Assembly: GCF_041222825.1 (NCBI RefSeq)
Contig: NZ_CP139482.1
Span: 1,333,001-1,397,000, forward strand
From: Candidatus Thalassolituus haligoni
GTDB taxonomy: Bacteria > Pseudomonadota > Gammaproteobacteria > Pseudomonadales > Oceanobacteraceae
Direction: 5' to 3'
Length of the DNA: 64,000 nt
This document shows positions 1-64,000 of the stretch, piece after piece. The notes beneath the pieces are model-generated. The model saw only the letters and a program-made list of their open reading frames with translations. It was not told where the DNA came from and did no database searches. The position numbers and the translations under genes were made by a program. Position 1 is the stretch's first letter. Each line of letters starts with the position of its first letter.

Positions 1-7
1 TGTTGGC

Positions 8-2560
8 TCACGTTAAACTCCTGTGTTGATGGTGCAGGCGGACGCGGGCACTGGCGCGCTCCAGCGCCTGTTCCAGTTGCTGGCGATCAAACGGTTTGCG
101 TAATAGCACCAGCATCGGGTCTTGCTGGTCAGCAGGGTCATTGCCACTGCCCGGTATGGCGGTCGGATCATCGGTGTAACCACTCACTAGCAAGATAACC
201 GCTGCGGGTGCCCGGCGGCGTAATGTTGCTGCCAGTTTGCGGCCGTTCATGCTACCGGGAATCATGATGTCGCTGACCATACCGGTGAGTGCGGTTGGAT
301 TGTGTTCCAGCAGGCCGTCGAGCAAGGTCTGGGCTTCGTCGCCATCGGCGGCTTCAACCACATGCTGGCCGAGGTCGGTCAACTGCTTGCGGATCACGGC
401 CCGTACGTCGGGGTTGTCTTCTACCAGTAAATACAGTCCACCAGGAGCCAGCTCTGGCCCGCGACCACTGTCGTCGTCGCTCAGGTCAGGATTGGCCGGG
501 GCGCTGCTGGCGGGCAGTAACAGCCGTATGATGGCACCGCCCTGAGGCGGGTTGCCAAGCTGAATATACCCGAATGACTGCTTGACGAAACCATAGACCA
601 TCGATAACCCCAGTCCGGAATTGTTGCTGCCCTGTTTGGTGCTGAAAAAGGGTTCGAACGCCTGTTCGAGTGCGGACTGGCTAAAGCCGCTGCCGGTATC
701 AGCTACACCAATTTCAATATATCGCCCTGGTGGTACGGTTTCGTCAAAGCGCTGTTCGATTGGCCGGGTGATATCGCACAGTTTCCAGCTGTAGGTCAAT
801 GTTCCGCCGTCTTGCATGGCATCGCGGGCATTGAGGCCGAGGTTGACCAGAGCGTTTTCAAGATGGCCGGGATCGACGTTGGCCCAGGCCAGTTCCGGAT
901 GCTGCTGTGGCCGGTAGTGCAGCCGATAGGGGCCGCTGAAAGCACTGTGCAGCAGTTCCAGTACTTCTGCCATTACCGCATTGACCGAGACAATTTCCGG
1001 TTGAAGTGGCTGGCGGCGGGAAAAGGCGAGCAGCCTATGGGTAATGTCGGCTCCCCGCCGGGCTGCGCGTTCAGCCGGGCTTAGCAGTTTGTCCAGTTCC
1101 GGGTCGTTGGCGCTGTAATGCTCGCGGGCGACAATCAGGTTGCCAACAATAATCGACAGCAGGTTGTTGAAGTCGTGGGCGAGGCCGCCCGCCAGTTGTC
1201 CGACGGCACTCATGCGCTGGGCGCGGGCATTGGTGGCGAGCAGTTCTTCGGTGCGCTGCTTGACCTGGGCGTCCAGGGTTTCGATATTGTTGCGCAGGCG
1301 TTGCACCATGGCGTCGATGCTGGAGGCCAGGATGCCGATTTCATCATCGCGCTGAATGCCGGTACGGGCGGACAGGTCACCTCCTTGCACCTTGAGTGCG
1401 GTGCTGGCGAGCTGTTCCAGTGGCCGGGTAATGCGGTTGACCAGAAAGCTGGAAATCAGCAAGGTCGCCAGCATGGTCAGTCCGGCCAGTACCATGATGC
1501 GGGAACTGAGCAGTTCGGAGCTGCTTTGCAGCTCGTCGAGGTAAACCGACGAGCAAATATACCAGTCGAAACCTTTGATGTAGCGTACCAGCGAGAGCTT
1601 GTCGTAGGCGTAGTTGCCAGGATCGTCGGGTTTGTCCCAGCGGTAGTTCAGCTCCTTGCCGGTATCAGCGACTTTCATCAGTTCCTGATTGATCGGTTGT
1701 TGCGTGATCGGGTTCTTGAGGGTGGTAAAGGTGACGCCATCAAGGTTGTCGTTGGGGTGAATCAGCATATGGCCGTTGGAGTCGAACACGTACATGTAGC
1801 CGGTTTTGGCGACCTTGATTTCTTGCAAGGCGTGTCTCAGGTCGGTCAGCGCTTGTTCACGGCGCAGGCGTACTTCGGCCTCGAGGTCGTCGAGGTATAC
1901 CCCGGAACCAATTACAAAACCCCATTCGGGGTAATCTCGTACAAACGATACTTTGTCGAGGCTTTCGGCCCCGGCAATGCGCGACCATTTGTAGTGGTAG
2001 TAGCCTTCGCCGTCGTGCATGGCTTGTCTCACCACGGATTCCAAAATCGGCTGGGTATCGTCACCCGGTTTTATCCGGGCATCCTGGTGAAAGCGCGGAT
2101 CCGGGTGCGACAGTACCTGGATGTTGTGATCCACCACCCAGATGTAGTCCTGGTTACCAAAGGTGAAATTACGCAGATAGGCAAATGCCGTTTGCCGTGC
2201 CTGTTGTAGTGGAATGCCGTTTTTTGCGGCTTCCTGAAAGTGTGAACGTAAAAAAGTTTCGGCCAAATTCACCACCAGTTTTAATTGACCCTTGTGGTTA
2301 TCCAATGCCTGTTGCCGGTATTCCTCAACCCCGGCGTACATACGGTTGGCAATTTCAAATACGTTATTCAGTGCCAGGCGTGAGGAATTACGCTCTATTT
2401 CAAATACCTTCTGTTTGATCATCGGCACGGTATAAAAATACACAAAGACAAAGACCACCACCAGAATGCCGCGAATAATCAGCGATAGCTGGCGCGACAA
2501 ACGCGATTTATGCGCATTGAGTAGAGCGGACGATGAGGTAGCAGAAGAGAGCGGGCGCAT
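8..2560 (-). CDS. Hybrid sensor histidine kinase with double Cache sensor
   Basis: Membrane sensor kinase of about 850 residues. A membrane segment near the N-terminus (IIRGILVVVFVFVYFYTV) is followed by two periplasmic Cache-type domains, each with the aromatic/HP signature (DYIWVVD...LSHPDP and GYMYVFD...LIHPND). A second membrane segment (MVLAGLTMLATLLISSFLV), a HAMP linker, a HisKA domain (H-box GGLAHDFNNLL), an HATPase (NARDAM; DTGSGF; GLGLSMVYG) and a C-terminal receiver (VEDN; phospho-acceptor Asp in SDIMIPG; Lys in LRKPF) follow. Known for the family: Cache domains bind small ligands such as carboxylates or amino acids. The ATG at 2560 was chosen because the longer frame opens with a TTG and adds no recognisable domain. 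No partner regulator is adjacent. It is transcribed away from the ABC importer, so a link to that substrate is only a guess. Confidence 0.9.
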   Translation of the reverse strand: MRPLSSATSSSALLNAHKSRLSRQLSLIIRGILVVVFVFVYFYTVPMIKQKVFEIERNSSRLALNNVFEIANRMYAGVEEYRQQALDNHKGQLKLVVNLAETFLRSHFQEAAKNGIPLQQARQTAFAYLRNFTFGNQDYIWVVDHNIQVLSHPDPRFHQDARIKPGDDTQPILESVVRQAMHDGEGYYHYKWSRIAGAESLDKVSFVRDYPEWGFVIGSGVYLDDLEAEVRLRREQALTDLRHALQEIKVAKTGYMYVFDSNGHMLIHPNDNLDGVTFTTLKNPITQQPINQELMKVADTGKELNYRWDKPDDPGNYAYDKLSLVRYIKGFDWYICSSVYLDELQSSSELLSSRIMVLAGLTMLATLLISSFLVNRITRPLEQLASTALKVQGGDLSARTGIQRDDEIGILASSIDAMVQRLRNNIETLDAQVKQRTEELLATNARAQRMSAVGQLAGGLAHDFNNLLSIIVGNLIVAREHYSANDPELDKLLSPAERAARRGADITHRLLAFSRRQPLQPEIVSVNAVMAEVLELLHSAFSGPYRLHYRPQQHPELAWANVDPGHLENALVNLGLNARDAMQDGGTLTYSWKLCDITRPIEQRFDETVPPGRYIEIGVADTGSGFSQSALEQAFEPFFSTKQGSNNSGLGLSMVYGFVKQSFGYIQLGNPPQGGAIIRLLLPASSAPANPDLSDDDSGRGPELAPGGLYLLVEDNPDVRAVIRKQLTDLGQHVVEAADGDEAQTLLDGLLEHNPTALTGMVSDIMIPGSMNGRKLAATLRRRAPAAVILLVSGYTDDPTAIPGSGNDPADQQDPMLVLLRKPFDRQQLEQALERASARVRLHHQHRSLT

Positions 2561-2670
2561 GGGGTAATACCGAAATAAACGGCCCCTATTGATCCAGATA
2601 CAGGGCCGACTCGTCAATCACCAATCCGGGCTTATCGGTTACTGCAGGCAAGCATGCCATCCATCCTGAA

Positions 2671-2718
2671 GCCATCCCGACAGCCATCCCGACAGCCATC
2701 CCGACAGCCATCCCGACA
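2671..2718. repeat. 12-bp tandem repeat, four copies
   Basis: Four perfect consecutive copies of GCCATCCCGACA, preceded by a degenerate half copy at 2661-2670. Intergenic. One of three arrays in the window with the same period and copy number but unrelated sequence (others at 12083-12136 and 27479-27534). Confidence 0.95.
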
Positions 2719-2806
2719 GTTGTCGCACGGTGGTGATGAAACATTTGGATACATTTGCGCAAAACTCGCGACACGATGTAGGGATACCTTGGCACCTGAA
2801 CACCGG

Positions 2807-2861
2807 CTATAGGGCAAATCTATAAACGACGGCGCTCGAAATGACTGCGTTAAGAATCGCG
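2807..2861. repeat. Dispersed intergenic element, copy 1
   Basis: Shares an ordered series of blocks with 61120-61174: CTATAGGG, then TATAAA, then GCGCTCGAAATGAC, then a TTAARAATCG block, with similar spacing. A weaker relative (GCTGCGTTAAAAATGACC) lies near 27257-27274. All three copies are intergenic, as expected for a REP-like or promoter-associated repeat. Confidence 0.75.
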
Positions 2862-3007
2862 TGCTGCATATTTAGAGACATTCTGTAGCAACTTATTCTG
2901 GTGTTATAAAAATAATATTTGCCAATTAGACCTTCGTTGAATATGCGTTAAAAGCGGATGCCATAACCCGACCGATAACGATATTTCAACCTCATCGGAT
3001 ACGAGAA

Positions 3008-3778
3008 ATGAACAATAACTATATTCTCGAAACACACCACCTGACCAAAGAATTCAAGGGTTTCACGGCGGTTGATGACGTGAGCCTGAATATCCGCCGT
3101 GGCCATATACATGCGCTGATTGGACCGAACGGCGCAGGTAAAACCACGGTGTTTAACCTGCTCACCAAGTACCTCATTCCGACCTCCGGGAAAATTCTGT
3201 TTAACGGCCGCGATATTACCGCCGTTGAGTCGTCTGCTATTGCTCGTCAGGGACTGGTGCGGTCGTTCCAGATTTCGGCCGTCTTTCCCAATCTGACGGT
3301 GCTGGAAAATGTCCGGGTTGCCTTGCAGCAACGTGAGGGCAACAGCTTTCATTTCTGGAAACCGGAGTCGGTGCTGGATCGTTTGAATGAACGCGCCGAA
3401 CAACTGCTGGAAGCCGTTGGCTTGCAGGATTTTGCCCGTGTGGTCACGGTGGATTTGTCCTATGGCCGCAAGCGCGCACTGGAGATCGCGACAACGCTGG
3501 CACTTGATCCGGAAATGTTGCTGCTGGACGAGCCGACTCAGGGTATGGGCCAGGAAGACGTCGAACGCACGGCGGATCTGATTCGTACTGTGGCGGTTAA
3601 TCGCACCATTCTGATGGTGGAACATAACCTGAAAGTGGTCTCGCAGCTGGCGGATCGTATTACCGTCTTGCAGCGTGGTGCGGTACTGACGGAAGGCGAC
3701 TATGCCACGGTGTCTGCCGACCCGCGCGTGCGTGAGGCTTATCTTGGTGTCGCAGCCGACAAGGAGGCTGTTGCATGA
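3008..3778 (+). CDS. ABC transporter ATPase, LivG type
   Basis: Cytoplasmic ATP-binding subunit (256 residues, normal for LivG) of a branched-chain-amino-acid-type (HAAT) importer. Visible motifs are Walker A (GPNGAGKTT), Q-loop region (RSFQ), signature LSYGRKR, Walker B with catalytic Glu (LLLDEPTQG) and the H-loop (MVEHN). The start is an ATG preceded by a GAGA-type ribosome site. The stop overlaps the start of the next ATPase by ATGA, so the two are translationally coupled. It is the first gene of a six-gene plus-strand run with binding protein, two permeases and an acyl-CoA ligase. The substrate cannot be read from the ATPase. The ligase makes an aromatic, fatty or sulfur-containing organic acid at least as likely as leucine. 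Confidence 0.93.
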   Translation: MNNNYILETHHLTKEFKGFTAVDDVSLNIRRGHIHALIGPNGAGKTTVFNLLTKYLIPTSGKILFNGRDITAVESSAIARQGLVRSFQISAVFPNLTVLENVRVALQQREGNSFHFWKPESVLDRLNERAEQLLEAVGLQDFARVVTVDLSYGRKRALEIATTLALDPEMLLLDEPTQGMGQEDVERTADLIRTVAVNRTILMVEHNLKVVSQLADRITVLQRGAVLTEGDYATVSADPRVREAYLGVAADKEAVA

Positions 3779-4530
3779 ATTCGGCGACTCCCCACCTCCT
3801 GAACAGCCAGACCCAGACTCATCGAGTGGGCGACGAAAAAATTCGTGTCAGTGACCTGCATGCTTTTTACGGCGAATCGCACATTCTGCATGGCGTCGAC
3901 TTGTACGTAAACCAGGGCGAACTGGTCACGTTGCTGGGCCGTAACGGTGCCGGTCGTTCTACGACCCTGAGATCGATCATGAATATGGTTGGTCGCCGTA
4001 CCGGCAGTGTGGTGATCAATGGCCAGGAAACCATCAAGATGCCTGCTCACCAGATCGCTTGGCTGGGGCTGGGTTTTTGCCCGGAAGAACGCGGTATTTT
4101 TTCCAGCCTGAACGTAGAAGAAAATTTGATGTTGCCACCGGACGTGCGTTCGGATGGCGTGTCTCTGGAAGAAATCTATTCCATGTTTCCTAACCTGGCG
4201 GAGCGCCGCTACAGCCAGGGAACCCGGCTCTCGGGCGGCGAACAACAAATGCTGGCGCTGGCCAGAATCATGCGCAGCGGTGCCAATATCCTGCTGCTGG
4301 ATGAAATCACCGAAGGTCTGGCTCCGGTCATTGTGCAACGTCTGGCCGAGGTCTTGAACCAGCTGAAACAGCGCGGCCTGACCATTCTGCTGGTTGAGCA
4401 GAACTTCCACTTTGCCGCTCCGATTGCCGACCGTCATTACGTGATGGAGCACGGCCACATTGTCGAAGAAATCCATCAGCACGAATTGCACCAGAAGCAA
4501 GACCAACTTAATGCCCTGCTGGGCGTTTAA
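3775..4530 (+). CDS. ABC transporter ATPase, LivF type
   Basis: Second ATPase of the importer, 251 residues. It has a short N-terminal extension before the conserved core (HAFYGESHILHGVDL). The Walker A sequence reads GRNGAGRST, so the usual Lys is Arg; similar Arg forms occur in some LivF proteins, so this may be a subfamily trait. Signature (LSGGEQQ), Walker B (LLLDEITEG) and switch region (VEQNF) are intact. It begins at the ATGA overlap with the LivG-like gene. The two ATPases probably form a heterodimer on the LivH/LivM permeases. LivF identity is certain at family level; substrate is unknown. Confidence 0.92.
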   Translation: MNSATPHLLNSQTQTHRVGDEKIRVSDLHAFYGESHILHGVDLYVNQGELVTLLGRNGAGRSTTLRSIMNMVGRRTGSVVINGQETIKMPAHQIAWLGLGFCPEERGIFSSLNVEENLMLPPDVRSDGVSLEEIYSMFPNLAERRYSQGTRLSGGEQQMLALARIMRSGANILLLDEITEGLAPVIVQRLAEVLNQLKQRGLTILLVEQNFHFAAPIADRHYVMEHGHIVEEIHQHELHQKQDQLNALLGV

Positions 4531-4566
4531 CGCGTACAACCATCAATAACAATAAAAGAGGTTCGA

Positions 4567-5811
4567 ATGAAATTTAACACCAACATCCCGAAAGCTGGCC
4601 TCAAAACGGCATTAAGCTGCTCTGTGGCTGCGCTGATGTCTGTTGCCGCTTTCTCTGTCCAGGCCGGTGGCTTGTCTGATAACAAGGTCAAACTGGGCGT
4701 ACTGGCGGATATGAGCGGTCCATACGGTGACGTGTGCGGCAAGCACTGTGTCGATGCGGTCAATATGGCGGTAGAGGACTTTGGCGGCAGCATGTTGGGC
4801 AAGCCGATTGAGGTGGTCTCGGCTGACGACCAGAACAAGCCGGATCTGGGTTCTGCCAAGGCACGGGAATGGATCGAAAGCGAAGGTGTAGACGCCATTA
4901 ATGGTCTGGTGGCCTCGTCGGTAGTGGGCGCTGTGGCCCAGGTTGCCAACGTTAACGAAAAGCCGATTCTGATTTCCGGTGCCGGTTCCAATACCTTTAC
5001 CACCAAAACCTGCTCACCGTTTAACGCCCATTGGACTTACGACGTTGTGGCATTGGCCAGGGGTACGGTGAAACCGCTGATGGATAGTGGCAAGAAAAAG
5101 TGGTTTTTTATTACCGCTGATTATGCCTTTGGACATGCGTTAGAAAAAGTCGCTACCGGCATTATTGAGACTAATGGCGGCACTGTGGTTGGTTCTGCCA
5201 GTGCGCCACTGGGCACCACTGATTATTCCTCGTTTGTTTTGCAGGCAATGTCTTCCGGTGCGGACGTGGTGGCGTTAGCCAATGCCGGTAAGGACTTTGT
5301 CAACTCGCTGAAAGGCGCGGCTGAATTTGGTCTCAGCCAACAGGCCACCATGGTGGGCTTGCTGGTGTTCTCTTCGGATACCAAATCGATTGATGCCAGC
5401 ATCATTGGTGATATGCGTCTGACCACCGGTTTCTACTGGGATCGCGATGACGAAAGCCGTGCCTGGGCCAAGCGTTTTATGGATCGTACCGGTGCCATTC
5501 CAACCATGGCACATGCCGGCGCTTATTCCTCGACACTGCATTATCTCAACGCCGTTAAAGCCACTGGTACCGATGAGGGCAAGGCAGTGATGGCACAAAT
5601 GAAAGCGGTGCATCCCGATGATATTTTTGCCCGTAACGCGGTATTACGTGCCGATGGCCGCATGGTGCACGACATGTATCAGGTGCGGGTAAAAAAGGGC
5701 AACGAGCGTAAAAACCCCAATGATCTGTATGAAATCGAGAAAGTGATTCCCGGTGACGAGGCGTTTGGCGCGATGAAAGCGGAATGTAATTTCAAGGGAT
5801 CAACTATTTAA
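4567..5811 (+). CDS. ABC transporter substrate-binding protein, LivJ/AmiC fold
   Basis: Periplasmic ligand-binding protein of 414 residues in the Peripla_BP_6 family. A typical signal peptide (basic start, hydrophobic core SVAALMSVAAF, cleavage near VQA-GG) precedes the mature start VKLGVLADMSGPYGD, which is the family's usual first strand. Ligand-site features follow (ADDQNKPD; LISGAGSN; FFITADYAFG). The ribosome site AGAGG lies 36 bases after the LivF-like stop, in the same operon. Inverted repeats follow the stop (5838-5923), as often seen where the binding protein must be made in excess over the membrane subunits. Relatives bind amino acids, amides, urea or aromatic and short-chain acids. 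Confidence 0.92.
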   Translation: MKFNTNIPKAGLKTALSCSVAALMSVAAFSVQAGGLSDNKVKLGVLADMSGPYGDVCGKHCVDAVNMAVEDFGGSMLGKPIEVVSADDQNKPDLGSAKAREWIESEGVDAINGLVASSVVGAVAQVANVNEKPILISGAGSNTFTTKTCSPFNAHWTYDVVALARGTVKPLMDSGKKKWFFITADYAFGHALEKVATGIIETNGGTVVGSASAPLGTTDYSSFVLQAMSSGADVVALANAGKDFVNSLKGAAEFGLSQQATMVGLLVFSSDTKSIDASIIGDMRLTTGFYWDRDDESRAWAKRFMDRTGAIPTMAHAGAYSSTLHYLNAVKATGTDEGKAVMAQMKAVHPDDIFARNAVLRADGRMVHDMYQVRVKKGNERKNPNDLYEIEKVIPGDEAFGAMKAECNFKGSTI

Positions 5812-5837
5812 TCCTGCACAGCTCTGCGCGAGTGTTG

Positions 5838-5923
5838 CTGGATACCCGGCGGTATAGGTCGGGTATCCAGGCTGACTAACACCCGATACAAGAACAAGAA
5901 CGCGGCGGCCCAGGGGCCGCCGC
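5838..5923 (+). promoter_or_regulatory. Two strong hairpins between binding protein and permease
   Basis: Hairpin 1 has a perfect 11-bp stem (CTGGATACCCG at 5838-5848 with CGGGTATCCAG at 5860-5870). Hairpin 2 is a very GC-rich palindrome (GCGGCGGCCC at 5902-5911 with its complement at 5914-5923), ending 16 bases before the permease ATG. Neither has a U-tract, so mRNA processing, 3'-end protection or partial attenuation is more likely than full termination. Confidence 0.75.
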
Positions 5924-5939
5924 ATTAGAGGAAGACCTT

Positions 5940-6827
5940 ATGGTTACCTTTATGGGAATCAATTTGTTTGCCCTGCTGGGGCAGCTGCTGGTTGGCCTGA
6001 TCAATGGCTCGTTTTACGCGTTGCTGGCGCTCGGGCTGGCGATTATTTTTGGCCTGCTGCGTATTATCAATTTTGCTCAAGGTGCCTTGTACATGCTGGG
6101 GGCATTTCTGGCCTGGCTGGCACTGCAGCACCTGGGCGTCAATTACTGGCTGGCACTGATACTGGTACCGCTGACCGTCGGTGTTATCGGCATGCTTATG
6201 GAGCGGTTTCTGGTGCGTCCTATTGCCGGGCAAGATCATCTCTACAGCCTGCTGCTGACTTTTGGTATTGCACTGATCCTGCAGGGGGTCTTCAGTCATC
6301 TGTTTGGCTCATCCGGGCAGTCTTACCCGGTGCCGGAAGCACTCAAGGGCGGCTATAACCTGGGCTTTATGTACCTGCCGGTGTATCGCGCCTGGATTAT
6401 TCTGGTGTCTTTGCTGGTGTGTGCCGCCAGCTGGTGGGTAATTGAAAAAACCCGTCTGGGGGCCTATCTGCGTGCGGGTACTGAAAACCCGGCACTGTTG
6501 CAGGCATTCGGCGTTAACGTTCCGATGATGATTACCCTGACCTTCGGTTTTGGCGTCGGTCTTGCCGGTCTTGCAGGCGTACTGGCCGCTCCGGTGTATT
6601 CCGTCAGCCCGGATATGGGCGCGAATATTCTGATTGTGGTGTTCGCCATTGTGGTGATCGGTGGCATGGGGTCGATTGGTGGTGCCATTCTGACCGGGCT
6701 GATGATGGGCATTATCGAAGGACTGACCAAATACTTTTACCCCGAGGCGTCTACCACGGTGATCTTTATGGTCATGGTGCTGGTACTGCTGGTGAAACCT
6801 TCCGGCCTGTTCGGAAAAGAGGCCTGA
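5940..6827 (+). CDS. ABC transporter permease, LivH type
   Basis: Inner-membrane permease of 295 residues, about eight hydrophobic segments. Family hallmarks are the N-terminal GLINGSFYALLALGLAI and IINFAQGALYMLGAF, and the C-terminal VVIGGMGSIGGAILTGL with the EAA-like coupling region. Ribosome site GAGGAAG lies just upstream of the ATG. It pairs with the LivM-like permease one base downstream of its stop. The upstream hairpins may reduce its expression relative to the binding protein. Confidence 0.93.
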   Translation: MVTFMGINLFALLGQLLVGLINGSFYALLALGLAIIFGLLRIINFAQGALYMLGAFLAWLALQHLGVNYWLALILVPLTVGVIGMLMERFLVRPIAGQDHLYSLLLTFGIALILQGVFSHLFGSSGQSYPVPEALKGGYNLGFMYLPVYRAWIILVSLLVCAASWWVIEKTRLGAYLRAGTENPALLQAFGVNVPMMITLTFGFGVGLAGLAGVLAAPVYSVSPDMGANILIVVFAIVVIGGMGSIGGAILTGLMMGIIEGLTKYFYPEASTTVIFMVMVLVLLVKPSGLFGKEA

Positions 6828-6828
6828 T

Positions 6829-7821
6829 ATGACGACGCAAACCCGAATTGTTGCTCTGACTCAACCGCGTACTGCGGGCTTGACCCTGATTCTGACAGTG
6901 GCACTGATCATCGTCGGCCTGGCGGCTCCGATGGTTGTGTACCCGGTCTTTTTGATGAAATTTCTCTGCTTCGCACTGTTTGCTTGTGCCTTCAACCTGA
7001 TGCTGGGGTTTGTTGGTATGTTGTCGTTCGGCCATGCCGCTTTTCTGGCGACTGGCGGTTACGTCACTGGTTATGCCATGACCCATTTCGGCCTGACGCC
7101 AGAGCTGGGTGTGCTGTTTGGCACATTGGCCTCGGCGGCCCTGGGCTTTGTTTTTGGCAAGCTGTCGGTGAAGCGTGAAGGTATCTATTTTGCCATGGTG
7201 ACGCTGGCACTGGCGCAGCTGGTATTTTTCTTCTATTTGCAAGCCGACTTTACCGGTGGTGAAAACGGTATGCAGGGTATTCCGCGTGGCAAGTTGTTTG
7301 GTCTGATCGACCTCAACGACAATCTCAACATGTATTACTTTGTGCTGGCGGTCTTCCTGATCGGCTTTTTTGTGGTGTTCCGCACCGTACATTCACCCTT
7401 TGGTCAGGTATTGAAAGCCATTCGTGAAAACGAACAACGGGCGGTATCGCTGGGCTATAACGTCGGTAGCTACAAGTTGCTGGCCTTTGTGATTTCTGCT
7501 GCCCTGGCAGGTATGGCCGGTGCCACCAAGGCGCTGGTGTTCGAACTGGAAAGCCTGACCGATGCACACTGGCACATGTCTGGCGAAGTGGTACTGATGA
7601 CCTTGCTGGGCGGTATGGGAACCCTGTTTGGCCCGGTGGTGGGTGCGGCGATTGTCATCGCCATTAGTACCGTATTTTCCGGCGGGGAACTGGGCAATTA
7701 TATCCATATCATCATGGGAGCCATCTTTGTGATGTGCGTGCTGTCGTTTCGCCGTGGCGTGGTTGGGGAATTCCAACGCATGATGGCCAGAAACTTCAGC
7801 GCCAGTCGGCTTGGTAAATAA
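6829..7821 (+). CDS. ABC transporter permease, LivM type
   Basis: Inner-membrane permease of 330 residues. LivM signatures include FALFACAFNLMLGFVGMLSF, GHAAFLATGGYV and, near the end, MTLLGGMGTLFGPVVGAA. It lacks the extra N-terminal helices of E. coli LivM, as is usual in this family. The ATG directly follows the LivH-type stop, so translation is coupled. About 88 bases separate it from the acyl-CoA ligase; this gap contains an imperfect inverted repeat (arms 7836-7846 and 7863-7872). Confidence 0.93.
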   Translation: MTTQTRIVALTQPRTAGLTLILTVALIIVGLAAPMVVYPVFLMKFLCFALFACAFNLMLGFVGMLSFGHAAFLATGGYVTGYAMTHFGLTPELGVLFGTLASAALGFVFGKLSVKREGIYFAMVTLALAQLVFFFYLQADFTGGENGMQGIPRGKLFGLIDLNDNLNMYYFVLAVFLIGFFVVFRTVHSPFGQVLKAIRENEQRAVSLGYNVGSYKLLAFVISAALAGMAGATKALVFELESLTDAHWHMSGEVVLMTLLGGMGTLFGPVVGAAIVIAISTVFSGGELGNYIHIIMGAIFVMCVLSFRRGVVGEFQRMMARNFSASRLGK

Positions 7822-7909
7822 AGCCTCTTACGGGTGGTGCATCCGGTCGGACAGGAAACGATCCGGTGCACCAGAACGGGAACCAACATAAAAGCAGCAG
7901 GCAAATACG

Positions 7910-9562
7910 ATGAACGACAATATCTACGATCAACATCTCGACGCGGCAGAGGCCAACTACCAGGCACTCAGCCCGCTGTCGTATCTGCAACGGGCGGCGT
8001 TTGTATATCCACACAGAGCCGCTGTGATCCATGGTGACGTACGCCGCAACTGGGCTGAAACCTATCGCCGTTGCAAGCAGTTGGCCAGCGCCCTCCGCAA
8101 GCGGGGGATTGGCAAGGGTGATACTGTTTCCTTGATGGCACCTAACCTGCCAGAGCACTTCGAAGCTCATTTTGGTGTGCCGATGTGTGGCGCGGTGCTG
8201 AATTCCATCAATACCCGCCTGGATGCCCCGGTCGTGGCGTTTATTCTGCAACACGCTGAGACCAAACTGCTGATTGTTGATCGTGAAATGTCGGCAGTGG
8301 TGAAAAAAGCCCTGCACATGCTGGCCAAACCGCCTGTGGTGGTCGATATCGACGATCCGGCGTTTGACGGCGGTGAACTGCTTGGTGCACTCAACTACGA
8401 GCAACTGCTGGCTGAAGGCGACGAAGACGATGCCTGGAGCGGCCCTGCCAATGAATGGGACGCCATTACCCTCAACTACACCTCCGGCACCACGGGTGAC
8501 CCCAAAGGGGTGGTGTATCACCACCGGGGTGCTTACCTGAACGCCGCTTCCAACGCCCTGTCCTGGGGTATGACCGCCGACGCAACTTATCTCTGGACAC
8601 TGCCGATGTTCCATTGCAATGGCTGGTGTTTCCCCTGGACCATGGCTGCCATCGGCGGTGCCAGCGTGTGCCTGCGCCATGTGCGCGGGGAAGACATTGT
8701 GCAGCTGATTGTGGCCGAGAAGGTCGATCACCTGTGTGGTGCTCCTATTGTCCTGAGTCTGATTGCGGGCGTTGATGAATCCCTGCGGGCCGGACTGGAT
8801 CACAGCGTCAAGGTCATGACTGCCGGTGCACCACCTCCACCGTCGGTGCTGGAAAAAATGGAAGCCATCAACTTCGACGTGACGCACGTGTATGGCCTCA
8901 CCGAAACCTACGGCCCCTGTGTGGTGTGCTGCTGGAAAGACGAATGGCAAGATCTGAGTGTCGGTGAGCGTGCCCGTCTGAAAGCTCGTCAGGGCGTTCA
9001 GGTGCCGATGCAAGAAGGCATGATGGTGGCTGATCCGGAATCCTTGCAGCCGGTTGAACAGGATGGCGAAACCATTGGCGAGATCTTCTTGCGCGGCAAT
9101 ATCGTGATGAAGGGCTACCTGAAAAACCCGAGTACTACCGATGCTTCATTTGCGGGTGGCTGGTTTCATACCGGTGACCTGGCGGTATGGCATAAAGATG
9201 GCTACATCGAAATCAAGGATCGCTCCAAAGACATCATTATCTCCGGTGGCGAAAACATCTCCTCCATTGAAGTGGAAGAAACGCTGTTCCGCCACCCGGA
9301 TATCGAAGACGCTGCGGTCGTCGCCAAACCGGATGACAAGTGGGGCGAAATCCCCTGCGCCTTTATCAAGCTGGTGGAGGGTGTGCAGGTGGATGAGCAG
9401 GAAATCATCGCCTATTGCCGCCAGAATATGGCTCACTTCAAGGCACCTAAACAGGTGATCTTTGCCACTTTGCCACGTACTTCAACTGGCAAGGTGCAAA
9501 AGTTCAAATTGCGCCAGTGGGCCAAAGACGGCGCTGTCGACCCGGAAGACGTTTCGGGATAG
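7910..9562 (+). CDS. Acyl-CoA ligase (AMP-forming), DmdB / medium-chain type
   Basis: Cytoplasmic adenylate-forming ligase of 550 residues. It activates a carboxylic acid with ATP and then transfers it to CoA. Motifs are the P-loop YTSGTTGDPKG, A5 YGLTETYGP, A7 GWFHTGDLAVW, A8 IKDRSKDIIISGGENIS and the terminal catalytic Lys in TSTGKVQK. N-terminal wording (SPLSYLQRAAFVYPHRAAVI and NSINTRLDA) matches the group that includes the 3-methylmercaptopropionate-CoA ligase DmdB and medium-chain or methyl-branched acyl-CoA ligases. Its position as last gene of the importer operon suggests that it traps the imported acid as a CoA thioester. The exact acid is not readable from sequence. A strong terminator lies 160 bases downstream. 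Confidence 0.9.
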   Translation: MNDNIYDQHLDAAEANYQALSPLSYLQRAAFVYPHRAAVIHGDVRRNWAETYRRCKQLASALRKRGIGKGDTVSLMAPNLPEHFEAHFGVPMCGAVLNSINTRLDAPVVAFILQHAETKLLIVDREMSAVVKKALHMLAKPPVVVDIDDPAFDGGELLGALNYEQLLAEGDEDDAWSGPANEWDAITLNYTSGTTGDPKGVVYHHRGAYLNAASNALSWGMTADATYLWTLPMFHCNGWCFPWTMAAIGGASVCLRHVRGEDIVQLIVAEKVDHLCGAPIVLSLIAGVDESLRAGLDHSVKVMTAGAPPPPSVLEKMEAINFDVTHVYGLTETYGPCVVCCWKDEWQDLSVGERARLKARQGVQVPMQEGMMVADPESLQPVEQDGETIGEIFLRGNIVMKGYLKNPSTTDASFAGGWFHTGDLAVWHKDGYIEIKDRSKDIIISGGENISSIEVEETLFRHPDIEDAAVVAKPDDKWGEIPCAFIKLVEGVQVDEQEIIAYCRQNMAHFKAPKQVIFATLPRTSTGKVQKFKLRQWAKDGAVDPEDVSG

Positions 9563-9578
9563 CAGCCGTTTCATAGAA

Positions 9579-9765
9579 TGTCACATGGAAGTGACAGGCA
9601 GCCCGGTTGCGCCGGACGGGCTACCACTCCCGGAGCATATCGACTTTGCGGTCACGATAACCCACTCCGGGAAGCAAACGGTAAAGAGACCCCTTCTTGC
9701 CAAACTGCTACCGGCGATTTTCCCTCACGACCAGCGCCACTCCTTGCTGGTCGTGAGGGTTTTTT
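9579..9765 (+). ncRNA. Possible structured RNA ending in a terminator
   Basis: A non-coding stretch with several inverted repeats. These are GTCAC-loop-GTGAC (9580-9595) with ATGGAA in the loop, AGCCCG-loop-CGGGCT (9600-9622) with CGGA in the loop, and a long-range pairing CCCGGAG (9629-9635) with CTCCGGG (9665-9671). A perfect terminator follows. GGA in hairpin loops is the binding pattern of CsrA/RsmA-type proteins. It may be the 3' untranslated region of the ligase mRNA or a separate small RNA. I see no own promoter and no match to a family I can name. Confidence 0.3.
9722..9765 (+). terminator. Rho-independent terminator of the importer-ligase operon
   Basis: Perfect 14-bp stem (CCCTCACGACCAGC at 9722-9735 with its complement at 9746-9759), a 10-base loop and a run of six T at 9760-9765. 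Confidence 0.95.
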
Positions 9766-9882
9766 AAAATATCAATACGGCCATGCGATTCACTGAATCG
9801 GTCGGTGAAGATTGGCAGGAGGACTGGAAGAGGGCGTTTGCGTCCCCGCTGTGTCAGCTAGTTGTCCGATGGCTGTCCTTGA

Positions 9883-10500
9883 TCACCTGCCAATACGTTG
9901 CCCCAGCAGCCTCAGGTTGGCATCGATCAGTTGCGCCTGGGTGATCGGCATGTCACTGCAGTGTGCACGTTCATCAATCAGCAGCGAGGCCAGCCCGTGA
10001 ATGCTGGTCCAGCAGTGTATGGCCAGTAACGTCGGATCTTCGTCAATCAGCTCGCCAGAGTTGACCCCGGCCCTGATGACCTCCAGCAGTACGTTGAATG
10101 ACTCGTCACCGGCACAACGCAGGCGGTCACAATTGTCGGAAACGGGCAAATACTGGCCCAGCATCAGGCGGTATTTTTCCGGGTTGCCAAGCGCATAATC
10201 AATGTAGGCATGCCCGGAGAGATAAAGACGGTCGCCGCTGCTGGTTGCGTTAACCATCGCCGTGCGGGTGACGTCGGCCAGTTCATCAAAGGCTTGTGCG
10301 GCCAGTTCCATCAGCAGATCGTTTTTGTCGACAAAATGTCGATAGGGCGCGGTTTGTGATACTCCGATGGCACGGGCAATGGCGCGCAGACTCAGTTGAT
10401 CCGGGCCTTTGCGGCGTAATTCATGTACCGCAGCATCCAGCAAGGCCTGACGCAGGTTGCCGTGATGATAGTGGCTGGCGGGGGGCGCAGTGGTACTCAT
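9883..10500 (-). CDS. TetR/AcrR-family transcriptional regulator
   Basis: Protein of 205 residues, usual for the family. The N-terminal DNA-binding domain starts at ALLDAAVHELRRKG and has the helix-turn-helix LSLRAIARAIGVSQTAPYRH, then FVDKNDLLMELA. The C-terminal half is a helical ligand/dimer domain with no residue pattern that predicts a ligand. It is convergent with the ligase operon and divergent from the peroxiredoxin (263-base gap), so either could be its target, as could its own promoter. Confidence 0.92.
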   Translation of the reverse strand: MSTTAPPASHYHHGNLRQALLDAAVHELRRKGPDQLSLRAIARAIGVSQTAPYRHFVDKNDLLMELAAQAFDELADVTRTAMVNATSSGDRLYLSGHAYIDYALGNPEKYRLMLGQYLPVSDNCDRLRCAGDESFNVLLEVIRAGVNSGELIDEDPTLLAIHCWTSIHGLASLLIDERAHCSDMPITQAQLIDANLRLLGQRIGR

Positions 10501-10669
10501 GCATTACTCGCGGTTTTGACTGCATTTTATAACGGTTTTTTGTGTCAGGATGGTTCCGTCGTTCCCTGAGCGACATTGTGCGATCAGGGCATTTGACAAG
10601 GTAAATAGCGGATTACTATCAGCTGTATGGGAAAAAGTAATCAGGCGATACTTTCATTACGACGGTGGT

Positions 10670-10697
10670 TTGACCGTGCTCGGACGAGGCGTATGAT
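10670..10697 (+). promoter_or_regulatory. Sigma-70 promoter of the peroxiredoxin gene
   Basis: TTGACC (10670-10675), a 16-base spacer and TATGAT (10692-10697). The predicted start of transcription is near 10704, about 60 bases before the ATG. No OxyR half-sites were identified with confidence. Confidence 0.7.
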
Positions 10698-10763
10698 CCC
10701 AGCATGTTTCGATGGAGCGGTCAAATCATGGCCGCTATTTTCAATATAAATGGAGTGACTGAT

Positions 10764-11366
10764 ATGAGCGTATTGGTAGGCAAGCAAGCCCCTGATTTTA
10801 CTGTTCCTGCGGTATTGGGCGACGGTACCATCGTTGATGAATACAACTTTTCAGAAGCTACCAAGGGCAAATACGCTCTGGTGTTCTTTTACCCGCTGGA
10901 TTTCACATTTGTATGCCCGTCTGAGTTGATTGCGCTGGACAAGCGTATGGCAACCTTCAGTGAGCTGGGTGTTGAAGTGATTTCTGTATCCATTGATTCT
11001 CACTTCACTCATAACGCCTGGCGTAACACTGCCATCGACAACGGTGGTATTGGCGCGGTCAAGTACACCATGGCGGCTGACGTTAGCCACGCTATCTGTA
11101 AAGCGTATGACGTTGAAACGGCTGGTGGCGTTGCCCTGCGTGGCGCATTCCTGATCGACAAGGAAGGCCTGGTACGTGCGGCCAATATCAATGACCTGCC
11201 ACTGGGTCGTAACATTGATGAGCTGGTACGTCTGGTTGAAGCCCTGCAGTTCCACGCAGAGCACGGTGAAGTGTGCCCAGCGGGTTGGAGCAAGGGTGAC
11301 AAGGGCATGACGGCGTCTCCTGAAGGTGTTGCCAAGTACCTGTCTGAGTCTGCTGACAGCCTGTAA
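10764..11366 (+). CDS. 2-Cys peroxiredoxin (AhpC/Prx1 family)
   Basis: Cytoplasmic thiol peroxidase of 200 residues that reduces hydrogen and organic peroxides. The peroxidatic Cys51 sits in FTFVCPSEL and the resolving Cys171 in GEVCPAGW. The Prx1-type core (FFYPLDFTF; VSIDSHFTHNAW) and a C-terminal tail of sensitivity-type length are present. An extra Cys is at 112. The ATG at 10764 was chosen over an upstream in-frame ATG at 10704 because GGAGTG lies 7-8 bases before it and the family starts here. No AhpF or thioredoxin reductase gene is adjacent, so electrons probably come from thioredoxin. Single-gene unit with its own promoter and terminator. Confidence 0.96.
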   Translation: MSVLVGKQAPDFTVPAVLGDGTIVDEYNFSEATKGKYALVFFYPLDFTFVCPSELIALDKRMATFSELGVEVISVSIDSHFTHNAWRNTAIDNGGIGAVKYTMAADVSHAICKAYDVETAGGVALRGAFLIDKEGLVRAANINDLPLGRNIDELVRLVEALQFHAEHGEVCPAGWSKGDKGMTASPEGVAKYLSESADSL

Positions 11367-11391
11367 TTTCTGTTGACAGTCTGCTGGCTCA

Positions 11392-11428
11392 AAATGCCGG
11401 TCAGTGTTTGCTGACCGGCATTTTTGTT
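11392..11428 (+). terminator. Rho-independent terminator after peroxiredoxin
   Basis: Perfect 13-bp stem AAATGCCGGTCAG (11392-11404) with CTGACCGGCATTT (11411-11423), followed by a T-rich tract. Confidence 0.95.
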
Positions 11429-11581
11429 TTCAGCCTGACACCTGCGGCGCTGAAAACCGGATTTTCTTGACCTGCCTCACGACAACAGCGGGAACAGTAC
11501 CGAAGTACAGGATGGCAACCACGCACGACTGAATACACTGGATTTATCGAATATTTTCCAGTCCATATCAGGAGTGTTGTT

Positions 11582-11962
11582 ATGAAAACATCCATGCTTG
11601 CTACCGTGATCTGTGCATCGGCGTTGCTGTTGCCTGTTGTTGCATCGGCCAGTGACGACATGCAGGCCGTTCAGGGTAGCGTCGTTTTTGCCCAGAATTG
11701 CCATGCTTGCCACTCAGAAGATTCCAGCAAGAATACCTTTGGCCCAAGTCTGACCGGTGTCGTGGGTCGCAAGGCTGGTTCGCTGCCACGGTTTGCCTAT
11801 TCGGATGCGCTGCGGGCATCCGGCATTACCTGGAATGAAGACAAGCTGCGCTTGTGGGTGCAAGACAATGAGAAGCTGGTGCCTGGCACCCGGATGCGTC
11901 ACGTGTCGATTACCGACAAGGCGGAGCAGGATTATCTGATTGCTTATCTGAAGACGTTGTAA
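11582..11962 (+). CDS. Periplasmic class I cytochrome c (c2/c550-like)
   Basis: Secreted monohaem cytochrome of 126 residues. The signal peptide ends near ASA-SDD. The haem site is CHACH (Cys40, Cys43, His44) and the likely sixth ligand is Met105 in PGTRM. The segments FGPSLTGVVGRKAG and YLIAYLKTL are typical of mitochondrial-type c2 cytochromes. It likely shuttles electrons between respiratory complexes. Ribosome site AGGAGTG lies just upstream of the ATG. It is monocistronic, and an inverted repeat lies 13 bases after the stop. Confidence 0.93.
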   Translation: MKTSMLATVICASALLLPVVASASDDMQAVQGSVVFAQNCHACHSEDSSKNTFGPSLTGVVGRKAGSLPRFAYSDALRASGITWNEDKLRLWVQDNEKLVPGTRMRHVSITDKAEQDYLIAYLKTL

Positions 11963-11975
11963 TGTGACACGGAGG

Positions 11976-12002
11976 GTATTCCCACGCTCCGAGTGGGAAT
12001 AC
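11976..12002. repeat. Palindrome downstream of cytochrome c
   Basis: Perfect 10-bp inverted repeat GTATTCCCAC / GTGGGAATAC around a 7-base loop GCTCCGA. There is no U-tract. It resembles REP-type palindromes of pseudomonad-like genomes and may stabilise or end the cytochrome mRNA. Confidence 0.7.
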
Positions 12003-12082
12003 TGACCTGCCAGGCTCGCAAATACACGGTTCTTATAGACTATGCCTTTGCAGCTTTGCAGCCCGTACTCCCAATCTTTCCC

Positions 12083-12136
12083 TTCCCAGCTTTCTTCCCA
12101 GCTTTCTTCCCAGCTTTCTTCCCAGCTTTCTTCCCA
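12083..12136. repeat. 12-bp tandem repeat, four and a half copies
   Basis: Four perfect copies of TTCCCAGCTTTC (12083-12130) plus a final TTCCCA. Intergenic, strand-asymmetric (pyrimidine-rich on the plus strand). Confidence 0.95.
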
Positions 12137-12334
12137 ACACCAGCCTGCCAACACTTCCCTGAATCAGCGCCATAACTGTTGTGTGAACTCTGTCGCCCTG
12201 AATACAGGCTTGAGGCAATCGACCGGAACCTCTGGCAGGTTGCAGTATCGCACTTTGTGTATTCGGGAATACCGGGGTTGAACCCGCGTGAGTCCTGCCA
12301 TTTTTATTCTGTGTGTTTACGAGGTATTTTTCTC

Positions 12335-12892
12335 ATGTTTTCTGGTACCTGTCCTTTTGAATATAAAACTGCGGTAGCCCTGTTATTTTCAGGCATTTTC
12401 CATTTGATTGCGTTGTTACTGGTATTTCTGGCATTCAGCGATTTTTTCTCGGGCTTGTGGAACCCGGAGGTCGAAATGGTCACCCACGTGATCAAATCGA
12501 TCAACAATCTGATCATCGCGCTGGCGATGTATGAACTCGGTGTCGGGGTGGGTAAGGAATACACCTCCGATGTGGCTGGGGAGAGTATTTTTGTCAGCGT
12601 GCGCCGTACCATTTCCCGTTTTGTCGGCACCGTCTGTATCGCTCTGGTGCTGGAAGCGCTGATTATGATTATTAAATACAGTCAGCTGGAGCTGGCGGGC
12701 AACCTCTACTACCCAGTGGCGATTTTGGTCGCGTGTGCTTTGTTACTGGCATCACTGGGGGTATTCCTGGCGTTGACGCGCCGGGTATGTGAAGAAGATC
12801 AGCTCAGCTGCAATATTCAGCATCAATCGGCAAACGCCACGCAGGGCAGTGCGGCAGAGAGCAGTGCAGCTGCCCAGCCAGCCAGGGCATAA
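12335..12892 (+). CDS. Integral membrane protein of unknown function
   Basis: Protein of 185 residues, not recognised. Four hydrophobic segments are visible: roughly 12-33 (VALLFSGIFHLIALLLVFLA), 50-70 (INNLIIALAMYEL), 98-118 (FVGTVCIALVLEALIMII) and 128-152 (PVAILVACALLLASLGVFLA). A cytoplasmic-looking charged loop (VGKEYTSDVAGESIFVSVRR) lies between helices 2 and 3. The C-terminal tail is Ala/Ser/Gln-rich. The ATG at 12335 with GAGGT upstream was preferred to the longer frame, which runs into repeat-bearing intergenic DNA. The layout resembles small four-helix stress or phosphate-starvation membrane proteins, but I cannot assign a family. Confidence 0.75.
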   Translation: MFSGTCPFEYKTAVALLFSGIFHLIALLLVFLAFSDFFSGLWNPEVEMVTHVIKSINNLIIALAMYELGVGVGKEYTSDVAGESIFVSVRRTISRFVGTVCIALVLEALIMIIKYSQLELAGNLYYPVAILVACALLLASLGVFLALTRRVCEEDQLSCNIQHQSANATQGSAAESSAAAQPARA

Positions 12893-12964
12893 ATCCGCTG
12901 TCACACGGTGCCCTGTTTGAAGTGTCGGAATGTTTACTTCAGATGTATCTGCAAGCCGGTTGGC

Positions 12965-13369
12965 TCAAAGTTCGATCGGAAAACTCGGAGTCTTTTCGAT
13001 CAGTTCTATTTTGTAGCCGTCCGGGTCTTCGACAAAAGCAATCACTGTTTTACCACCGGCCACCGGGCCCGCTTCGCGAGTTACCTTGCCTCCGCTGGCG
13101 CGAATTTTATCGCAAGCTGCGGCAGCGTCGTCTACTTCCAGTGCAATATGGCCGTAGGCATTGCCGAGGTCATATTCGCTCTGGCCCCAGTTATAGGTCA
13201 GCTCCAGCACAGCGCCTTCACTTTCTGGCTGATAACCAACGAAGGCGAGTGTGTACTGGTAATCTTTATTGTCGTGCTGACGCAACAGTTCCATACCCAT
13301 CACCTGGGTATAAAAGTCGATGGAGCGTTGCAGGTCGCCTACTCGCAACATGGTGTGCAGCATTCTCAT
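12965..13369 (-). CDS. gloA: Lactoylglutathione lyase (glyoxalase I)
   Basis: Cytoplasmic enzyme of 134 residues that isomerises the methylglyoxal-glutathione hemithioacetal to S-lactoylglutathione. All four metal ligands of the bacterial Ni-type enzyme sit at canonical positions: His5, Glu56, His74 and Glu122. Motifs include [23 protein letters not shown] and [12 protein letters not shown]. The ATG at 13369 follows AGAGGT; the longer frame reaches into nth and adds 37 unconserved residues. It lies 62 bases downstream of nth on the same strand and is probably co-transcribed. Confidence 0.97.
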
Positions 13370-13431
13370 GGTGAACCTCTCTTGTTTATCCGGTTGGGTT
13401 GGGTGTTCTGAACCCGTTGCCAGGCAGCCGT

Positions 13432-14067
13432 TCAGTCCGACGTTTTCTGTTTGTATTCGCACAGGTCTTCTATCAAGCATGAACCACAGCGCGGCTTGCG
13501 GGCAATGCAGGTATAACGACCGTGCAAAATAAGCCAGTGGTGGGCATCGAGCTGGAATTCTTTCGGTATCAGCCGTAATAGCCGTTGCTCCACTTCAACC
13601 ACGTCTTTGCCCGATGCGATACGGGTACGGTTAGATACTCTGAAAATATGGGTGTCGACTGCAATAGTTGGCTGGCCGAACGCTGTGTTCAGCACCACAT
13701 TGGCGGTTTTTCTGCCAACGCCGGGTAATGCTTCGAGCGCTTCACGGGTTTGAGGCACTTGACTCTGGTGCTGATGGATCAGGATATCGCAGAGATTGAT
13801 GACGTTTTTGGCCTTGCTGTTAAACAGACCAATGGTTTTGATGTATTGCTTCAGACCCTCTTCACCCAATGCCCGCAACGTTTCTGGAGTATTGGCCACC
13901 GGATAGAGCTTGCGAGTGGCCTTATTGACCGACACATCCGTCGCTTGGGCCGACAGCAATACCGCAATCAGCAGCTCAAAAGGGGTGCTGTATTCCAGCT
14001 CGGTTTTTGGTTCGGGGTTGGCTGCTCTCAGGCGGCTGAAAATCTCGGTACGTTTTGCTTTATTCAT
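13432..14067 (-). CDS. nth: Endonuclease III, DNA glycosylase/AP lyase
   Basis: Base-excision repair enzyme of 211 residues, the same length as E. coli Nth; it removes oxidised pyrimidines. The helix-hairpin-helix [13 protein letters not shown] carries the catalytic Lys (GRKTA) and the catalytic Asp is in [11 protein letters not shown]. The C-terminal 4Fe-4S ligands follow the pattern C-X6-C-X2-C-X5-C ([17 protein letters not shown]). The ATG at 14067 gives the conserved start MNKAKR. Upstream genes often linked to nth in Gammaproteobacteria (the rnf electron-transport genes) are absent; the divergent neighbour is flagellin. Confidence 0.97.
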
Positions 14068-14187
14068 GGAGCAATTCAGAATCAATCACAGGTCAGGGGT
14101 GGGTACTGTGCCATGACCGGCCAGCACAGCCCAGCAGATTACGCCCCCTACGGAGAATCCCCGGCTGCGGGGCAATCAAAAAACTTC

Positions 14188-14214
14188 TAAAGAACTCTGA
14201 AGGTGGGCCGTTAA
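14188..14214 (+). promoter_or_regulatory. FliA (sigma-28) promoter of flagellin
   Basis: TAAAGAAC (14188-14195), an 11-base spacer and GCCGTTAA (14207-14214). This is an excellent match to the FliA consensus TAAAGTTT-N11-GCCGATAA. It predicts a leader of about 75 bases and late-class, FlgM-controlled expression. Confidence 0.88.
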
Positions 14215-14296
14215 CGACTATGAAACTGTTAGGCGGAGCACTGCCAAACACCCATCAGCGATGGTGGTGGCTCCAGATTCTCATAGGAGATAGACC

Positions 14297-17200
14297 ATGC
14301 CCCAAATTATTAATACCAACATCGCGTCCTTGAATGCCCAGCGCAACCTGGACAAGTCACAGTCCGCGAATCAGCAGGCTCTGGAGCGTCTGTCTTCGGG
14401 TCTTCGCATTAACAGTGCGAAAGATGATGCGGCCGGTTTGGCCATTTCTACCCGTTTTACTTCCCAGATCAAGGGTCTGGGAGTGGCGGTTCGTAACGCC
14501 GGTGATGGTATCGCCCTGGCCCAGACCGCAGAAGGTGCGTTGGGTTCGGTGAACGAAAACCTGCAGCGTATTCGTGAATTGGCGGTTCAGTCGGCCAACT
14601 CGACCAACTCCGATGTCGATCGTGAGGCGTTGCAGGCAGAAGTGGATCAGCTGGTGGCGGAAATTACCCGTACTTCGGAAGAAACCGATTTTAACGGTCG
14701 TAAACTGCTGGATGGTTCTTTTTCTGCGACCTTCCAGATTGGTGCCAATGCCGGTCAAACGGTGGATGTTTCGATTGCTGAACTGACCGCCGACAAGCTC
14801 GGTGTGGGTCAGGCTAATGGCGTTAGCGCTCTGGGTAATGAAAACGGCTTGCGCAGCGGCGATCTGATTATTAATGGTACTGCGATTGATCCTTCCCGCA
14901 GCGGTGATGACACTTCGTCTGTGTCGGGTCGTGAAGCGTCGGCGATTGCCAAAGTGGCCGCCATCAATGCCAAGTCGGATGAAACCGGTGTCACGGCTGA
15001 AGTGAACACTAACGTGGCGTCTGGCAGTGAGATGGTGGCGGGTCAGACCTCCGGTACCATGACGCTGAATGGCGTGGATATCAGTTTGGCAACGGGTGGG
15101 CTGGACACCTCTGCCGACCGTGATTCAGTGATTTCTTCCATTAACGCCAAGTCTGACCAGACCGGTGTGGTGGCTACGGACGGTGGTGATGGCGGCGGTG
15201 TGACGCTGGAGGCGAAAGATGGCCGTAATATCACGGTGGATCTGGGCACTTCCGGTAACCTGACCGAAGCAGCGACTGGTCTCTCCAGTGGCACCAGCTA
15301 CGGTGGTTTCACGCTGATTTCTCAGGATGGGTCTGATATCGAAGTTGAAGGTGGTCAGGGCACTGGCACCGGCGATATTCGTAACTCGGGTCTGACGGCG
15401 GGCACTTACTCCGGCCGTGCGGCTGCGATTACCAGTACGGTGACTACGTCGTCTATCTCGTCTGCTGAGTCAGCCGCTACCTTTACGACGGCGGATATGT
15501 CAATTGCCGCTGGTACGGCTGTTAATGCAACCAACAATACGTTTGAACTCAACGTCAATAACTCTGGGTTCCAGACCCTGACGCTGGATTCTACCTACGA
15601 TCCTTCTGCCAATGGTGGCACGGGCAGTGTCGGCACGTATGACAATGCCGAAGACCTGGCTTTGCACATCAATAATGCCATTGCCAACGACGCCAACTTC
15701 CAGGATGCCGATGGTAATGCCCTGGTCGCCGCGTCTGCTAATGATGATGGCAGCCTGACGTTCACCACGACCGAAGTAGGGGCGGATGCCAATGTCGTTG
15801 CTCGCTCTGGCAGCGCCAATATGGATATTGCCACTGCGACATCGGAAACGTCTGGTACCGATGGCGGCAATTATGCCCAAAGCAAGATGGATTTTATTTT
15901 TGACGGCGTGAACTCTATTGCTGGCGGTAATACCGTACGTCTGGGCCTGACTGGTTCCGGTACCGGTTCGGTTGCGGCGGCTGCGGGTACTGATCTGACG
16001 CTTTCGGCAGGCACTTATACAACCGCCCAATCGTTTGCTGACGAATTGAACAACCAGATTGCGGGTAACGCATCACTGGCGGGCAAGGTTGAAGCCGCTG
16101 TTTCTGAGGATGGCAAATCCGTACTGCTGAACTCGGTACTGGCAGATACCGGCACCAACTCCATTACCGCTATCGATGTGGATGCAGCATCCACAACCGT
16201 GACCACGCTGGTGAATGAAAACGTTGAGCATCTGGCCAACGGCGATGCGGTGATTACCGACGTTGCGGCCTTTAATACCGCGACTGCGGGTGCGGCCGAT
16301 ACGATCGGCGTTAACGTTGATGGCGCTGGCTTGCAAGACCTCGACCTGTCTACTGCGACGGGCGGTATCGCGGCTATCACTGATGCCGATACCTTGGCAG
16401 CAGCGATTAATGAAGTCGCAGCCAACTCCCTGTCAGGCGCGGGTATTACCGCTACCGTGACCGGTGGTCAGGTGGTGATTTCTTCCAACAGTGGTGGCAG
16501 TGTGGAAATCGGCGCTGCCGCGACACCGGCTGAAACCGTGGGTGGCGCTGCGGCGGCTATTTCCGATACCACTCAGGCGGATGTTGTGGTCACGGCAGAA
16601 GCCGGTACAGCAACAACCGGTAGCTTTAATGTCGATGCTGACGGTAATTTCCTCTCGGGTGACCCGGATGGTGCTGGCACCGATTATGACGCGTCGGCTG
16701 CTCCGTTGGTGGTCTCCGCCGGTGAAAATGACACGTTCTCGGTGGCGATTGATGGCGCTGCGGCGCAGGACGTCACCATTGCAGCGGGCAGCTATAACAG
16801 TTTGAGTGAGCTGGCGACGGCCATTGACTCCGGCTATGCCGATGCGGCCAGCACGATTGAAGTGGCAGATCTGAGCGGTACGGTTGCCAGTGATTATGAC
16901 TTTGCGACCGGTGGTGCAACCGATGACCTGGCGATTGCTATCAGCCTGGATGGCGGTGCTGCCCAGACCATTACGATCAATAGCGATCATGAAGGCGCTG
17001 ATGTTGCAGAATCCCAGGCCAACTTGCTGACCGATCTGCAAAGCCAGCTGGATACCGCGTTTGGTACTGGCAAGGTGCTGGCAGAAATCAACAACGACAA
17101 GTTGGAAATCAGTCGTGTGGGTGGCCAGGATGCCGGTAGTGTTGCTCTGACCATTGCCGACACCGGGGTGGGTGACGCTGGTGCGATTACCACAACGGCT

Positions 17201-18382
17201 TCGGGTACTACAGTACCGGCGATGACAGTGGGTGTATCGGCAGACAATAGCAGCCTGGTGTTCACCTCTGGTAGTACTGGTACCAGTTCCGAAGTGGATG
17301 TCACTAACGGCACGTTTGCTATCGAAGGTGGTTTTGTCTCTGGTAGTGAAGTCACCCAGGCGGTGACGCCAAACGCTATGGAAAACGGCGATCTGGTGAT
17401 TAACGGTACGTCTATTCAGGGTGCCAATGCCAGGGATGATACTGCCTCCGATACTGTCGCCTTGACCAGTGATGCCGCTGCCGGTGGTATCGCCGTAGCC
17501 GCTGCGATCAACAAGTCGAGCGCAGAAACCGGGGTGACCGCTGAAGTGAATGCCACCACGATGAATGGTGGTGGTGATACCAGTCTGCTGGACAAAGCGG
17601 CTGCCGGATCGACCGGTACGGTGATGATCAATAACGTCGAAACCACGGCGATCAATCTGACCGGTGATGAAGGACGTGACCGTCAAACCGCAATCGATGC
17701 AATCAACTCGGTATCCGGTCAGACCGGTGTGATGGCGGAAGATAACGGTGAGTCGATCACCCTGACCGCTGCCGATGGCCGTAACATTTCGGTGGCCATC
17801 GACAACAAGGCATCAACCAATGCGGCGGCGGGTTTTGATTCCAGCAACTTTGGTAACGCCATTGGTTTAAGCGCCGATGAAGCCGGAGTGGGTGAAGCGG
17901 ATCTGTCGGGTACCTCCTCGACCTACGCGAATACCGCCGGCACGACCTATTCAACCGTAACGCTGACTTCGGCCAGTGCGATTGAAGTCAGTAATGGTGA
18001 GAACGGTGCTGATGAGCTGTCGGCTCTGGGCTTGCAAGCGGGCACGTACGGCGGTGGTGAAGATGGCCAGTATCTGAAAGATATCGACATCTCGACCTTC
18101 GAAGGCGCTCAGTCGGCGATCAAGTCAGTCGACAATGCGATCGAACAGGTGGCTTCCCAGCGTGCCGATCTCGGTGCGATCCAGAACCGTCTGGAATCCA
18201 CCGTGAGTAACTTGCAAGTGACCTCGGAAAACCTGAATGCGGCCAACTCTCGGATTCAGGATGCAGACTTTGCAGCAGAAACAGCCGAGATGTCTCGTAC
18301 CCAGGTGTTGCAGCAGGCAGGTATTTCCGTTCTGGCTCAGGCAAACGCTGCAGGTCAGCAAGTTCTGTCTCTGCTGGGTTAA
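14297..18382 (+). CDS. fliC: Giant flagellin
   Basis: Filament protein of 1361 residues, about three times the usual length. Residues 1-170 are a standard D0/D1 start ([54 protein letters not shown]). Residues about 1262-1361 are the matching C-terminal D1/D0 ([39 protein letters not shown]). Between them is a Thr/Ala/Gly/Asp-rich, Cys-free beta insert. Two related hook-IN-like blocks flank it (about 186-375 and 1029-1255, each with GDL-INGT and INxxSxxTGV motifs), with several modules of the form F.V.VDG...AGxY...LA..I in the middle (400-1000). Ribosome site AGGAGA is at 14285-14290. Export via FliS is expected, but no fliS is nearby. The frame is uninterrupted, so this is not a pseudogene. 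Confidence 0.96.
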   Translation: [1361 protein letters not shown]

Positions 18383-18443
18383 CCCACAGACGTGGTGGCC
18401 TGACGGCCACCACTGATCGTTTCAAGACCGTGAGGTGAACCAC

Positions 18444-18824
18444 ATGAGCGACATTAACGTGAATTCAACCACCAGAATCCCTGCCAACGTTGCCACCATG
18501 TATCGTGACAACAACGGCCAGAGTCCACTGGGTACAACCGGAACCGGCAAAGACTTGCCAGCCGCTGGCAACCAGGGGCAGTCAAGCGCCGTTCCTGACC
18601 AGCAGCAGGTGCAGGAAGCCATCTCTCGTATTAACGAATACGTGCAGCAATCGGAACGGACACTGGACTTTCAACTGGATGAAAGCAGCGGCGAGACTAT
18701 TATTCGGGTCTACGACAAGCAGTCCGAAGAACTGATTCGCCAGATTCCCAGTGAACTGGCCCTTGAACTGGCGCAAAAATTGAATGATGAGGAACCATCG
18801 TTATTGTTCAGTGCCCAGGTCTAG
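18444..18824 (+). CDS. flaG: FlaG family protein
   Basis: Small flagellar protein of 126 residues. The C-terminal FlaG domain is clear (ISRINEYVQQSERTLDFQLD; TIIRVYDKQSEELIRQIPSE). The N-terminal third is low-complexity and probably disordered. FlaG affects filament length in Pseudomonas and Vibrio relatives; the biochemical role is not settled. ATG at 18444 is chosen over an upstream GTG because GAGGTG sits six bases before it. It lies 61 bases after flagellin and is separated from fliD by a terminator-like hairpin. Confidence 0.93.
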   Translation: MSDINVNSTTRIPANVATMYRDNNGQSPLGTTGTGKDLPAAGNQGQSSAVPDQQQVQEAISRINEYVQQSERTLDFQLDESSGETIIRVYDKQSEELIRQIPSELALELAQKLNDEEPSLLFSAQV

Positions 18825-18861
18825 GCGACAAACAGGATCCGGGATTTCCCGGCTCAAGAAA

Positions 18862-18899
18862 AACCCGTACTGACCGATAACGTCAGTGTGGGTTTTTTT
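18862..18899 (+). terminator. Rho-independent terminator between flaG and fliD
   Basis: Stem AACCCGTACTGAC (18862-18874) with GTCAGTGTGGGTT (18882-18894), two G-U pairs, followed by seven T. It would end the flagellin-flaG transcript, so fliD probably depends on read-through or its own promoter. Confidence 0.88.
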
Positions 18900-18933
18900 A
18901 TGAGTGGTCGAATATGGCCAGCGGGAGTTACTG

Positions 18934-21900
18934 ATGGCATCTATTGAGTCGCTGGGCCTGGGATCTGGCGTGTTGACCACCGAGCTGGTGGAAAACATTA
19001 TCAATGCCGAGCGCGAGGCCTCGGATCTGAGGCTGGATTCAAAACAGCAGTTGGTAGAAGCTAAAATTACCGCTTATGGCGAAATACAGTCGCAGCTTTC
19101 AACGCTCGATTCCGCTGTGAGCAAGCTGGCCAGTCCGTCGTTGGCGAATGCCACTGTGGCGACGTCTTCCAACGAGGAGATTCTTACCGCGACCACTTCC
19201 AGCGTGGCCGAACCTGGTAGCTATACCATTGAGGTACTCAATACCGCCAGAGCTCATTCTCTGGCCAGTGACCGTTATACCAGTTTTGATGAAATCGTTG
19301 GCACTGGCAAACTGGTCTTCACCTTTGGTGAAAACAACTACGACACCGATGGCAACCTGACCGGACAGGATGTGAACCCGGACAAACCCGGTACTACCAT
19401 TTCGATCGACAATTCCAATCGCACCCTGAGTGGCATTCGTGATGCCATTAACAGCGCCGATATGGGTGTGACGGCATCTATTATCAACGACGGCAGTGGT
19501 TACCGCCTGCTGATGACCTCGGCCGACACCGGTAAAGAGCAAGCCATGCGGATTCAAGCGCTGGACAGCTCCGGGGCCGAGTTAACCACAGGCTTGTCGG
19601 CGTTGGCGTTTAATGCTTCCCAGAGCGCCTATTCGTCCCTGGAAGAAACCAGCACCGGACAAGACGCCCAGCTACGGGTCAATGGCCTGAATATTACCCG
19701 CAGCAGCAACGCCGTGGATGAAGTGGTGAAGGGCGTTACGCTGAATCTGCAAAATGCCGATGTCGGCAATACGGTGACGGTGACGGTGGCCGCAGATGTG
19801 GAGCAGCTATCAGAAAACCTTCAGGCATTTGTCGATGCCTATAATACCTTCAAGCAGTTCAGCGACGAGCTCAGCACCTACGATTCGGCCAACGAACAGG
19901 CCGGGTTGTTGCTGGGAGACTCCACCATACGCTCGATCCAGTATCAGGTACGGTCACTGATCAGCCAGCCGATTGCCGGGTTGTCGGGCTCTGCTTTCCG
20001 CTCGTTGACGGAACTCGGGGTGAATACCGATCAGAACAACGATTATTTGCTCTATTTTGATCAGACTGCGTTTAACGAGGCGATCACGTCCGACCGCAGT
20101 GCCGTTGCCAGTATTCTGGCCAAGTCGGGTCTGACCACCGACAGTCAGGTAACTTACGTCAACGACTCGATCAATACTCAACCAGGCAGCTACGATGTCC
20201 ATGTCACCCAGCTGGCCACCCAGGCAATGTATCAGGGCGGCCGTGTCGCGGGTCTGGATTTCAGTGCTGCGGTGTCGATTGATGACAGCAACGACAACTT
20301 CACCATTCGGGTGAACGGCACCATGGCCCAGGTGCAACTGACCCATGGCAGCTACGACAGTGGCGACGCCCTGGCAAAAGAGCTGGCATTACAAATTAAC
20401 AGCGCAGAAAACATCGCCAACAGCGGCTTTTCTGTCTCTGTGGATCACAATGCCAGCGATCCGTCGTTCAGTATTACCTCCAACAAATATGGCGCGTCGT
20501 CCCAGGTGTATTTCACCAGTGTGGATAACAACACTGCCAATACACTCGGCTTTAATACCCTGAATGCCGGTACTTACAAAGGCGTTGAGCTGACGACCCT
20601 GAATGCCTCGGCCTTTAATGGTCGCGGTGCTTCGACATTGGCGGGCAATCGTCCGGTGGCAGACAACAATGGTATTGATTTCGCCAGCAGCAATGCGACT
20701 TTTTCGTTGGCGCTGGAGGGTGCCGCAGCGGTAGCGATTACTGTTAGCCAGTCGGCGTCCGGCAAAGATCTGAACAGCGACGGCGTCTATGGTGACCGTC
20801 AGGACACCTTGCAGGCGATTCAGAGTGCTATCGACAGTTCTGCCCTGAGTGGCCAGGTGACCGCCGCATTTGACGACAGTGGTTATCTGGCTTTTACCAC
20901 CAGTGCTACCGGCAGCAGCCATTCGATCGAAATTACGGCGGTGGGCAGTAACAGCTCGGATACGGTATTGGGCTTGAGTGCCGCCGATGGTGTGCAAAGC
21001 AACGGCAAAAATCCGGGTGTGACGTTTGCCGAGCCGGTGGACTTCCGGGTCAAGGTGAACGATACCCTTGGCGATACATTGGTCAGTGTACCGGCAGGCA
21101 CTTACCTGAACGGCGAGGATCTGGCCGCGCAAGTACAGGCCAGCATCAACAGCAGTGTGAGTGCCGACACCAATCTGTCGGCTCTGGTCAGCGGAGCCGA
21201 CACCAGCACCGGTAGCCGGGATATCAGCAGCGTGATTGATTTTGCCGCTGCGGCGTCTGGTTTTCGTCTTAATGTGGCGGGTAATGAGCAGGAGATTATC
21301 GTTAACAGCAGCAGTGGCGATAATCTGGCGGATATCCAGATGGCGCTGGATACCGCCTATGGTAGCGGTGTGGTCAGCGCCAGCCTCGATGGCAGCGGGC
21401 TGAAGCTGGTTACCGTTGTTGCTGGTCATGAGCAGTATCTGGAAGTCATGACCGATGGCCGGGGAGCACAGACCTCTGCCTTTGCCGATATCAGCAGCGG
21501 CATTGATTTCAGTGCCAGTAACGCCAGTTTTACCCTTACCGTCGATGGTACCGAGCTCCAGGTTAATGTGACGGAAGACGGCACTGGCGGCAGTAACGAC
21601 TCCGCTTCCAATCTGGCCGTCATTCAACAGGCGGTAGACGAAGCGCTGGTGGATTCAGGCACTTTGGCAGCAGGGGATGTACAGGCAAAGGTGAATGACA
21701 GTGGCCAGCTTTACTTTGAGACCGCCAGTAAAAATGGCATCAAAACAGCGGCGACTTTTGGGGCCAGTGCCAGTATTCAGGTTTCTAACCTCAGTGGTAG
21801 TGCGGCAACCACTCTGGGTATGAGCGATGAAACCTCGAATACCGGCTACGACGGTATGGGCCTGACGGCAGGTGAGCGCCGTTTCGGGTTTGATCTGGAT

Positions 21901-22887
21901 ACCTCGGTCGAGTATCGCTACGACGCTGACAACGAGCTGGGATCATTACACATTACCATTGGCGGGCAGGGCACAGCGATTGGCTTTACTGATCTGGACA
22001 GCACTGCGATTTCGTTCCTCGGCTTGCAGGACGTCAGCCTGTATGCCGAAGCGATTCCGGTCGGTAAAGACATTGCTGGCACGATTAATGGCGTAGAAGC
22101 AACAGGCTCCGGGCAATTTCTCAAGGCGGTGGATGGCAATACCCCGGCCAAACCGGGTTACTACATTGGCAGCCAGGCGGCCGATTTTTCCTCGCCGGTG
22201 ACACTCGATGACAGTAATAACCGCTTCAGCATCAATGTTGATGGTGTGGAAGCCGAAGTGGCCCTGGCTCAACCAGCGACTTACATCAGCGGTTCGGCGC
22301 TGGCCAGCGCGGTGCAAACGGCGATCAATGGCACCGATGCCTTCAAGAGTGCCGATATCAGCGTCAATGTTGAATACACCGGCGATGCCACTTCATTTGC
22401 CTACGGCAAGTTGGGCATTGTGTCCAGCAGCAGCGGCAAGGATTCCCAGGTCACCATGACCAGTGTCAGCAGCGCCGCAACGGCGGTCTTCGGTTTTGTT
22501 AAAGGCAAGGGTGACGGCGAGGCAGGTACCGACGCCCAGGGGAATGTGGATGATGCATCCGGCCTGCGGTTAAAAATCACTGGCGGTGAGATCGGCGCTC
22601 GCGGCACAGTGACTTATGTGTCCGGCTTTGCCGACCAGTTGTCTGACCTGCTCGACTCCGTTTTGACCGGCAGCAACAGCGTCATCAAAAACAAGCTGGC
22701 ATCGCTGGATGGTGATCAGGAAGCCATCGACCTGCAGCGGGAAAAACTGGATGCCCGGATTGCCGCTCAGGAAGCGCGATTAAAATCCCAGTTTTTATAT
22801 AATGACTCGATTATTCAGACCCTTAACACCACGCTCGACTACATTCAGCAGCAGTTTGACGCGCTGAACAATGCCAACAGCAAGTAG
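18934..22887 (+). CDS. fliD: Giant flagellar filament cap protein FliD
   Basis: Capping protein of 1317 residues, about two to three times the usual size; it sits at the filament tip and promotes flagellin insertion. FliD_N is at residues 1-100 (SLGLGSGVLTTELVENIINA) and a hook-IN-like segment at about 155-205. FliD_C begins near 240 (AQLRVNGLNITRSSNAV; LQAFVDAYNTF) and is interrupted. It resumes at about 1205-1300 (YVSGFADQLSDLLDSVLTG) with the terminal coiled coil (IDLQREKLDARIAAQEARL). Between about 440 and 1190 lie six recognisable beta modules starting near 441, 581, 699, 768, 857 and 1084. Each has a DF..(S/A)..F.(L/I).V.G core, and several end in LG(F/M/L). The ATG at 18934 follows GGAG and gives the conserved MASIESLGLGSG. 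No fliS/fliT follows. Confidence 0.94.
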   Translation: MASIESLGLGSGVLTTELVENIINAEREASDLRLDSKQQLVEAKITAYGEIQSQLSTLDSAVSKLASPSLANATVATSSNEEILTATTSSVAEPGSYTIEVLNTARAHSLASDRYTSFDEIVGTGKLVFTFGENNYDTDGNLTGQDVNPDKPGTTISIDNSNRTLSGIRDAINSADMGVTASIINDGSGYRLLMTSADTGKEQAMRIQALDSSGAELTTGLSALAFNASQSAYSSLEETSTGQDAQLRVNGLNITRSSNAVDEVVKGVTLNLQNADVGNTVTVTVAADVEQLSENLQAFVDAYNTFKQFSDELSTYDSANEQAGLLLGDSTIRSIQYQVRSLISQPIAGLSGSAFRSLTELGVNTDQNNDYLLYFDQTAFNEAITSDRSAVASILAKSGLTTDSQVTYVNDSINTQPGSYDVHVTQLATQAMYQGGRVAGLDFSAAVSIDDSNDNFTIRVNGTMAQVQLTHGSYDSGDALAKELALQINSAENIANSGFSVSVDHNASDPSFSITSNKYGASSQVYFTSVDNNTANTLGFNTLNAGTYKGVELTTLNASAFNGRGASTLAGNRPVADNNGIDFASSNATFSLALEGAAAVAITVSQSASGKDLNSDGVYGDRQDTLQAIQSAIDSSALSGQVTAAFDDSGYLAFTTSATGSSHSIEITAVGSNSSDTVLGLSAADGVQSNGKNPGVTFAEPVDFRVKVNDTLGDTLVSVPAGTYLNGEDLAAQVQASINSSVSADTNLSALVSGADTSTGSRDISSVIDFAAAASGFRLNVAGNEQEIIVNSSSGDNLADIQMALDTAYGSGVVSASLDGSGLKLVTVVAGHEQYLEVMTDGRGAQTSAFADISSGIDFSASNASFTLTVDGTELQVNVTEDGTGGSNDSASNLAVIQQAVDEALVDSGTLAAGDVQAKVNDSGQLYFETASKNGIKTAATFGASASIQVSNLSGSAATTLGMSDETSNTGYDGMGLTAGERRFGFDLDTSVEYRYDADNELGSLHITIGGQGTAIGFTDLDSTAISFLGLQDVSLYAEAIPVGKDIAGTINGVEATGSGQFLKAVDGNTPAKPGYYIGSQAADFSSPVTLDDSNNRFSINVDGVEAEVALAQPATYISGSALASAVQTAINGTDAFKSADISVNVEYTGDATSFAYGKLGIVSSSSGKDSQVTMTSVSSAATAVFGFVKGKGDGEAGTDAQGNVDDASGLRLKITGGEIGARGTVTYVSGFADQLSDLLDSVLTGSNSVIKNKLASLDGDQEAIDLQREKLDARIAAQEARLKSQFLYNDSIIQTLNTTLDYIQQQFDALNNANSK

Positions 22888-22941
22888 AATATATAGCGGA
22901 AGATGACATTCAGAAGAAAAACAGTACCGTTGGGCTGGTGT

Positions 22942-22985
22942 AGCGGAACCATGTCACGCTTTATCGGCAATGGAGTGGTTCCGCT
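22942..22985. other. Inverted repeat downstream of fliD
   Basis: Perfect 10-bp arms AGCGGAACCA (22942-22951) and TGGTTCCGCT (22976-22985) around a 24-base loop, without a U-tract. It may act as an mRNA end structure for fliD or an operator for the next gene. Confidence 0.5.
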
Positions 22986-23044
22986 CTGACACAAAAACTA
23001 CAATCCGCGCTGTAACAAAAAAGCAACCACCCACGGAAATGGCA

Positions 23045-23452
23045 ATGACAAACGACAATAAAATGCTCGTTGAGCAGTTTATACATAATGCCTGGGGAAA
23101 GGGTCGATTCAATCTGGTGAAGCAAATGGTGAGCAGGGATTTTCTCTACCATGCGTCCCAGTCCCTTGAAACCAACGACATCGATGGTTTTATCAAAGAG
23201 GTCGATGGCCTTCACAGTGCGATTACTGATTTTGATCTCGCGATAGAAGACATTATGACCGATGGTGACCGCGCTATCAGCGTGATGACCTTGTGCGGCA
23301 GCTTTATCAAGCCGGTGTTTGGATTTCAGCCTAATCAAAAACTGGTCGGCATTACCTGCGCCATCACCTGGACACTGCAACGTGGCAAGGTGCGTCACAT
23401 CAACCTGATGATCGACATCGCCCATCTGCAACGGCAGCTGGCAGCCGCCTGA
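23045..23452 (+). CDS. SnoaL-like / NTF2-fold protein
   Basis: Protein of 135 residues with the pattern of SnoaL-like ester-cyclase relatives. It has the start EQFIHNAWGKGRFNLVKQMV, then DFLYHASQ, a central IDGFIKEVDGLHSAITDFDL and a charged strand EDIMTDGDRAISVMTLCGSF. This fold is used for isomerases, cyclases and small-ligand binding, so the activity cannot be read from sequence. The ATG at 23045 was preferred because GGAA lies eight bases upstream; an earlier in-frame ATG at 22970 overlaps the inverted repeat. It stands alone between fliD and the VF530-like gene. Confidence 0.75.
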   Translation: MTNDNKMLVEQFIHNAWGKGRFNLVKQMVSRDFLYHASQSLETNDIDGFIKEVDGLHSAITDFDLAIEDIMTDGDRAISVMTLCGSFIKPVFGFQPNQKLVGITCAITWTLQRGKVRHINLMIDIAHLQRQLAAA

Positions 23453-23610
23453 ATGCCAGACTTCTGATCCGGGGTCGACTCGACTGGCCGGTTCCCGGAT
23501 CGGATTCAGCTTTACTCTGTTACCTCTTTGGCCTAACACTTCGCTCTTGTTGAATTCGCAGGCATGCTTCTGCGTTCATTGTTTGGCTATCCCGCGCGAG
23601 GTACACACTG

Positions 23611-23826
23611 ATGGCACATGAACAACCGAATAACCCACTGCATGGCTTGACTCTGGAAAGCATACTGAAGCGTCTGGTTGAACATTATGGCTGGCCGGGA
23701 TTAGCTCAGGAAATCAACCTGAATTGTTTCAAGAGCGATCCGTCGATCAAATCGTCGCTGAAGTTTTTACGCAAAACCGAATGGGCACGCAACAAGGTCG
23801 AAGCGCTGTATCTTGCTACTTTTTAA
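23611..23826 (+). CDS. VF530 family small DNA-binding-like protein (DUF2132)
   Basis: Protein of 71 residues covering the whole VF530/DUF2132 domain. It has [40 protein letters not shown], and [15 protein letters not shown] Vibrio fischeri member has a known helical structure that suggests nucleic-acid binding; the cellular role is unknown. ATG preceded by a weak GAGG. Monocistronic. Confidence 0.93.
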
Positions 23827-23934
23827 TCCGGTTTCCGGTTAACCGGCATTGGACTTAACTGGATTGAACTGGCGATTAACCGTCGACTGCGGGCAAGATA
23901 ACACTGGTGGGGCTTGCTCAAACGACAACGATTT

Positions 23935-24363
23935 TTACTGGGCGAAATACTCCAGCGCTACCCGGTAACCCAATGTCCCCATTCCGGCAATGACGGCTTC
24001 AGCACGCAAGGATACATAGGAGTGGTGACGGAAGGACTCGCGTTTGTGGACGTTGGAAATATGCACTTCGACCACGGCTGACTCAAACGCATTCAGGGCA
24101 TCCAGTATGGCGACCGAGGTATGGGTATAAGCTGCCGGGTTGATAATAATGCCCTGGGCGTGGTCGCGGGCGGCATGAATCTGGTCGATAATCTCGCCTT
24201 CATGGTTACTCTGAAAAAATTCGATCGTCAGATCCAGTTCGGTGCCGCGCTGACGCATCTTGTCTTCAACATCCTGCAGGGTTTCGTCGCCGTAGATCTC
24301 CGGTTGACGCTTGCCCAGCAGGTTCAGGTTCGGGCCATTCAGAACGTAAATCAGTTTGCTCAT
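23935..24363 (-). CDS. aroQ: 3-dehydroquinate dehydratase, type II
   Basis: Cytoplasmic shikimate-pathway enzyme of 142 residues that converts 3-dehydroquinate to 3-dehydroshikimate; type II forms a dodecamer. Signatures are [19 protein letters not shown] (with the catalytic Tyr), [28 protein letters not shown] and [18 protein letters not shown] (catalytic His and anion-binding residues). In many Gammaproteobacteria aroQ precedes accBC, but here those genes are absent and the neighbours are unrelated. Confidence 0.97.
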
Positions 24364-24416
24364 GGTTGTATCCGTAAATGTCTTGGCAGGATCAATGCTC
24401 GGTTAAGGATGCCAGT

Positions 24417-24669
24417 TTACCGGATACCGGTCTGCTGCAGGTAAACAAAACGGCTGTCGTATGCTGCTGGAACCCGGGTCAGGTTGATCACTTCACTGAA
24501 GTTACACTGCGATAACGAGTGAAAAAATCAACGCTGGCAAAGCTACCGAGGTAATCAGTCGTCCCAGCGTTGGTATTTCATGTGCTTTGATTACACCACG
24601 GCGGACGATCAGAAAGCCGATAGCAATCAGAATAAATATCGGCGTAGTGACTGACAAAACTGCCAGCAT
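24417..24669 (-). pseudogene. Truncated, frameshifted AEC-family transporter remnant
   Basis: An intact small frame at 24502-24669 (55 residues) begins MLAVLSVTTPIFILIAIGFL and continues with VALPALIFSLVIAV. This aligns end to end with the first ~50 residues of the full-length AEC transporter just upstream (MLPILSIIIPIFAVIGLGF; LIPALTFATVA). After the stop, another frame continues to 24417 with FSEVINLTRVPAAY, which matches FSKVLAWDFLGVYA of the intact copy. The rest of the roughly 310-residue protein is missing. I infer a second AEC gene that decayed by frameshift and deletion. It lies 22 bases after the intact gene's stop and has a GGAG site. A genuine 55-residue membrane peptide is the alternative. 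Confidence 0.7.
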
Positions 24670-24691
24670 AATGGGCTTTCTCCCGGCCGGG

Positions 24692-25636
24692 TTATAACAG
24701 CAGTAGCAGCACGGCGGTGAGGGTAAAAAACGACGCGACTGTGGTAATCAGCAAGCTGCTGGCACAGAAGTTACGCATGCCGTAATTACTGCCGATAATC
24801 GGGAATATGGCAGCCATAGGTAAGGCAGCGTAAACGATGGTCAGGGTTTGCAACGTCGGATCAAAGTCTGGCCAAGCCATCAATACCAGCACTACCGCGA
24901 GCGGGTGGATAACCAGTTTGATGGTACTGACCAGGCTGATGTCGCGCCAGCTACCCCGTATCGGGTTGCCGACGAGGGAGCCACCAATGACCAGCAAGGC
25001 GATGGCCGCTGCTGCGTTACCCAGCAGCGTCAGAGTTCGCGCTGCGGCCTGTGGCAGTTCCAGTCCGGATACCGACACCAACAGGCCAAAAAAGATGGCG
25101 ATCAGTACTGGGTTTTTGGCCAGACGTTGGGCGATGCCAGCCAGAATCACCGTAATGGCCACGGTTTCCTGGTGGCGCTCCTTGCTGCTGCCGAGCTCTG
25201 CCAGCACCAGCATGGCAGGCAGAATCACGATATTCTCGACCATCACCGCAAAGGCAAAGGTATGCCCCCATTCTTCGCCAAATGCTTGTACTACCACCGG
25301 ATAGCCAATAAAAATGCTGTTTGGCATCGAACATCCCAACGTTTTTATCGCACTTTCAGATAAGCCATTACGGAAGATGCCGCGAAACAGCAACAGGGCG
25401 ACGATCTGGGCCAGCAAGGCCCCAACGGCGTAAACACCAAGAAAATCCCAGGCCAGTACCTTGGAAAAATCCAGCCGTGCTACGGTGGCGAAGGTTAATG
25501 CCGGAATCAGGCAGAACAGCACCAGTTTGGATAATACCGGCAGCGTATCCTTGGGCATGAAGCGGCTGTGTACCAGGTAAAAACCCAAGCCAATCACGGC
25601 AAAAATAGGAATGATAATAGAAAGAATGGGCAGCAT
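24692..25636 (-). CDS. AEC-family (auxin efflux carrier) transporter
   Basis: Inner-membrane permease of 314 residues, usual for bacterial AEC proteins, with about ten hydrophobic segments and the five-plus-five layout. Typical features are the N-terminal IIIPIFAVIGLGFYLVHSRF, the central conserved SMPNSIFIGYPVVVQAFG and the C-terminal AALPMAAIFPIIGSNYG. Bacterial members move dicarboxylates such as malate or malonate; the substrate here is unknown. The ATG at 25636 replaces a TTG 14 codons upstream and has AGGA upstream. A decayed paralogue follows directly. Confidence 0.9.
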   Translation of the reverse strand: MLPILSIIIPIFAVIGLGFYLVHSRFMPKDTLPVLSKLVLFCLIPALTFATVARLDFSKVLAWDFLGVYAVGALLAQIVALLLFRGIFRNGLSESAIKTLGCSMPNSIFIGYPVVVQAFGEEWGHTFAFAVMVENIVILPAMLVLAELGSSKERHQETVAITVILAGIAQRLAKNPVLIAIFFGLLVSVSGLELPQAAARTLTLLGNAAAAIALLVIGGSLVGNPIRGSWRDISLVSTIKLVIHPLAVVLVLMAWPDFDPTLQTLTIVYAALPMAAIFPIIGSNYGMRNFCASSLLITTVASFFTLTAVLLLLL

Positions 25637-25839
25637 CTGGGGCGAATCCTGGCAAATGATTATTGTTGGAGTGATCAACAGGTTACCTGCGTTACAGGGC
25701 TGGACGCTATCACGTCTGGCTATTGCGCTGACAATTCAAAGTTGTATAAAGCGATTCAATTAATTGTTGTGCATGGTATTGCTTGTTCGTTGTGCGACCG
25801 TAGGCTTTGCCACGAGGCGACCATTTTAAGGAAAACGAC

Positions 25840-26589
25840 ATGTGGATGGGGTTTGAACCAGGGTTCTGGTTATTGGCAGCAATCGCTGTATTGATCACGG
25901 GTATTTCCAAATCCGGCTTTGCTGGAGGCGTTGGTGTCGTAGCAGTGCCTTTGATGTCGCTGTATATCGATCCTCGTCAGGCGGCGGCCATTATGTTGCC
26001 GCTGTTATTGCTGATGGACTTTTTCAGCGTGCGCGTCTGGTGGGGCAAACAAAACCTGCAGGAATTTTGGCGACTGATCGGGCCAGCGGCGATCGGTATC
26101 GCAATAGGTTATGCGCTGTTTGGCTGGCTCAATGCCGAAATCATTAAAATGATGCTGGGTATCTTGTCGTTGGCGTTTGCCGTGTGGGGATTGAGCAACA
26201 ACTTGCAGCTGGGTGAGCAGCAACAAGGACGATTACTGGTTGCCCGTCTCTGCGGTTTAACGACCGGTTTTACCAGTTTTGTCGCCCATGCCGGTGGGCC
26301 ACCGCTGAATTTATATTTGTTGCCGTTACGTCTGCCCCGGCAGGAATACCTGGCAACGGTCGTGGTGACTATCGCCTGTGTGAATGTAATCAAACTGATT
26401 CCCTACGGTCTGCTGGGACAACTCAGCACGGGTAATCTGCTGACGGCCGTTATGCTGATGCCCATCGCCTGGGTTGGTGTGCGCTATGGGGTGAAGTTGC
26501 AGGCGGTGATTGATGACAAAACTTTCTACCGGGTTATCTATCTGGCACTGGGGTTAATCGGTATCAAGCTGTTGTGGGATGCGTTCTGA
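25840..26589 (+). CDS. TSUP (TauE/SafE) family anion exporter
   Basis: Inner-membrane protein of 249 residues with seven to eight hydrophobic segments. The N-terminal motif ITGISKSGFAGGVGVVAVPL and the C-terminal-half motif GLTTGFTSFVAHAGGPPLNL are the two TSUP repeat signatures. Family members export sulfite, sulfoacetate or related organosulfur anions. The ATG at 25840 is preceded by AAGGA; eleven upstream in-frame residues are not conserved. It is divergent from the AEC transporter. Confidence 0.93.
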   Translation: MWMGFEPGFWLLAAIAVLITGISKSGFAGGVGVVAVPLMSLYIDPRQAAAIMLPLLLLMDFFSVRVWWGKQNLQEFWRLIGPAAIGIAIGYALFGWLNAEIIKMMLGILSLAFAVWGLSNNLQLGEQQQGRLLVARLCGLTTGFTSFVAHAGGPPLNLYLLPLRLPRQEYLATVVVTIACVNVIKLIPYGLLGQLSTGNLLTAVMLMPIAWVGVRYGVKLQAVIDDKTFYRVIYLALGLIGIKLLWDAF

Positions 26590-26728
26590 CGGTTACGTCT
26601 CGGATAGCAATAGCCCGTCGTGCTGGTGCGGCTTTGTTGTTTGTTGTCAGTCGACCCGGCTAATAGGATTAGGATATTGAGCCGGGATAACGGACGGCAA
26701 TGCAGGGGTGACGAACCAAGGGGCGGGT

Positions 26729-26755
26729 GTTGTCACGGCAAGTTGCCATGACAAC
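26729..26755. terminator. Hairpin between convergent TSUP and bfd genes
   Basis: Arms GTTGTCACGGCAA (26729-26741) and GTTGCCATGACAAC (26742-26755) pair with one mismatch. There is no clear U-tract on either strand, so this is a possible bidirectional, weak terminator. Confidence 0.4.
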
Positions 26756-26768
26756 GGTAAGATGATGC

Positions 26769-26963
26769 TCAACCGACGTTGGCAAACTCACATTCGGGCA
26801 AGGTACGGACATGTTCCTGAATCAACTGCTTTGCGACTCGTCCGCAACAACCGCAGTCTGTTGCCAGGCCAAGTGACCGACGCATTTCGCCATAACTTTG
26901 TCCTTGCTCAACAGCGTCTTTGACTTGCTGATTGGTTACGGCCTTACACAGACAAACATACAT
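26769..26963 (-). CDS. bfd: Bacterioferritin-associated ferredoxin
   Basis: [2Fe-2S] protein of 64 residues that reduces the ferric core of bacterioferritin and so mobilises stored iron. Cluster ligands follow C-X-C (Cys4, Cys6) and C-X2-C (CGCC, Cys37 and Cys40). The start MYVCLCKAVTNQQV is the normal N-terminus; the longer frame runs into the Fur box. No bacterioferritin gene is adjacent. An upstream Fur-like box explains iron-starvation induction. Confidence 0.95.
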   Translation of the reverse strand: MYVCLCKAVTNQQVKDAVEQGQSYGEMRRSLGLATDCGCCGRVAKQLIQEHVRTLPECEFANVG

Positions 26964-26980
26964 ATCCGGATCCCCATAAT

Positions 26981-26995
26981 CGAGAATGACTATCA
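26981..26995 (-). promoter_or_regulatory. Fur box upstream of bfd
   Basis: CGAGAATGACTATCA matches the 7-1-7 Fur pattern TGAGAATGATTATCA at 13 of 15 positions, with the typical inverted GAGAAT/TATC arms. It starts 18 bases upstream of the bfd ATG. Repression by Fe-Fur is inferred. Confidence 0.75.
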
Positions 26996-27478
26996 ATGAA
27001 AGAGAGTTTATCTAAATGATAAGAGTTTGCAATAGCTTTCGCGTCATTAATTTCAGTATTCTTGGTCTAAGCTGATTCTTCTCGTTGCGGCTGAGCAAAC
27101 ACCCATCGTGACCGGATGGGTGACTCCACCGCGTTAGCAGGTCGATACACTGCTATTCCTGAGCATCAAGGTGTTGCTTTACCATTGCCTGATGCAAGTA
27201 TCTAGCCAGTATGTATGACCTTTGGCTGGCTGTTGAAAATCGACCTGCATCGCGATGGCTGCGTTAAAAATGACCGTAAATGCGCATTTATTACCTCTAA
27301 AAGTTGCTTTTCAGTCATTGTTGCCTTGTCTGTAAACCGACAGTTGAAATAACGCCCACGGCTACAAAAACGTTTTCCAACCGCCGGTGGGGCATCTTGC
27401 GAATTTGTCAGCAATCCGTTGTCGGCAATACTACATTGCGAGTTAGCAGCACTGTGGTCGGGTAGTGGCTGGGATAAT

Positions 27479-27534
27479 GGAGTGAGGAGTGGAGTGAGGA
27501 GTGGAGTGAGGAGTGGAGTGAGGAGTGGAGTGAG
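27479..27534. repeat. 12-bp tandem repeat, about 4.7 copies
   Basis: Four perfect copies of GGAGTGAGGAGT (27479-27526) followed by GGAGTGAG. Purely purine/T on the plus strand, intergenic. Confidence 0.95.
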
Positions 27535-27583
27535 CGGCCAGGTAGAAATGTTTAAGCGGACAAGAGCGCATTCCCGGAGGCAG

Positions 27584-27620
27584 ACCACAGCAGGCCGTTA
27601 TTGGCCTCTGCTGTGGTTTT
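27584..27620 (+). terminator. Hairpin with short T-run near the dapD 3' end
   Basis: ACCACAGCAGGCC pairs with GGCCTCTGCTGTGGT (two-base bulge), then TTTT on the plus strand. It lies 26 bases beyond the dapD stop, but the T-run is on the wrong strand for dapD. Confidence 0.4.
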
Positions 27621-27645
27621 GATGACGCAGACGATGCCAGCAGGA

Positions 27646-28677
27646 TCAGTTGTGCGCGTGCAGCTCTTCGTTCAGCTGAATGGCACTCTTGTTGGTAACG
27701 CACTGTACCGCACCACTGATGGAGTCACGACGGAACAGCAGGTCAGATTTGCCCGCCAGGTCACGGCCCTTGACGGTTTCGACCACGTTTTTCTGGTCGT
27801 CCAGTACCAGAATCTTGGTGCCAGAGGTGATGTACAGACCTGCTTCAACCGTACAACGATCTCCCAGTGGGATACCGATACCGGCGTTGGCACCAATCAG
27901 GCAACTTTCACCGACAGAGATAATGATATTGCCGCCACCAGACAGGGTGCCCATAGTAGAACAGCCACCGCCAAGGTCGGAACCGTTACCGACCACCACC
28001 CCGGCAGAGATACGGCCTTCCACCATGGAAACGCCTTCGGTACCAGCGTTAAAGTTGACGAAACCTTCGTGCATGATGGTGGTGCCTTCGCCAATGTAGG
28101 CACCCAACCGGACACGGGAGGTGTCGGCAATACGCACACCCGCCGGTACCACGTAGTCGGTCATGCGCGGGAATTTATCCACGCTGTTCACACTCAGCAG
28201 TGTGCCGTTCAAGCGGGCATCGAGCTGGGCGGCGGGCAGTTCGGCAAGGTCGATCGCCCCCTGGTTGGTCCAGGCGACGTTGGGCAGCAAGCCAAACATG
28301 CCGGCCAGGTTGATACCATGTGGTTTGACCAGTCGATGCGAGAGCAGGTGCAATTTGAGGTACACCTCTGGCGTGCTGGTGGACTGGGTGTCCGTTTCCA
28401 GTACGGTGATAACAACCGGCTGTTCGCTTTCAATACAGGCGCGGGCGAGACCGGCCTGGGTTGCATCCAGTTCGGCCAGGGCATCAGCAAATGCGCTCAG
28501 GTCGCCGCCATCGGCTTCAATAGTCTGGTTGCCGCCGTCGTAGCCGAATGCACTTTTGGCGGCTTCAATCAGGCTGTCGGCCGGATTCAGCAGGGGTTGT
28601 GAGTAAAAGACTTCCAGCCATTCTCCCTTGCTGTTTTTGGTGCCGACGCCAATGGCCAGTGCAAATGCATTACTCAT
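27646..28677 (-). CDS. dapD: Tetrahydrodipicolinate N-succinyltransferase
   Basis: Cytoplasmic lysine/diaminopimelate-pathway enzyme of 343 residues. It transfers succinyl from succinyl-CoA to tetrahydrodipicolinate. The C-terminal half is a left-handed beta-helix of hexapeptide repeats (VRLGAYIGEGTTIMHEGFVN; GGCSTMGTLSGGGNIIISVG; GANAGIGIPLGDRCTVEAGL). Length and the N-terminal domain match the long DapD type of Pseudomonas rather than the 274-residue E. coli type. The yffB-like gene lies upstream on the same strand (51-base gap), a conserved gammaproteobacterial pairing. Confidence 0.97.
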   Translation of the reverse strand: MSNAFALAIGVGTKNSKGEWLEVFYSQPLLNPADSLIEAAKSAFGYDGGNQTIEADGGDLSAFADALAELDATQAGLARACIESEQPVVITVLETDTQSTSTPEVYLKLHLLSHRLVKPHGINLAGMFGLLPNVAWTNQGAIDLAELPAAQLDARLNGTLLSVNSVDKFPRMTDYVVPAGVRIADTSRVRLGAYIGEGTTIMHEGFVNFNAGTEGVSMVEGRISAGVVVGNGSDLGGGCSTMGTLSGGGNIIISVGESCLIGANAGIGIPLGDRCTVEAGLYITSGTKILVLDDQKNVVETVKGRDLAGKSDLLFRRDSISGAVQCVTNKSAIQLNEELHAHN

Positions 28678-28728
28678 GTCGTATTCCTCGATTCGAGCGC
28701 GTCCGGACAGGCCCGGACGGTCAGTTAG

Positions 28729-29082
28729 TCAATGGGTTTGGTTAAACAGGGATTCGTAGTCACCCGGCTTGAAGCCAAGTATTTTCTGGTTGCCGGTATC
28801 CAGCAGCGGGCGTTTGATAATCGATGGGTTGTCGAGCATGACCTGGCGGGCGCTGGTGCGATCCATCTGCGTTTTTAGTGGTTCTGGCAGGGCACGCCAA
28901 GTGGTGCCGCGTTTGTTGATCAGTGCCTCCCAGCCAAGCTCATCCAGCCATTGGTCAACCAGCGTGGCACTCAATCCGTCTTTTTTATAATCGTGAAAGG
29001 TGAAGTCAATGGCTGCGTTATCCAGCCAGCTGCGGGCCTTTTTGATGGTGTCGCAGTTTTTGATGCCGTACATGGTGATCAT
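28729..29082 (-). CDS. yffB: ArsC/Spx-family reductase, YffB type
   Basis: Thioredoxin-fold protein of about 117 residues. The start MYGIKNCDTIKKARSWL, the HDYKKDGL strand and NPSIIKRPLLDTG are the YffB signatures. It keeps only one Cys (NCDT), so it is not a classical arsenate reductase; YffB is thought to handle glutathione-linked thiol reductions. ATG at 29082 is used; a second at 29073 is equally possible, because no clear ribosome site decides. Linked to dapD. Confidence 0.9.
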   Translation of the reverse strand: MITMYGIKNCDTIKKARSWLDNAAIDFTFHDYKKDGLSATLVDQWLDELGWEALINKRGTTWRALPEPLKTQMDRTSARQVMLDNPSIIKRPLLDTGNQKILGFKPGDYESLFNQTH

Positions 29083-29233
29083 GATGAAAGTCGCTGCCAA
29101 AAATCGAAAGGCGCAAGGATACCAAACCGGACGGCTGAGTTCAGCGTGCAGGTAATATTAGCGCAGGTTTTTTGGTGTTATCGGGCTGCGATCAGGGCTT
29201 GAAGGTGACGCCAGCAGAATCTGGGGTGCTGTG

Positions 29234-32200
29234 TTACTGCCGTTGCTGGCGTGTCTCATGCTGAAAGGCACTGAGTAAATCCTGCAGTTCGGTAACGGAT
29301 TGCTGTAGTGCGTCACCGGGCAACGTCGAGGGTGCTCTGCTGCAGCGTTCTTCGATCAGGCCAGCGGTGGAGGCAATACGCAGGGCGCAGATATTTTCTG
29401 CTGCTGCTCTCAGGCCGCGGGCGGTGTTGACCAGAGTGTCGATATCGCCCTGATCAACTGCGTGTTGCATACCGGTCAGACTGTAGGTAGCGCGAGTGGT
29501 GAACATATCGACCAAGCGTTTTTGCAGCGGACGATTGTGATTGATCCTATCCATCAAGGCGCCATGATCCCAGTGCATTTGCTTGCTTGATCCGCGGTGT
29601 TGGGTTGTATTCTGATCGGGATGTGCGGACGGCAAATAGTGTTTCAGGGTAAGAAACAGGGCGGCGGGTTCCAGTGGCTTGGTCAGGTATTCGTTCATTC
29701 CGGCAGCCAGACATTTTTCCCGTTCGCCAGCGACAGCGGCGGCCGTCAGGGCAATAACAGGCACACCGGCATAATGTTTTCCGGTACGTCCCTGACGAAT
29801 AGCCTGGGTTGCCTGATAGCCATCCAGATTGGGCATCTGGCAGTCCATCAGAATCAGTGAAACAGCGTCTTCGCTGCTGCCATCCAGTATCGATAGCACT
29901 TCGACGCCGTCTTTGGCTTCCAGTATGGTCGCGCCGGTATCCTCCAGCAAACCCTTGACGACCTCTCGGTTAATGCGGTGATCGTCCGCGACGATGATGG
30001 ATTTTCCGTCAAAGAGGTTGGCGGTATGCGTCGGGTTTGGGGGAATTGCGGGTTTGGTTGACAGCGGTGGCGTTCCGGGAGCTGGCGACGTTGAATGGCG
30101 CGTGAGCAAGGACGTCAGAGAGCGTTCCAGCGTGACAGTGGTAATAGGCCGATCAGCGAGAATGACGCCATTGGGCATATCTTGTGGCAGCAATACACAG
30201 GAACTGGGAGTCGCCAGTAGCAGGCTGTGTGGCTGGTCGGGAAGCGCAGCAAGTACCGCCTGTACCCTGTCAAAATCGATACAATCGAGCACCAGAATGT
30301 CGGCAGAGGTATTGATCAGCGTCGACTCGTTGAGTTGGCTGGAAGGACAGATGTCGGTCTGGACATTCCAGTGCCGGAGCATGTTGTTAATGACTCGCGC
30401 TTCCTGCTCTGACCGGAGTGAAATAAGCACTCGCTGAGGGGATTCCAGACCGCTTGGCATGGGTGAGTGATCTTGCATCCGCAGAGGTTCCAGTGGTAAG
30501 GAAAAGGCGAACGTACTGCCCTGGCCCGGGTTGCTTTCCAGCGTCAGTGTGCCGCCCATCAATTCACATAACTGGCGTGAAATGGACAGCCCCAGACCGG
30601 TACCACCATAGTGACGGGCAGTGCTGTTTTTTTCCTGGGAAAACTCGGTAAATATCTGTTGCTGTCGTTCCGGAGCAATACCGATGCCGGTATCCATGAC
30701 CTGGCACTCAAGCTGGCATTGGCCGTGCTCGTCTGCAGCGGTTTTGACGTTGACCAGAACATGGCCGTGGGGGGTGAATTTGATGGCATTGCCGATCAGG
30801 TTATTCAGGAGCTGGCGGATACGATTGGCATCCCCCTTGACCAGATTGACCTGGATATCGGAGAGGTCAGCCAGTAGCTCGACATCCTTGTCCATGGTTT
30901 GTACGTACATGGTCGAGACGGTGGAATGAAACAGCTGCAGCAGGTCGAACTCGATATGTTCAATGTCCATCTTGCCCGCTTCAATTTTGGAGAAGTCGAG
31001 AATATCGTTAATCAGCTGGGTCAGTGCTCGTACGCTGTTTTCGGCCATATCGAGCTGGCGTTCCTGACGTTCTGTCAGGGTGTCCTTGCGCAACAGGCTG
31101 AGCATGCCAAAAACGCCATTCATGGGTGTCCGAATCTCATGACTCATCTTGGCCAGAAAATCACTTTTGGAATGATTGGCTTCATGGGCTTGCTGCAAGG
31201 CAAATTCCAGCTGGTGTGTCCGATCAGCGACTTCCTCTTCGAGGCGCCGATTACTTGATTCCAACAGCTGTCGGGAACGGATCTCCTCCGTGACGTCGGT
31301 AATAAGGATGGAAACCCGGTCGCGTATATGTTCCGGCGTCTGAATACAGTTGCAGTTAATGCTCAGCTGCACCGAGTTGCCTTTGAGGGTTTCATTAACG
31401 AGCAGCGATTGGCTTTGTCCACTGGTGATGGTGTCATGGATCGCCTCGGTGATTTCTTTGGCCGAATCATGGAACAGCGATGCCACCGGGCGTTCCTGAA
31501 TATTGGCGGCATACAGGCTAAACATGTGTTCTGCAGCGGGGTTACAGCTGGTAATTCGGCCCTGTGTGTCAATACTGAGGATCGCTTCTGATGATGACGA
31601 AAAAATGGCCTGATATTGACCATTGATGGCGGCCTTGCGGCTTCTTTCCTGAAGCGCCTGGTGATAGAGAAATACGATAATAATCGCAATCAGGTAGACC
31701 GGCAGCGATACGCTCTGGTACTGGAATATCTGTTGCAGAGTGCTGGACTGGATATCGGCATCGCTGAAGCCCTCCAGCAGGTGTAAGGCTCTGGGGTTCT
31801 TGCCGCCGTTGTAGGGTATGGTCTGGGCCTTGTAGTAAAAAGTCCCTCCTGAGCGGGTATCCAGCTGGTGCAAATTCCGGCCGTTCAGCTCTGGTGCCGA
31901 GCCAAAGTAGGAAGGCCAGGTGGAAGGCGTTCCCAGCTCAAAGGCAAATACCTGGCGTTTGTCGGGGTGAATCAGGAAGTTTAGGTCGTTATCCAGCAGG
32001 TAGGCATCGGCGCTTTTATGATTGTTGCGAATAATATCCAGCAAGGGGCCGGCATCGATATTGATAATCACGATACCAAACACCGTACTGTCATCACGGT
32101 GGACAGCCATAGCAATCCGATAGGTTGGCCATACCGGAAAATCCAGCTCGCCAAACTCCCGGTTCAACTCAATGGAAGAGACATAGAGGTTATGAGGGGT

Positions 32201-32680
32201 CAGCTCCATCGACTCTTTGAAATAGCGGGTATCGCCTTTCTCCTGCATGTCCTTGTCGGGAATGATATTAATGATGCCATTGCGGCGTTCTACTCGCACC
32301 AGCTCACGGCCATTGTTCTGTTGGCCGATGTAGCGGATTTGGCGAATGTGGTCGTTGACCTGCAAATAGGCAAAAAAGATGGTTTCCAGTCGCTGCTTCC
32401 ACTCTGCCAGTGAGGTTCCGTCCTGCGGGTCGGTGCCGAGATTGTCCGATGCTCTCAGAATGCCTTTGATTGGCGGCACACTGCCGAGAAAGACCGAGTG
32501 ATTGCGATCGGTAGCCAGCTGGTTTTCAAAGCGGGTAGACAGCCTTTTCAGCTCGGATTCGGTATCACTGGCGAGAGATTCTTTTGCTGACTGGTGCGCG
32601 ACAAACAGTTGAATAAACGCCAACCCAACGTACAGGATCGCAGAGACCCCGATCCAGAGATAAAAATTCTTGCCATTCAT
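29234..32680 (-). CDS. Hybrid sensor kinase with degenerate HPt domain
   Basis: Membrane sensor kinase of about 1148 residues. TM1 (LWIGVSAILYVGLAFIQLFV) opens a periplasmic Cache-like sensor (FLIHPDKRQVF), then TM2 (YLIAIIIVFLYHQ), a PAS domain and HisKA (H-box FLAKMSHEIRTPMNG). HATPase (DTGIGIAP; GGTGLGLSIS), a receiver-like domain lacking clear phosphorylation residues and a good receiver (IVADDHRINREVV; LMDCQMPNLDG) follow. The last ~90 residues are HPt-like, but the phospho-accepting His is Arg: NTARGLRAAAENI where AHxLKGxAxxI is expected (codon 29417-29419). The start at ATG 32680 is preferred to a frame 31 residues longer because TM1 follows directly. It is divergent from another hybrid kinase at 32933. 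Confidence 0.9.
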   Translation of the reverse strand: MNGKNFYLWIGVSAILYVGLAFIQLFVAHQSAKESLASDTESELKRLSTRFENQLATDRNHSVFLGSVPPIKGILRASDNLGTDPQDGTSLAEWKQRLETIFFAYLQVNDHIRQIRYIGQQNNGRELVRVERRNGIINIIPDKDMQEKGDTRYFKESMELTPHNLYVSSIELNREFGELDFPVWPTYRIAMAVHRDDSTVFGIVIINIDAGPLLDIIRNNHKSADAYLLDNDLNFLIHPDKRQVFAFELGTPSTWPSYFGSAPELNGRNLHQLDTRSGGTFYYKAQTIPYNGGKNPRALHLLEGFSDADIQSSTLQQIFQYQSVSLPVYLIAIIIVFLYHQALQERSRKAAINGQYQAIFSSSSEAILSIDTQGRITSCNPAAEHMFSLYAANIQERPVASLFHDSAKEITEAIHDTITSGQSQSLLVNETLKGNSVQLSINCNCIQTPEHIRDRVSILITDVTEEIRSRQLLESSNRRLEEEVADRTHQLEFALQQAHEANHSKSDFLAKMSHEIRTPMNGVFGMLSLLRKDTLTERQERQLDMAENSVRALTQLINDILDFSKIEAGKMDIEHIEFDLLQLFHSTVSTMYVQTMDKDVELLADLSDIQVNLVKGDANRIRQLLNNLIGNAIKFTPHGHVLVNVKTAADEHGQCQLECQVMDTGIGIAPERQQQIFTEFSQEKNSTARHYGGTGLGLSISRQLCELMGGTLTLESNPGQGSTFAFSLPLEPLRMQDHSPMPSGLESPQRVLISLRSEQEARVINNMLRHWNVQTDICPSSQLNESTLINTSADILVLDCIDFDRVQAVLAALPDQPHSLLLATPSSCVLLPQDMPNGVILADRPITTVTLERSLTSLLTRHSTSPAPGTPPLSTKPAIPPNPTHTANLFDGKSIIVADDHRINREVVKGLLEDTGATILEAKDGVEVLSILDGSSEDAVSLILMDCQMPNLDGYQATQAIRQGRTGKHYAGVPVIALTAAAVAGEREKCLAAGMNEYLTKPLEPAALFLTLKHYLPSAHPDQNTTQHRGSSKQMHWDHGALMDRINHNRPLQKRLVDMFTTRATYSLTGMQHAVDQGDIDTLVNTARGLRAAAENICALRIASTAGLIEERCSRAPSTLPGDALQQSVTELQDLLSAFQHETRQQRQ

Positions 32681-32932
32681 TCTGAAACAAAACTCCTGCC
32701 CAGTCAGCCCGGATAGCGTCAAAAAGCGTGTCGCTTGCGGCTGGCTGTGCGTTGTATGGATAGGGGTCATCACCGCCTGACATCACAGTAAGGCTAGTCA
32801 GGGAACGCCGTTTTCGCAAGGAATGGCAAATACGTCATGTACTTCTATAGTGAATACATGACTCGCGACTTACTGCATGCCCAGAGTCCGGTTTCGACGA
32901 TTTCCATCACGGGCTCTATGACGAGGTAATAG

Positions 32933-35900
32933 ATGTTTCGGAGCATGCCCCTGCGAGTCAGATATCTGGTGTTTGAGGTTGTGTTGCTGACGGTTGGCGG
33001 GTTGCTGACCCTGGCGGTCATGCTGAAACTGGAAAATTTTAATCAACAGCAGCTGCAACAGTCATTGACGCAGCAGGCTGAAGATATGGCGGATCAGGTT
33101 GTTAACCGCATTAACCTTTATGAATATGGCCTGCGCGGTATGCGTGGCGTGGTGTTGGTCGCAGGCGACCGGCTGAATGAACTGGCAATAAAAAGCTATG
33201 CCATGACGCGCAATCTGGATCAGGAATTTCCGGGAGCGCGGGGGTTTGGGTTTATACGTAAAGTCTCTGAGCAAGCATTGCCGGGTTACCTTGCTGATCA
33301 ACAGAAGGTGCGGGAACACTTTGGCATTCGCCAGATCCAGAGACACGAAGGCGACCGGTTTATTATTGAGTACATTGAGCCACTGCTTGGCAACGCTGAA
33401 GCCGTCGGTCTTGATATTGCCTCGGAGTCAGCGCGTCGTAATGCCGCTATCGCAGCGATGACATTGGGTGATGTGCAGTTAACGGCTCCCATTACTCTGG
33501 TACAAACTGCTGGTAAGCGGCTGCAATCCTTTCTGATTCTGCTACCGGTTTATCGTATCCCGGTGACGCCGCTGCAACCTGAAGAGCGTGAACAACAATT
33601 GCTTGGCTGGAGTTACGCCCCCTTGCTGATGGGGCAAGTGCTGGCCGATCTGAAGAAAAATGATGCCCTTGTCAGTCTGCGCTTTACCGATATAACCGAT
33701 AACCAACATCCGGAAGTATTTTATTCCACCCTGAAAGAATCCACATCAGACTCGTCCCAAGTAGTACAGGCGACTGCTGTCCAGCGTGCGGTTTTTGGCC
33801 GTCAGTGGCAAATAGAGGTGATCCCGCAGCCAGGGTTTGCTGCCAGTCTTCATCTGGTCTCACCGGTTCAGGTGGCCGTGGTGGGCGCGGTTGTTAACCT
33901 GCTCTTGGCCATGTTGCTGTATCTGCTGATCAGCGGGCGCATGCGTCGCGGGGAATACCTGTCACAGCGTCAACACCTGGCGGCGATTGTCGACGGTTCC
34001 GTTGATGGCATTGTCAGTACTGATGCCGATGGCATCATCACCAGCTGGAACAGTGGTGCCGAGCGTTTGTTGGGCTTTCCGGCCGAGACCATGCTGGGAA
34101 CGTCGCTGACGGAGCGCATTGTACCGGAGAACCTGCAGCAGGAAAGTGAACGTATCTTGACCTCGGTGGTGAAGCGGGGGTTGCATGTCCGGCCATTGGA
34201 AACCCGGCGTCTGGCTTTGGATGGTCAGCTGATTGATGTTTCGGTTTCGGCCTCGGGGATCCGCGATGCCAGTGGTCGTCTGGTTGGGTTGTCGCAGACC
34301 ATTCGTGATATTTCTCGCCAAAAGCAGGCGCAGGCGCATGTGCTTGAACTGCAGCACAAACTGGAACAACAAGTCGAACAACGCACTGGTGAGGCCGATC
34401 GGATCAACCAATTACTGCAGGGCGTTTTGCGTTCATCGTCAGAAGTCGGCATTGTCGCCACCACTAAAGAAGGTGTGATTACGCTGTTCAACTCGGGTGC
34501 CGAACGTATGTTGGGCTACTGTTCAGAGGAGATGGTTGGCATCCGTACACCAGTGATTTTTCATGACAGTGATGAACTGAAACAACGGGCACAGCAGCTG
34601 ACGGAAGCCCTCGGCGTATCGGTTGACGGTTTTGATGTGCTGGTGGCGTTACCCGAACGGGAAGGCGCAGAAACCCGCGAGTGGACCTACATGACGCGCC
34701 AGGGCAAGCGCTTGACGGTGAGTGTATCGGTCACGGCAATTTGCTCTGAAAACAGCAACGAGGTGACAGGGTATCTGGGCATTGTCTTTGATATCACTCA
34801 TCGCAAACGCACCGAAATGAAATTGCAGCAAAGCCTCAAGACGACCCAGGCCATTCTCGATACTGCCGTCAATCCGATTATCACCATGGATCGTTCCGGT
34901 AACATCAAGCTGTTTAATCCGGCGGCAGAACAGCTGTTCGGTTACTCGTCCGGGGAAATCATCGGCAGCAGTATCCGCATGTTGATGCCGCCGTCGGTCG
35001 ATGCCGTCACGGATAATTTCATGCATTCACTGCTGATCGATATCGAAGCCTTTGCAGGCAGTAACCGTACATTTGAGCAGGAAATTCAGGCGATGCGTCA
35101 TGATGGCAGCCTGTTTCCGGCGCAGATCAGCTTTGGTGCTGTAGAACAGGATGGCGGTCTGATTGTGGTCGGCGTGTTGACCGATTTATCCGAGCACTAT
35201 CAGCATCAGCGCGTGGTTCAAAGTGCTATCAGCCAATTGGAAATGGCCGCTGAAGTGGCGGAATTGGGGGTCTGGAGCTGGGATACCGATACCGAGCTAC
35301 TGACTTGGAATGATCGTATGTTCAGCCTGTATCAACAGCCGGTTGAGTTGAAAAATGAAGACTTGGAACTGGAGCGCTGGTCGGAACGAGTACACCCGGA
35401 CGATCAGGTTATGGCTGAGTCGTTGCTGCGAACCTGCATGGATGTTGGCTATTTTGACACTGTGTTCCGGATTGTCTGGCCCGATGGCAACATCCGGCAT
35501 ATCCAATGCGCTGCTCGTGCCGAGCGCGCCAGTCATGGTCGGGTGATTCGTATCACCGGCATCAATCAGGACATCACCGAACAGATACTGCATGAAGCAC
35601 ACCTGCGGTATGCCAGAGATCAGGCCGATGCCTCCAGTGCGGCTAAATCCGCCTTTCTGGCCAATATGAGTCATGAAATCCGTACCCCCATGACCGCTGT
35701 GTTGGGCATGCTGGCCCTGTTACAACAAAGCCAGCTGACCGAGCGCCAGTCGGATTACCTGTCCAAGGCGCAGAATGCCGGGCGTTCGCTGCTGCTGCTG
35801 CTAAACGATGTGCTCGATTATTCCAAAATCGAAGCCGGTAAATTAGCGCTGGATGTTCACCCCTTCGATATGAACGAGCTGTTACGTACTCTGGGTGTTG

Positions 35901-37882
35901 TGATGGCAGGAAATCTGGGCCAAAAACCGGTTGAACTGGTGTTTGATATTACCCCCTGCTTACCCGTTCAATTCGAAGGGGATAGCAAGCGCTTGTTGCA
36001 GGTATTGATCAACCTGGCGGGCAATGCGCTGAAGTTTACGCCGTCAGGCCATGTCATGGTCAGGGTCAGTATTTTGGCCGACAGTGAACCGTCGATGGAT
36101 TTGAGAATTGAGGTTATCGATACCGGGATCGGTATCTCCGACGAACAGCAGCAACGTATTTTCTCCGGCTTTATTCAGGCCGAAGCGTCAGTCAGTCGGC
36201 ATTTTGGTGGCACCGGGCTGGGGCTGGTCATTTGCAAGCGCCTGGTGGAGCTGATGGGCAGCGAGTTGCAGCTGGAAAGCAGGCAGGATAGGGGCAGCCG
36301 TTTCTGGTTCGATGTAAAACTGCAACGGACGGACAATCGCAGCACATATCTGGCCTCTGCCGAAAATCCGCCCCGCCGGGTGTTACTGGTTGAAAACAAA
36401 TCGCTGGTGGCAACACCGTTAATGCGTCTGGGCGAAGCGGCACACTGGGAAATGGTTCAGGCATTGGATGGGATTGCTGCGGTTGACTATATTGAGCAAG
36501 CCAACCAGCGTGAGCAGCCAGTGCATCTGGTGCTGCTGGATGCATCGATAGTGGGTATCCGGGTTGAGGAATTAATCTTGCGACTCAGGGTTGCACCATT
36601 AATGGGCCAGGCTCCTGCGGTCATTGTCCTTGGCGTCCTGGATGATCATTGTCAGCCCTTGTCCGAAGCGGCAGAAGAGGTTGCCTTCCTCTGTAAACCG
36701 GTGACGCCAGCAGAATTGTATCACGTTGCCAACGAGCTGCTGAACGGCAAGCAGATCGACGACAACGTCATCACCGGCTTGGCCAAACCCCGGCTTGAGG
36801 GCGTGAATTTACTGGTCGTGGAAGATAACGGCATCAATCGTGAAATAGTCAGTGAATTGTTACGACTGGAGGGCGCTCGGGTGGATCTGGCTGAAAGTGG
36901 ACAGGAAGGCGTGAATCGCGTTAGCGACAATGCGCGACCTTACGACCTGGTACTGATGGACATCCAGATGCCCGGCATGGATGGCCTGGAAGCGACCCGA
37001 TTGATTCGTACCCGTGTCAGCAAGGAACAATTGCCGATACTGGCCATGACCGCCAATGTGTCACTGGATGACTATGCTGAATGTATTGAGGCGGGTATGA
37101 ATGGGCATGTGGGCAAGCCGATCGATCTCGATCGTATCGTCACAGCCATTCTTGCTACCATTGATCCTGCCAGATCTCCGTCCCGACCGGTAATGGCGAA
37201 CGACCAGCAAAGTGGTGGTGAGACTGACGTACTGGTCGAGCCACTTGCTACCATTTTGCGCCGCTTCGGTGGCAAACAGGAGATCTACACGCGTTTGCTG
37301 GCGACGATAAAAGAAGATTTTGGCGTACTGCTGGAAAAACTGGCGCTGCAGCTGCAGTCGGCGGGCTGGCCCGAGGCCGCTGCCACACTGCATGCCCTGA
37401 AAGGCAATGCAGGCACGATGGGGGCGATCGGTCTGGCCAAGCGTGCTGCGGCGCTGGAGCCGGTGTTTGTGCAGGCCGGTTCGGAGGGGAACAACCTGCC
37501 GGATAGCGATAGCCTGATCGCCGAATTGAGGCACTTGTCTGAGCGCTCTGTCGTGGCATTACAGCAAGCGGTGCAGGCGCTTGATGGTATGCCGGAGGCA
37601 AAAGCAATGGCCGGGAGCCTGGTCTCGAGCCAGCCTGGTGTGTATGACAGGCCCCTGAGCTCTGTGACAGGCGAAGAGGATCAGGAAATAGCAAACTGGC
37701 TGAACAGTCTTGATGCCAGCCTGGACAATGGCGATATGAAGGTCGTGGAAATGGTGGAATGCTGTCCAGAAGTGATCCGCTCTGCTTATCCGCAATGGCT
37801 GGAGCCGTTGATTATGCAGATTGGAAGTCTTGAATTTGAACAGGCCAGGCAGACACTGCGCCAGATGCGGGGGGATCAATGA
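32933..37882 (+). CDS. CHASE-PAS hybrid sensor kinase with two receivers and HPt
   Basis: Very large membrane kinase of 1649 residues. TM1 (LVFEVVLLTVGGLLTLAVM), a periplasmic CHASE domain (RGFGFIRKV; GLDIASESARRNA) and TM2 (VVGAVVNLLLAMLLYLLIS) are followed by four PAS domains (starting near 345, 495, 640 and 770). HisKA (SAFLANMSHEIRTPM, near residue 905), HATPase (DTGIGIS; GGTGLGLVICKRL), a divergent receiver (VLLVENKS) and a canonical receiver (LLVVEDNGINREI; LMDIQMPGMDG) come next. The C-terminal HPt has an intact His (LHALKGNAGTMGA). CHASE domains sense small extracellular ligands. Its stop overlaps the REC-GGDEF start by ATGA, so the two are coupled and probably form one phosphorelay. 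Confidence 0.93.
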   Translation: MFRSMPLRVRYLVFEVVLLTVGGLLTLAVMLKLENFNQQQLQQSLTQQAEDMADQVVNRINLYEYGLRGMRGVVLVAGDRLNELAIKSYAMTRNLDQEFPGARGFGFIRKVSEQALPGYLADQQKVREHFGIRQIQRHEGDRFIIEYIEPLLGNAEAVGLDIASESARRNAAIAAMTLGDVQLTAPITLVQTAGKRLQSFLILLPVYRIPVTPLQPEEREQQLLGWSYAPLLMGQVLADLKKNDALVSLRFTDITDNQHPEVFYSTLKESTSDSSQVVQATAVQRAVFGRQWQIEVIPQPGFAASLHLVSPVQVAVVGAVVNLLLAMLLYLLISGRMRRGEYLSQRQHLAAIVDGSVDGIVSTDADGIITSWNSGAERLLGFPAETMLGTSLTERIVPENLQQESERILTSVVKRGLHVRPLETRRLALDGQLIDVSVSASGIRDASGRLVGLSQTIRDISRQKQAQAHVLELQHKLEQQVEQRTGEADRINQLLQGVLRSSSEVGIVATTKEGVITLFNSGAERMLGYCSEEMVGIRTPVIFHDSDELKQRAQQLTEALGVSVDGFDVLVALPEREGAETREWTYMTRQGKRLTVSVSVTAICSENSNEVTGYLGIVFDITHRKRTEMKLQQSLKTTQAILDTAVNPIITMDRSGNIKLFNPAAEQLFGYSSGEIIGSSIRMLMPPSVDAVTDNFMHSLLIDIEAFAGSNRTFEQEIQAMRHDGSLFPAQISFGAVEQDGGLIVVGVLTDLSEHYQHQRVVQSAISQLEMAAEVAELGVWSWDTDTELLTWNDRMFSLYQQPVELKNEDLELERWSERVHPDDQVMAESLLRTCMDVGYFDTVFRIVWPDGNIRHIQCAARAERASHGRVIRITGINQDITEQILHEAHLRYARDQADASSAAKSAFLANMSHEIRTPMTAVLGMLALLQQSQLTERQSDYLSKAQNAGRSLLLLLNDVLDYSKIEAGKLALDVHPFDMNELLRTLGVVMAGNLGQKPVELVFDITPCLPVQFEGDSKRLLQVLINLAGNALKFTPSGHVMVRVSILADSEPSMDLRIEVIDTGIGISDEQQQRIFSGFIQAEASVSRHFGGTGLGLVICKRLVELMGSELQLESRQDRGSRFWFDVKLQRTDNRSTYLASAENPPRRVLLVENKSLVATPLMRLGEAAHWEMVQALDGIAAVDYIEQANQREQPVHLVLLDASIVGIRVEELILRLRVAPLMGQAPAVIVLGVLDDHCQPLSEAAEEVAFLCKPVTPAELYHVANELLNGKQIDDNVITGLAKPRLEGVNLLVVEDNGINREIVSELLRLEGARVDLAESGQEGVNRVSDNARPYDLVLMDIQMPGMDGLEATRLIRTRVSKEQLPILAMTANVSLDDYAECIEAGMNGHVGKPIDLDRIVTAILATIDPARSPSRPVMANDQQSGGETDVLVEPLATILRRFGGKQEIYTRLLATIKEDFGVLLEKLALQLQSAGWPEAAATLHALKGNAGTMGAIGLAKRAAALEPVFVQAGSEGNNLPDSDSLIAELRHLSERSVVALQQAVQALDGMPEAKAMAGSLVSSQPGVYDRPLSSVTGEEDQEIANWLNSLDASLDNGDMKVVEMVECCPEVIRSAYPQWLEPLIMQIGSLEFEQARQTLRQMRGDQ

Positions 37883-38871
37883 ATACCGCAGGATCGTTTA
37901 ATGAATGGATTCCGGGGTTGGATCGACTGCCCCGTTTGCTGGTTGTGGATGATCAGCCACTGATTATCCGGGTATTGAATGAAATTTTTAAAAACGAATG
38001 CCAGGTATCAATGGCAACAGACAGTCGTCGAGTTATTGAAATTTGCCGCAAGCAGCAACCGGATCTGATCTTGCTGGATATCATGATGCCCGGCATTGAT
38101 GGTTATACCGTTTGCCGGCAGTTAAAAGCAGATGCCATGACCGCAGATATCCCCGTTATTTTTGTGTCATCACAGCAGGAAGTTGAAAATGAGCTGCGCG
38201 GATTTGATGTGGGGGCGGTGGACTTTATTACCAAACCCGTTAATCCGGTGCTGGTGTATGCCCGCGTGCGAACCCATATAGCGGTCAAGATTCAACGTGA
38301 CTTGTTGCGTGCCAGTGCCTTGCAAGACGGACTGACCGGCGTTTCCAATCGCCGTCGTTTTGAAGAGACGTTGGAGCTGAACTGGAAGCAGGACTTGCGC
38401 GAGCAGCGTGAACTGTCGCTGATCATGGTGGATCTGGACTACTTCAAACGTTACAACGATTATTATGGCCATCTTGAAGGGGATCAATGTCTGATCCGGG
38501 TTGCACAGACCATCAAGGCGGTGCTCAAACGCCCCAGTGACAGCTTGTCGCGTTATGGCGGTGAGGAATTTGTTTGCCTCTTGCCGGATACCAACCAGCA
38601 AGGCGCCAAAAAAGTCGCCAATGATATCCTCCTCAGTATTGAAACCCTGGCGATACCTCATGCGGAATCTCCCCTGGCATCACAGGTTTCTGTCAGCCTG
38701 GGAGGTGCAACGGTGAAACCAAATTTAACCATGAATCGCGCCGATCTGATCAAGGCCGCTGATATCCAGTTATATCAGGCCAAACAGCAGGGCAGAGGGC
38801 GCTATATGGGGATACAACTGCCAGCGGATGCTGCGGGTACGGATTGCCAAACCATCGTTCACGATGCCTGA
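37879..38871 (+). CDS. Response regulator diguanylate cyclase (REC-GGDEF)
   Basis: Cytoplasmic protein of 330 residues. The receiver is at about 18-135 (LLVVDDQPLIIRVL; phospho-Asp in LLDIMMPGIDG; Lys in ITKPV). The GGDEF domain is at about 155-315 (DGLTGVSNRRRFEE; MVDLDYFKRYND; active-site RYGGEEF). No inhibitory RxxD is obvious before GGEEF. It should make cyclic-di-GMP when phosphorylated. It starts inside the stop of the upstream CHASE kinase (ATGA), a strong sign that this kinase or its HPt domain is the phosphodonor. Confidence 0.95.
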   Translation: MNTAGSFNEWIPGLDRLPRLLVVDDQPLIIRVLNEIFKNECQVSMATDSRRVIEICRKQQPDLILLDIMMPGIDGYTVCRQLKADAMTADIPVIFVSSQQEVENELRGFDVGAVDFITKPVNPVLVYARVRTHIAVKIQRDLLRASALQDGLTGVSNRRRFEETLELNWKQDLREQRELSLIMVDLDYFKRYNDYYGHLEGDQCLIRVAQTIKAVLKRPSDSLSRYGGEEFVCLLPDTNQQGAKKVANDILLSIETLAIPHAESPLASQVSVSLGGATVKPNLTMNRADLIKAADIQLYQAKQQGRGRYMGIQLPADAAGTDCQTIVHDA

Positions 38872-39022
38872 CCAGTCAGTAACCGGTATCGCTGGGCGAG
38901 TGATTTATTCAATCTCAGACGGGTGACGTGCTGCATTTTCAGCAACATCCTCTAGTCTGAAAAGAGTTTGATTATTTATGGCCATGTGGAACAACATGCG
39001 TACAAGGACAGAGGGAACAGAT

Positions 39023-41023
39023 ATGAGCTTACTTTCACGCTTGTCAGTAAAAGGTAAATTGTTACTGATGATCACTGTGCCTCTGATTGCTCTGGTGTAT
39101 TTACTGGCCGAAGATGTGAGTGTGAGGTCGGTACAGAAAAGCGAAATGCAGGCGATTTCAGTGCTGGTTAATCTGGCCAGACAAAATAGTCTGCTGGCGC
39201 ATGAGTTACAAAAAGAACGTGGTCTGTCGGCCGGGTTCCTGGGGAGTCAGGGCACGTCATTCAGTGAGACACTGCCGCAACAACGGCGTGTCAGTGATGA
39301 CCAATTACAAGCCTGGGAAGTGCTGCTCGATCATACTGACCTGTCTGACTATCCCAAGGTAGCTGCGGTGATTACGACCGCCCAAGCCGACTTGCAGCGT
39401 TTGGCTGATGTACGCTCCGGTGTTGCAGGATTGGCACTCGACTTGCCCGATGCGCTGGCATTTTATACCGGTATTATCCGCCACTTGCTGGCGCTGTCGG
39501 CGATTGCGACGGACTATACCAGTGATGGTGCGATTTCCCGCCAATTGCAGGCCTATTACAATTTGCTGCAAGGCAAAGAGCGCGCCGGTATTGAGCGTGC
39601 GGTGTTGAGTAATGCCTTTGGTGCCAACGAGTTTTCAGCGGGCTTGTACCTCCGTTTTATCCGTCTGGAAACCGAGCAAAGCGCCTATCTTGACTCGTTT
39701 TATCAATTTTCCAATGCCGCAGGCAGACAACAATTTGACGCCTTTCTGGGATCGGCCTTCCAGCGTGCTGTTGCGGACTACCGTGCGATGGCGCATCAAT
39801 ATGCCACTACGGGCGGGTTCGGAGTGGCCGCCAGTGACTGGTTTGCTGCCTCGACCGCACGTATCAATCAACTCAAGGTACTGGAGAATGGACTCGAAGC
39901 CGTGTTGCTGGATACGGCCTCGTCTCGTCTGGCGGACGTCAGCCGTGCTTACTGGAACATTATTCTGCTCGGGCTGTTTTTCCTGATCCTCTCTACCGTG
40001 CTGACGCTACTGGTGTCCGGCATGTTTTATCGTCAGGTCAAGGTGCTGCATCAGCAAATTGTGGCCATCAGTCAGGGACTCGATCTGTCTCAGCGGGTGC
40101 CGGTCTACCTGAAGGATGAGTTGGGCGAAGTGGCGACCGCCTGTAATCAATTACTGGAGCGCATGGAAGAAACCGTTTCCCAGATTGCCATCAGCGCGAC
40201 AGAAATGAACCTGATCGCTATTCAGAATCACATGACTATTTCGCTGAGTACCCGAGGGATGCAGGTACAGCAGGATGAAACCTCGAGTGCTGCGACCGCT
40301 GTCAGTCAGCTGGAACAGGCGACGCAGGACATTGCCTACAGCATCCAGCAAGTGGCTGACCAGGCCAGCCAGGCCAATCAAACGGCCGACAGCAGCGGTG
40401 AAACGGTCGATCTCAGTCTGGGTTGTATTGAAAACCTCAATACCCAGATGAATCAGGCGGCGGAGGTGATTCAGGATTTGCACCGTTCCAGTGATGCCAT
40501 TGCCGGGGTACTGGAGGTGATCAAGGCTATTGCCGAGCAAACCAACCTGCTGGCGCTGAATGCTGCGATTGAAGCTGCCCGTGCGGGAGAGCAGGGCCGG
40601 GGGTTTGCTGTTGTCGCGGATGAAGTCCGGTCATTGGCGCAAAAAACACAAGAGTCTACTGCCGAAATCGGCCGGATTGTTGGCCGTTTCCAGCAAGATT
40701 CACAGCTCGCCTATCATTCTGTTGAAGAATCGCAGAAAGTGGCGCGGCAAACGGTCGAGCTGTCGGGTACCGTCGCCAGAGAGCTGGCCCAAATACGTTC
40801 CGCTGTCCGCAGTATCCGGGATATGTCTGATCAGGTGGCCGCAGCGGCAGAAGAGCAGGTGACGACCAATAAAGAGCTGGGCCAGAACATGATGGCTATT
40901 CAGCGTTCATCAGAGTCGACCGTGGCCACCGGCAAGTTTATGCGCAAGACCGGTGGCCAGCAGCGTGAACTGGCGGGCAATCTGATGACGCTGGCAGAGC
41001 GATTCCGCTTGCATCAGGATTGA
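39023..41023 (+). CDS. Methyl-accepting chemotaxis protein with NIT sensor
   Basis: Chemoreceptor of 667 residues. TM1 is [20 protein letters not shown]. The periplasmic helical NIT domain has its hallmark [20 protein letters not shown] domains are associated with nitrate/nitrite sensing, but other ligands are possible. TM2 ([20 protein letters not shown]), HAMP ([15 protein letters not shown]) and the signalling tip ([35 protein letters not shown]) follow. No CheR-docking pentapeptide is at the C-terminus. ATG at 39023 with AGAGGGA upstream. The last ten bases overlap the convergent esterase gene. Confidence 0.94.
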
Positions 41024-41709
41024 TTTTGGCCCAAGCAGCCACTGAGAAAACGGCTGACGTCTTCAATTTCCGGGTACGAAACCTCGTGCTTCATCGGATA
41101 GCTGCGCCAGAGTGGTTGCAGGCCGTTGTGGCGCAGCTGTTCCAGCGCCACCATCGCCAGCGAGATCGGCACAACCGGATCCACCGTGCCATGGGCAACC
41201 ATGACTGGCAGCTGGCTATTGGCAGGATGAACCTTGAACGGATTCACCCGAGTGCCATCGGGAATGTAGGTGCTCAGAGCAATCAGCCCGCCGAGTGGCT
41301 GACCAAAGCTGGTTGCGGCCTGATAAGCAACCGCCCCTCCTTGGGAAAACCCGGCAAGCACAATTTTCCAGGAAGGTATGCCCATATCAATTTGTTGTTG
41401 AATCAGCTGATACAGCCGATTCACTGAGTCGGCCAGCTGATCCGGGTCGATGGTGCGTTTTGGCGTCATCGCCATAATATCGTACCAGGAGCGCATGGCT
41501 GCGCCATCGGCCATCGTGACTGGCCGTTTGGGGGCATGGGGGAAAATACAGCGCAGTTGTGATGTATCTATCAAGCTCGCCATATGCTGTACCACCGGCA
41601 CAAAATCGTAGCCGTCCGCTCCCAGGCCATGCAGCCAGATCAGACAGGCGCTGGCAGGATCTGCAGATGGCTCGAGCACAACTTGCTCAGGGGTTTCGGT
41701 CATTTTCAT
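41014..41709 (-). CDS. Carboxylesterase/phospholipase-family hydrolase
   Basis: Alpha/beta hydrolase of 231 residues in the Abhydrolase_2 (EstB/acyl-thioesterase) family. It has an oxyanion region [12 protein letters not shown], the nucleophile elbow [10 protein letters not shown] (Ser), the acid [10 protein letters not shown] (Asp) and the His in YPMKHEVSY. Family members hydrolyse short acyl esters and some thioesters; the natural substrate is unknown. Convergent with, and overlapping by ten bases, the chemoreceptor. No signal peptide. Confidence 0.93.
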
Positions 41710-41821
41710 GCGGTGTTTGTCTCAAGGGCAGGTGTCGTATGCAAGATAGCCAGAGGTAACAAGGCGTGCCGGATAATGGACATCAAGCCAAGTATCCGGC
41801 AGGCGAGGCAAACAGGGTCTG

Positions 41822-42349
41822 TCAGAAAAACAGACCTGCTTCAAGCTGGGCTTCTTCGGTCATCATGTCACGATGCCATTGTGGCTCAAACACCAGTTCG
41901 ACGTTGACGGCACTGACATTGGGGACTTTGGCGACCCGATATTTGACGTCGGAAATCAGTACTGGTCCCATGCCACAGGTCGGTGCGGTCAGTGTCATGC
42001 GGATGTTGACCTGATGACCGTCAATCTCTATGCCATAAATCAGACCCAGGTCGAGCAAATTGATGGGAATTTCCGGGTCGAAAATCGTCCGTAATGCTTG
42101 CTCAACCTGTTCTTTCCGAACCACGTTATCGCCGTGATCCTCGAAGACAATCTGTTCTGCTTGCAGGCCCAGCGCGGCCGCATCGGTGCCATCAACCCGC
42201 ATCATGTTGCCGTTAACGGTGACCGTATAATTGCCACCCAGTGCCTGATTGATGGTGACAAAGACACCGGGCGGAATGGTGGCAGGAATACCGGAAGGAA
42301 CCTGTCGCGCTGGACATGCAGCCAGCGAAACGACCATGCGTTTTTCCAT
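41822..42349 (-). CDS. sufT: Fe-S assembly protein SufT (DUF59/MIP18-like)
   Basis: Protein of 175 residues with a SufT-specific N-terminal domain (PSGIPATIPPGVFVTINQAL) and a C-terminal DUF59 domain (RTIFDPEIPINLLDLGLIYG; MTLTAPTCGMGPVL with the conserved Cys). SufT assists Fe-S delivery when demand is high. It is the last gene of the suf run, 167 bases after sufA on the same strand; the larger gap suggests it may have some independent expression. Confidence 0.93.
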   Translation of the reverse strand: MEKRMVVSLAACPARQVPSGIPATIPPGVFVTINQALGGNYTVTVNGNMMRVDGTDAAALGLQAEQIVFEDHGDNVVRKEQVEQALRTIFDPEIPINLLDLGLIYGIEIDGHQVNIRMTLTAPTCGMGPVLISDVKYRVAKVPNVSAVNVELVFEPQWHRDMMTEEAQLEAGLFF

Positions 42350-42516
42350 AAATGAAGCTACCTGTCGCTGAAATTTTGCTGAGTGGGTGCCGTTTTGATA
42401 CCGGCATCACGCCGGGTCAGTGCAATATCTCCGGACGTTCAGCAGTTGTGGCATGGATGGCACCTCAGCATGACCTCATGACCTGAAAAGGTACATACCA
42501 AGGAGACATGGCAAGG

Positions 42517-42876
42517 TTACACCGAAAAGGATTCACCGCAGCCACACAAATCACGGGCATTGGGATTGTTGAACTTGATGATGCTGTTCAGGCCTTCTTT
42601 GGTGAAGTCGATTTCGGTGCCACGGACATAGGCTCTGGCATCTTCGGCGACGTACAGGATCACGTCACTGGCGACCTGGACTACCTGGTCGCCAGGGCTG
42701 GAAGCATCAACAAATTCAATATCGTACTTGAATCCTGAACAGCCACTCTTTTTGACAGCCAGACGCACGCCGCTTTTGTCATTATTTTTGGCCAACATTT
42801 TGCGCACGTGTTGAATCGCCGCGTCGGTCATGCTGACTTCGGCAGCGGCGTTCGGGTCGTAGGTTTCAATACTCAT
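42517..42876 (-). CDS. sufA: A-type Fe-S carrier (SufA/HesB family)
   Basis: Carrier of 119 residues that accepts a cluster from the SufBCD scaffold and passes it to targets. The three conserved Cys are present: KKSGCSGFKY and the C-terminal CGCG. Start ATG at 42876 is preceded by GAGGA. It lies 28 bases after sufS, within the operon. ErpA and IscA are close relatives; the location decides for SufA. Confidence 0.93.
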   Translation of the reverse strand: MSIETYDPNAAAEVSMTDAAIQHVRKMLAKNNDKSGVRLAVKKSGCSGFKYDIEFVDASSPGDQVVQVASDVILYVAEDARAYVRGTEIDFTKEGLNSIIKFNNPNARDLCGCGESFSV

Positions 42877-42904
42877 GTGTGTGTCCTCAATCGGTCACGA
42901 ATCA

Positions 42905-44149
42905 TTACAGCAAAAACATCTTGGCTTTTTCCAGCCCCTTGAACAGGGCATCCACTTCATCCAGCGTATTGTAAAACGCCATCGAGGCCCGCACGGTTCC
43001 TGGTACGCCAAGGCGTTCCATCAATGGCATGGCACAGTGGTGGCCGGTACGTACCGCAATGCCTTGCTGGTCGAGCAGGGTGCCGACGTCCGCAGGGTGC
43101 GCACCGTCGAGCAGGAAACTGAAGACGGAGGCTTTTTTGGCCGCTTCGCCGATGATACGGATACCACCCAACTCCAGCGCCATGGCGTGGGCTTTTTGGA
43201 TCAGAGCCTCTTCCTGGGCGACCAGTACCTTGCGATCGAGACCGTTGAGGTAGTTGATGGCAGCAGCCAGGCCAATCGCACCGGCAATATTGGGGGTGCC
43301 CGCTTCAAACTTGTAGGGTAACTGGTTGTAGGTGGTGCCAGCAAAAGAGCAGTGTTCAATCATTTCACCACCGCCCTGATAGGGCGGCATGTCATTGAGC
43401 AGTTCTTCCTTGCCGTACAACACACCCATACCGGTCGGGCCAAACAACTTGTGGCTGGAAAAAGCATAGAAATCGACATCCAGCTGCAGCACATCGACAT
43501 CAAAGTGGGAGACCCCCTGGGCACCATCAACCATCACCACGGATTCGTTAATCCGTGCCATACGGACAATGTCCGGAATCGGATTGACACTACCAAGGGC
43601 GTTGGAGACGTGCGCAACGGAGATCAGCTTGACCCGTGGCTCCATCAATTCGGCCAAGGCGTTCAGGTCGAGTTCGCCGTTATCCTTGACCGGGATCGGG
43701 ATCAGTTCTGCGCCGACCTGTGCGCACAGCATTTGCCAGGGCACGATATTGGAATGATGTTCCATTTCACTGACCAGAATGCGGTCACCCTTGCCAATGT
43801 GCTTGCGGCCCCAGGTGGATGCCACCAGGTTAATACCTTCGGTAGTGCCTCGGGTCCAGACAATTTCTTCCGGTTTTAACGCCCCGATGAATTCCTGCAC
43901 GACTTTACGGGCACCTTCGAACTGCTCGGTCGCGACGTCACTGAGGTAATGGGCACCGCGGTGGACGTTGGAGTTGACCGTACGATAGAACGTCGCTTCG
44001 GCTTCGATCACAACGTTTGGCTTGTGCGTGGTGGCACCGTTGTCGAGATAGACCAGTGGCTTGCCATGCACTTGCTGTTGCAGCGCCGGGAAATCCTGGC
44101 GGATATTGTCGATGTAACGGCGGGTCTCTGCGGAATAGGCGTCGATCAT
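42905..44149 (-). CDS. sufS: Cysteine desulfurase SufS
   Basis: PLP enzyme of 414 residues (group II desulfurase) that supplies persulfide sulfur. The PLP Lys is in SSHKLFGPTGMGVLYG, the PLP-binding His in EMEHHSNIVPWQ, and the catalytic Cys in RTGHHCAMPL. The start overlaps the sufD stop by four bases (ATGA). No sufE or sufU partner is in the window, so the sulfur acceptor must be encoded elsewhere or be dispensable. Confidence 0.97.
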   Translation of the reverse strand: MIDAYSAETRRYIDNIRQDFPALQQQVHGKPLVYLDNGATTHKPNVVIEAEATFYRTVNSNVHRGAHYLSDVATEQFEGARKVVQEFIGALKPEEIVWTRGTTEGINLVASTWGRKHIGKGDRILVSEMEHHSNIVPWQMLCAQVGAELIPIPVKDNGELDLNALAELMEPRVKLISVAHVSNALGSVNPIPDIVRMARINESVVMVDGAQGVSHFDVDVLQLDVDFYAFSSHKLFGPTGMGVLYGKEELLNDMPPYQGGGEMIEHCSFAGTTYNQLPYKFEAGTPNIAGAIGLAAAINYLNGLDRKVLVAQEEALIQKAHAMALELGGIRIIGEAAKKASVFSFLLDGAHPADVGTLLDQQGIAVRTGHHCAMPLMERLGVPGTVRASMAFYNTLDEVDALFKGLEKAKMFLL

Positions 44150-45495
44150 GACAGTGCCTCGATCTGCTCGTGAGTAAAGGCCTGGACACGACCAAAACGC
44201 TGCGCCAGCAGCGGGCGTAACCAGTCACCAACGGCGGGATGTGGCAGCGCTTCCAGCAGTTCGTTGATAAAACCAAAGCTCAACATGACCTGGGCTTCCT
44301 GTTCGCTGATGCCCCGGCTTTGCATATAGAAGCGGGCCTTGTCATCCAGTTGGGCAACGGTCGCACCGTGGGCGCATTTAACGTCGTCGGCGTAGATTTC
44401 CAGTTCCGGTTTGGTGTTGATTTCGGCCTTGTTGGTCAGTAACAGGTTCTTGTTGCTCAGTTCCGCCAGGGTTTTCTGGGCATTCTTGTGGATATGAATG
44501 CGGCCGTTGAATACGGCTTTGGCCTGGTCGTTGATAATGCCGCGGAACACTTCATTGCTGGTGCACTGGGCAGCGACGTGTTCGATACAGGTGTGGAAAT
44601 CGACCAGTTGCGACTCCTGGGGGACGTAGACACCGGAAATTTCCGAGTGTGAGCCACCACGATTGTGGTTGACCACCAGGTCATTACGGGTCAGCGCCGA
44701 GCCAAGTCCGAGGTGAAACGCCAGGTACTGGGCATCCCGTTGCAGATCGATACGGCTGGTACCGATAAAGGCGGCGGCTTGCTGCATCTGGTTAAGACGA
44801 TAATGGGTCAGGCGGGCATTATCGCCGACCAGAATATCCGTCTGGTTATTGGTAAAACTGTTGTCGCTGCTCTGTGTTACGGAGGCAAACTGCTCAATCA
44901 GTGTCAGCTCGGCGCTGGTTTCCAGCTCCACCAATACTCGGCTGTTGATGCTGTAGGCATGATCGGCACCGGTATTGACTGAACAGATTTGCAGTGGTTT
45001 GTCGAGCGGGCTGTTACGACCAATGGTGATCAGCACGCCGCTGCTGAGCGCGGCGTCGTTAAGGTCGTTAAACAGGTGATGATTCGATTGATGACGGGCG
45101 TTAGACAAACGCTCGACAATCCGCGCTTGTTGCTCGCTAGTGGCATCGGCAAACAGCACCACCTGTTCCAGTGCCAGGGCGCTCGACAATGCGGTATCGA
45201 TCTGGCCATTCACCAGTACCAGCTGGTAGCTGTCCAGCCCGGCGATGGTGATGGTGCTGGCCAGCGTATCGGCATCGACTGGTGTAACCGGAACAGCAGC
45301 ACTGTAGCTGTCTGCCGCCAGGGTTTTCAGCGAGCAATACTTCCACGCCTCGGTTTTGCGATTTGGCCACGGCGCAGCGGCAAAGGCTGCACGACCGGCA
45401 TGGTTAATGTCAGCCAACCAGTCCAGGGGAGCAATAGTATCTTGCTGATTAAGTTGCTGCTGCTGAAAGCTGGCAGCCGGATTCGTCTCTACCAT
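44146..45495 (-). CDS. sufD: Fe-S scaffold subunit SufD
   Basis: Scaffold protein of 449 residues, partner of SufB and SufC. The C-terminal beta-helix core and terminal helix motif (LSNKNLLLTNKAEINTKPE; VKCAHGATVAQLDDKARFYM; RGISEQEAQVMLSFGFINEL) are characteristic, including the conserved His in CAHGAT. ATG at 45495 follows the sufC stop by one base; the longer open frame runs backwards through sufC out of phase and is spurious. Confidence 0.97.
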   Translation of the reverse strand: MVETNPAASFQQQQLNQQDTIAPLDWLADINHAGRAAFAAAPWPNRKTEAWKYCSLKTLAADSYSAAVPVTPVDADTLASTITIAGLDSYQLVLVNGQIDTALSSALALEQVVLFADATSEQQARIVERLSNARHQSNHHLFNDLNDAALSSGVLITIGRNSPLDKPLQICSVNTGADHAYSINSRVLVELETSAELTLIEQFASVTQSSDNSFTNNQTDILVGDNARLTHYRLNQMQQAAAFIGTSRIDLQRDAQYLAFHLGLGSALTRNDLVVNHNRGGSHSEISGVYVPQESQLVDFHTCIEHVAAQCTSNEVFRGIINDQAKAVFNGRIHIHKNAQKTLAELSNKNLLLTNKAEINTKPELEIYADDVKCAHGATVAQLDDKARFYMQSRGISEQEAQVMLSFGFINELLEALPHPAVGDWLRPLLAQRFGRVQAFTHEQIEALS

Positions 45496-45496
45496 G

Positions 45497-46246
45497 TTAT
45501 TGCGCCTCGCTTTCCAGCCAGCCGTAGCCTTTCTCTTCCAGTTCCAGCGCCAGCTCCTTGCCACCGGATTTGACGATCTTGCCATCAGCAAGGACGTGAA
45601 CGTAGTCCGGGATGATGTAGTCGAGCAAGCGCTGGTAGTGGGTGACGATGATGAAAGAGCGGTTGGGATCACGCATGGCATTAACGCCATTTGCCACCAC
45701 TTGCAGAGCGTCGATATCGAGACCGGAGTCGGTTTCATCAAGGATGCACAGGGAAGGTTCCAGCATCATCATTTGCATCAACTCGTTACGCTTTTTCTCA
45801 CCACCGGAGAAACCTTCGTTGACACCACGCTTGAGGAAACTCTGGTCGAGATTCACTGCCTTGATTTTTTCCCGAGCCATTTTCAAAAAACTGACCGAAT
45901 CCATCGGTTCCTTGCCCTGGTAGGCACGAATGGCATCGACGGAGGCTTTGAGAAATTCGAGATTGGAAACACCGGGAATTTCAACCGGGTACTGAAATGC
46001 CAGAAACAGGCCCTCGCGAGCGCGTTCTTCTGCGTTGAGTGCCAGAATATCCTTGCCATTCAAAGTGGCCGAACCGGCGGTGACTTCGTAACCGTCGCGG
46101 CCCGCCAGGACATTACCCAGTGTGCTTTTGCCTGCGCCGTTAGGACCCATGATGGCATGGATTTCACCGGGTTTGATGTCCAGGTTGAGGCCCTTGAGAA
46201 TGGGCTTGTCTTCGACTTTGGCGTGCAGGTTTTTAATGCTGATCAT
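45497..46246 (-). CDS. sufC: Fe-S assembly ATPase SufC
   Basis: ABC-type ATPase of 249 residues. Walker A is GPNGAGKSTLG; the signature is GFSGGEKKRNE, the SufC form; Walker B is LCILDETDSGLD; the H-loop is IIVTHYQRLLDYI. Its ATP cycle opens the SufBCD complex for cluster assembly. ATG at 46246 with AGGA upstream gives the conserved start MISIKNLHA; the 31-codon upstream extension contains duplicated intergenic repeats. Confidence 0.97.
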   Translation of the reverse strand: MISIKNLHAKVEDKPILKGLNLDIKPGEIHAIMGPNGAGKSTLGNVLAGRDGYEVTAGSATLNGKDILALNAEERAREGLFLAFQYPVEIPGVSNLEFLKASVDAIRAYQGKEPMDSVSFLKMAREKIKAVNLDQSFLKRGVNEGFSGGEKKRNELMQMMMLEPSLCILDETDSGLDIDALQVVANGVNAMRDPNRSFIIVTHYQRLLDYIIPDYVHVLADGKIVKSGGKELALELEEKGYGWLESEAQ

Positions 46247-46269
46247 GGTGGTTCCTGTCTTCTGTAGTC

Positions 46270-46356
46270 GGACGTCGGTGCCAGACGTCGGACGCTTTAA
46301 TGTGTTTTGGACGGACGCCGGATGCCAGACGTCGGACATGATTCGGTGTTTTGCGT
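46270..46356. repeat. Approximate 44-bp tandem duplication between sufB and sufC
   Basis: Two adjacent, diverged units of about 43-44 bases starting at 46270 and 46313. Both contain the identical core GCCAGACGTCGGAC and end in a GTGTTTTG block. They lie in the sufB-sufC leader on the transcribed strand and are rich in self-complementary ACGTCGGA/GACGT elements. Confidence 0.75.
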
Positions 46357-46381
46357 CTGGCCTCAGACCTCCGACAATGAA

Positions 46382-47857
46382 TTATCCCACTGACCCTTCA
46401 AGGCTGATTTCCAGCAGTTTGCCCGCTTCTACGGCAAACTCCATCGGCAGTTCCTTGAACACCTCTTTGCAGAAACCGTTCACAATCATGGACACTGCTT
46501 TTTCGGTATCAATGCCGCGCTGGCGACACAGGAATAGCTGGTCGTCGCTGACGGTAGAGGTTGTTGCTTCGTGTTCTATCACCGCTGACGGGTGCTTGCT
46601 TTCGATGTAAGGGAAAGTATGGGCACCACACTGGTCGCCAATCAGCAGCGAGTCACACTGGGTGTAGTTACGGGCACCTTCGGCATTCGGATTCATGCGC
46701 ACCAGACCGCGATAGGCGTTTTGGCTTTTACCGGCAGAAATACCCTTGGAGATAATGGTGGAGCGGGTGTTTTTGCCCAGGTGAATCATCTTGGTGCCGG
46801 TGTCGGCCTGCTGATAGTTGTTGGTCAGTGCGACCGAGTAAAACTCGCCTACCGAGTTGTCACCCTTGAGGATGCAGCTCGGATATTTCCAGGTGACGGC
46901 TGAACCGGTCTCAACCTGGGTCCAGCTGACCTTGGCATTGGTATGGGCAACGGCTCGTTTGGTAACAAAGTTGTAGATGCCACCTTTGCCTTCTTCGTCA
47001 CCGGGATACCAGTTTTGCACGGTGCTGTATTTGATTTCGGCGTTGTCGAGGGCGATCAGTTCCACTACGGCGGCGTGCAGCTGATTTTCGTCGCGCATCG
47101 GCGCGGTACAGCCTTCGAGATAGGAAACGTGTGAGCCTTCATCGGCGATAATCAGCGTACGTTCAAACTGGCCGGTTTTGGCTTCGTTGATACGGAAGTA
47201 GGTCGACAACTCCATCGGGCAGCGTACGCCTTTGGGGATGTAGACAAATGAGCCGTCGGAGAACACAGCGCAGTTGAGGGCAGCATAAAAGTTGTCGCGC
47301 TGCGGTACGACGGTGCCGAGGTATTTTTTCACCAGTTCCGGGTGCTTGTGCACGGCTTCGGAAATCGGCATAAAGATCACACCGGCTTCCGCCAGTTTGT
47401 CGCGGAAGGTAGTAGCGATAGAAACCGAGTCGAAGACGGCGTCGACTGCGACCCCGGCCAGCATCAGCTGTTCGTGCAGCGGGATGCCCAGCTTGTTGTA
47501 GGTTTCCAGCAGCTTGGGATCCACTTCATCCAGGCTTTTTGGCCCATCGGCCATGCTTTTGGGTGCTGAATAATAAGAGAGTGCTTGGAAATCCGGCTTG
47601 TCATAGCTGACATGAGCCCATTCTGGCTCGACCATTTCCAGCCAGGCGCGATAGGCTTTCAGCCGCCATTCGGTCATCCACTCGGGTTCACCTTTTTTGG
47701 CGGAAATAAACCGCACCACGTCTTCATTCAGGCCGGGCGGCAGGGTATCTGATTCGATATCACTGATAAATCCAGCCGCGTATTCCTTGCGGAAACGTTG
47801 ATGGATTTCCTGATTTGGTACGGGGTCGGTCAGAACGGGATTTATGGTATCGGTCAT
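46382..47857 (-). CDS. sufB: Fe-S scaffold subunit SufB
   Basis: Main scaffold subunit of 491 residues. Conserved blocks include the N-terminal [20 protein letters not shown], the [20 protein letters not shown] turn, [16 protein letters not shown], and the C-terminal [20 protein letters not shown] with the Cys/Glu/His region used for cluster building. ATG at 47857 follows GAGAGA; the 23-codon upstream extension is not conserved. First gene of the suf run, divergent from the regulator across 282 bases. The gap to sufC (135 bases) is unusually long for suf. Confidence 0.97.
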
Positions 47858-48024
47858 GGCGCTATCTCTCGGTCGGATGACATCGTTCCGTTCCTGGTCG
47901 CAAACCGCGAGAAGAGGGCTTGCCAACTGCTATGCGGTGGTAACCGGGCACATCAGGCCAGTATGGATCCGGCTGTGCTGATATCATCATTTCGTTAGTC
48001 CCAGCATTCTACTCAAGTACTCAC

Positions 48025-48055
48025 GGTATTACCAGAATCAATACCAGTTTGGTAT
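48025..48055. promoter_or_regulatory. Possible Rrf2 operator between sufB and its regulator
   Basis: A perfect palindrome ATACCA-GTT-TGGTAT (48041-48055) sits next to GGTATTACC (48025-48033), giving three ATACC/GGTAT half-sites. ATACC...GGTAT ends resemble the outer bases of IscR type 1 sites. The location between divergent sufB and the Rrf2 gene supports an operator role; this is inference. Confidence 0.5.
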
Positions 48056-48139
48056 GCTTTGCTGATAAACCGGTTTCCGTATCCGCTCGGGTTGTTCCTG
48101 AAACGGGGGTGACGGACGGCAAGTGGGTAAAAGTCATCA

Positions 48140-48607
48140 ATGAAAATCAGCAAAATGACCGATTACGGCGTGTTGGTGCTGAACCATCTGGCACAAAGCG
48201 GTGGTTCCCAGCAATCCACTGACGACATTGTCACCGGTATCGGCGTGTCGTTGCCGACCGCCCGCAAGGTGCTGAAAGTGTTGGCCGATGCCGGATTGGT
48301 ACAGGCCCGGCGTGGTTCTCGTGGTGGCTACCGACTGGCGCGCAGTCCGGAACAGATTCCCTTGCTGGCGATTGTGGAAGCCTTTGAAGGCAAGGTGAGT
48401 CTGACGGAATGCAGTACCGTTGAGTCTGATTGCGACATCACCGACAGTTGCTCGCTGGCGGGTAACTGGGGTGGTATCAATCAGGTACTGACGCTGGTGC
48501 TGTCGGGCATCAGCCTGCATGACATCCGTTATCCCCATACGTTGCAACGCATTACCGCTAGCCTGGCATTGTCTACCGACCAGATTCATCTGGTGAATCT
48601 GGATTAA
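48140..48607 (+). CDS. SUF system Fe-S regulator (Rrf2 family)
   Basis: Regulator of 155 residues. The winged helix is MKISKMTDYGVLVLNHLAQS, then SLPTARKVLKVLADAGLV and the wing RRGSRGGYRLAR. Three Cys (91, 98, 104; ECS...DCD...SCS) form the Fe-S site, with spacing typical of the SUF-specific Rrf2 group rather than E. coli IscR. It is expected to sense cluster sufficiency and repress sufBCDS. Divergent from sufB. A longer C-terminus than needed for cluster binding is normal in this group. Confidence 0.93.
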   Translation: MKISKMTDYGVLVLNHLAQSGGSQQSTDDIVTGIGVSLPTARKVLKVLADAGLVQARRGSRGGYRLARSPEQIPLLAIVEAFEGKVSLTECSTVESDCDITDSCSLAGNWGGINQVLTLVLSGISLHDIRYPHTLQRITASLALSTDQIHLVNLD

Positions 48608-48788
48608 TTGGCCTCTCTGACACTCCTCCGCAAGGTGCTACCACCCCGGCAGCAAAAATCTCAATGCGGTTTGATGATCCCTACCGGTGTTGATCACCGG
48701 ATCGATTGCCAGGCCGTTTTTTGCACGACAAGATTCTGTAACCTTTCGCTCCTAGACTGATTCAACGCACCTTACCGACAGATCTGTT

Positions 48789-50078
48789 ATGCGCCTGGTT
48801 ACCCTGTTCCTTGTTGTACTGTTATCCGTGACGGTGGTTGAAGCTGCAGCGCTCGAATTGCAGGGCGCCGCTGTTTATCGGCGTCTCGATAACGATGTCT
48901 ATCTGGCATCGGTCTATAGCGACAGCGCCAACAGTGAAGCCTGGCTGAATTCTGCCCAGCCACTGCGGCTGGAAATGCGCATCTTGGCAGATGAACTCTC
49001 CCCCAGGCGTTTCTACCGCCTCTGGAACGAGGGCCTGGCCATTAATCTCAGCGAAGCAGAAATGAATCAGCGGGTTACCCAGGTCACCCGGTTTATGCAC
49101 TTGCTGAAAGATGATCTGCTCATGGGAGATCAGCTGCTGATCTCGAACGAGACCGGTGAGACGCGGGTGACTATCAATGCGGTTGACGTGCTACAGCTGG
49201 ATGATCCCGGTTTTGTACGGGCACTGGTGACGGTTTGGGTGGGCAAGTACCCGCGTTCGCAAAAATTCAAGGATGATCTGATTCACATGTCGGCCAACCA
49301 GCGAGCTGAACAACAGGCCCGGTTACTGGCAATTGAACCGGCCGCCGGGCGTCAGCAAGTGATCGAAAGCTGGGTTACGGTTGAGCAACATAATAGCGCC
49401 AAACCATCAGTTTCAGCTGCTGCCGTTGTAATTGCGGGCCAGGGTAGTGCTGCCGGAGTGACTGCTGCTGGAGTGACTGCTGCTGGAGTGACTGTTGCTG
49501 GAGTTACTGTTGCCGCAGTGACATTGCCTCCGGCTGCAACAGAACCCAGCCCGGACATCATGGCACCAGCAGAGTCGCAGCCGGAACCCGGCATGGAGAT
49601 GATGAATATACCGGAGCTTGATGAGACCCCATTGTCAGCTTTATCTGATCCGGTGGCGGAGGCGTTATCGACAGACCAACAGCAGGAGACGTTACGCCTG
49701 GCAGAAGAGCAGGCAGCCGCTGAGTTGGCAGCCCGGCAAGCGCAGCAGAGAAAACAGGAAGCATTGCTGATCGAACGGCAGCAATCAGAAGCGCGTTATT
49801 ATCGCGATCTGTTAACCAGTGCCAATGCCAAGGTGCTGTATCCCAAGCAGGCGTTGCGGCGCGGGCTGGAAGGGACTGCGCGGGTTGCGCTGAAGTTGAA
49901 TCGGGATGGCAGCTTGATAACCGCTGTTATCAGTGAAACTTCCGGGCATACCGTACTGGACTCGGCAGCGGTACGAGCAGCAGAACGGGCCGCACCGTAT
50001 CGCGAGTTGCCCGGTATTTTGCTGGGGCCAGATTTTGAGTTCGACATTCCTTTCCGTTTTGTGATGAATACCCGTTAA
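48789..50078 (+). CDS. Chalcone-isomerase-like domain fused to TonB C-terminal domain
   Basis: Exported protein of 429 residues. Signal peptide is 1-20 (LVTLFLVVLLSVTVVEA). The chalcone-isomerase-like domain is at about 22-175 (LRLEMRILADELSPRRFYRL; MGDQLLISNETGETRVTINA). A linker carries five AAGVT-type pentapeptides (about 221-245), a Glu/Ala/Gln-rich coiled coil at about 295-340, and a TonB C-terminal domain at about 345-427 (YPKQALRRGLEGTARVALKL; LDSAAVRAAERAAPYRELP). There is no N-terminal TonB-type Pro-rich helix anchor and no exbB/exbD nearby. A classic TonB role is therefore uncertain; periplasmic binding to an outer-membrane or envelope partner is as likely. The next gene is a paralogue of the first domain. 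Confidence 0.85.
   Translation: MRLVTLFLVVLLSVTVVEAAALELQGAAVYRRLDNDVYLASVYSDSANSEAWLNSAQPLRLEMRILADELSPRRFYRLWNEGLAINLSEAEMNQRVTQVTRFMHLLKDDLLMGDQLLISNETGETRVTINAVDVLQLDDPGFVRALVTVWVGKYPRSQKFKDDLIHMSANQRAEQQARLLAIEPAAGRQQVIESWVTVEQHNSAKPSVSAAAVVIAGQGSAAGVTAAGVTAAGVTVAGVTVAAVTLPPAATEPSPDIMAPAESQPEPGMEMMNIPELDETPLSALSDPVAEALSTDQQQETLRLAEEQAAAELAARQAQQRKQEALLIERQQSEARYYRDLLTSANAKVLYPKQALRRGLEGTARVALKLNRDGSLITAVISETSGHTVLDSAAVRAAERAAPYRELPGILLGPDFEFDIPFRFVMNTR
49449..49523 (+). repeat. In-frame 15-bp repeat encoding AAGVT pentapeptides
   Basis: Five consecutive 15-base units encode AAGVT three times, then VAGVT and VAAVT. The first three are nearly identical at DNA level, so expansion is recent and copy number may vary between strains. 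Confidence 0.9.
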
Positions 50079-50278
50079 CGGCGCTGCCTGTTTCCAATTT
50101 GTCATGCTAACGTTGGATCATCTGAAAGGAATACAGAAAGGCACGACAGGTCATGTGACTGCTTGTTTTTACAGCCGCGTTTGTTACACCAAGCGTAGGG
50201 CAGGTCGTGAAACAGGGTTTTTCCTGGTCAACAGGTAAAGGATTCCCAAGCCATTTCAATCCGAGTAGGGCTGTAGTT

Positions 50279-50908
50279 ATGAAGCGTATATCGGTACTCA
50301 TGATGTTGCTGGTACTGACGACTCCGGTACTGGCTGCCGGTGAACAGACGTACGGATACTTCGAGTTACTGGGAAAGTCCTGGTTTCTGGTTGCTCTGAA
50401 TGACGTCGAATCGGTCAGTGAAGGCGCGGTTACAGAAGAGGGTGCAGTTACAGAAGGCACCCGTCTTGAACTGAAAGTTGTCGAAGATGAGGTATCGCCA
50501 AGGCGTTTTCGGCAACTCTGGATGGATGCACTTGCCGCTGCCGCCACGTCCCATAATCTCTCCCATTTCCAGCAAGACCTCGATACCTTCTTCTCTGCCA
50601 TCAAAGGCCCATTACTCAAAGGCGATAACCTCTCCCTCGAATTGCAGGATGACGCCACTGTTCTGATGATCAATCACTACGACCATGCGCATCTGTCGCC
50701 CGACTTTCTTGCTTTGCTGGTGGATTCCCTGACCGCACGGATTGCACCCATTCCACAGTTGCGACAAGGGTTGTTGGGGTTGATTGAGCCGCAACAAATG
50801 CGCGTGCTTGAAGCCGCATTTCATGCTGAAGAAATTCCATTACAACGTATCAGTCAGACTTCTCGCTGGCTTCGATTTCCCGGTAAAACCCGCGTTTCCC
50901 AGCTCTGA
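50279..50908 (+). CDS. Exported chalcone-isomerase-like protein
   Basis: Protein of 209 residues with a signal peptide (ISVLMMLLVLTTPVLA-AG). The core RLELKVVEDEVSPRRFRQLW and LLKGDNLSLELQDD aligns with the first domain of the protein encoded at 48789, so the two arose by duplication. The enzyme residues of plant chalcone isomerase are not evident, and bacterial members have no established activity. A short internal duplication, GAVTE repeated twice, lies near residue 35. ATG at 50279 was chosen because the signal peptide starts there; the longer frame adds 24 unlikely residues. Confidence 0.8.
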   Translation: MKRISVLMMLLVLTTPVLAAGEQTYGYFELLGKSWFLVALNDVESVSEGAVTEEGAVTEGTRLELKVVEDEVSPRRFRQLWMDALAAAATSHNLSHFQQDLDTFFSAIKGPLLKGDNLSLELQDDATVLMINHYDHAHLSPDFLALLVDSLTARIAPIPQLRQGLLGLIEPQQMRVLEAAFHAEEIPLQRISQTSRWLRFPGKTRVSQL

Positions 50909-50960
50909 TATACTTGCGCCTCTCGCCGGTGGCGATGACGAGTAGCATTCAGAGGTAGCA

Positions 50961-51770
50961 GTGACTCCAGCATATACAGACAGATTCGGTGGCATTGGCC
51001 GCCTGTACGGCGTTTCCGGCCTTGAACGTTTATCGCGTGCGCGTGTGTGCGTGGTGGGGATTGGCGGTGTCGGCACCTGGGTAGCAGAGGCACTGGCCCG
51101 TTCTGGAATTGGTGCCCTGACACTGATCGACCTGGACGACATCTGTGTGACCAATACCAATCGCCAGATTCACGCCCTGACGGGCAGCGTCGGACAAATG
51201 AAAGTCGCAGCGATGCATGAACGCTTGCTGCAAATCAATCCTGAGTGTGATGTTCAGACGGTTGAGGATTTTCTCACCAGCAAAAACATGGCAGCGATAC
51301 TGGCACCGGGTGATCAGTACGATCATTTTGATTACGTAGTGGATTGCATCGACAGTGTCAGGAACAAGGCGGCGCTGTTGGCTTTTTGCAAACGTTACAA
51401 GATTCGGGTGGTAACCACAGGCGCTGCGGGTGGACAGATTGATCCGACCCAAATCCAGATTGCCGATCTCAATAAAACCACCAATGACCCGCTGGCTCGC
51501 AAGGTGCGTTCCTTGCTGCGGCGGGAGTATGGTTTTTCTCGTAACTCCAGCCGTAATTATTCCATTCCCTGTGTCTTTTCCACGGAACAGCTGGTCTATC
51601 CGCAACCGGATGGCTCGGTCTGCCAGATGAAAGCATTTGCGGGCGACAGCACCCGGCTGGACTGCGCATCCGGCTTTGGCTCTGCCACTATGGTGACGGG
51701 GACGTTTGGTTTTGTGGCGGCTTCCCGCGTGGTCAAACGTATTGCCGAAGGAGCAGGCAAGAAAGGGTGA
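50961..51770 (+). CDS. tcdA: tRNA threonylcarbamoyladenosine dehydratase
   Basis: E1-like enzyme of 269 residues that uses ATP to cyclise t6A37 to ct6A37 in ANN-decoding tRNAs. The nucleotide site is VVGIGGVGTWVAEALARSGI; then IDLDDICVTNTNRQ, VDCIDSVRNKAAL and a Cys in DCASGFGSATMVTG. The start is GTG at 50961 with AGAGGT seven bases upstream. Its usual partner csdA/csdE is not adjacent. Confidence 0.96.
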   Translation: MTPAYTDRFGGIGRLYGVSGLERLSRARVCVVGIGGVGTWVAEALARSGIGALTLIDLDDICVTNTNRQIHALTGSVGQMKVAAMHERLLQINPECDVQTVEDFLTSKNMAAILAPGDQYDHFDYVVDCIDSVRNKAALLAFCKRYKIRVVTTGAAGGQIDPTQIQIADLNKTTNDPLARKVRSLLRREYGFSRNSSRNYSIPCVFSTEQLVYPQPDGSVCQMKAFAGDSTRLDCASGFGSATMVTGTFGFVAASRVVKRIAEGAGKKG

Positions 51771-51907
51771 ATCCGGCTTGTTATCGCGGAGTTCATCCTG
51801 ATAGTGATCGCTGTGTGCCATTATCGAACGAAAACCCTTGTTTTGACGCTTTTTTGTATAGACTATGTATAACTTTATTGACGTCAGATAATTCGTTGGA
51901 GGTTGAT

Positions 51908-52639
51908 ATGACACGTTCCCGTATGGCAGCAAACCGCCGCCAGCAGGCCCTGCGACAACGCCGCGACAGCGCCGCTGCAGAGCGAGAGCGGCAACGCCAT
52001 GTGCCGCAACCAGTGGCAATAACACCGTCGTGGTCTGGCTCGGTCTGGCTGTTGCTGGCGGCCAGCCTGCTGCTGATCTGGTTGCTGTTGCAGGCAGCTC
52101 CGGTGTTGGCCAGCGACGCTGCTCAACCCGCCACGCAGGTGCGCTCTCAAGCCGCAGTCTGCCCGGCGGTGTTCCATCAACAGATGAAGCAATTACACAG
52201 CAGCAAGATACTCAATGTCTGCGACGTCGTTAACGGTCGCCCGGTGCTGCTGGTAAACACTGCCAGCCATTGCGGTTTTTCCGGGCAATTTGCCGACCTG
52301 GAAACACTGCATGAAACCTATAAAGATCGTGGCCTGGTGGTTATTGGCGTGGCGTCCAACAGTTTTGATCAGGAAGCCAAGACCGAAGAAGAAGCCGCAG
52401 ACGTGTGTTTCAAGAACTTCGGTGTCACCTTTACCATGATGGCTCCGGTACCAGTCAAGGGTGCTGACGCGCATCCGTTGTTTCAGGAAATGGCCCGCCA
52501 GGCTGGTGCACCACGCTGGAATTTCTACAAGTATCTGCTGAATGCCGATGGCAAGGTGGTGGAATCCTGGTCCAGCTTTGGAATGCCAGATGACGATGAT
52601 TTGGCTGCAGTACTGACGCAGCAGCCCGATAAAAGCTGA
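51908..52639 (+). CDS. Membrane-anchored glutathione peroxidase-family protein
   Basis: Thiol peroxidase family protein of 243 residues. An unusual N-terminus has a very basic stretch (RRQQALRQRRDS), a membrane/signal segment (WLLLAASLLLIWLLLQAAPV, about 47-68) and then a periplasmic-facing GPx domain. The peroxidatic Cys is in TASHCGFSGQF; the Trp/Asn pair is in PRWNFYKYLL. The Gln of the canonical NQF motif is Ser (NSFDQEA). Additional Cys before the domain (CPAVF, NVCDVV) could be resolving residues. ATG at 51908 with GGAGG upstream; an earlier in-frame start overlaps tcdA and is unlikely. It probably reduces lipid or organic peroxides with thioredoxin-like partners. Confidence 0.88.
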   Translation: MTRSRMAANRRQQALRQRRDSAAAERERQRHVPQPVAITPSWSGSVWLLLAASLLLIWLLLQAAPVLASDAAQPATQVRSQAAVCPAVFHQQMKQLHSSKILNVCDVVNGRPVLLVNTASHCGFSGQFADLETLHETYKDRGLVVIGVASNSFDQEAKTEEEAADVCFKNFGVTFTMMAPVPVKGADAHPLFQEMARQAGAPRWNFYKYLLNADGKVVESWSSFGMPDDDDLAAVLTQQPDKS

Positions 52640-52690
52640 AGCAGAACGCCAGCTGGATGAGCTGGCAGGGTGAGGTAAAACCAGGCTACA

Positions 52691-52722
52691 AAAAATCAAA
52701 AAAAGCCGGGATTGCTCCCGGC
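52691..52722 (-). terminator. Rho-independent terminator (minus strand)
   Basis: Stem GCCGGGA/TCCCGGC with loop TTGC (52705-52722). On the minus strand it is followed by seven T and a further T-rich stretch (52691-52704). It ends the phytase transcript or a small RNA. Confidence 0.88.
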
Positions 52723-52919
52723 CAACGTTGCTTCTATGAAGGAAAGCATTACCAATGCGAGCTTGAGGGGCACCGCCCCACTAACGCTAGCAACCCCCGA
52801 GCTGGTAAGACATCTCTTCCGTCTCGATCGTCGCACACTGGCCTGAATTGCTCATTGTTTGATCCGTATTGAGCCAGACGGCTGGTTCTTTTACCTGACT
52901 AACTTAAGTAGCGCTTATT
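52700..52919 (-). ncRNA. Possible minus-strand small RNA
   Basis: On the minus strand, TTGACT (52950-52955), an 18-base spacer and TTAAAT (52926-52931) form a fair sigma-70 promoter overlapping the phytase stop. About 200 bases downstream is a clear terminator. The interval contains further small hairpins (GGGGC/GCCCC near 52768-52780) and no open frame with a ribosome site. It may simply be the phytase 3' untranslated region. Confidence 0.3.
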
Positions 52920-52941
52920 TAACTTATTTAAAGCGTGCCGC

Positions 52942-54942
52942 TTACTGCAAGTCAAACAGGGTCTTGATCTCGCGCCAGTCGATGTATTTGAAGTTTTGAT
53001 TTTGTTCCGGCATCAGGTTACGGCCATCCTGTACAACCAGCATTCCCAACGGGTATTGATCGCCCAAAAAGGCGGAACTGATGGTCAGCCCATCGGTTTC
53101 AGACGCGCCATCAATCCCTTTGGCAGCGTTGAGGCCAACGCGGAAACGACCGATATACTGATACGGCGGAGTAGCGTTGAACAGTACGTAGCTGTCGTTG
53201 CCCTGACTGGATACCAGCAAATAGTTGGCCGTGGCGGTCTGATAAATATCCATGCCTTCGATATCGGCGTGCAGCCATTCACCAACGCTGGCTATTTCCA
53301 ACATTTCGGTCGTGGCATCCGGCTCCGCTGGCAGCGTCCAGACGGCGCGGTTTTCTTCACCAACAAACAGCCGCTGGGCGCGATCATCAGCGGCGCAACC
53401 TTCTGGCTGACTGGCGACGGCAAATTCCCGCACCAACTGGCCTTGCCAGCCAGTCGCGCTATCCAGAATCTGGTACTGCTGATAACGTCCATCCTGATCG
53501 TTGATAAATACAAATACTTGGCGGGCACGGTTTTGATACATACAAAGACCGTAGACGTCGTCCAGAGTGGTGACGATTTCTCCTGCGCTGCTGACCACAC
53601 CGGTTTGCGGCTGGATGCGGAACAGGGCAATGGAGTGGCGATCGCGCTGGCTGGCGGCGGCGATGTCCATTGGCTGGTTACGATAGTGGAACCCCTGACG
53701 CAGATCGACGTTGTTGACCCGATCCACCAGTAATTCCTGCAACTCTGTGCCATCAAGGTCGTAGACGTATAACCCCTGCTTTTTGTTGGTGCCCAGAACA
53801 CGGCTGGCATCTGGCTGGTTCGGGTTTACCCATATCGCTGGATCATCGGCGGCGTCACCGGCTTTTTTGACCGGCTGAGTCTCGCCATTGGCAACTACGG
53901 TCGTGATCACATCGGTTACTTCAATGGCAGGCAGTGAGGGCAGCTCCAGCGTGATCAGGCTGCCGCTGTGTTTATCCAGTGCTCCTGCCCGGGTATCTTG
54001 CGGCAAGGTCAGCAGGGTATCGATGGCGATGGTCTCGGCCAGCAGGGTGTGGCCAAGATAACGACCGTTATCCTGTTGATACTGGTGCAAGCGATGTCCT
54101 TCACTTTCGGCCAGCCACAGGCTGCCCTGGCTCAGGGTGATGGCTCCGGCTTGCCCCTGAATATGGCCAAACGGGTGAGTCAGATCGATCATCTCGCGGG
54201 CGGCATCACTTTCTGCCCGTGCGTTCATACGCCATACACCGACACTTTCTTCGCTGATATAGAGCGTATCGCGCTGGTCATCGGCAACACAGTATTGGGC
54301 ACCGGGTGCGGTGGCGAACTGACGCAGCAGGGTGGTGTTCAGTTGAGTCGTGTGCGGCGGTGAAGCTGAACCGTTTGCAGCCGGGTTTAATACCAGCTGT
54401 CGGGCCATGGCGTCTTCGCCGAGCAAAAACAGTTGCAGGTTCGCAGGCTGGCTATTGCTTAACGGTGCGTACAAGCACAGCCCTTCCAGTGGCTGTTGCA
54501 AGGGTGCGCTGACGGCGTCTTGCTGCAGGGTATAACCGCTCTTCGTGTCTGTGCTGGCTACCAGCGTCAGCAGGTGTAACTGGTTCTGCTGGTCGAGGCT
54601 GACAATCTTGATGACTGTTTGGCCGTTTGCTGTCATTTCGCGGGCATCGAGCAGTTCGCCACGCCAGCTGGCCTGCCAGTCGGGTTGGCCGGTCTGGGTG
54701 TCGGTCAGTTGCGCCGGGCTGTCTGGCCCAATGCTGAAAGAGTGATGACCCGGCAACACCAGCAGGTGTTCCCCAGTGGTTATTGTCTTGGTCATGGTCG
54801 AGGCCGTAGCCTGAACCTGGGTCGTTGAGGCCGTTGACGATTCCGAGCTGGCACTCAGACCCGAACAGGCGGACAGGGTCGTGAGCGTCAGGCCAATCAT
54901 GGCCATGCTCAGTAATGTGGGGGTGTGTCGTTGTACTGTCAT
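52942..54942 (-). CDS. Two-domain beta-propeller phytase lipoprotein
   Basis: Exported protein of 666 residues. A lipoprotein signal with lipobox LSAC (Cys26) predicts a membrane anchor. The C-terminal domain (about 343-666) is a beta-propeller phytase: DAADDPAIWVNPNQPDASRV, GTNKKQGLYVYDLDG and DGLTISSAFLGDQYPLG carry the acidic calcium and phosphate-site residues. The N-terminal domain (about 45-335) is a diverged, incomplete copy; ADDQRDTLYISEESVGVW corresponds to ADDRAQRLFVGEENRAVW in the second. It releases phosphate from phytate at the cell surface. ATG at 54942 begins the signal peptide. A TonB-dependent receptor lies 134 bases upstream on the same strand, a known pairing in aquatic bacteria. 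Confidence 0.93.
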   Translation of the reverse strand: MTVQRHTPTLLSMAMIGLTLTTLSACSGLSASSESSTASTTQVQATASTMTKTITTGEHLLVLPGHHSFSIGPDSPAQLTDTQTGQPDWQASWRGELLDAREMTANGQTVIKIVSLDQQNQLHLLTLVASTDTKSGYTLQQDAVSAPLQQPLEGLCLYAPLSNSQPANLQLFLLGEDAMARQLVLNPAANGSASPPHTTQLNTTLLRQFATAPGAQYCVADDQRDTLYISEESVGVWRMNARAESDAAREMIDLTHPFGHIQGQAGAITLSQGSLWLAESEGHRLHQYQQDNGRYLGHTLLAETIAIDTLLTLPQDTRAGALDKHSGSLITLELPSLPAIEVTDVITTVVANGETQPVKKAGDAADDPAIWVNPNQPDASRVLGTNKKQGLYVYDLDGTELQELLVDRVNNVDLRQGFHYRNQPMDIAAASQRDRHSIALFRIQPQTGVVSSAGEIVTTLDDVYGLCMYQNRARQVFVFINDQDGRYQQYQILDSATGWQGQLVREFAVASQPEGCAADDRAQRLFVGEENRAVWTLPAEPDATTEMLEIASVGEWLHADIEGMDIYQTATANYLLVSSQGNDSYVLFNATPPYQYIGRFRVGLNAAKGIDGASETDGLTISSAFLGDQYPLGMLVVQDGRNLMPEQNQNFKYIDWREIKTLFDLQ

Positions 54943-55076
54943 AACAATTCTCTGTAGCAATGGGGCATAACCCGATAGGTGCCAACGCGGGTATCCAGAC
55001 GTAACAATCCCCACAATCCCGGCGAAACGTCACCAGGGTTGTGGGCGGCACCGGCAGTACCGGTGCAGAGCTGGCG

Positions 55077-57857
55077 TCAGAAGCTGGAGTAGCTCACACC
55101 CAGGCTGTAGGTTGGGCCGTAGTCTTCATATTGGGCATTGTATTGTTCGCTGCCCTGGTAGGTGTAATACGGTTCATCGGTCAGGTTGGCGGCCTTGAAG
55201 CGTACTTTCAGCTGCTCGGAGAGCTTGTAGGAGGCGTTGAAGTCCACCTGAGTTTGCGATGACTGTTTGATGTCTCCGCTGCTGTCTTCGAGGTTGCCGA
55301 CTTCGTCCAGATAGTCGGACTTGTAGTTGGCGGCCAGACGCAGGCTGATGGTGTCGTTCTCGTACCCGACCACCAGGTTGCCGGTGGTATCCGACTGCTT
55401 CGGCAAGCTGATGGTACGGCTCAGTTGCTCGTCTCCATCGTCGGATGTGATCGTTGCCTTGGAATCGACAAAGGTCACGTTGGCAGACAATAACAAGCCA
55501 TTGAACGGTGCTGGCAGTGTGGCAAATTTTTGTGAGTAAGCCAGTTCCAGACCTTTTACCGTCGCGGATGTGCCATTTTCAAATGTGGTGGTGGTGGTGT
55601 CTTCCTCCCCCGCCAGGCTGTTGTAATAGGCATCGTTGGCGACGTCGGTTTCGTAGGCAAAATTGTCGATATTCTTGTAGAAGGCAAAGGCAGAAATCAC
55701 CCCTGCGTTACCCATAAAGTGCTCGATCCCCAGATCCAGGTTACTGGATTCCAGTGGTTTCAAGTCGGGGTTGCCCGCTTCCAGTTCATCACCGTCAATG
55801 GCCACGTTTGGACGAATCATTTCGAAGGTCGGGCGCACAACCGAATTGGTCCAGGCCGCTCGCACCTGGGTATCGGCCGCTACATCCAGTTTGGCCAGCA
55901 GGGAAGGCAGTGTATGAGAGTAGTCGTTGGTGAAGTGTGTGCGGCTGACAGCGGCTTCATTATCGTCACCATTAATCTGGTAACCCTTGCTCTTCTGTTT
56001 GGTTTGTTCATGACGCAGACCGCCAATCAGCTGCAGTTCATCCATATCAATACGGCCCATAACATAAGCAGCGTTGACGTCCTCTTCGATGGTGTAGTCT
56101 TCAATGAGTGAGTCAACAAAGCCTTCTGCCACGGCAGCGGCTTCTGCTTCGGAGTCTGCTGCCAGGGTATGCATCAGCGCACGTAACTGGTTGTCGTTCA
56201 AGGCTGGGCCAAAGTTGCCGAGACCGTAGTCGACGCTACCGGATACGTAATCGGACATGGAAATGTCATCGGCTTCATATTTGCGAATGTCGACATCCAT
56301 GTGTTTTTTACGGCTTTTCAGCTTGCCCCCAAACTTCACCATGGCCGGGTAGTCCGCCACAATCAGGTCGCGGGTGATATCGACTTTGGCGACGTTCATA
56401 TCATCGGTGGAATGACTGTGTACCCGTTCGATTTCGTCGAGTTCAAAGTTGCTGGCATCGTACAGCTCACTGCCGAACAGGATGGGTTTTTTGCTGCCGT
56501 TAAAACCAATGTTATCTACGTCAGCGGTGAAGACAGCGCTGTCCATGGAATCCGGTTCTTCTTCCTTGGCGCTGGACATACCCAGGTCGTATTCGACAGT
56601 CCAGTCGTTGATAAAGTGTTCGCCACCCAGGGTCACCGACTTGATGGTCTGGGTTTCTTTACGATCCTTCAGTTCACGGGCGACTTCGCCGAGGCCGCTG
56701 TCACCGGAAGCACGGGAAGTACCGTCACGCTCTTCCTCTCCATCTTCAATGACCAGTTGCTGAAATTCCGCCACCAGTGCCTGGCGTTGTTCGTCATCGC
56801 TGAATTCTGAATACAGCGTGCGCAGGTGGAAGGCGTTGTTGATGTCGTGCTCATAATCGAGGTTCAGTGCCGCGCCAATCCGTTCACGATTGATGGTGTA
56901 ATCGCGCATTTCCATTTCTTCCAGCTCATCGCCATCCCACTTGCCGCCGGTTTCGGTATTTTCAGAACCGAAGTCACGGCTTTCGTAGCTGGCCGCAGCG
57001 GCGATACCCAAACGACGTTCGCCCCCCAGTGCCAGGGTCGTACCGCCACCCAGAGACAGTTTGGGGTTGGTGTTGTCGGTCAGTTCGTCGTAGCTGTATT
57101 CGAGGTCGGCATTATAAAACGACCCTTCACGATCCAGTGCCGAGATACTTTCAATCTCGATTGCACCACCGATAGAGTTGGCGTCCATATCAGGCGTTAG
57201 AGACTTGGTGACCACCAGCGAGCTGATCAGATTGGATGGAATCACATCCAGCGCCACTGAACGGGTTCCGGCTTCCGGTGCTGGAATCTGGGTGCCGTTG
57301 ATGGATACCGAGTTGTAGTCTGATCCCATACCACGCACACGAACAAAGCGGCCTTCGCCCTGGTCGCGTTCAATCGACAGGCCGGGAATACGCTGCAAGG
57401 CTTCTGCCGCGTTTGAATCGGGCAGTTCACCGATGGCGTCGGCATTGACGGCGCTGATAATACGATCGGAATAACGCTGGCGATCGAGGGCGCGTTGCAT
57501 CCGTGCCGCCTGACCAAAGACCAGCACTTCGTCGATCATATCGTCGCCTTCGTTAACCACCACGTTGGCGCTGGTGACGTCGTTGTCGATGACGGTAACC
57601 CGACGGGAATCCAGGGTCTTGTCGCCCAGGGTAATGGTCAGGGTGTAGTCACCGGCGGGGACTGGTGGCAAACGGAAGCGACCCGCTTGACCCGACAGGG
57701 TTTGACGTTTGGCTTCTTCGAGGCGCACAACCGCACCTTTGTAAATGGTTTGTGAAGCCGCGTCGATAATACGGCCTTCGACGATGCCATCGGCTTGCGC
57801 CAGAGCGGCAGATGCCAGGGCAATGCTGGCTACCAGAGGTTTGATTAACAGTTTCAC
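55077..57857 (-). CDS. TonB-dependent outer-membrane receptor
   Basis: Receptor of 926 residues. Signal peptide ends near ALAQA-DG. A carboxypeptidase-regulatory-like domain is at about 25-105 (GAVVRLEEAKRQTLSGQAGR), then a TonB-box-like DEVLVFG and the plug (NAAEALQRIPGLSIERDQGE; VRGMGSDYNSVSINGTQIPA). The 22-strand barrel ends with LGVSYSSF, whose terminal Phe is the usual assembly signal. The plug wording and NPDLKPLESSNLDLGIEHF place it in the large TonB receptor group used for oligosaccharides and complex organics. With the adjoining phytase it probably imports phytate or its breakdown products. Confidence 0.93.
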   Translation of the reverse strand: MKLLIKPLVASIALASAALAQADGIVEGRIIDAASQTIYKGAVVRLEEAKRQTLSGQAGRFRLPPVPAGDYTLTITLGDKTLDSRRVTVIDNDVTSANVVVNEGDDMIDEVLVFGQAARMQRALDRQRYSDRIISAVNADAIGELPDSNAAEALQRIPGLSIERDQGEGRFVRVRGMGSDYNSVSINGTQIPAPEAGTRSVALDVIPSNLISSLVVTKSLTPDMDANSIGGAIEIESISALDREGSFYNADLEYSYDELTDNTNPKLSLGGGTTLALGGERRLGIAAAASYESRDFGSENTETGGKWDGDELEEMEMRDYTINRERIGAALNLDYEHDINNAFHLRTLYSEFSDDEQRQALVAEFQQLVIEDGEEERDGTSRASGDSGLGEVARELKDRKETQTIKSVTLGGEHFINDWTVEYDLGMSSAKEEEPDSMDSAVFTADVDNIGFNGSKKPILFGSELYDASNFELDEIERVHSHSTDDMNVAKVDITRDLIVADYPAMVKFGGKLKSRKKHMDVDIRKYEADDISMSDYVSGSVDYGLGNFGPALNDNQLRALMHTLAADSEAEAAAVAEGFVDSLIEDYTIEEDVNAAYVMGRIDMDELQLIGGLRHEQTKQKSKGYQINGDDNEAAVSRTHFTNDYSHTLPSLLAKLDVAADTQVRAAWTNSVVRPTFEMIRPNVAIDGDELEAGNPDLKPLESSNLDLGIEHFMGNAGVISAFAFYKNIDNFAYETDVANDAYYNSLAGEEDTTTTTFENGTSATVKGLELAYSQKFATLPAPFNGLLLSANVTFVDSKATITSDDGDEQLSRTISLPKQSDTTGNLVVGYENDTISLRLAANYKSDYLDEVGNLEDSSGDIKQSSQTQVDFNASYKLSEQLKVRFKAANLTDEPYYTYQGSEQYNAQYEDYGPTYSLGVSYSSF

Positions 57858-58326
57858 TTCTGCTCTCCGTTGAAATAATGGCTCTGGCCCGGGCAGTCTC
57901 GTTAGCTGGCCTTGGGGCGAGAGTGAGTCTCTTGTCAGGAGTCGCGACGGTAGAAATTGGCTGTGACACTTTTGTTACCGTCTCTTTGGCAACCACGTAG
58001 GTGGTCGGAAAGGAGTGTTAAAAAGCCGTGGTTTGATGTCGTAATGATCCAAATTAACCCATGGTTTGGTGGTCGAAGCGGGTCTTTGAAATGAACCTTA
58101 TTGCTATGACTCACGGAATTAACTGGCTCGAATCGCCCTGCCAGCCCCCAGGCTGGCTGTCATAAAAAATTCATCGGATTTACGGCAACTTTTACTGAGC
58201 CGATATGACCCCTGAAGCCCCGTAACCGGATGATCATGTTTTAATGCCGACCACGCACAGAGACACATCGGCTGGTAGTTCCAGGTGTGTTTCCGGTAAC
58301 TCAACGGTCTGGATAGGTGATTGGGG
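57858..58326. other. Divergent promoter region of phytase locus and GGDEF gene
   Basis: About 470 bases with no gene. It must hold the promoter of the receptor-phytase operon and of the GGDEF/AraC pair. A Pho-box-like sequence, CTGTCAT-N4-AATTCAT, lies at 58156-58173, 11 of 14 positions matching the PhoB direct repeat. No other confident site was found. Confidence 0.5.
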
Positions 58327-59241
58327 ATGTTCTCGACTCTGGGGATACACCAGCGCAAATTGCTGTTGGTGTTTGGCCTCGCCATTGGCGGGCTGGTTGG
58401 TAGCCTGATCATGGGCGACGCCAAACAGTGGGCAGAAATTGACTGGCTGGATGTACTGGGCGAAGGCGGCACCGCGATTGCGCTGGCGGTCTGGATGATG
58501 CTGATTCTTGGCAGCCGTCCGGCGGGGCGGGTGACCGATTTGCTGACTCTGGGGCTGGGGTTTATGTTTCTGGCTATGTGGCAGGACAACCTGGATGAAT
58601 TTATCCGTTTGCCTGCCGAGCAGTTCTGGGATCAGTGGCTCGAATCCGGCGCCATGCCCGTGGGAGTGATGCTATTGACCTATGGACTGGTGCACTGGCA
58701 TCAGGAGCAATTGTCGATCAATCAGCAACTGCGCAAGCGTGAACAGCTGTTTCGGGAGCATCGGTTTATCGACAACCTGACCCAGCTGGGCCGGGTTGAC
58801 TACCTGAAAGAACAACTGCAAGGCGTGATGACCCAGCTGCCCGCCCAGAAGATGGTGTTGTTGATGGTGGATGTTGATCGCTTTGCTGAGGTGAACCGTT
58901 TGCATGGTCATCGGGAAGGCGACGCCCTGCTGTATGAACTGTCGGAACTGATGCTGCTGAACCTGCGTCAGGACGACCTGATTTGCCGTTATGCCGCCGA
59001 CCGTTTTGCCGTACTGCTGCCAGACACCGGTGTAGACAAGGGCAAAAGCATTGCCGCCGAACTGAGCCGGGCCGTGCAGCATTTTGCCTACAAGCATAAA
59101 ACCAGCGGCGAAACCCTTTACCAGACCATCAGTATCGGCCTGGCAGACTGGCAGGGCGAACCGTCCGACCTGCTGATCAAACGCGCCAACCAGGCGCTGG
59201 CCAATGCCAAGTCGGGTTCCGGTTTTGGCGAGGTTGCCTGA
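58327..59241 (+). CDS. Membrane protein with degenerate GGDEF domain
   Basis: Protein of 304 residues. Three to four N-terminal hydrophobic segments (LLLVFGLAIGGLVGSLIMG; IALAVWMMLILG; LLTLGLGFMFLAMW; PVGVMLLTYGLVHW), a short coiled linker (INQQLRKREQLFREHRFIDN) and a GGDEF-fold domain at about 150-300 are present. The domain keeps the fold (VDVDRFAEVNRLHGHREGD; TISIGLAD), but the active-site GGDEF reads AADRF (58993-59007). Synthesis of cyclic-di-GMP is therefore unlikely, and it may act as a binding or scaffolding protein. ATG at 58327 is preferred to a TTG at 58321. One base separates its stop from the AraC-type gene. Confidence 0.85.
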   Translation: MFSTLGIHQRKLLLVFGLAIGGLVGSLIMGDAKQWAEIDWLDVLGEGGTAIALAVWMMLILGSRPAGRVTDLLTLGLGFMFLAMWQDNLDEFIRLPAEQFWDQWLESGAMPVGVMLLTYGLVHWHQEQLSINQQLRKREQLFREHRFIDNLTQLGRVDYLKEQLQGVMTQLPAQKMVLLMVDVDRFAEVNRLHGHREGDALLYELSELMLLNLRQDDLICRYAADRFAVLLPDTGVDKGKSIAAELSRAVQHFAYKHKTSGETLYQTISIGLADWQGEPSDLLIKRANQALANAKSGSGFGEVA

Positions 59242-59242
59242 A

Positions 59243-60316
59243 ATGACGACACCCACCTGGTATGAGTGCGATGAGCGTATTTTTGCTGCGCATTATCAGC
59301 CAGCGTTGTTGATCGATCTGTTACGTTCCCGTGATATTTGCAGCCACAAGATTCTGCGTGGCACCGGCCTGTTTTATGAAGATATTTTGCAAGGACAGGT
59401 GATGATGTCAGCAACTCAGGCGGGGCTGTTGGTGGGTAATGCCAGCAAGCTCAGTAAGGAGCCGGAATTGTCGTTTCGCTGGGGTGCCTCGCTCTGGCCA
59501 GGGCACTACGATAGCGCCAGCAGCTTGCTGGGTAATGCTGGGTCATTACGTCAGGCACTGGACGCGCTGGTCAGTTACCGGCGGGTGCTGTCTCCTTGGG
59601 TAACGCCCTTTGTGGTCACCGATGAGCGTTATTGCTACGTCCACTGGCTGACCCTGGGCAACTATCAGGGCGACCGCCGCTTTCTGGTCGAGGCGGCGAT
59701 GTCGTCCCTGACGTCGTTCAGTCGCTGGATGAGTGCCACACGACTGCCCTGGCGTTACGGTTTCAGTTATGGCCGCCCGGATTATGAAGAACAGTATCAG
59801 GTGAATCTGGGCGACCAGCTCTGGTTCGACCTCGGCATGGATGTGATGGTGATCGAGCGCAAGTGGCTCGATCAGGAGTGGCCACGAGGGTCGGCGACGG
59901 CCTATCAGGTGGCTCAGCGTCAATGTGAATTGATACTGGCAGGCTTGCCAGCGGCGTCGTTGCCGGAACGGGTGTACCGGCTGCTGCTGGAGCGGGTGCG
60001 TGAACCGATGACGCTCCCCGACATGGCCGTACGGTTGGAGATGAGCCCGGCAACCCTGAAGCGCAAACTGGGCAAGCATGGCTGCCATTTTCAGCAATTG
60101 CAGGATCAGTCACGGCTGCATATGAGCCTTTATCTGTTGTATGTGTGTGGCTGGAACAACGAACAGGTCGCCGCGCACCTGAGCTTTAACGACAGTACCA
60201 ACTTCCGCCGCGCCTTCAAACGCTGGGTCGGGATTACCCCCAGTGACAGCCGTACCCGTTTCTCACTGTTTGATGCCAGTAGCAATGCGGTGCTGACCGA
60301 ACTGGCAGGGTTGTGA
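59243..60316 (+). CDS. AraC-family transcriptional regulator (Arabinose_bd type)
   Basis: Regulator of 357 residues. The N-terminal ~200 residues fit the Arabinose_bd/OruR-type ligand domain (LLRSRDICSHKILRGTGLFY; LRQALDALVSYRRVLSP). The C-terminal ~100 residues are the AraC double helix-turn-helix (MTLPDMAVRLEMSPATLKRK; HLSFNDSTNFRRAFKRWVGI). Coupled to the degenerate GGDEF gene (start one base after its stop), which suggests a shared regulatory role. The ligand is unknown. Confidence 0.92.
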   Translation: MTTPTWYECDERIFAAHYQPALLIDLLRSRDICSHKILRGTGLFYEDILQGQVMMSATQAGLLVGNASKLSKEPELSFRWGASLWPGHYDSASSLLGNAGSLRQALDALVSYRRVLSPWVTPFVVTDERYCYVHWLTLGNYQGDRRFLVEAAMSSLTSFSRWMSATRLPWRYGFSYGRPDYEEQYQVNLGDQLWFDLGMDVMVIERKWLDQEWPRGSATAYQVAQRQCELILAGLPAASLPERVYRLLLERVREPMTLPDMAVRLEMSPATLKRKLGKHGCHFQQLQDQSRLHMSLYLLYVCGWNNEQVAAHLSFNDSTNFRRAFKRWVGITPSDSRTRFSLFDASSNAVLTELAGL

Positions 60317-60345
60317 TACGGCATTCGGTCAGCCACTGACCCCCG

Positions 60346-61014
60346 TCAGGCGTAGGCGTACGGCCCGCTTTTGGTTAATGCACGCTGGTAGGCATCGCGC
60401 TGGTGAATTCGTGCTACCCAGGCCGCCAGGTGTGGGTGCGACTTGGCGCTTGCACCTCGCTGCAAGGCGGCTTCCAGTGGGAAACTCATCTGAAAATCCG
60501 CCAGCGACATCTGCTCACCGGCAAACCATTCATTTTTGCTCAGATGCCGTTCGACGTAATCCAGATGGCTGCTCAGATTGGGCGAGACAAAACTGTCGAG
60601 TGCCTTGTTGGCAATACCACGGGCGACAGGCCGGACAAAAAAGGGCACGGGTGCGGCTTTGATACGCTGAAACACCAGCGTCATTAACAGAAAGGGCATC
60701 AGGCTGCCTTCGGCATAATGCAGCCAGTATTTGCATTGCCATAACGACGACGGGCTGTCCCCGGGCCAGAAGCGCCGTTGGCCATAGACATCGTTGAGAT
60801 ACTCAAGAATCACCGCCGACTCTGCCAGCGACAAGTCGCCATCGGTAATCACTGGAGATTTCCCCAGCGGGTGAATGGCCTTCAGGCTGGTTGGTGCCAG
60901 CAGAGTGTGGGGATCGCGTTCGTACAAGGTAATCTGGTAATCAATTTCCAGCTCTTCCAATAACCAGAGCACACGCTGGGAACGAGAGTTATTAAGGTGG
61001 TGGAGGGTGAGCAT
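60346..61014 (-). CDS. Glutathione S-transferase
   Basis: Cytoplasmic protein of 222 residues. The thioredoxin-like N-terminal domain (LHHLNNSRSQRVLWLLEELE; GKSPVITDGDLSLAESAVIL) has the Glu-Ser glutathione-binding pair, and the Ser of NNSRSQRV is the likely catalytic residue. The helical C-terminal domain (WFAGEQMSLADFQMSFPLEA) is standard. Substrate unknown. Convergent with the AraC gene. The dispersed element lies just upstream of its start. Confidence 0.94.
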   Translation of the reverse strand: MLTLHHLNNSRSQRVLWLLEELEIDYQITLYERDPHTLLAPTSLKAIHPLGKSPVITDGDLSLAESAVILEYLNDVYGQRRFWPGDSPSSLWQCKYWLHYAEGSLMPFLLMTLVFQRIKAAPVPFFVRPVARGIANKALDSFVSPNLSSHLDYVERHLSKNEWFAGEQMSLADFQMSFPLEAALQRGASAKSHPHLAAWVARIHQRDAYQRALTKSGPYAYA

Positions 61015-61119
61015 GACGATACCTGGAAAGTATTTCAGAAAGCGTTAGATAAACCCGGTTGGCTGCCGGGCAGGTTTTATTCAGCGGCCGCTATCATCTA
61101 TTCCTTTGGGAGCAGTCGT

Positions 61120-61174
61120 CTATAGGGGACATATATAAATTACTGCGCTCGAAATGACGGCGATTAAAAATCGA
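61120..61174. repeat. Dispersed intergenic element, copy 2
   Basis: Same ordered blocks as 2807-2861: CTATAGGG, TATAAA, GCGCTCGAAATGAC, then GCGATTAAAAATCG. It lies between the GST and pirin genes. Confidence 0.75.
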
Positions 61175-61186
61175 CCGTTCTGACGA

Positions 61187-61903
61187 TCAGGCCGGACGAT
61201 GGAAAGCGGGCAGATCGAACCACAGCGCGGTCAGGTGAGTGTCAGCTGTTGCGCTTAGCGTCAGCCCGGTTGCCGCCATAATGCCCACGGCATCCCCTGG
61301 CCCAAGCGGTTGATCGACAACATTGACTGCGGCACTGCCCTCAATCATATGCAAATACCCGGCGCGGCTGCCAACCGGCAAGGTGATGGACTCGCCCGGC
61401 TGTAATTGCAGCCGGGAGATCACCACATCCTGATGGATCTTCAGTGAGTTCCCCCGCGCATCGGGCGACACAATCGCAGTCAGAGGCCCTTGCTGTGGTA
61501 CTTGCCGCTGTTGATACCCAGGCTCCAGCCCGCGTTCGTTTGGGTGAATCCATATCTGCAGAAAGTGTACCTGAGCTTCCGGGGACTGATTGAATTCGGA
61601 ATGCACAATTCCACTGCCTGCGGTCATGCGTTGTATTTCTCCGGCCTTCAATACGGACGTTTTACCGGTGCTGTCCTGATGGCGCAGAGCACCTTCCAGT
61701 ACATAGGAAATAATTTCCATATCCCGATGACCGTGGGCTTCAAACCCGGCGCTGGCAGCCACAGTATCGTCGTTGATCACCCGCAATAATCCCCAACCCA
61801 TATGCTCCGGCGCATGGTAGTGACCAAACGAAAAGCTGTGGAAACTGTTCAGCCAGCCGATATTGACATGGCCGCGTTGTTGCGAGGGGCGAAAGTAGAT
61901 CAT
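61187..61903 (-). CDS. Pirin-family protein (YhhW-like, quercetinase fold)
   Basis: Bicupin protein of 238 residues. The start MIYFRPSQQRGHVNIGWLNS and FSFGHYHAPEHMGWGLLRVI are family-typical. The metal ligands His-X-His (FEAHGHRDMEIISYV) and His/Glu (VHSEFN) are intact. E. coli YhhW has quercetin 2,3-dioxygenase activity in vitro; the natural role is unclear. ATG at 61903 with AGGAG upstream. The much longer open frame that continues upstream overlaps the Cys4 gene and is spurious. Confidence 0.95.
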   Translation of the reverse strand: MIYFRPSQQRGHVNIGWLNSFHSFSFGHYHAPEHMGWGLLRVINDDTVAASAGFEAHGHRDMEIISYVLEGALRHQDSTGKTSVLKAGEIQRMTAGSGIVHSEFNQSPEAQVHFLQIWIHPNERGLEPGYQQRQVPQQGPLTAIVSPDARGNSLKIHQDVVISRLQLQPGESITLPVGSRAGYLHMIEGSAAVNVVDQPLGPGDAVGIMAATGLTLSATADTHLTALWFDLPAFHRPA

Positions 61904-62207
61904 ATGGTTCTCCTGCGGGGTGAGTGTGGTGAGAGTGTGGGTGTGGTGTGGTGTGAGTCGGGCAGCGGAAGTAAACACCGCAACGGGCGTGATACAGGCG
62001 TTGATACTGGTGTCGATGCTATTGGGATATTCATTTCTTAAAAAGCGGATAAATATCGTCAAATGTTTCGAAAAAATAGAAAATTTTAGCAAAACAGAAC
62101 AACCCGCAGATGTTCCCTTCCAGCGGAAATCCCCTACAATGCCCGTCGAATGCCGGTACAAAACCGTATTGGCGGGTATTGGCCCGATTGACCTGAGAGA
62201 GAAATAA
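61904..62207. other. Divergent intergenic region, pirin / Cys4 protein
   Basis: A GT-rich stretch (61920-61955), then AT-rich DNA (62030-62100). TACAAT near 62134 could be a -10 box for the downstream small gene. No gene seen. Confidence 0.5.
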
Positions 62208-62441
62208 ATGGAACGCATCGAACGCAATTTTTTTGCCCGAGAAAAAGACGACCAGGATGCTTTCCTGAGCCAGACCTGGTGTAACGAGTGTATGGAAGCC
62301 GACCTCGGCATGGTCGAGCCGCAAGAATATGAAATGGATGGCGTCGTGGTAGTGGAAGGCAAATGTGCCAAGTGTGGCTCCGCCATTCTGACTGAAATCG
62401 CCGATGACGACACCGATGGTGAGTGGGAAGACGACCAGTAG
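62208..62441 (+). CDS. Small Cys4 zinc-ribbon-like protein
   Basis: Protein of 77 residues, not recognised by name. Two Cys-X2-Cys knuckles (Cys25/Cys28 in WCNECME; Cys53/Cys56 in CAKCG) predict a zinc ribbon. The N-terminus is charged (RNFFAREKDDQDAFL) and the tail is very acidic (DDDTDGEWEDDQ). A good ribosome site (GAGAGA) precedes the ATG. The compact, non-repetitive sequence suggests a conserved small protein, perhaps a nucleic-acid or protein adaptor. Confidence 0.8.
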   Translation: MERIERNFFAREKDDQDAFLSQTWCNECMEADLGMVEPQEYEMDGVVVVEGKCAKCGSAILTEIADDDTDGEWEDDQ

Positions 62442-62765
62442 CCGTTTGGACGCTACCGATCCGTAGGGAAATCACCGCACTCGCGCTGTAAAATACCCCG
62501 GATTCGGATGGAGGAGGTTGGCGGGCACAGCGGCCCGCCCTCCCAGGATGACGCCTTGGATGAGACACGTGGGGTGACGATTGATGATTACGGCACAGCG
62601 CGGCCCGCTCTCCCAGGATGATGCCTTGGATGAGACGCGTGGGGTGACGATTGATGATTACGGCACAGCGCGGCCCGCCCTCCCAGGATGACGCCTTGGA
62701 TGAGACGCGTGGGGTGACGATTGATGATTACGGCACAGCGCGGCCCGCTCTCCCAGGATGACGCC
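62442..62765. other. Intergenic region dominated by a 70-bp array
   Basis: Apart from the tandem array at 62531-62767 I see only about 90 bases of unremarkable sequence after the Cys4 gene. Confidence 0.7.
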
Positions 62766-62767
62766 TT
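62531..62767. repeat. 70-bp tandem array, 3.4 copies
   Basis: Units begin at 62531, 62601, 62671 and 62741, each starting CGGCCCGCYCTCCCAGGATG; only a few substitutions separate them. The last, partial copy stops inside the DUF2069 stop codon. No internal frame or clear hairpin explains it. Confidence 0.95.
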
Positions 62768-63176
62768 ACAAGCCTGCCTCAACTCGCTTCTGCCAGCGGG
62801 TGAACAGAATCGCACTGACAAAAATCGCCAGACTGGCGAGCACCAGCAGCCAACCCCAGATGCCGCTGCCTGGTGTAAAGACTCCGAGTACCGACACCAC
62901 AAAGTAGAGCAAAATCATATAAGCCAGCCAGGAAGCTGACTTGTGAGAGCGTGCCACCAGGCCGGGTATAAACAGCATCAGCGGCAAGGCCTTGAATAGC
63001 GCGATGCCAATACCGGTTAGCCATAGCATCAGGCCGGGTTCGGCGGTTGGCGGTGGATGACTGAGCGTCGCGCCCAGTAATACCAGCAACATAGCAATGT
63101 AGCTGCTCACCAGTACACGGTAGGCCAGTGCTGCCTTGGCAACAAACGGACGGCTAGCGGCAGGTAATTGGGTCAT
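62766..63176 (-). CDS. DUF2069 inner-membrane protein
   Basis: Protein of 136 residues with four hydrophobic segments (YRVLVSSYIAMLLVLLGATL; LMLWLTGIGIALFKALPLML; SASWLAYMILLYFVVSVLGV; GWLLVLASLAIFVSAILF). Known as a conserved gammaproteobacterial membrane protein of unknown function, usually next to wrbA. ATG at 63176 begins one base after the wrbA stop; the longer frame lies inside wrbA. The 70-bp array abuts its stop codon. Confidence 0.88.
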   Translation of the reverse strand: MTQLPAASRPFVAKAALAYRVLVSSYIAMLLVLLGATLSHPPPTAEPGLMLWLTGIGIALFKALPLMLFIPGLVARSHKSASWLAYMILLYFVVSVLGVFTPGSGIWGWLLVLASLAIFVSAILFTRWQKRVEAGL

Positions 63177-63177
63177 A

Positions 63178-64000
<823 letters not shown>

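What the first reader, a model, noticed from the sequence alone, without database searches (positions are those of the whole stretch)
14297..22887. Flagellin and its cap are both giant and share a similar beta module
The flagellin (1361 residues) and FliD (1317) are each two to three times normal size. Their inserts contain the same kind of ~100-residue module, written as F.(V/L).V(D/N)G, a short strand, (A/H)GxYxS(G/L)..LA..(I/L). Examples are FSVAIDGAAAQDVTIAAGSY in flagellin, and FTIRVNGTMAQVQLTHGSYD and FSINVDGVEAEVALAQPATY in FliD. This suggests that filament surface and tip grew together, perhaps by exchange of domains, so that the cap still fits or decorates the thick filament.
Basis: partly seen in the sequence, partly recalled or inferred. 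Interest (0 to 1): 0.8.

Follow-up and report, generated by a model that had tools for sequence, protein, structure and literature searches.

The report
Oversized flagellum sharing one protein module

Summary
The window (an Oceanobacter) encodes a 1361-aa flagellin and a 1317-aa FliD whose inserts share a homologous module of about 100 residues; reversed and shuffled controls are clean. In 50 genomes with the giant cap, FliD is fixed (1313.5±8 aa) while flagellin runs 728-1357 aa, uncorrelated after tree correction (r=0.05). Modules mostly group by protein: 36 of 44 flagellin modules are closer to another genome's flagellin than to any FliD.

The search led outside the coordinates. The hook protein FlgE (1201 aa) carries the same modules and FlgK (992 aa) is large too. 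Across the order, hook, FlgK and cap lengths move together, flagellin only loosely, though few events carry this. FliD's insert comes in discrete sizes with surviving intermediates, and in both proteins a module appears split by a nested one. Giant flagellins of this clade, and inserts in FliD and hook proteins elsewhere, are published; the shared module was not found in eight searches. No structure was obtained.

The parts
14297..18382 (+). giant flagellin gene (1361 aa)
   Evidence: Pfam Flagellin_N 5-142 and Flagellin_C 1275-1360
14729..15463 (+). flagellin DE1 region (about residues 145-389)
   Evidence: 42-56% identity in relatives where it aligns as a separate piece (40 best listed); name after Thomson 2018
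15464..17368 (+). flagellin DX insert (about residues 390-1024), string of FliD-D4-like modules, net charge -74
15509..15841 (+). DX module A (about residues 405-515)
   Evidence: HMM i-E 2.2e-4; hhalign probability 91.9
15974..16231 (+). DX module B (about residues 560-645)
   Evidence: HMM i-E 9e-5; hhalign probability 82-85 in windows starting at 503-557
16691..16867 (+). DX module C, first half (residues 799-857)
   Evidence: 1.1e-15 with a model of three relatives in which the module is uninterrupted
16904..17200 (+). DX module D (about residues 870-968), nested inside module C; absent from Thalassolituus marinus, Oleispira and Natronospirillum
   Evidence: hhalign probability 92.4 to FliD M2; alignment
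17234..17335 (+). DX module C, second half (about residues 980-1013)
   Evidence: match 932-1013 at 3.3e-3, which also takes in part of module D; cleaner in O. mangrovi (958-999, 4.7e-5)
17369..18118 (+). flagellin DE2 region
18435..18824 (+). flaG
   Evidence: PF03646, 5.5e-19
18934..22887 (+). giant fliD (1317 aa)
   Evidence: Pfam FliD_N 11-108, FliD_C 242-404
20146..22617 (+). FliD insert at the D4 site (residues 405-1228, 824 aa)
20254..20577 (+). FliD module M1, groups with the single D4 module of ordinary ~680-aa FliDs
20680..20991 (+). FliD module M2, with a DxNxDG motif
21001..21168 (+). FliD module M3, first half
   Evidence: weak in the window itself (i-E 0.75), below 1e-3 in L006, L011 and others; contiguous in Pseudohongiella-type FliDs
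21217..21483 (+). FliD module M3b, nested in M3
21517..21828 (+). FliD module M4, nested in M3
21895..22029 (+). FliD module M3, second half (residues 988-1032)
   Evidence: i-E 4.3e-4
22177..22503 (+). FliD module M5, nested in the terminal GTINGVEATGSGQ...GLRLKITGG segment

Best explanation
This is an old, clade-wide enlargement of the extracellular flagellar parts. Hook (FlgE), FlgK, cap (FliD) and flagellin keep ordinary cores and carry very large inserts. In FlgE, FliD and some flagellins the inserts hold strings of one module of about 100 residues (beta-beta-alpha-beta-beta topology inferred from sequence only) that resembles the Flagellin_IN motif. New copies were spliced into loops of existing domains, sometimes inside an older module. 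Both chain ends therefore stay in the core, so export and packing can go on unchanged. FliD reached its size in steps (none, one, two, three, then about six modules at the D4 site) and then froze, as did FlgE and FlgK in this family. The flagellin insert kept changing on its own by module gain, loss or replacement. Shown: sizes, module homology, insert positions, size classes, fixed cap against free flagellin. Supported but not proved: the split, nested modules. Inferred: that the inserts stick outward and decorate cap, hook and filament with an acidic coat, for surface contact or protection, rather than adjusting the cap to the filament's width.
For: Module homology with clean controls. Hook modules in 20 of 21 FlgE sequences, 0 reversed or shuffled hits with the M1, M2, M3 and M5 models. 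FliD insert lengths fall into classes in 156 distinct FliDs, with intermediates of 780, 828 and 939 aa aligned and one of 1163 aa. M1 is the widespread single D4 module: 32 of 185 gammaproteobacterial genomes, 29 of them in frames of 655-702 aa. Split modules: FliD M3 680-745 | 988-1032, flagellin 799-857 | about 980-1013. FlgE 1193-1259 aa in 35 of 39 family genomes with a match, the other four short frames; FlgK 995-1002 in 9 of 9 family genomes sampled. Fixed FliD against variable flagellin. Modules mostly group by protein.
Against: No structure could be predicted, so topology and orientation are inferred. FlgK carries no detectable module, so the module does not explain all of the enlargement. 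Modules were found in only 23 of 156 flagellins, eight of them only by the N or M3b models; Thalassolituus maritimus, with a giant flagellin, is not among them. The M3b model gave one reversed-sequence hit at 6.9e-5. Seven of 44 flagellin modules fit FliD modules better than other flagellins. In the window the first half of M3 is weak (i-E 0.75), and of 14 giant FliDs tested 10 show both halves at i-E below 1, some with the first half running on into M3b. Size correlations across the order rest on few large contrasts and independent-pair tests were too small to decide. Flagellin length is that of the gene nearest fliD; 21 of 44 family genomes also carry a second flagellin-type gene of 262-296 aa.
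Confidence: 0.7

Rival explanations
1. Cap and filament grew together and exchanged domains so that the cap fits the thick filament.
For: Same module in both proteins; loose length correlation across the order (PIC r 0.27, n 156; r 0.52 between FliD D4 and flagellin outer region among the 106 non-giants). Seven of 44 flagellin modules fit FliD best, and the own FliD is the best FliD in 3 of 28 comparisons.
Against: No correlation within 50 giant-FliD genomes; 36 of 44 flagellin modules are closer to other flagellins and modules cluster by protein on the tree; no long plus-strand DNA match between fliC and fliD (best 20 bases); correlation fades without the top contrasts; D4 distant from the cap cavity in C. 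jejuni (PMC12221982, passages).
Confidence: 0.15
2. Physical matching of the scaffold: hook, FlgK and cap were enlarged together in an ancestor with a thick filament, and flagellin later varied within the limits they set.
For: FlgK~FlgE PIC r 0.73 (n 88), FlgE~FliD 0.55 (n 117), FlgK~FliD 0.40 (n 94); of 42 genomes with FlgE>=900 aa 41 have FliD>=900, and of 44 with FliD>=900 41 have FlgE>=900. In C. jejuni a D4 domain sits next to FlgL at the junction (PMC12221982, passages).
Against: Few independent events (FlgE>=900 changes 3 times on the tree); without the five strongest contrasts the three r values are 0.35, 0.15 and 0.11; FlgL of this genome stays ordinary (412 aa); exceptions such as flagellin 1191-1198 with FliD 938.
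Confidence: 0.3
3. The resemblance is not homology but shared composition of Ala/Ser/Thr/Asp-rich beta sequence.
For: Inserts are 45-53% A+S+T+G.
Against: Reversed and shuffled controls fail while the real order scores high (the one exception is the M3b model); DE1 and DE2, of the same composition, do not match, nor does the FliD D1 model.
Confidence: 0.04

Closest known systems
Giant flagellins of Oceanospirillales (Thomson et al. 2018, PMC6248924; sections 13 and 14 and passages seen)
   Same: Same clade (Thalassolituus maritimus DSM 24913, called Oleibacter marinus there, is locus L070); DE1-DX-DE2 layout; giant flagellin above 1000 aa.
   Different: Its text has no FliD (0 occurrences) and calls the DX insert probably de novo, with no hits outside Oceanospirillales flagellins; here the DX of this flagellin is built of modules homologous to FliD and FlgE modules.
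FliD D4 domain of Campylobacter jejuni (PMC7316729 and PMC12221982, passages)
   Same: Extra domain inserted within the D1 helix bundle of FliD; PMC7316729 says such insertions also occur in other FliDs, in flagellin and in hook proteins.
   Different: One domain there, about six modules here; the M1 profiles alone do not find the C. jejuni chains.
Flagellin-like fold of hook, cap and filament proteins (review PMC9254593, passages)
   Same: States that FlgE, FliD and FliC share domain organisation D0 to D3.
   Different: The shared module here lies in extra inserts, not in that common architecture, so far as sequence shows.
Flagellin_IN motif (Pfam PF07196)
   Same: Short motif of flagellins and FliD; weak match in 7 of 12 M2 and 2 of 19 M1 modules at E<=1.
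   Different: The modules are about twice as long; the window's better matches (flagellin 1033-1087, FliD 150-198) lie in DE2 and in D2-D3, not in the modules, and stay below Pfam's cut-off.
DUF3383 (PF11863)
   Same: 16 of 19 M1 modules match it at E<=1, best 4.4e-6; 14 of 19 match phage family phrog_19400 at E<=0.01.
   Different: The window's own M1 lists neither; tblastn of the window's M1 against 50,697 phage records found nothing at E<=0.01.

Membership tests
bacterial flagellin | N- and C-terminal flagellin helical regions | tested here: met
   PF00669 1.9e-46, PF00700 1.2e-27
FliD cap protein | FliD_N and FliD_C domains | tested here: met
   PF02465 1.2e-21, PF07195 1.5e-45
FliD cap protein | forms the cap oligomer at the filament tip | not testable with these tools
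   no structure or experiment
giant flagellin with tandem DE regions (Thomson 2018) | length above 1000 aa with two DE regions flanking a DX insert | tested here: met
   about residues 141-385 and 1022-1275 (numbered from residue 5) align to relatives; the second also to another flagellin's first region (row L186, 1004-1163 to 168-317)
giant flagellin with tandem DE regions (Thomson 2018) | filament at least 30 nm wide | not testable with these tools
   measured for two other species in that paper (section 13 read)
Flagellin_IN (PF07196) | score above Pfam's gathering cut-off | tested here: not met
   flagellin 15.8 and FliD 22.6 against 22.7 bits; window M2 12.1
FliD D4 domain as in C. [quoted passage not shown]
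   profile matches E. coli FliD up to about FliD residue 400, core resumes at about 1228; position within the bundle by analogy to PMC7316729
FliD D4 domain as in C. jejuni | sequence homology to the C. jejuni D4 | tested here: inconclusive
   6sih and 9gsx not listed for the M1 profiles at E<=10 and E<=1; with the whole FliD profile the match to 9gsx runs about 108 positions past D1
FlgE hook protein (L211:4247-7852) | rod N-terminus, D1, FlgE_D2 and C-terminal domains | tested here: met
   PF00460, PF22692, PF07559, PF06429

The most novel reading that the evidence does not exclude
A whole extracellular flagellum, from hook to cap, was scaled up as one unit in this lineage, largely by repeated nested insertion of a single module family, giving hook, filament and cap a common outer layer. 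The parts that mate with neighbours (hook, FlgK, cap) are locked in size, while the filament surface evolves freely.
Probability: 0.35. Interest if true: 0.78.

Novelty: new variant of a known kind. Interest (0 to 1): 0.58.

Why it matters
Giant flagellins were treated as a filament story. Here the hook, FlgK and cap of the same bacteria are giant too and fixed in size, which asks what sets the outer diameter of a flagellum and whether cap and hook must match it. The surviving series of FliD sizes gives a stepwise record of how an axial protein can gain domains without losing its core, and the nested insertions suggest a simple rule: new modules enter the loop of an old one. It also offers a source for a flagellin insert that was thought to be new, and a direct test with cultured strains.

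Tried and rejected
Length coupling of cap and filament: rejected inside the giant clade, loose outside it. Recent exchange between fliC and fliD: not supported, with the exceptions told above; on the tree the nearest FliD row to the window's module C is its own M5, at a long distance (2.2). Chance or composition: rejected by controls. DX as a horizontally moved cassette: open. Most of the window's DX is shared with Natronospirillum of another family and six relatives tested, three of them at 93-94% core identity, have no blastp match to it; but DX identity falls together with FliD identity (50, 54, 44, 36% against 70, 65, 55, 42%), so an old DX with repeated loss or replacement fits as well. 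A solved structure of the module: none found by sequence. A phage origin: weak Pfam and PHROG matches, no tblastn match. M3b as a search model for hooks: dropped after a reversed-sequence hit. The E-values of the uninterrupted module C in its three source species are self-matches and prove nothing.

Full report
What is there. The window lies in a 4.38-Mb genome; its closest named match is an uncultured Oceanobacter. fliC (14297-18382), flaG (18435-18824) and fliD (18934-22887) lie in line on the + strand. Flagellin has the normal ends and a middle of about 1,130 residues. FliD has D0-D3 (residues 1-404), an 824-residue insert (405-1228) and a normal C-terminal end. The insert begins where the match to E. 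coli FliD's D1 region stops, which by analogy is the place where C. jejuni FliD carries its D4 domain (PMC7316729, passages).

The shared module is real. From 55 distinct giant FliDs I cut the insert into modules and built HMMs. The M1, M2, M3 and M5 models each hit the window flagellin; no reversed or shuffled flagellin scored below i-E 0.1 with any model. Profile-profile scores were 41-67 for the matching pairs against at most 21.2 for shuffles and 17.2 for reversed profiles; M1 against DX module D scored only 10.6, and that module matches M2 instead. Scanning along the flagellin, strong matches fall only in the DX insert (about residues 390-1024), not in DE1 or DE2. Modules were found in 23 of 156 flagellins, eight of these only with the N or M3b models.

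How FliD grew. Among 156 distinct flagellin-FliD pairs, D4 inserts (rounded to 10) fall into classes: 0-10 (60 genomes), 80-130 (7), 190-210 (23), 300-330 (4), 450-460 (10), 680-690 (2) and 810-840 (50). The pairs come from 189 loci with both genes after removing 33 with a repeated FliD; 4 further loci lacked a usable FliD and 8 a flagellin. They are not a random sample, since searched with giant FliDs. An alignment of 12 FliDs suggests the steps: one module (M1, six sequences), M1+M3 (L061), M1+M5 (L060), M1+M3+M5 (L052), and in three giants also M2, M3b and M4. A model of M3 from nine Pseudohongiella-type FliDs, where it is contiguous, is met in the window by two pieces, model 4-73 at residues 680-745 (i-E 0.75) and 75-119 at 988-1032 (4.3e-4), with 242 residues between. 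Both pieces are below 1e-3 and cleanly split in L006 and L011; of 14 giants 10 show both pieces at i-E below 1, and in several the first runs on into M3b. M1 alone is the common D4 module: 32 of 185 sampled Gammaproteobacteria, frames of 655-702 aa in 29.

How flagellin grew. DE1 and DE2 align in the relatives listed. The window's DX is shared in full with Oceanobacter mangrovi, and except for the nested module with Natronospirillum operosum, Thalassolituus marinus and an Oleispira; six other relatives tested, O. kriegii among them, have no blastp match to it at 1e-3. Module C is uninterrupted in the last three; in the window and O. mangrovi its first half (1.1e-15, 8.9e-16) is followed by the nested module and then by a second piece (3.3e-3, 4.7e-5).

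Growing together? Within the family FliD frames are 1317-1355 aa in 37 of 39 genomes with a match, main flagellin frames 736-1371. In 50 giant-FliD genomes FliD is 1313.5±8 and flagellin (counted from residue 5) 1051±189, PIC r=0.05, p=0.71. Over all 156 pairs r=0.27, p=0.0006; in the 106 others flagellin outer length and D4 length give r=0.52. These rest on few events: D4 presence changes six times on the tree and the independent-pairs test cannot decide; without the five strongest contrasts the first r is 0.07.

Exchange? Of 44 flagellin modules, 36 have a better match in another genome's flagellin than in any FliD, 7 the reverse (in L112, L121, L006, L202, L207), 1 a tie; six of the 36 are the window's and its same-species copy's. 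The best FliD scores for the window's three modules are 18-23 bits, the own FliD 8-15; the same modules are 70%, 35% and 52% identical to those of O. mangrovi. The nested module of O. mangrovi fits its own FliD's M3b best (28.4 bits), so an old borrowing there is possible. A tree of 136 modules needs 5 changes between the two proteins against 35.4 in shuffles; with hook modules and without six long-branch rows, 10 against 46.8. Branch support is low, and near-copies inflate the contrast.

The hook and FlgK. The M1 profile found a third protein in this genome, FlgE (1201 aa, L211:4247-7852). Pfam confirms FlgE with an insert between about residues 139 and 915. With the M1, M2, M3 and M5 models 20 of 21 FlgE sequences carry modules at i-E below 0.01 and no reversed or shuffled copy does. 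FlgK has 992 aa and no detectable module; FlgL has 412 aa. In the family FlgE is 1193-1259 aa in 35 of 39 genomes with a match, the other four being short frames. In the second giant family (f6) FlgE is 1238-1593 (8 genomes) and FlgK 1005-1031 (8). Across the order: FlgK~FlgE r=0.73 (n=88), FlgE~FliD 0.55 (117), FlgK~FliD 0.40 (94), FlgK~flagellin 0.35 (94), FlgE~flagellin 0.22 (117); among 39 giants FlgE~flagellin is -0.02. Without the five strongest contrasts these become 0.35, 0.15, 0.11, 0.10 and 0.

Mechanism. The likeliest reading is outward decoration: both chain ends of each insert return to the core, the DX is very acidic (13% acidic, 1.3% basic residues, net -74) and D4 has net -59. 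In C. jejuni the D4 domains lie far from the cap cavity (PMC12221982, passages), and a role in heparin binding has been proposed (PMC7316729, passages). Thomson et al. report filaments at least 30 nm wide in two relatives (section 13). What the coat is for is not known; adhesion or protection from phages and predators are guesses.

Literature. Thomson 2018 (sections 13 and 14 and passages seen) describes DE and DX and calls DX probably de novo. PMC7316729 notes that domain insertion occurs in FliDs, flagellins and hook proteins (passages); PMC9254593 notes the common architecture of FlgE, FliD and FliC (passages); PMC7018530 ascribes flagellin middle-region diversity to horizontal transfer (passages). 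I saw no paper on giant FliD or FlgE in this clade, or on the module shared between flagellin, FliD and hook, in the listings of the eight searches; the library holds open-licence papers only. That FlgE is about 400 aa and FlgK about 550 aa in E. coli is recalled.

Noticed in passing
L211:4247-7852 (genome 1746246-1749851): The hook protein FlgE is 1201 aa and carries several copies of the same module; up to 1593 aa in a related family.
   Followed up: yes
L212:11980-14958: FlgK is 992 aa with a large insert that has no detectable relation to the module.
   Followed up: partly
relatives of the window's family: 21 of 44 family genomes have a second flagellin-type gene of 262-296 aa away from fliD, with no second clear FliD; the window's genome has none.
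   Followed up: no
L120:12797 onward: A Pseudomonadales MAG encodes a flagellin of 2154 aa.
   Followed up: no
window 20680-20991: FliD module M2 holds a DxNxDG-type motif, matched in 37 of 51 FliDs longer than 1280 aa, which could bind calcium.
   Followed up: partly
window 20248-20583: FliD module M1 of relatives matches Pfam DUF3383 (16 of 19) and phage family phrog_19400 (14 of 19), hinting that the module also occurs in phage proteins.
   Followed up: partly
genome 1259639-1259989: The only fliS found lies about 92 kb from fliD, not behind it.
   Followed up: no
L037 and L088: One relative has fliD in two overlapping frames, either a sequencing error or a broken cap gene.
   Followed up: no
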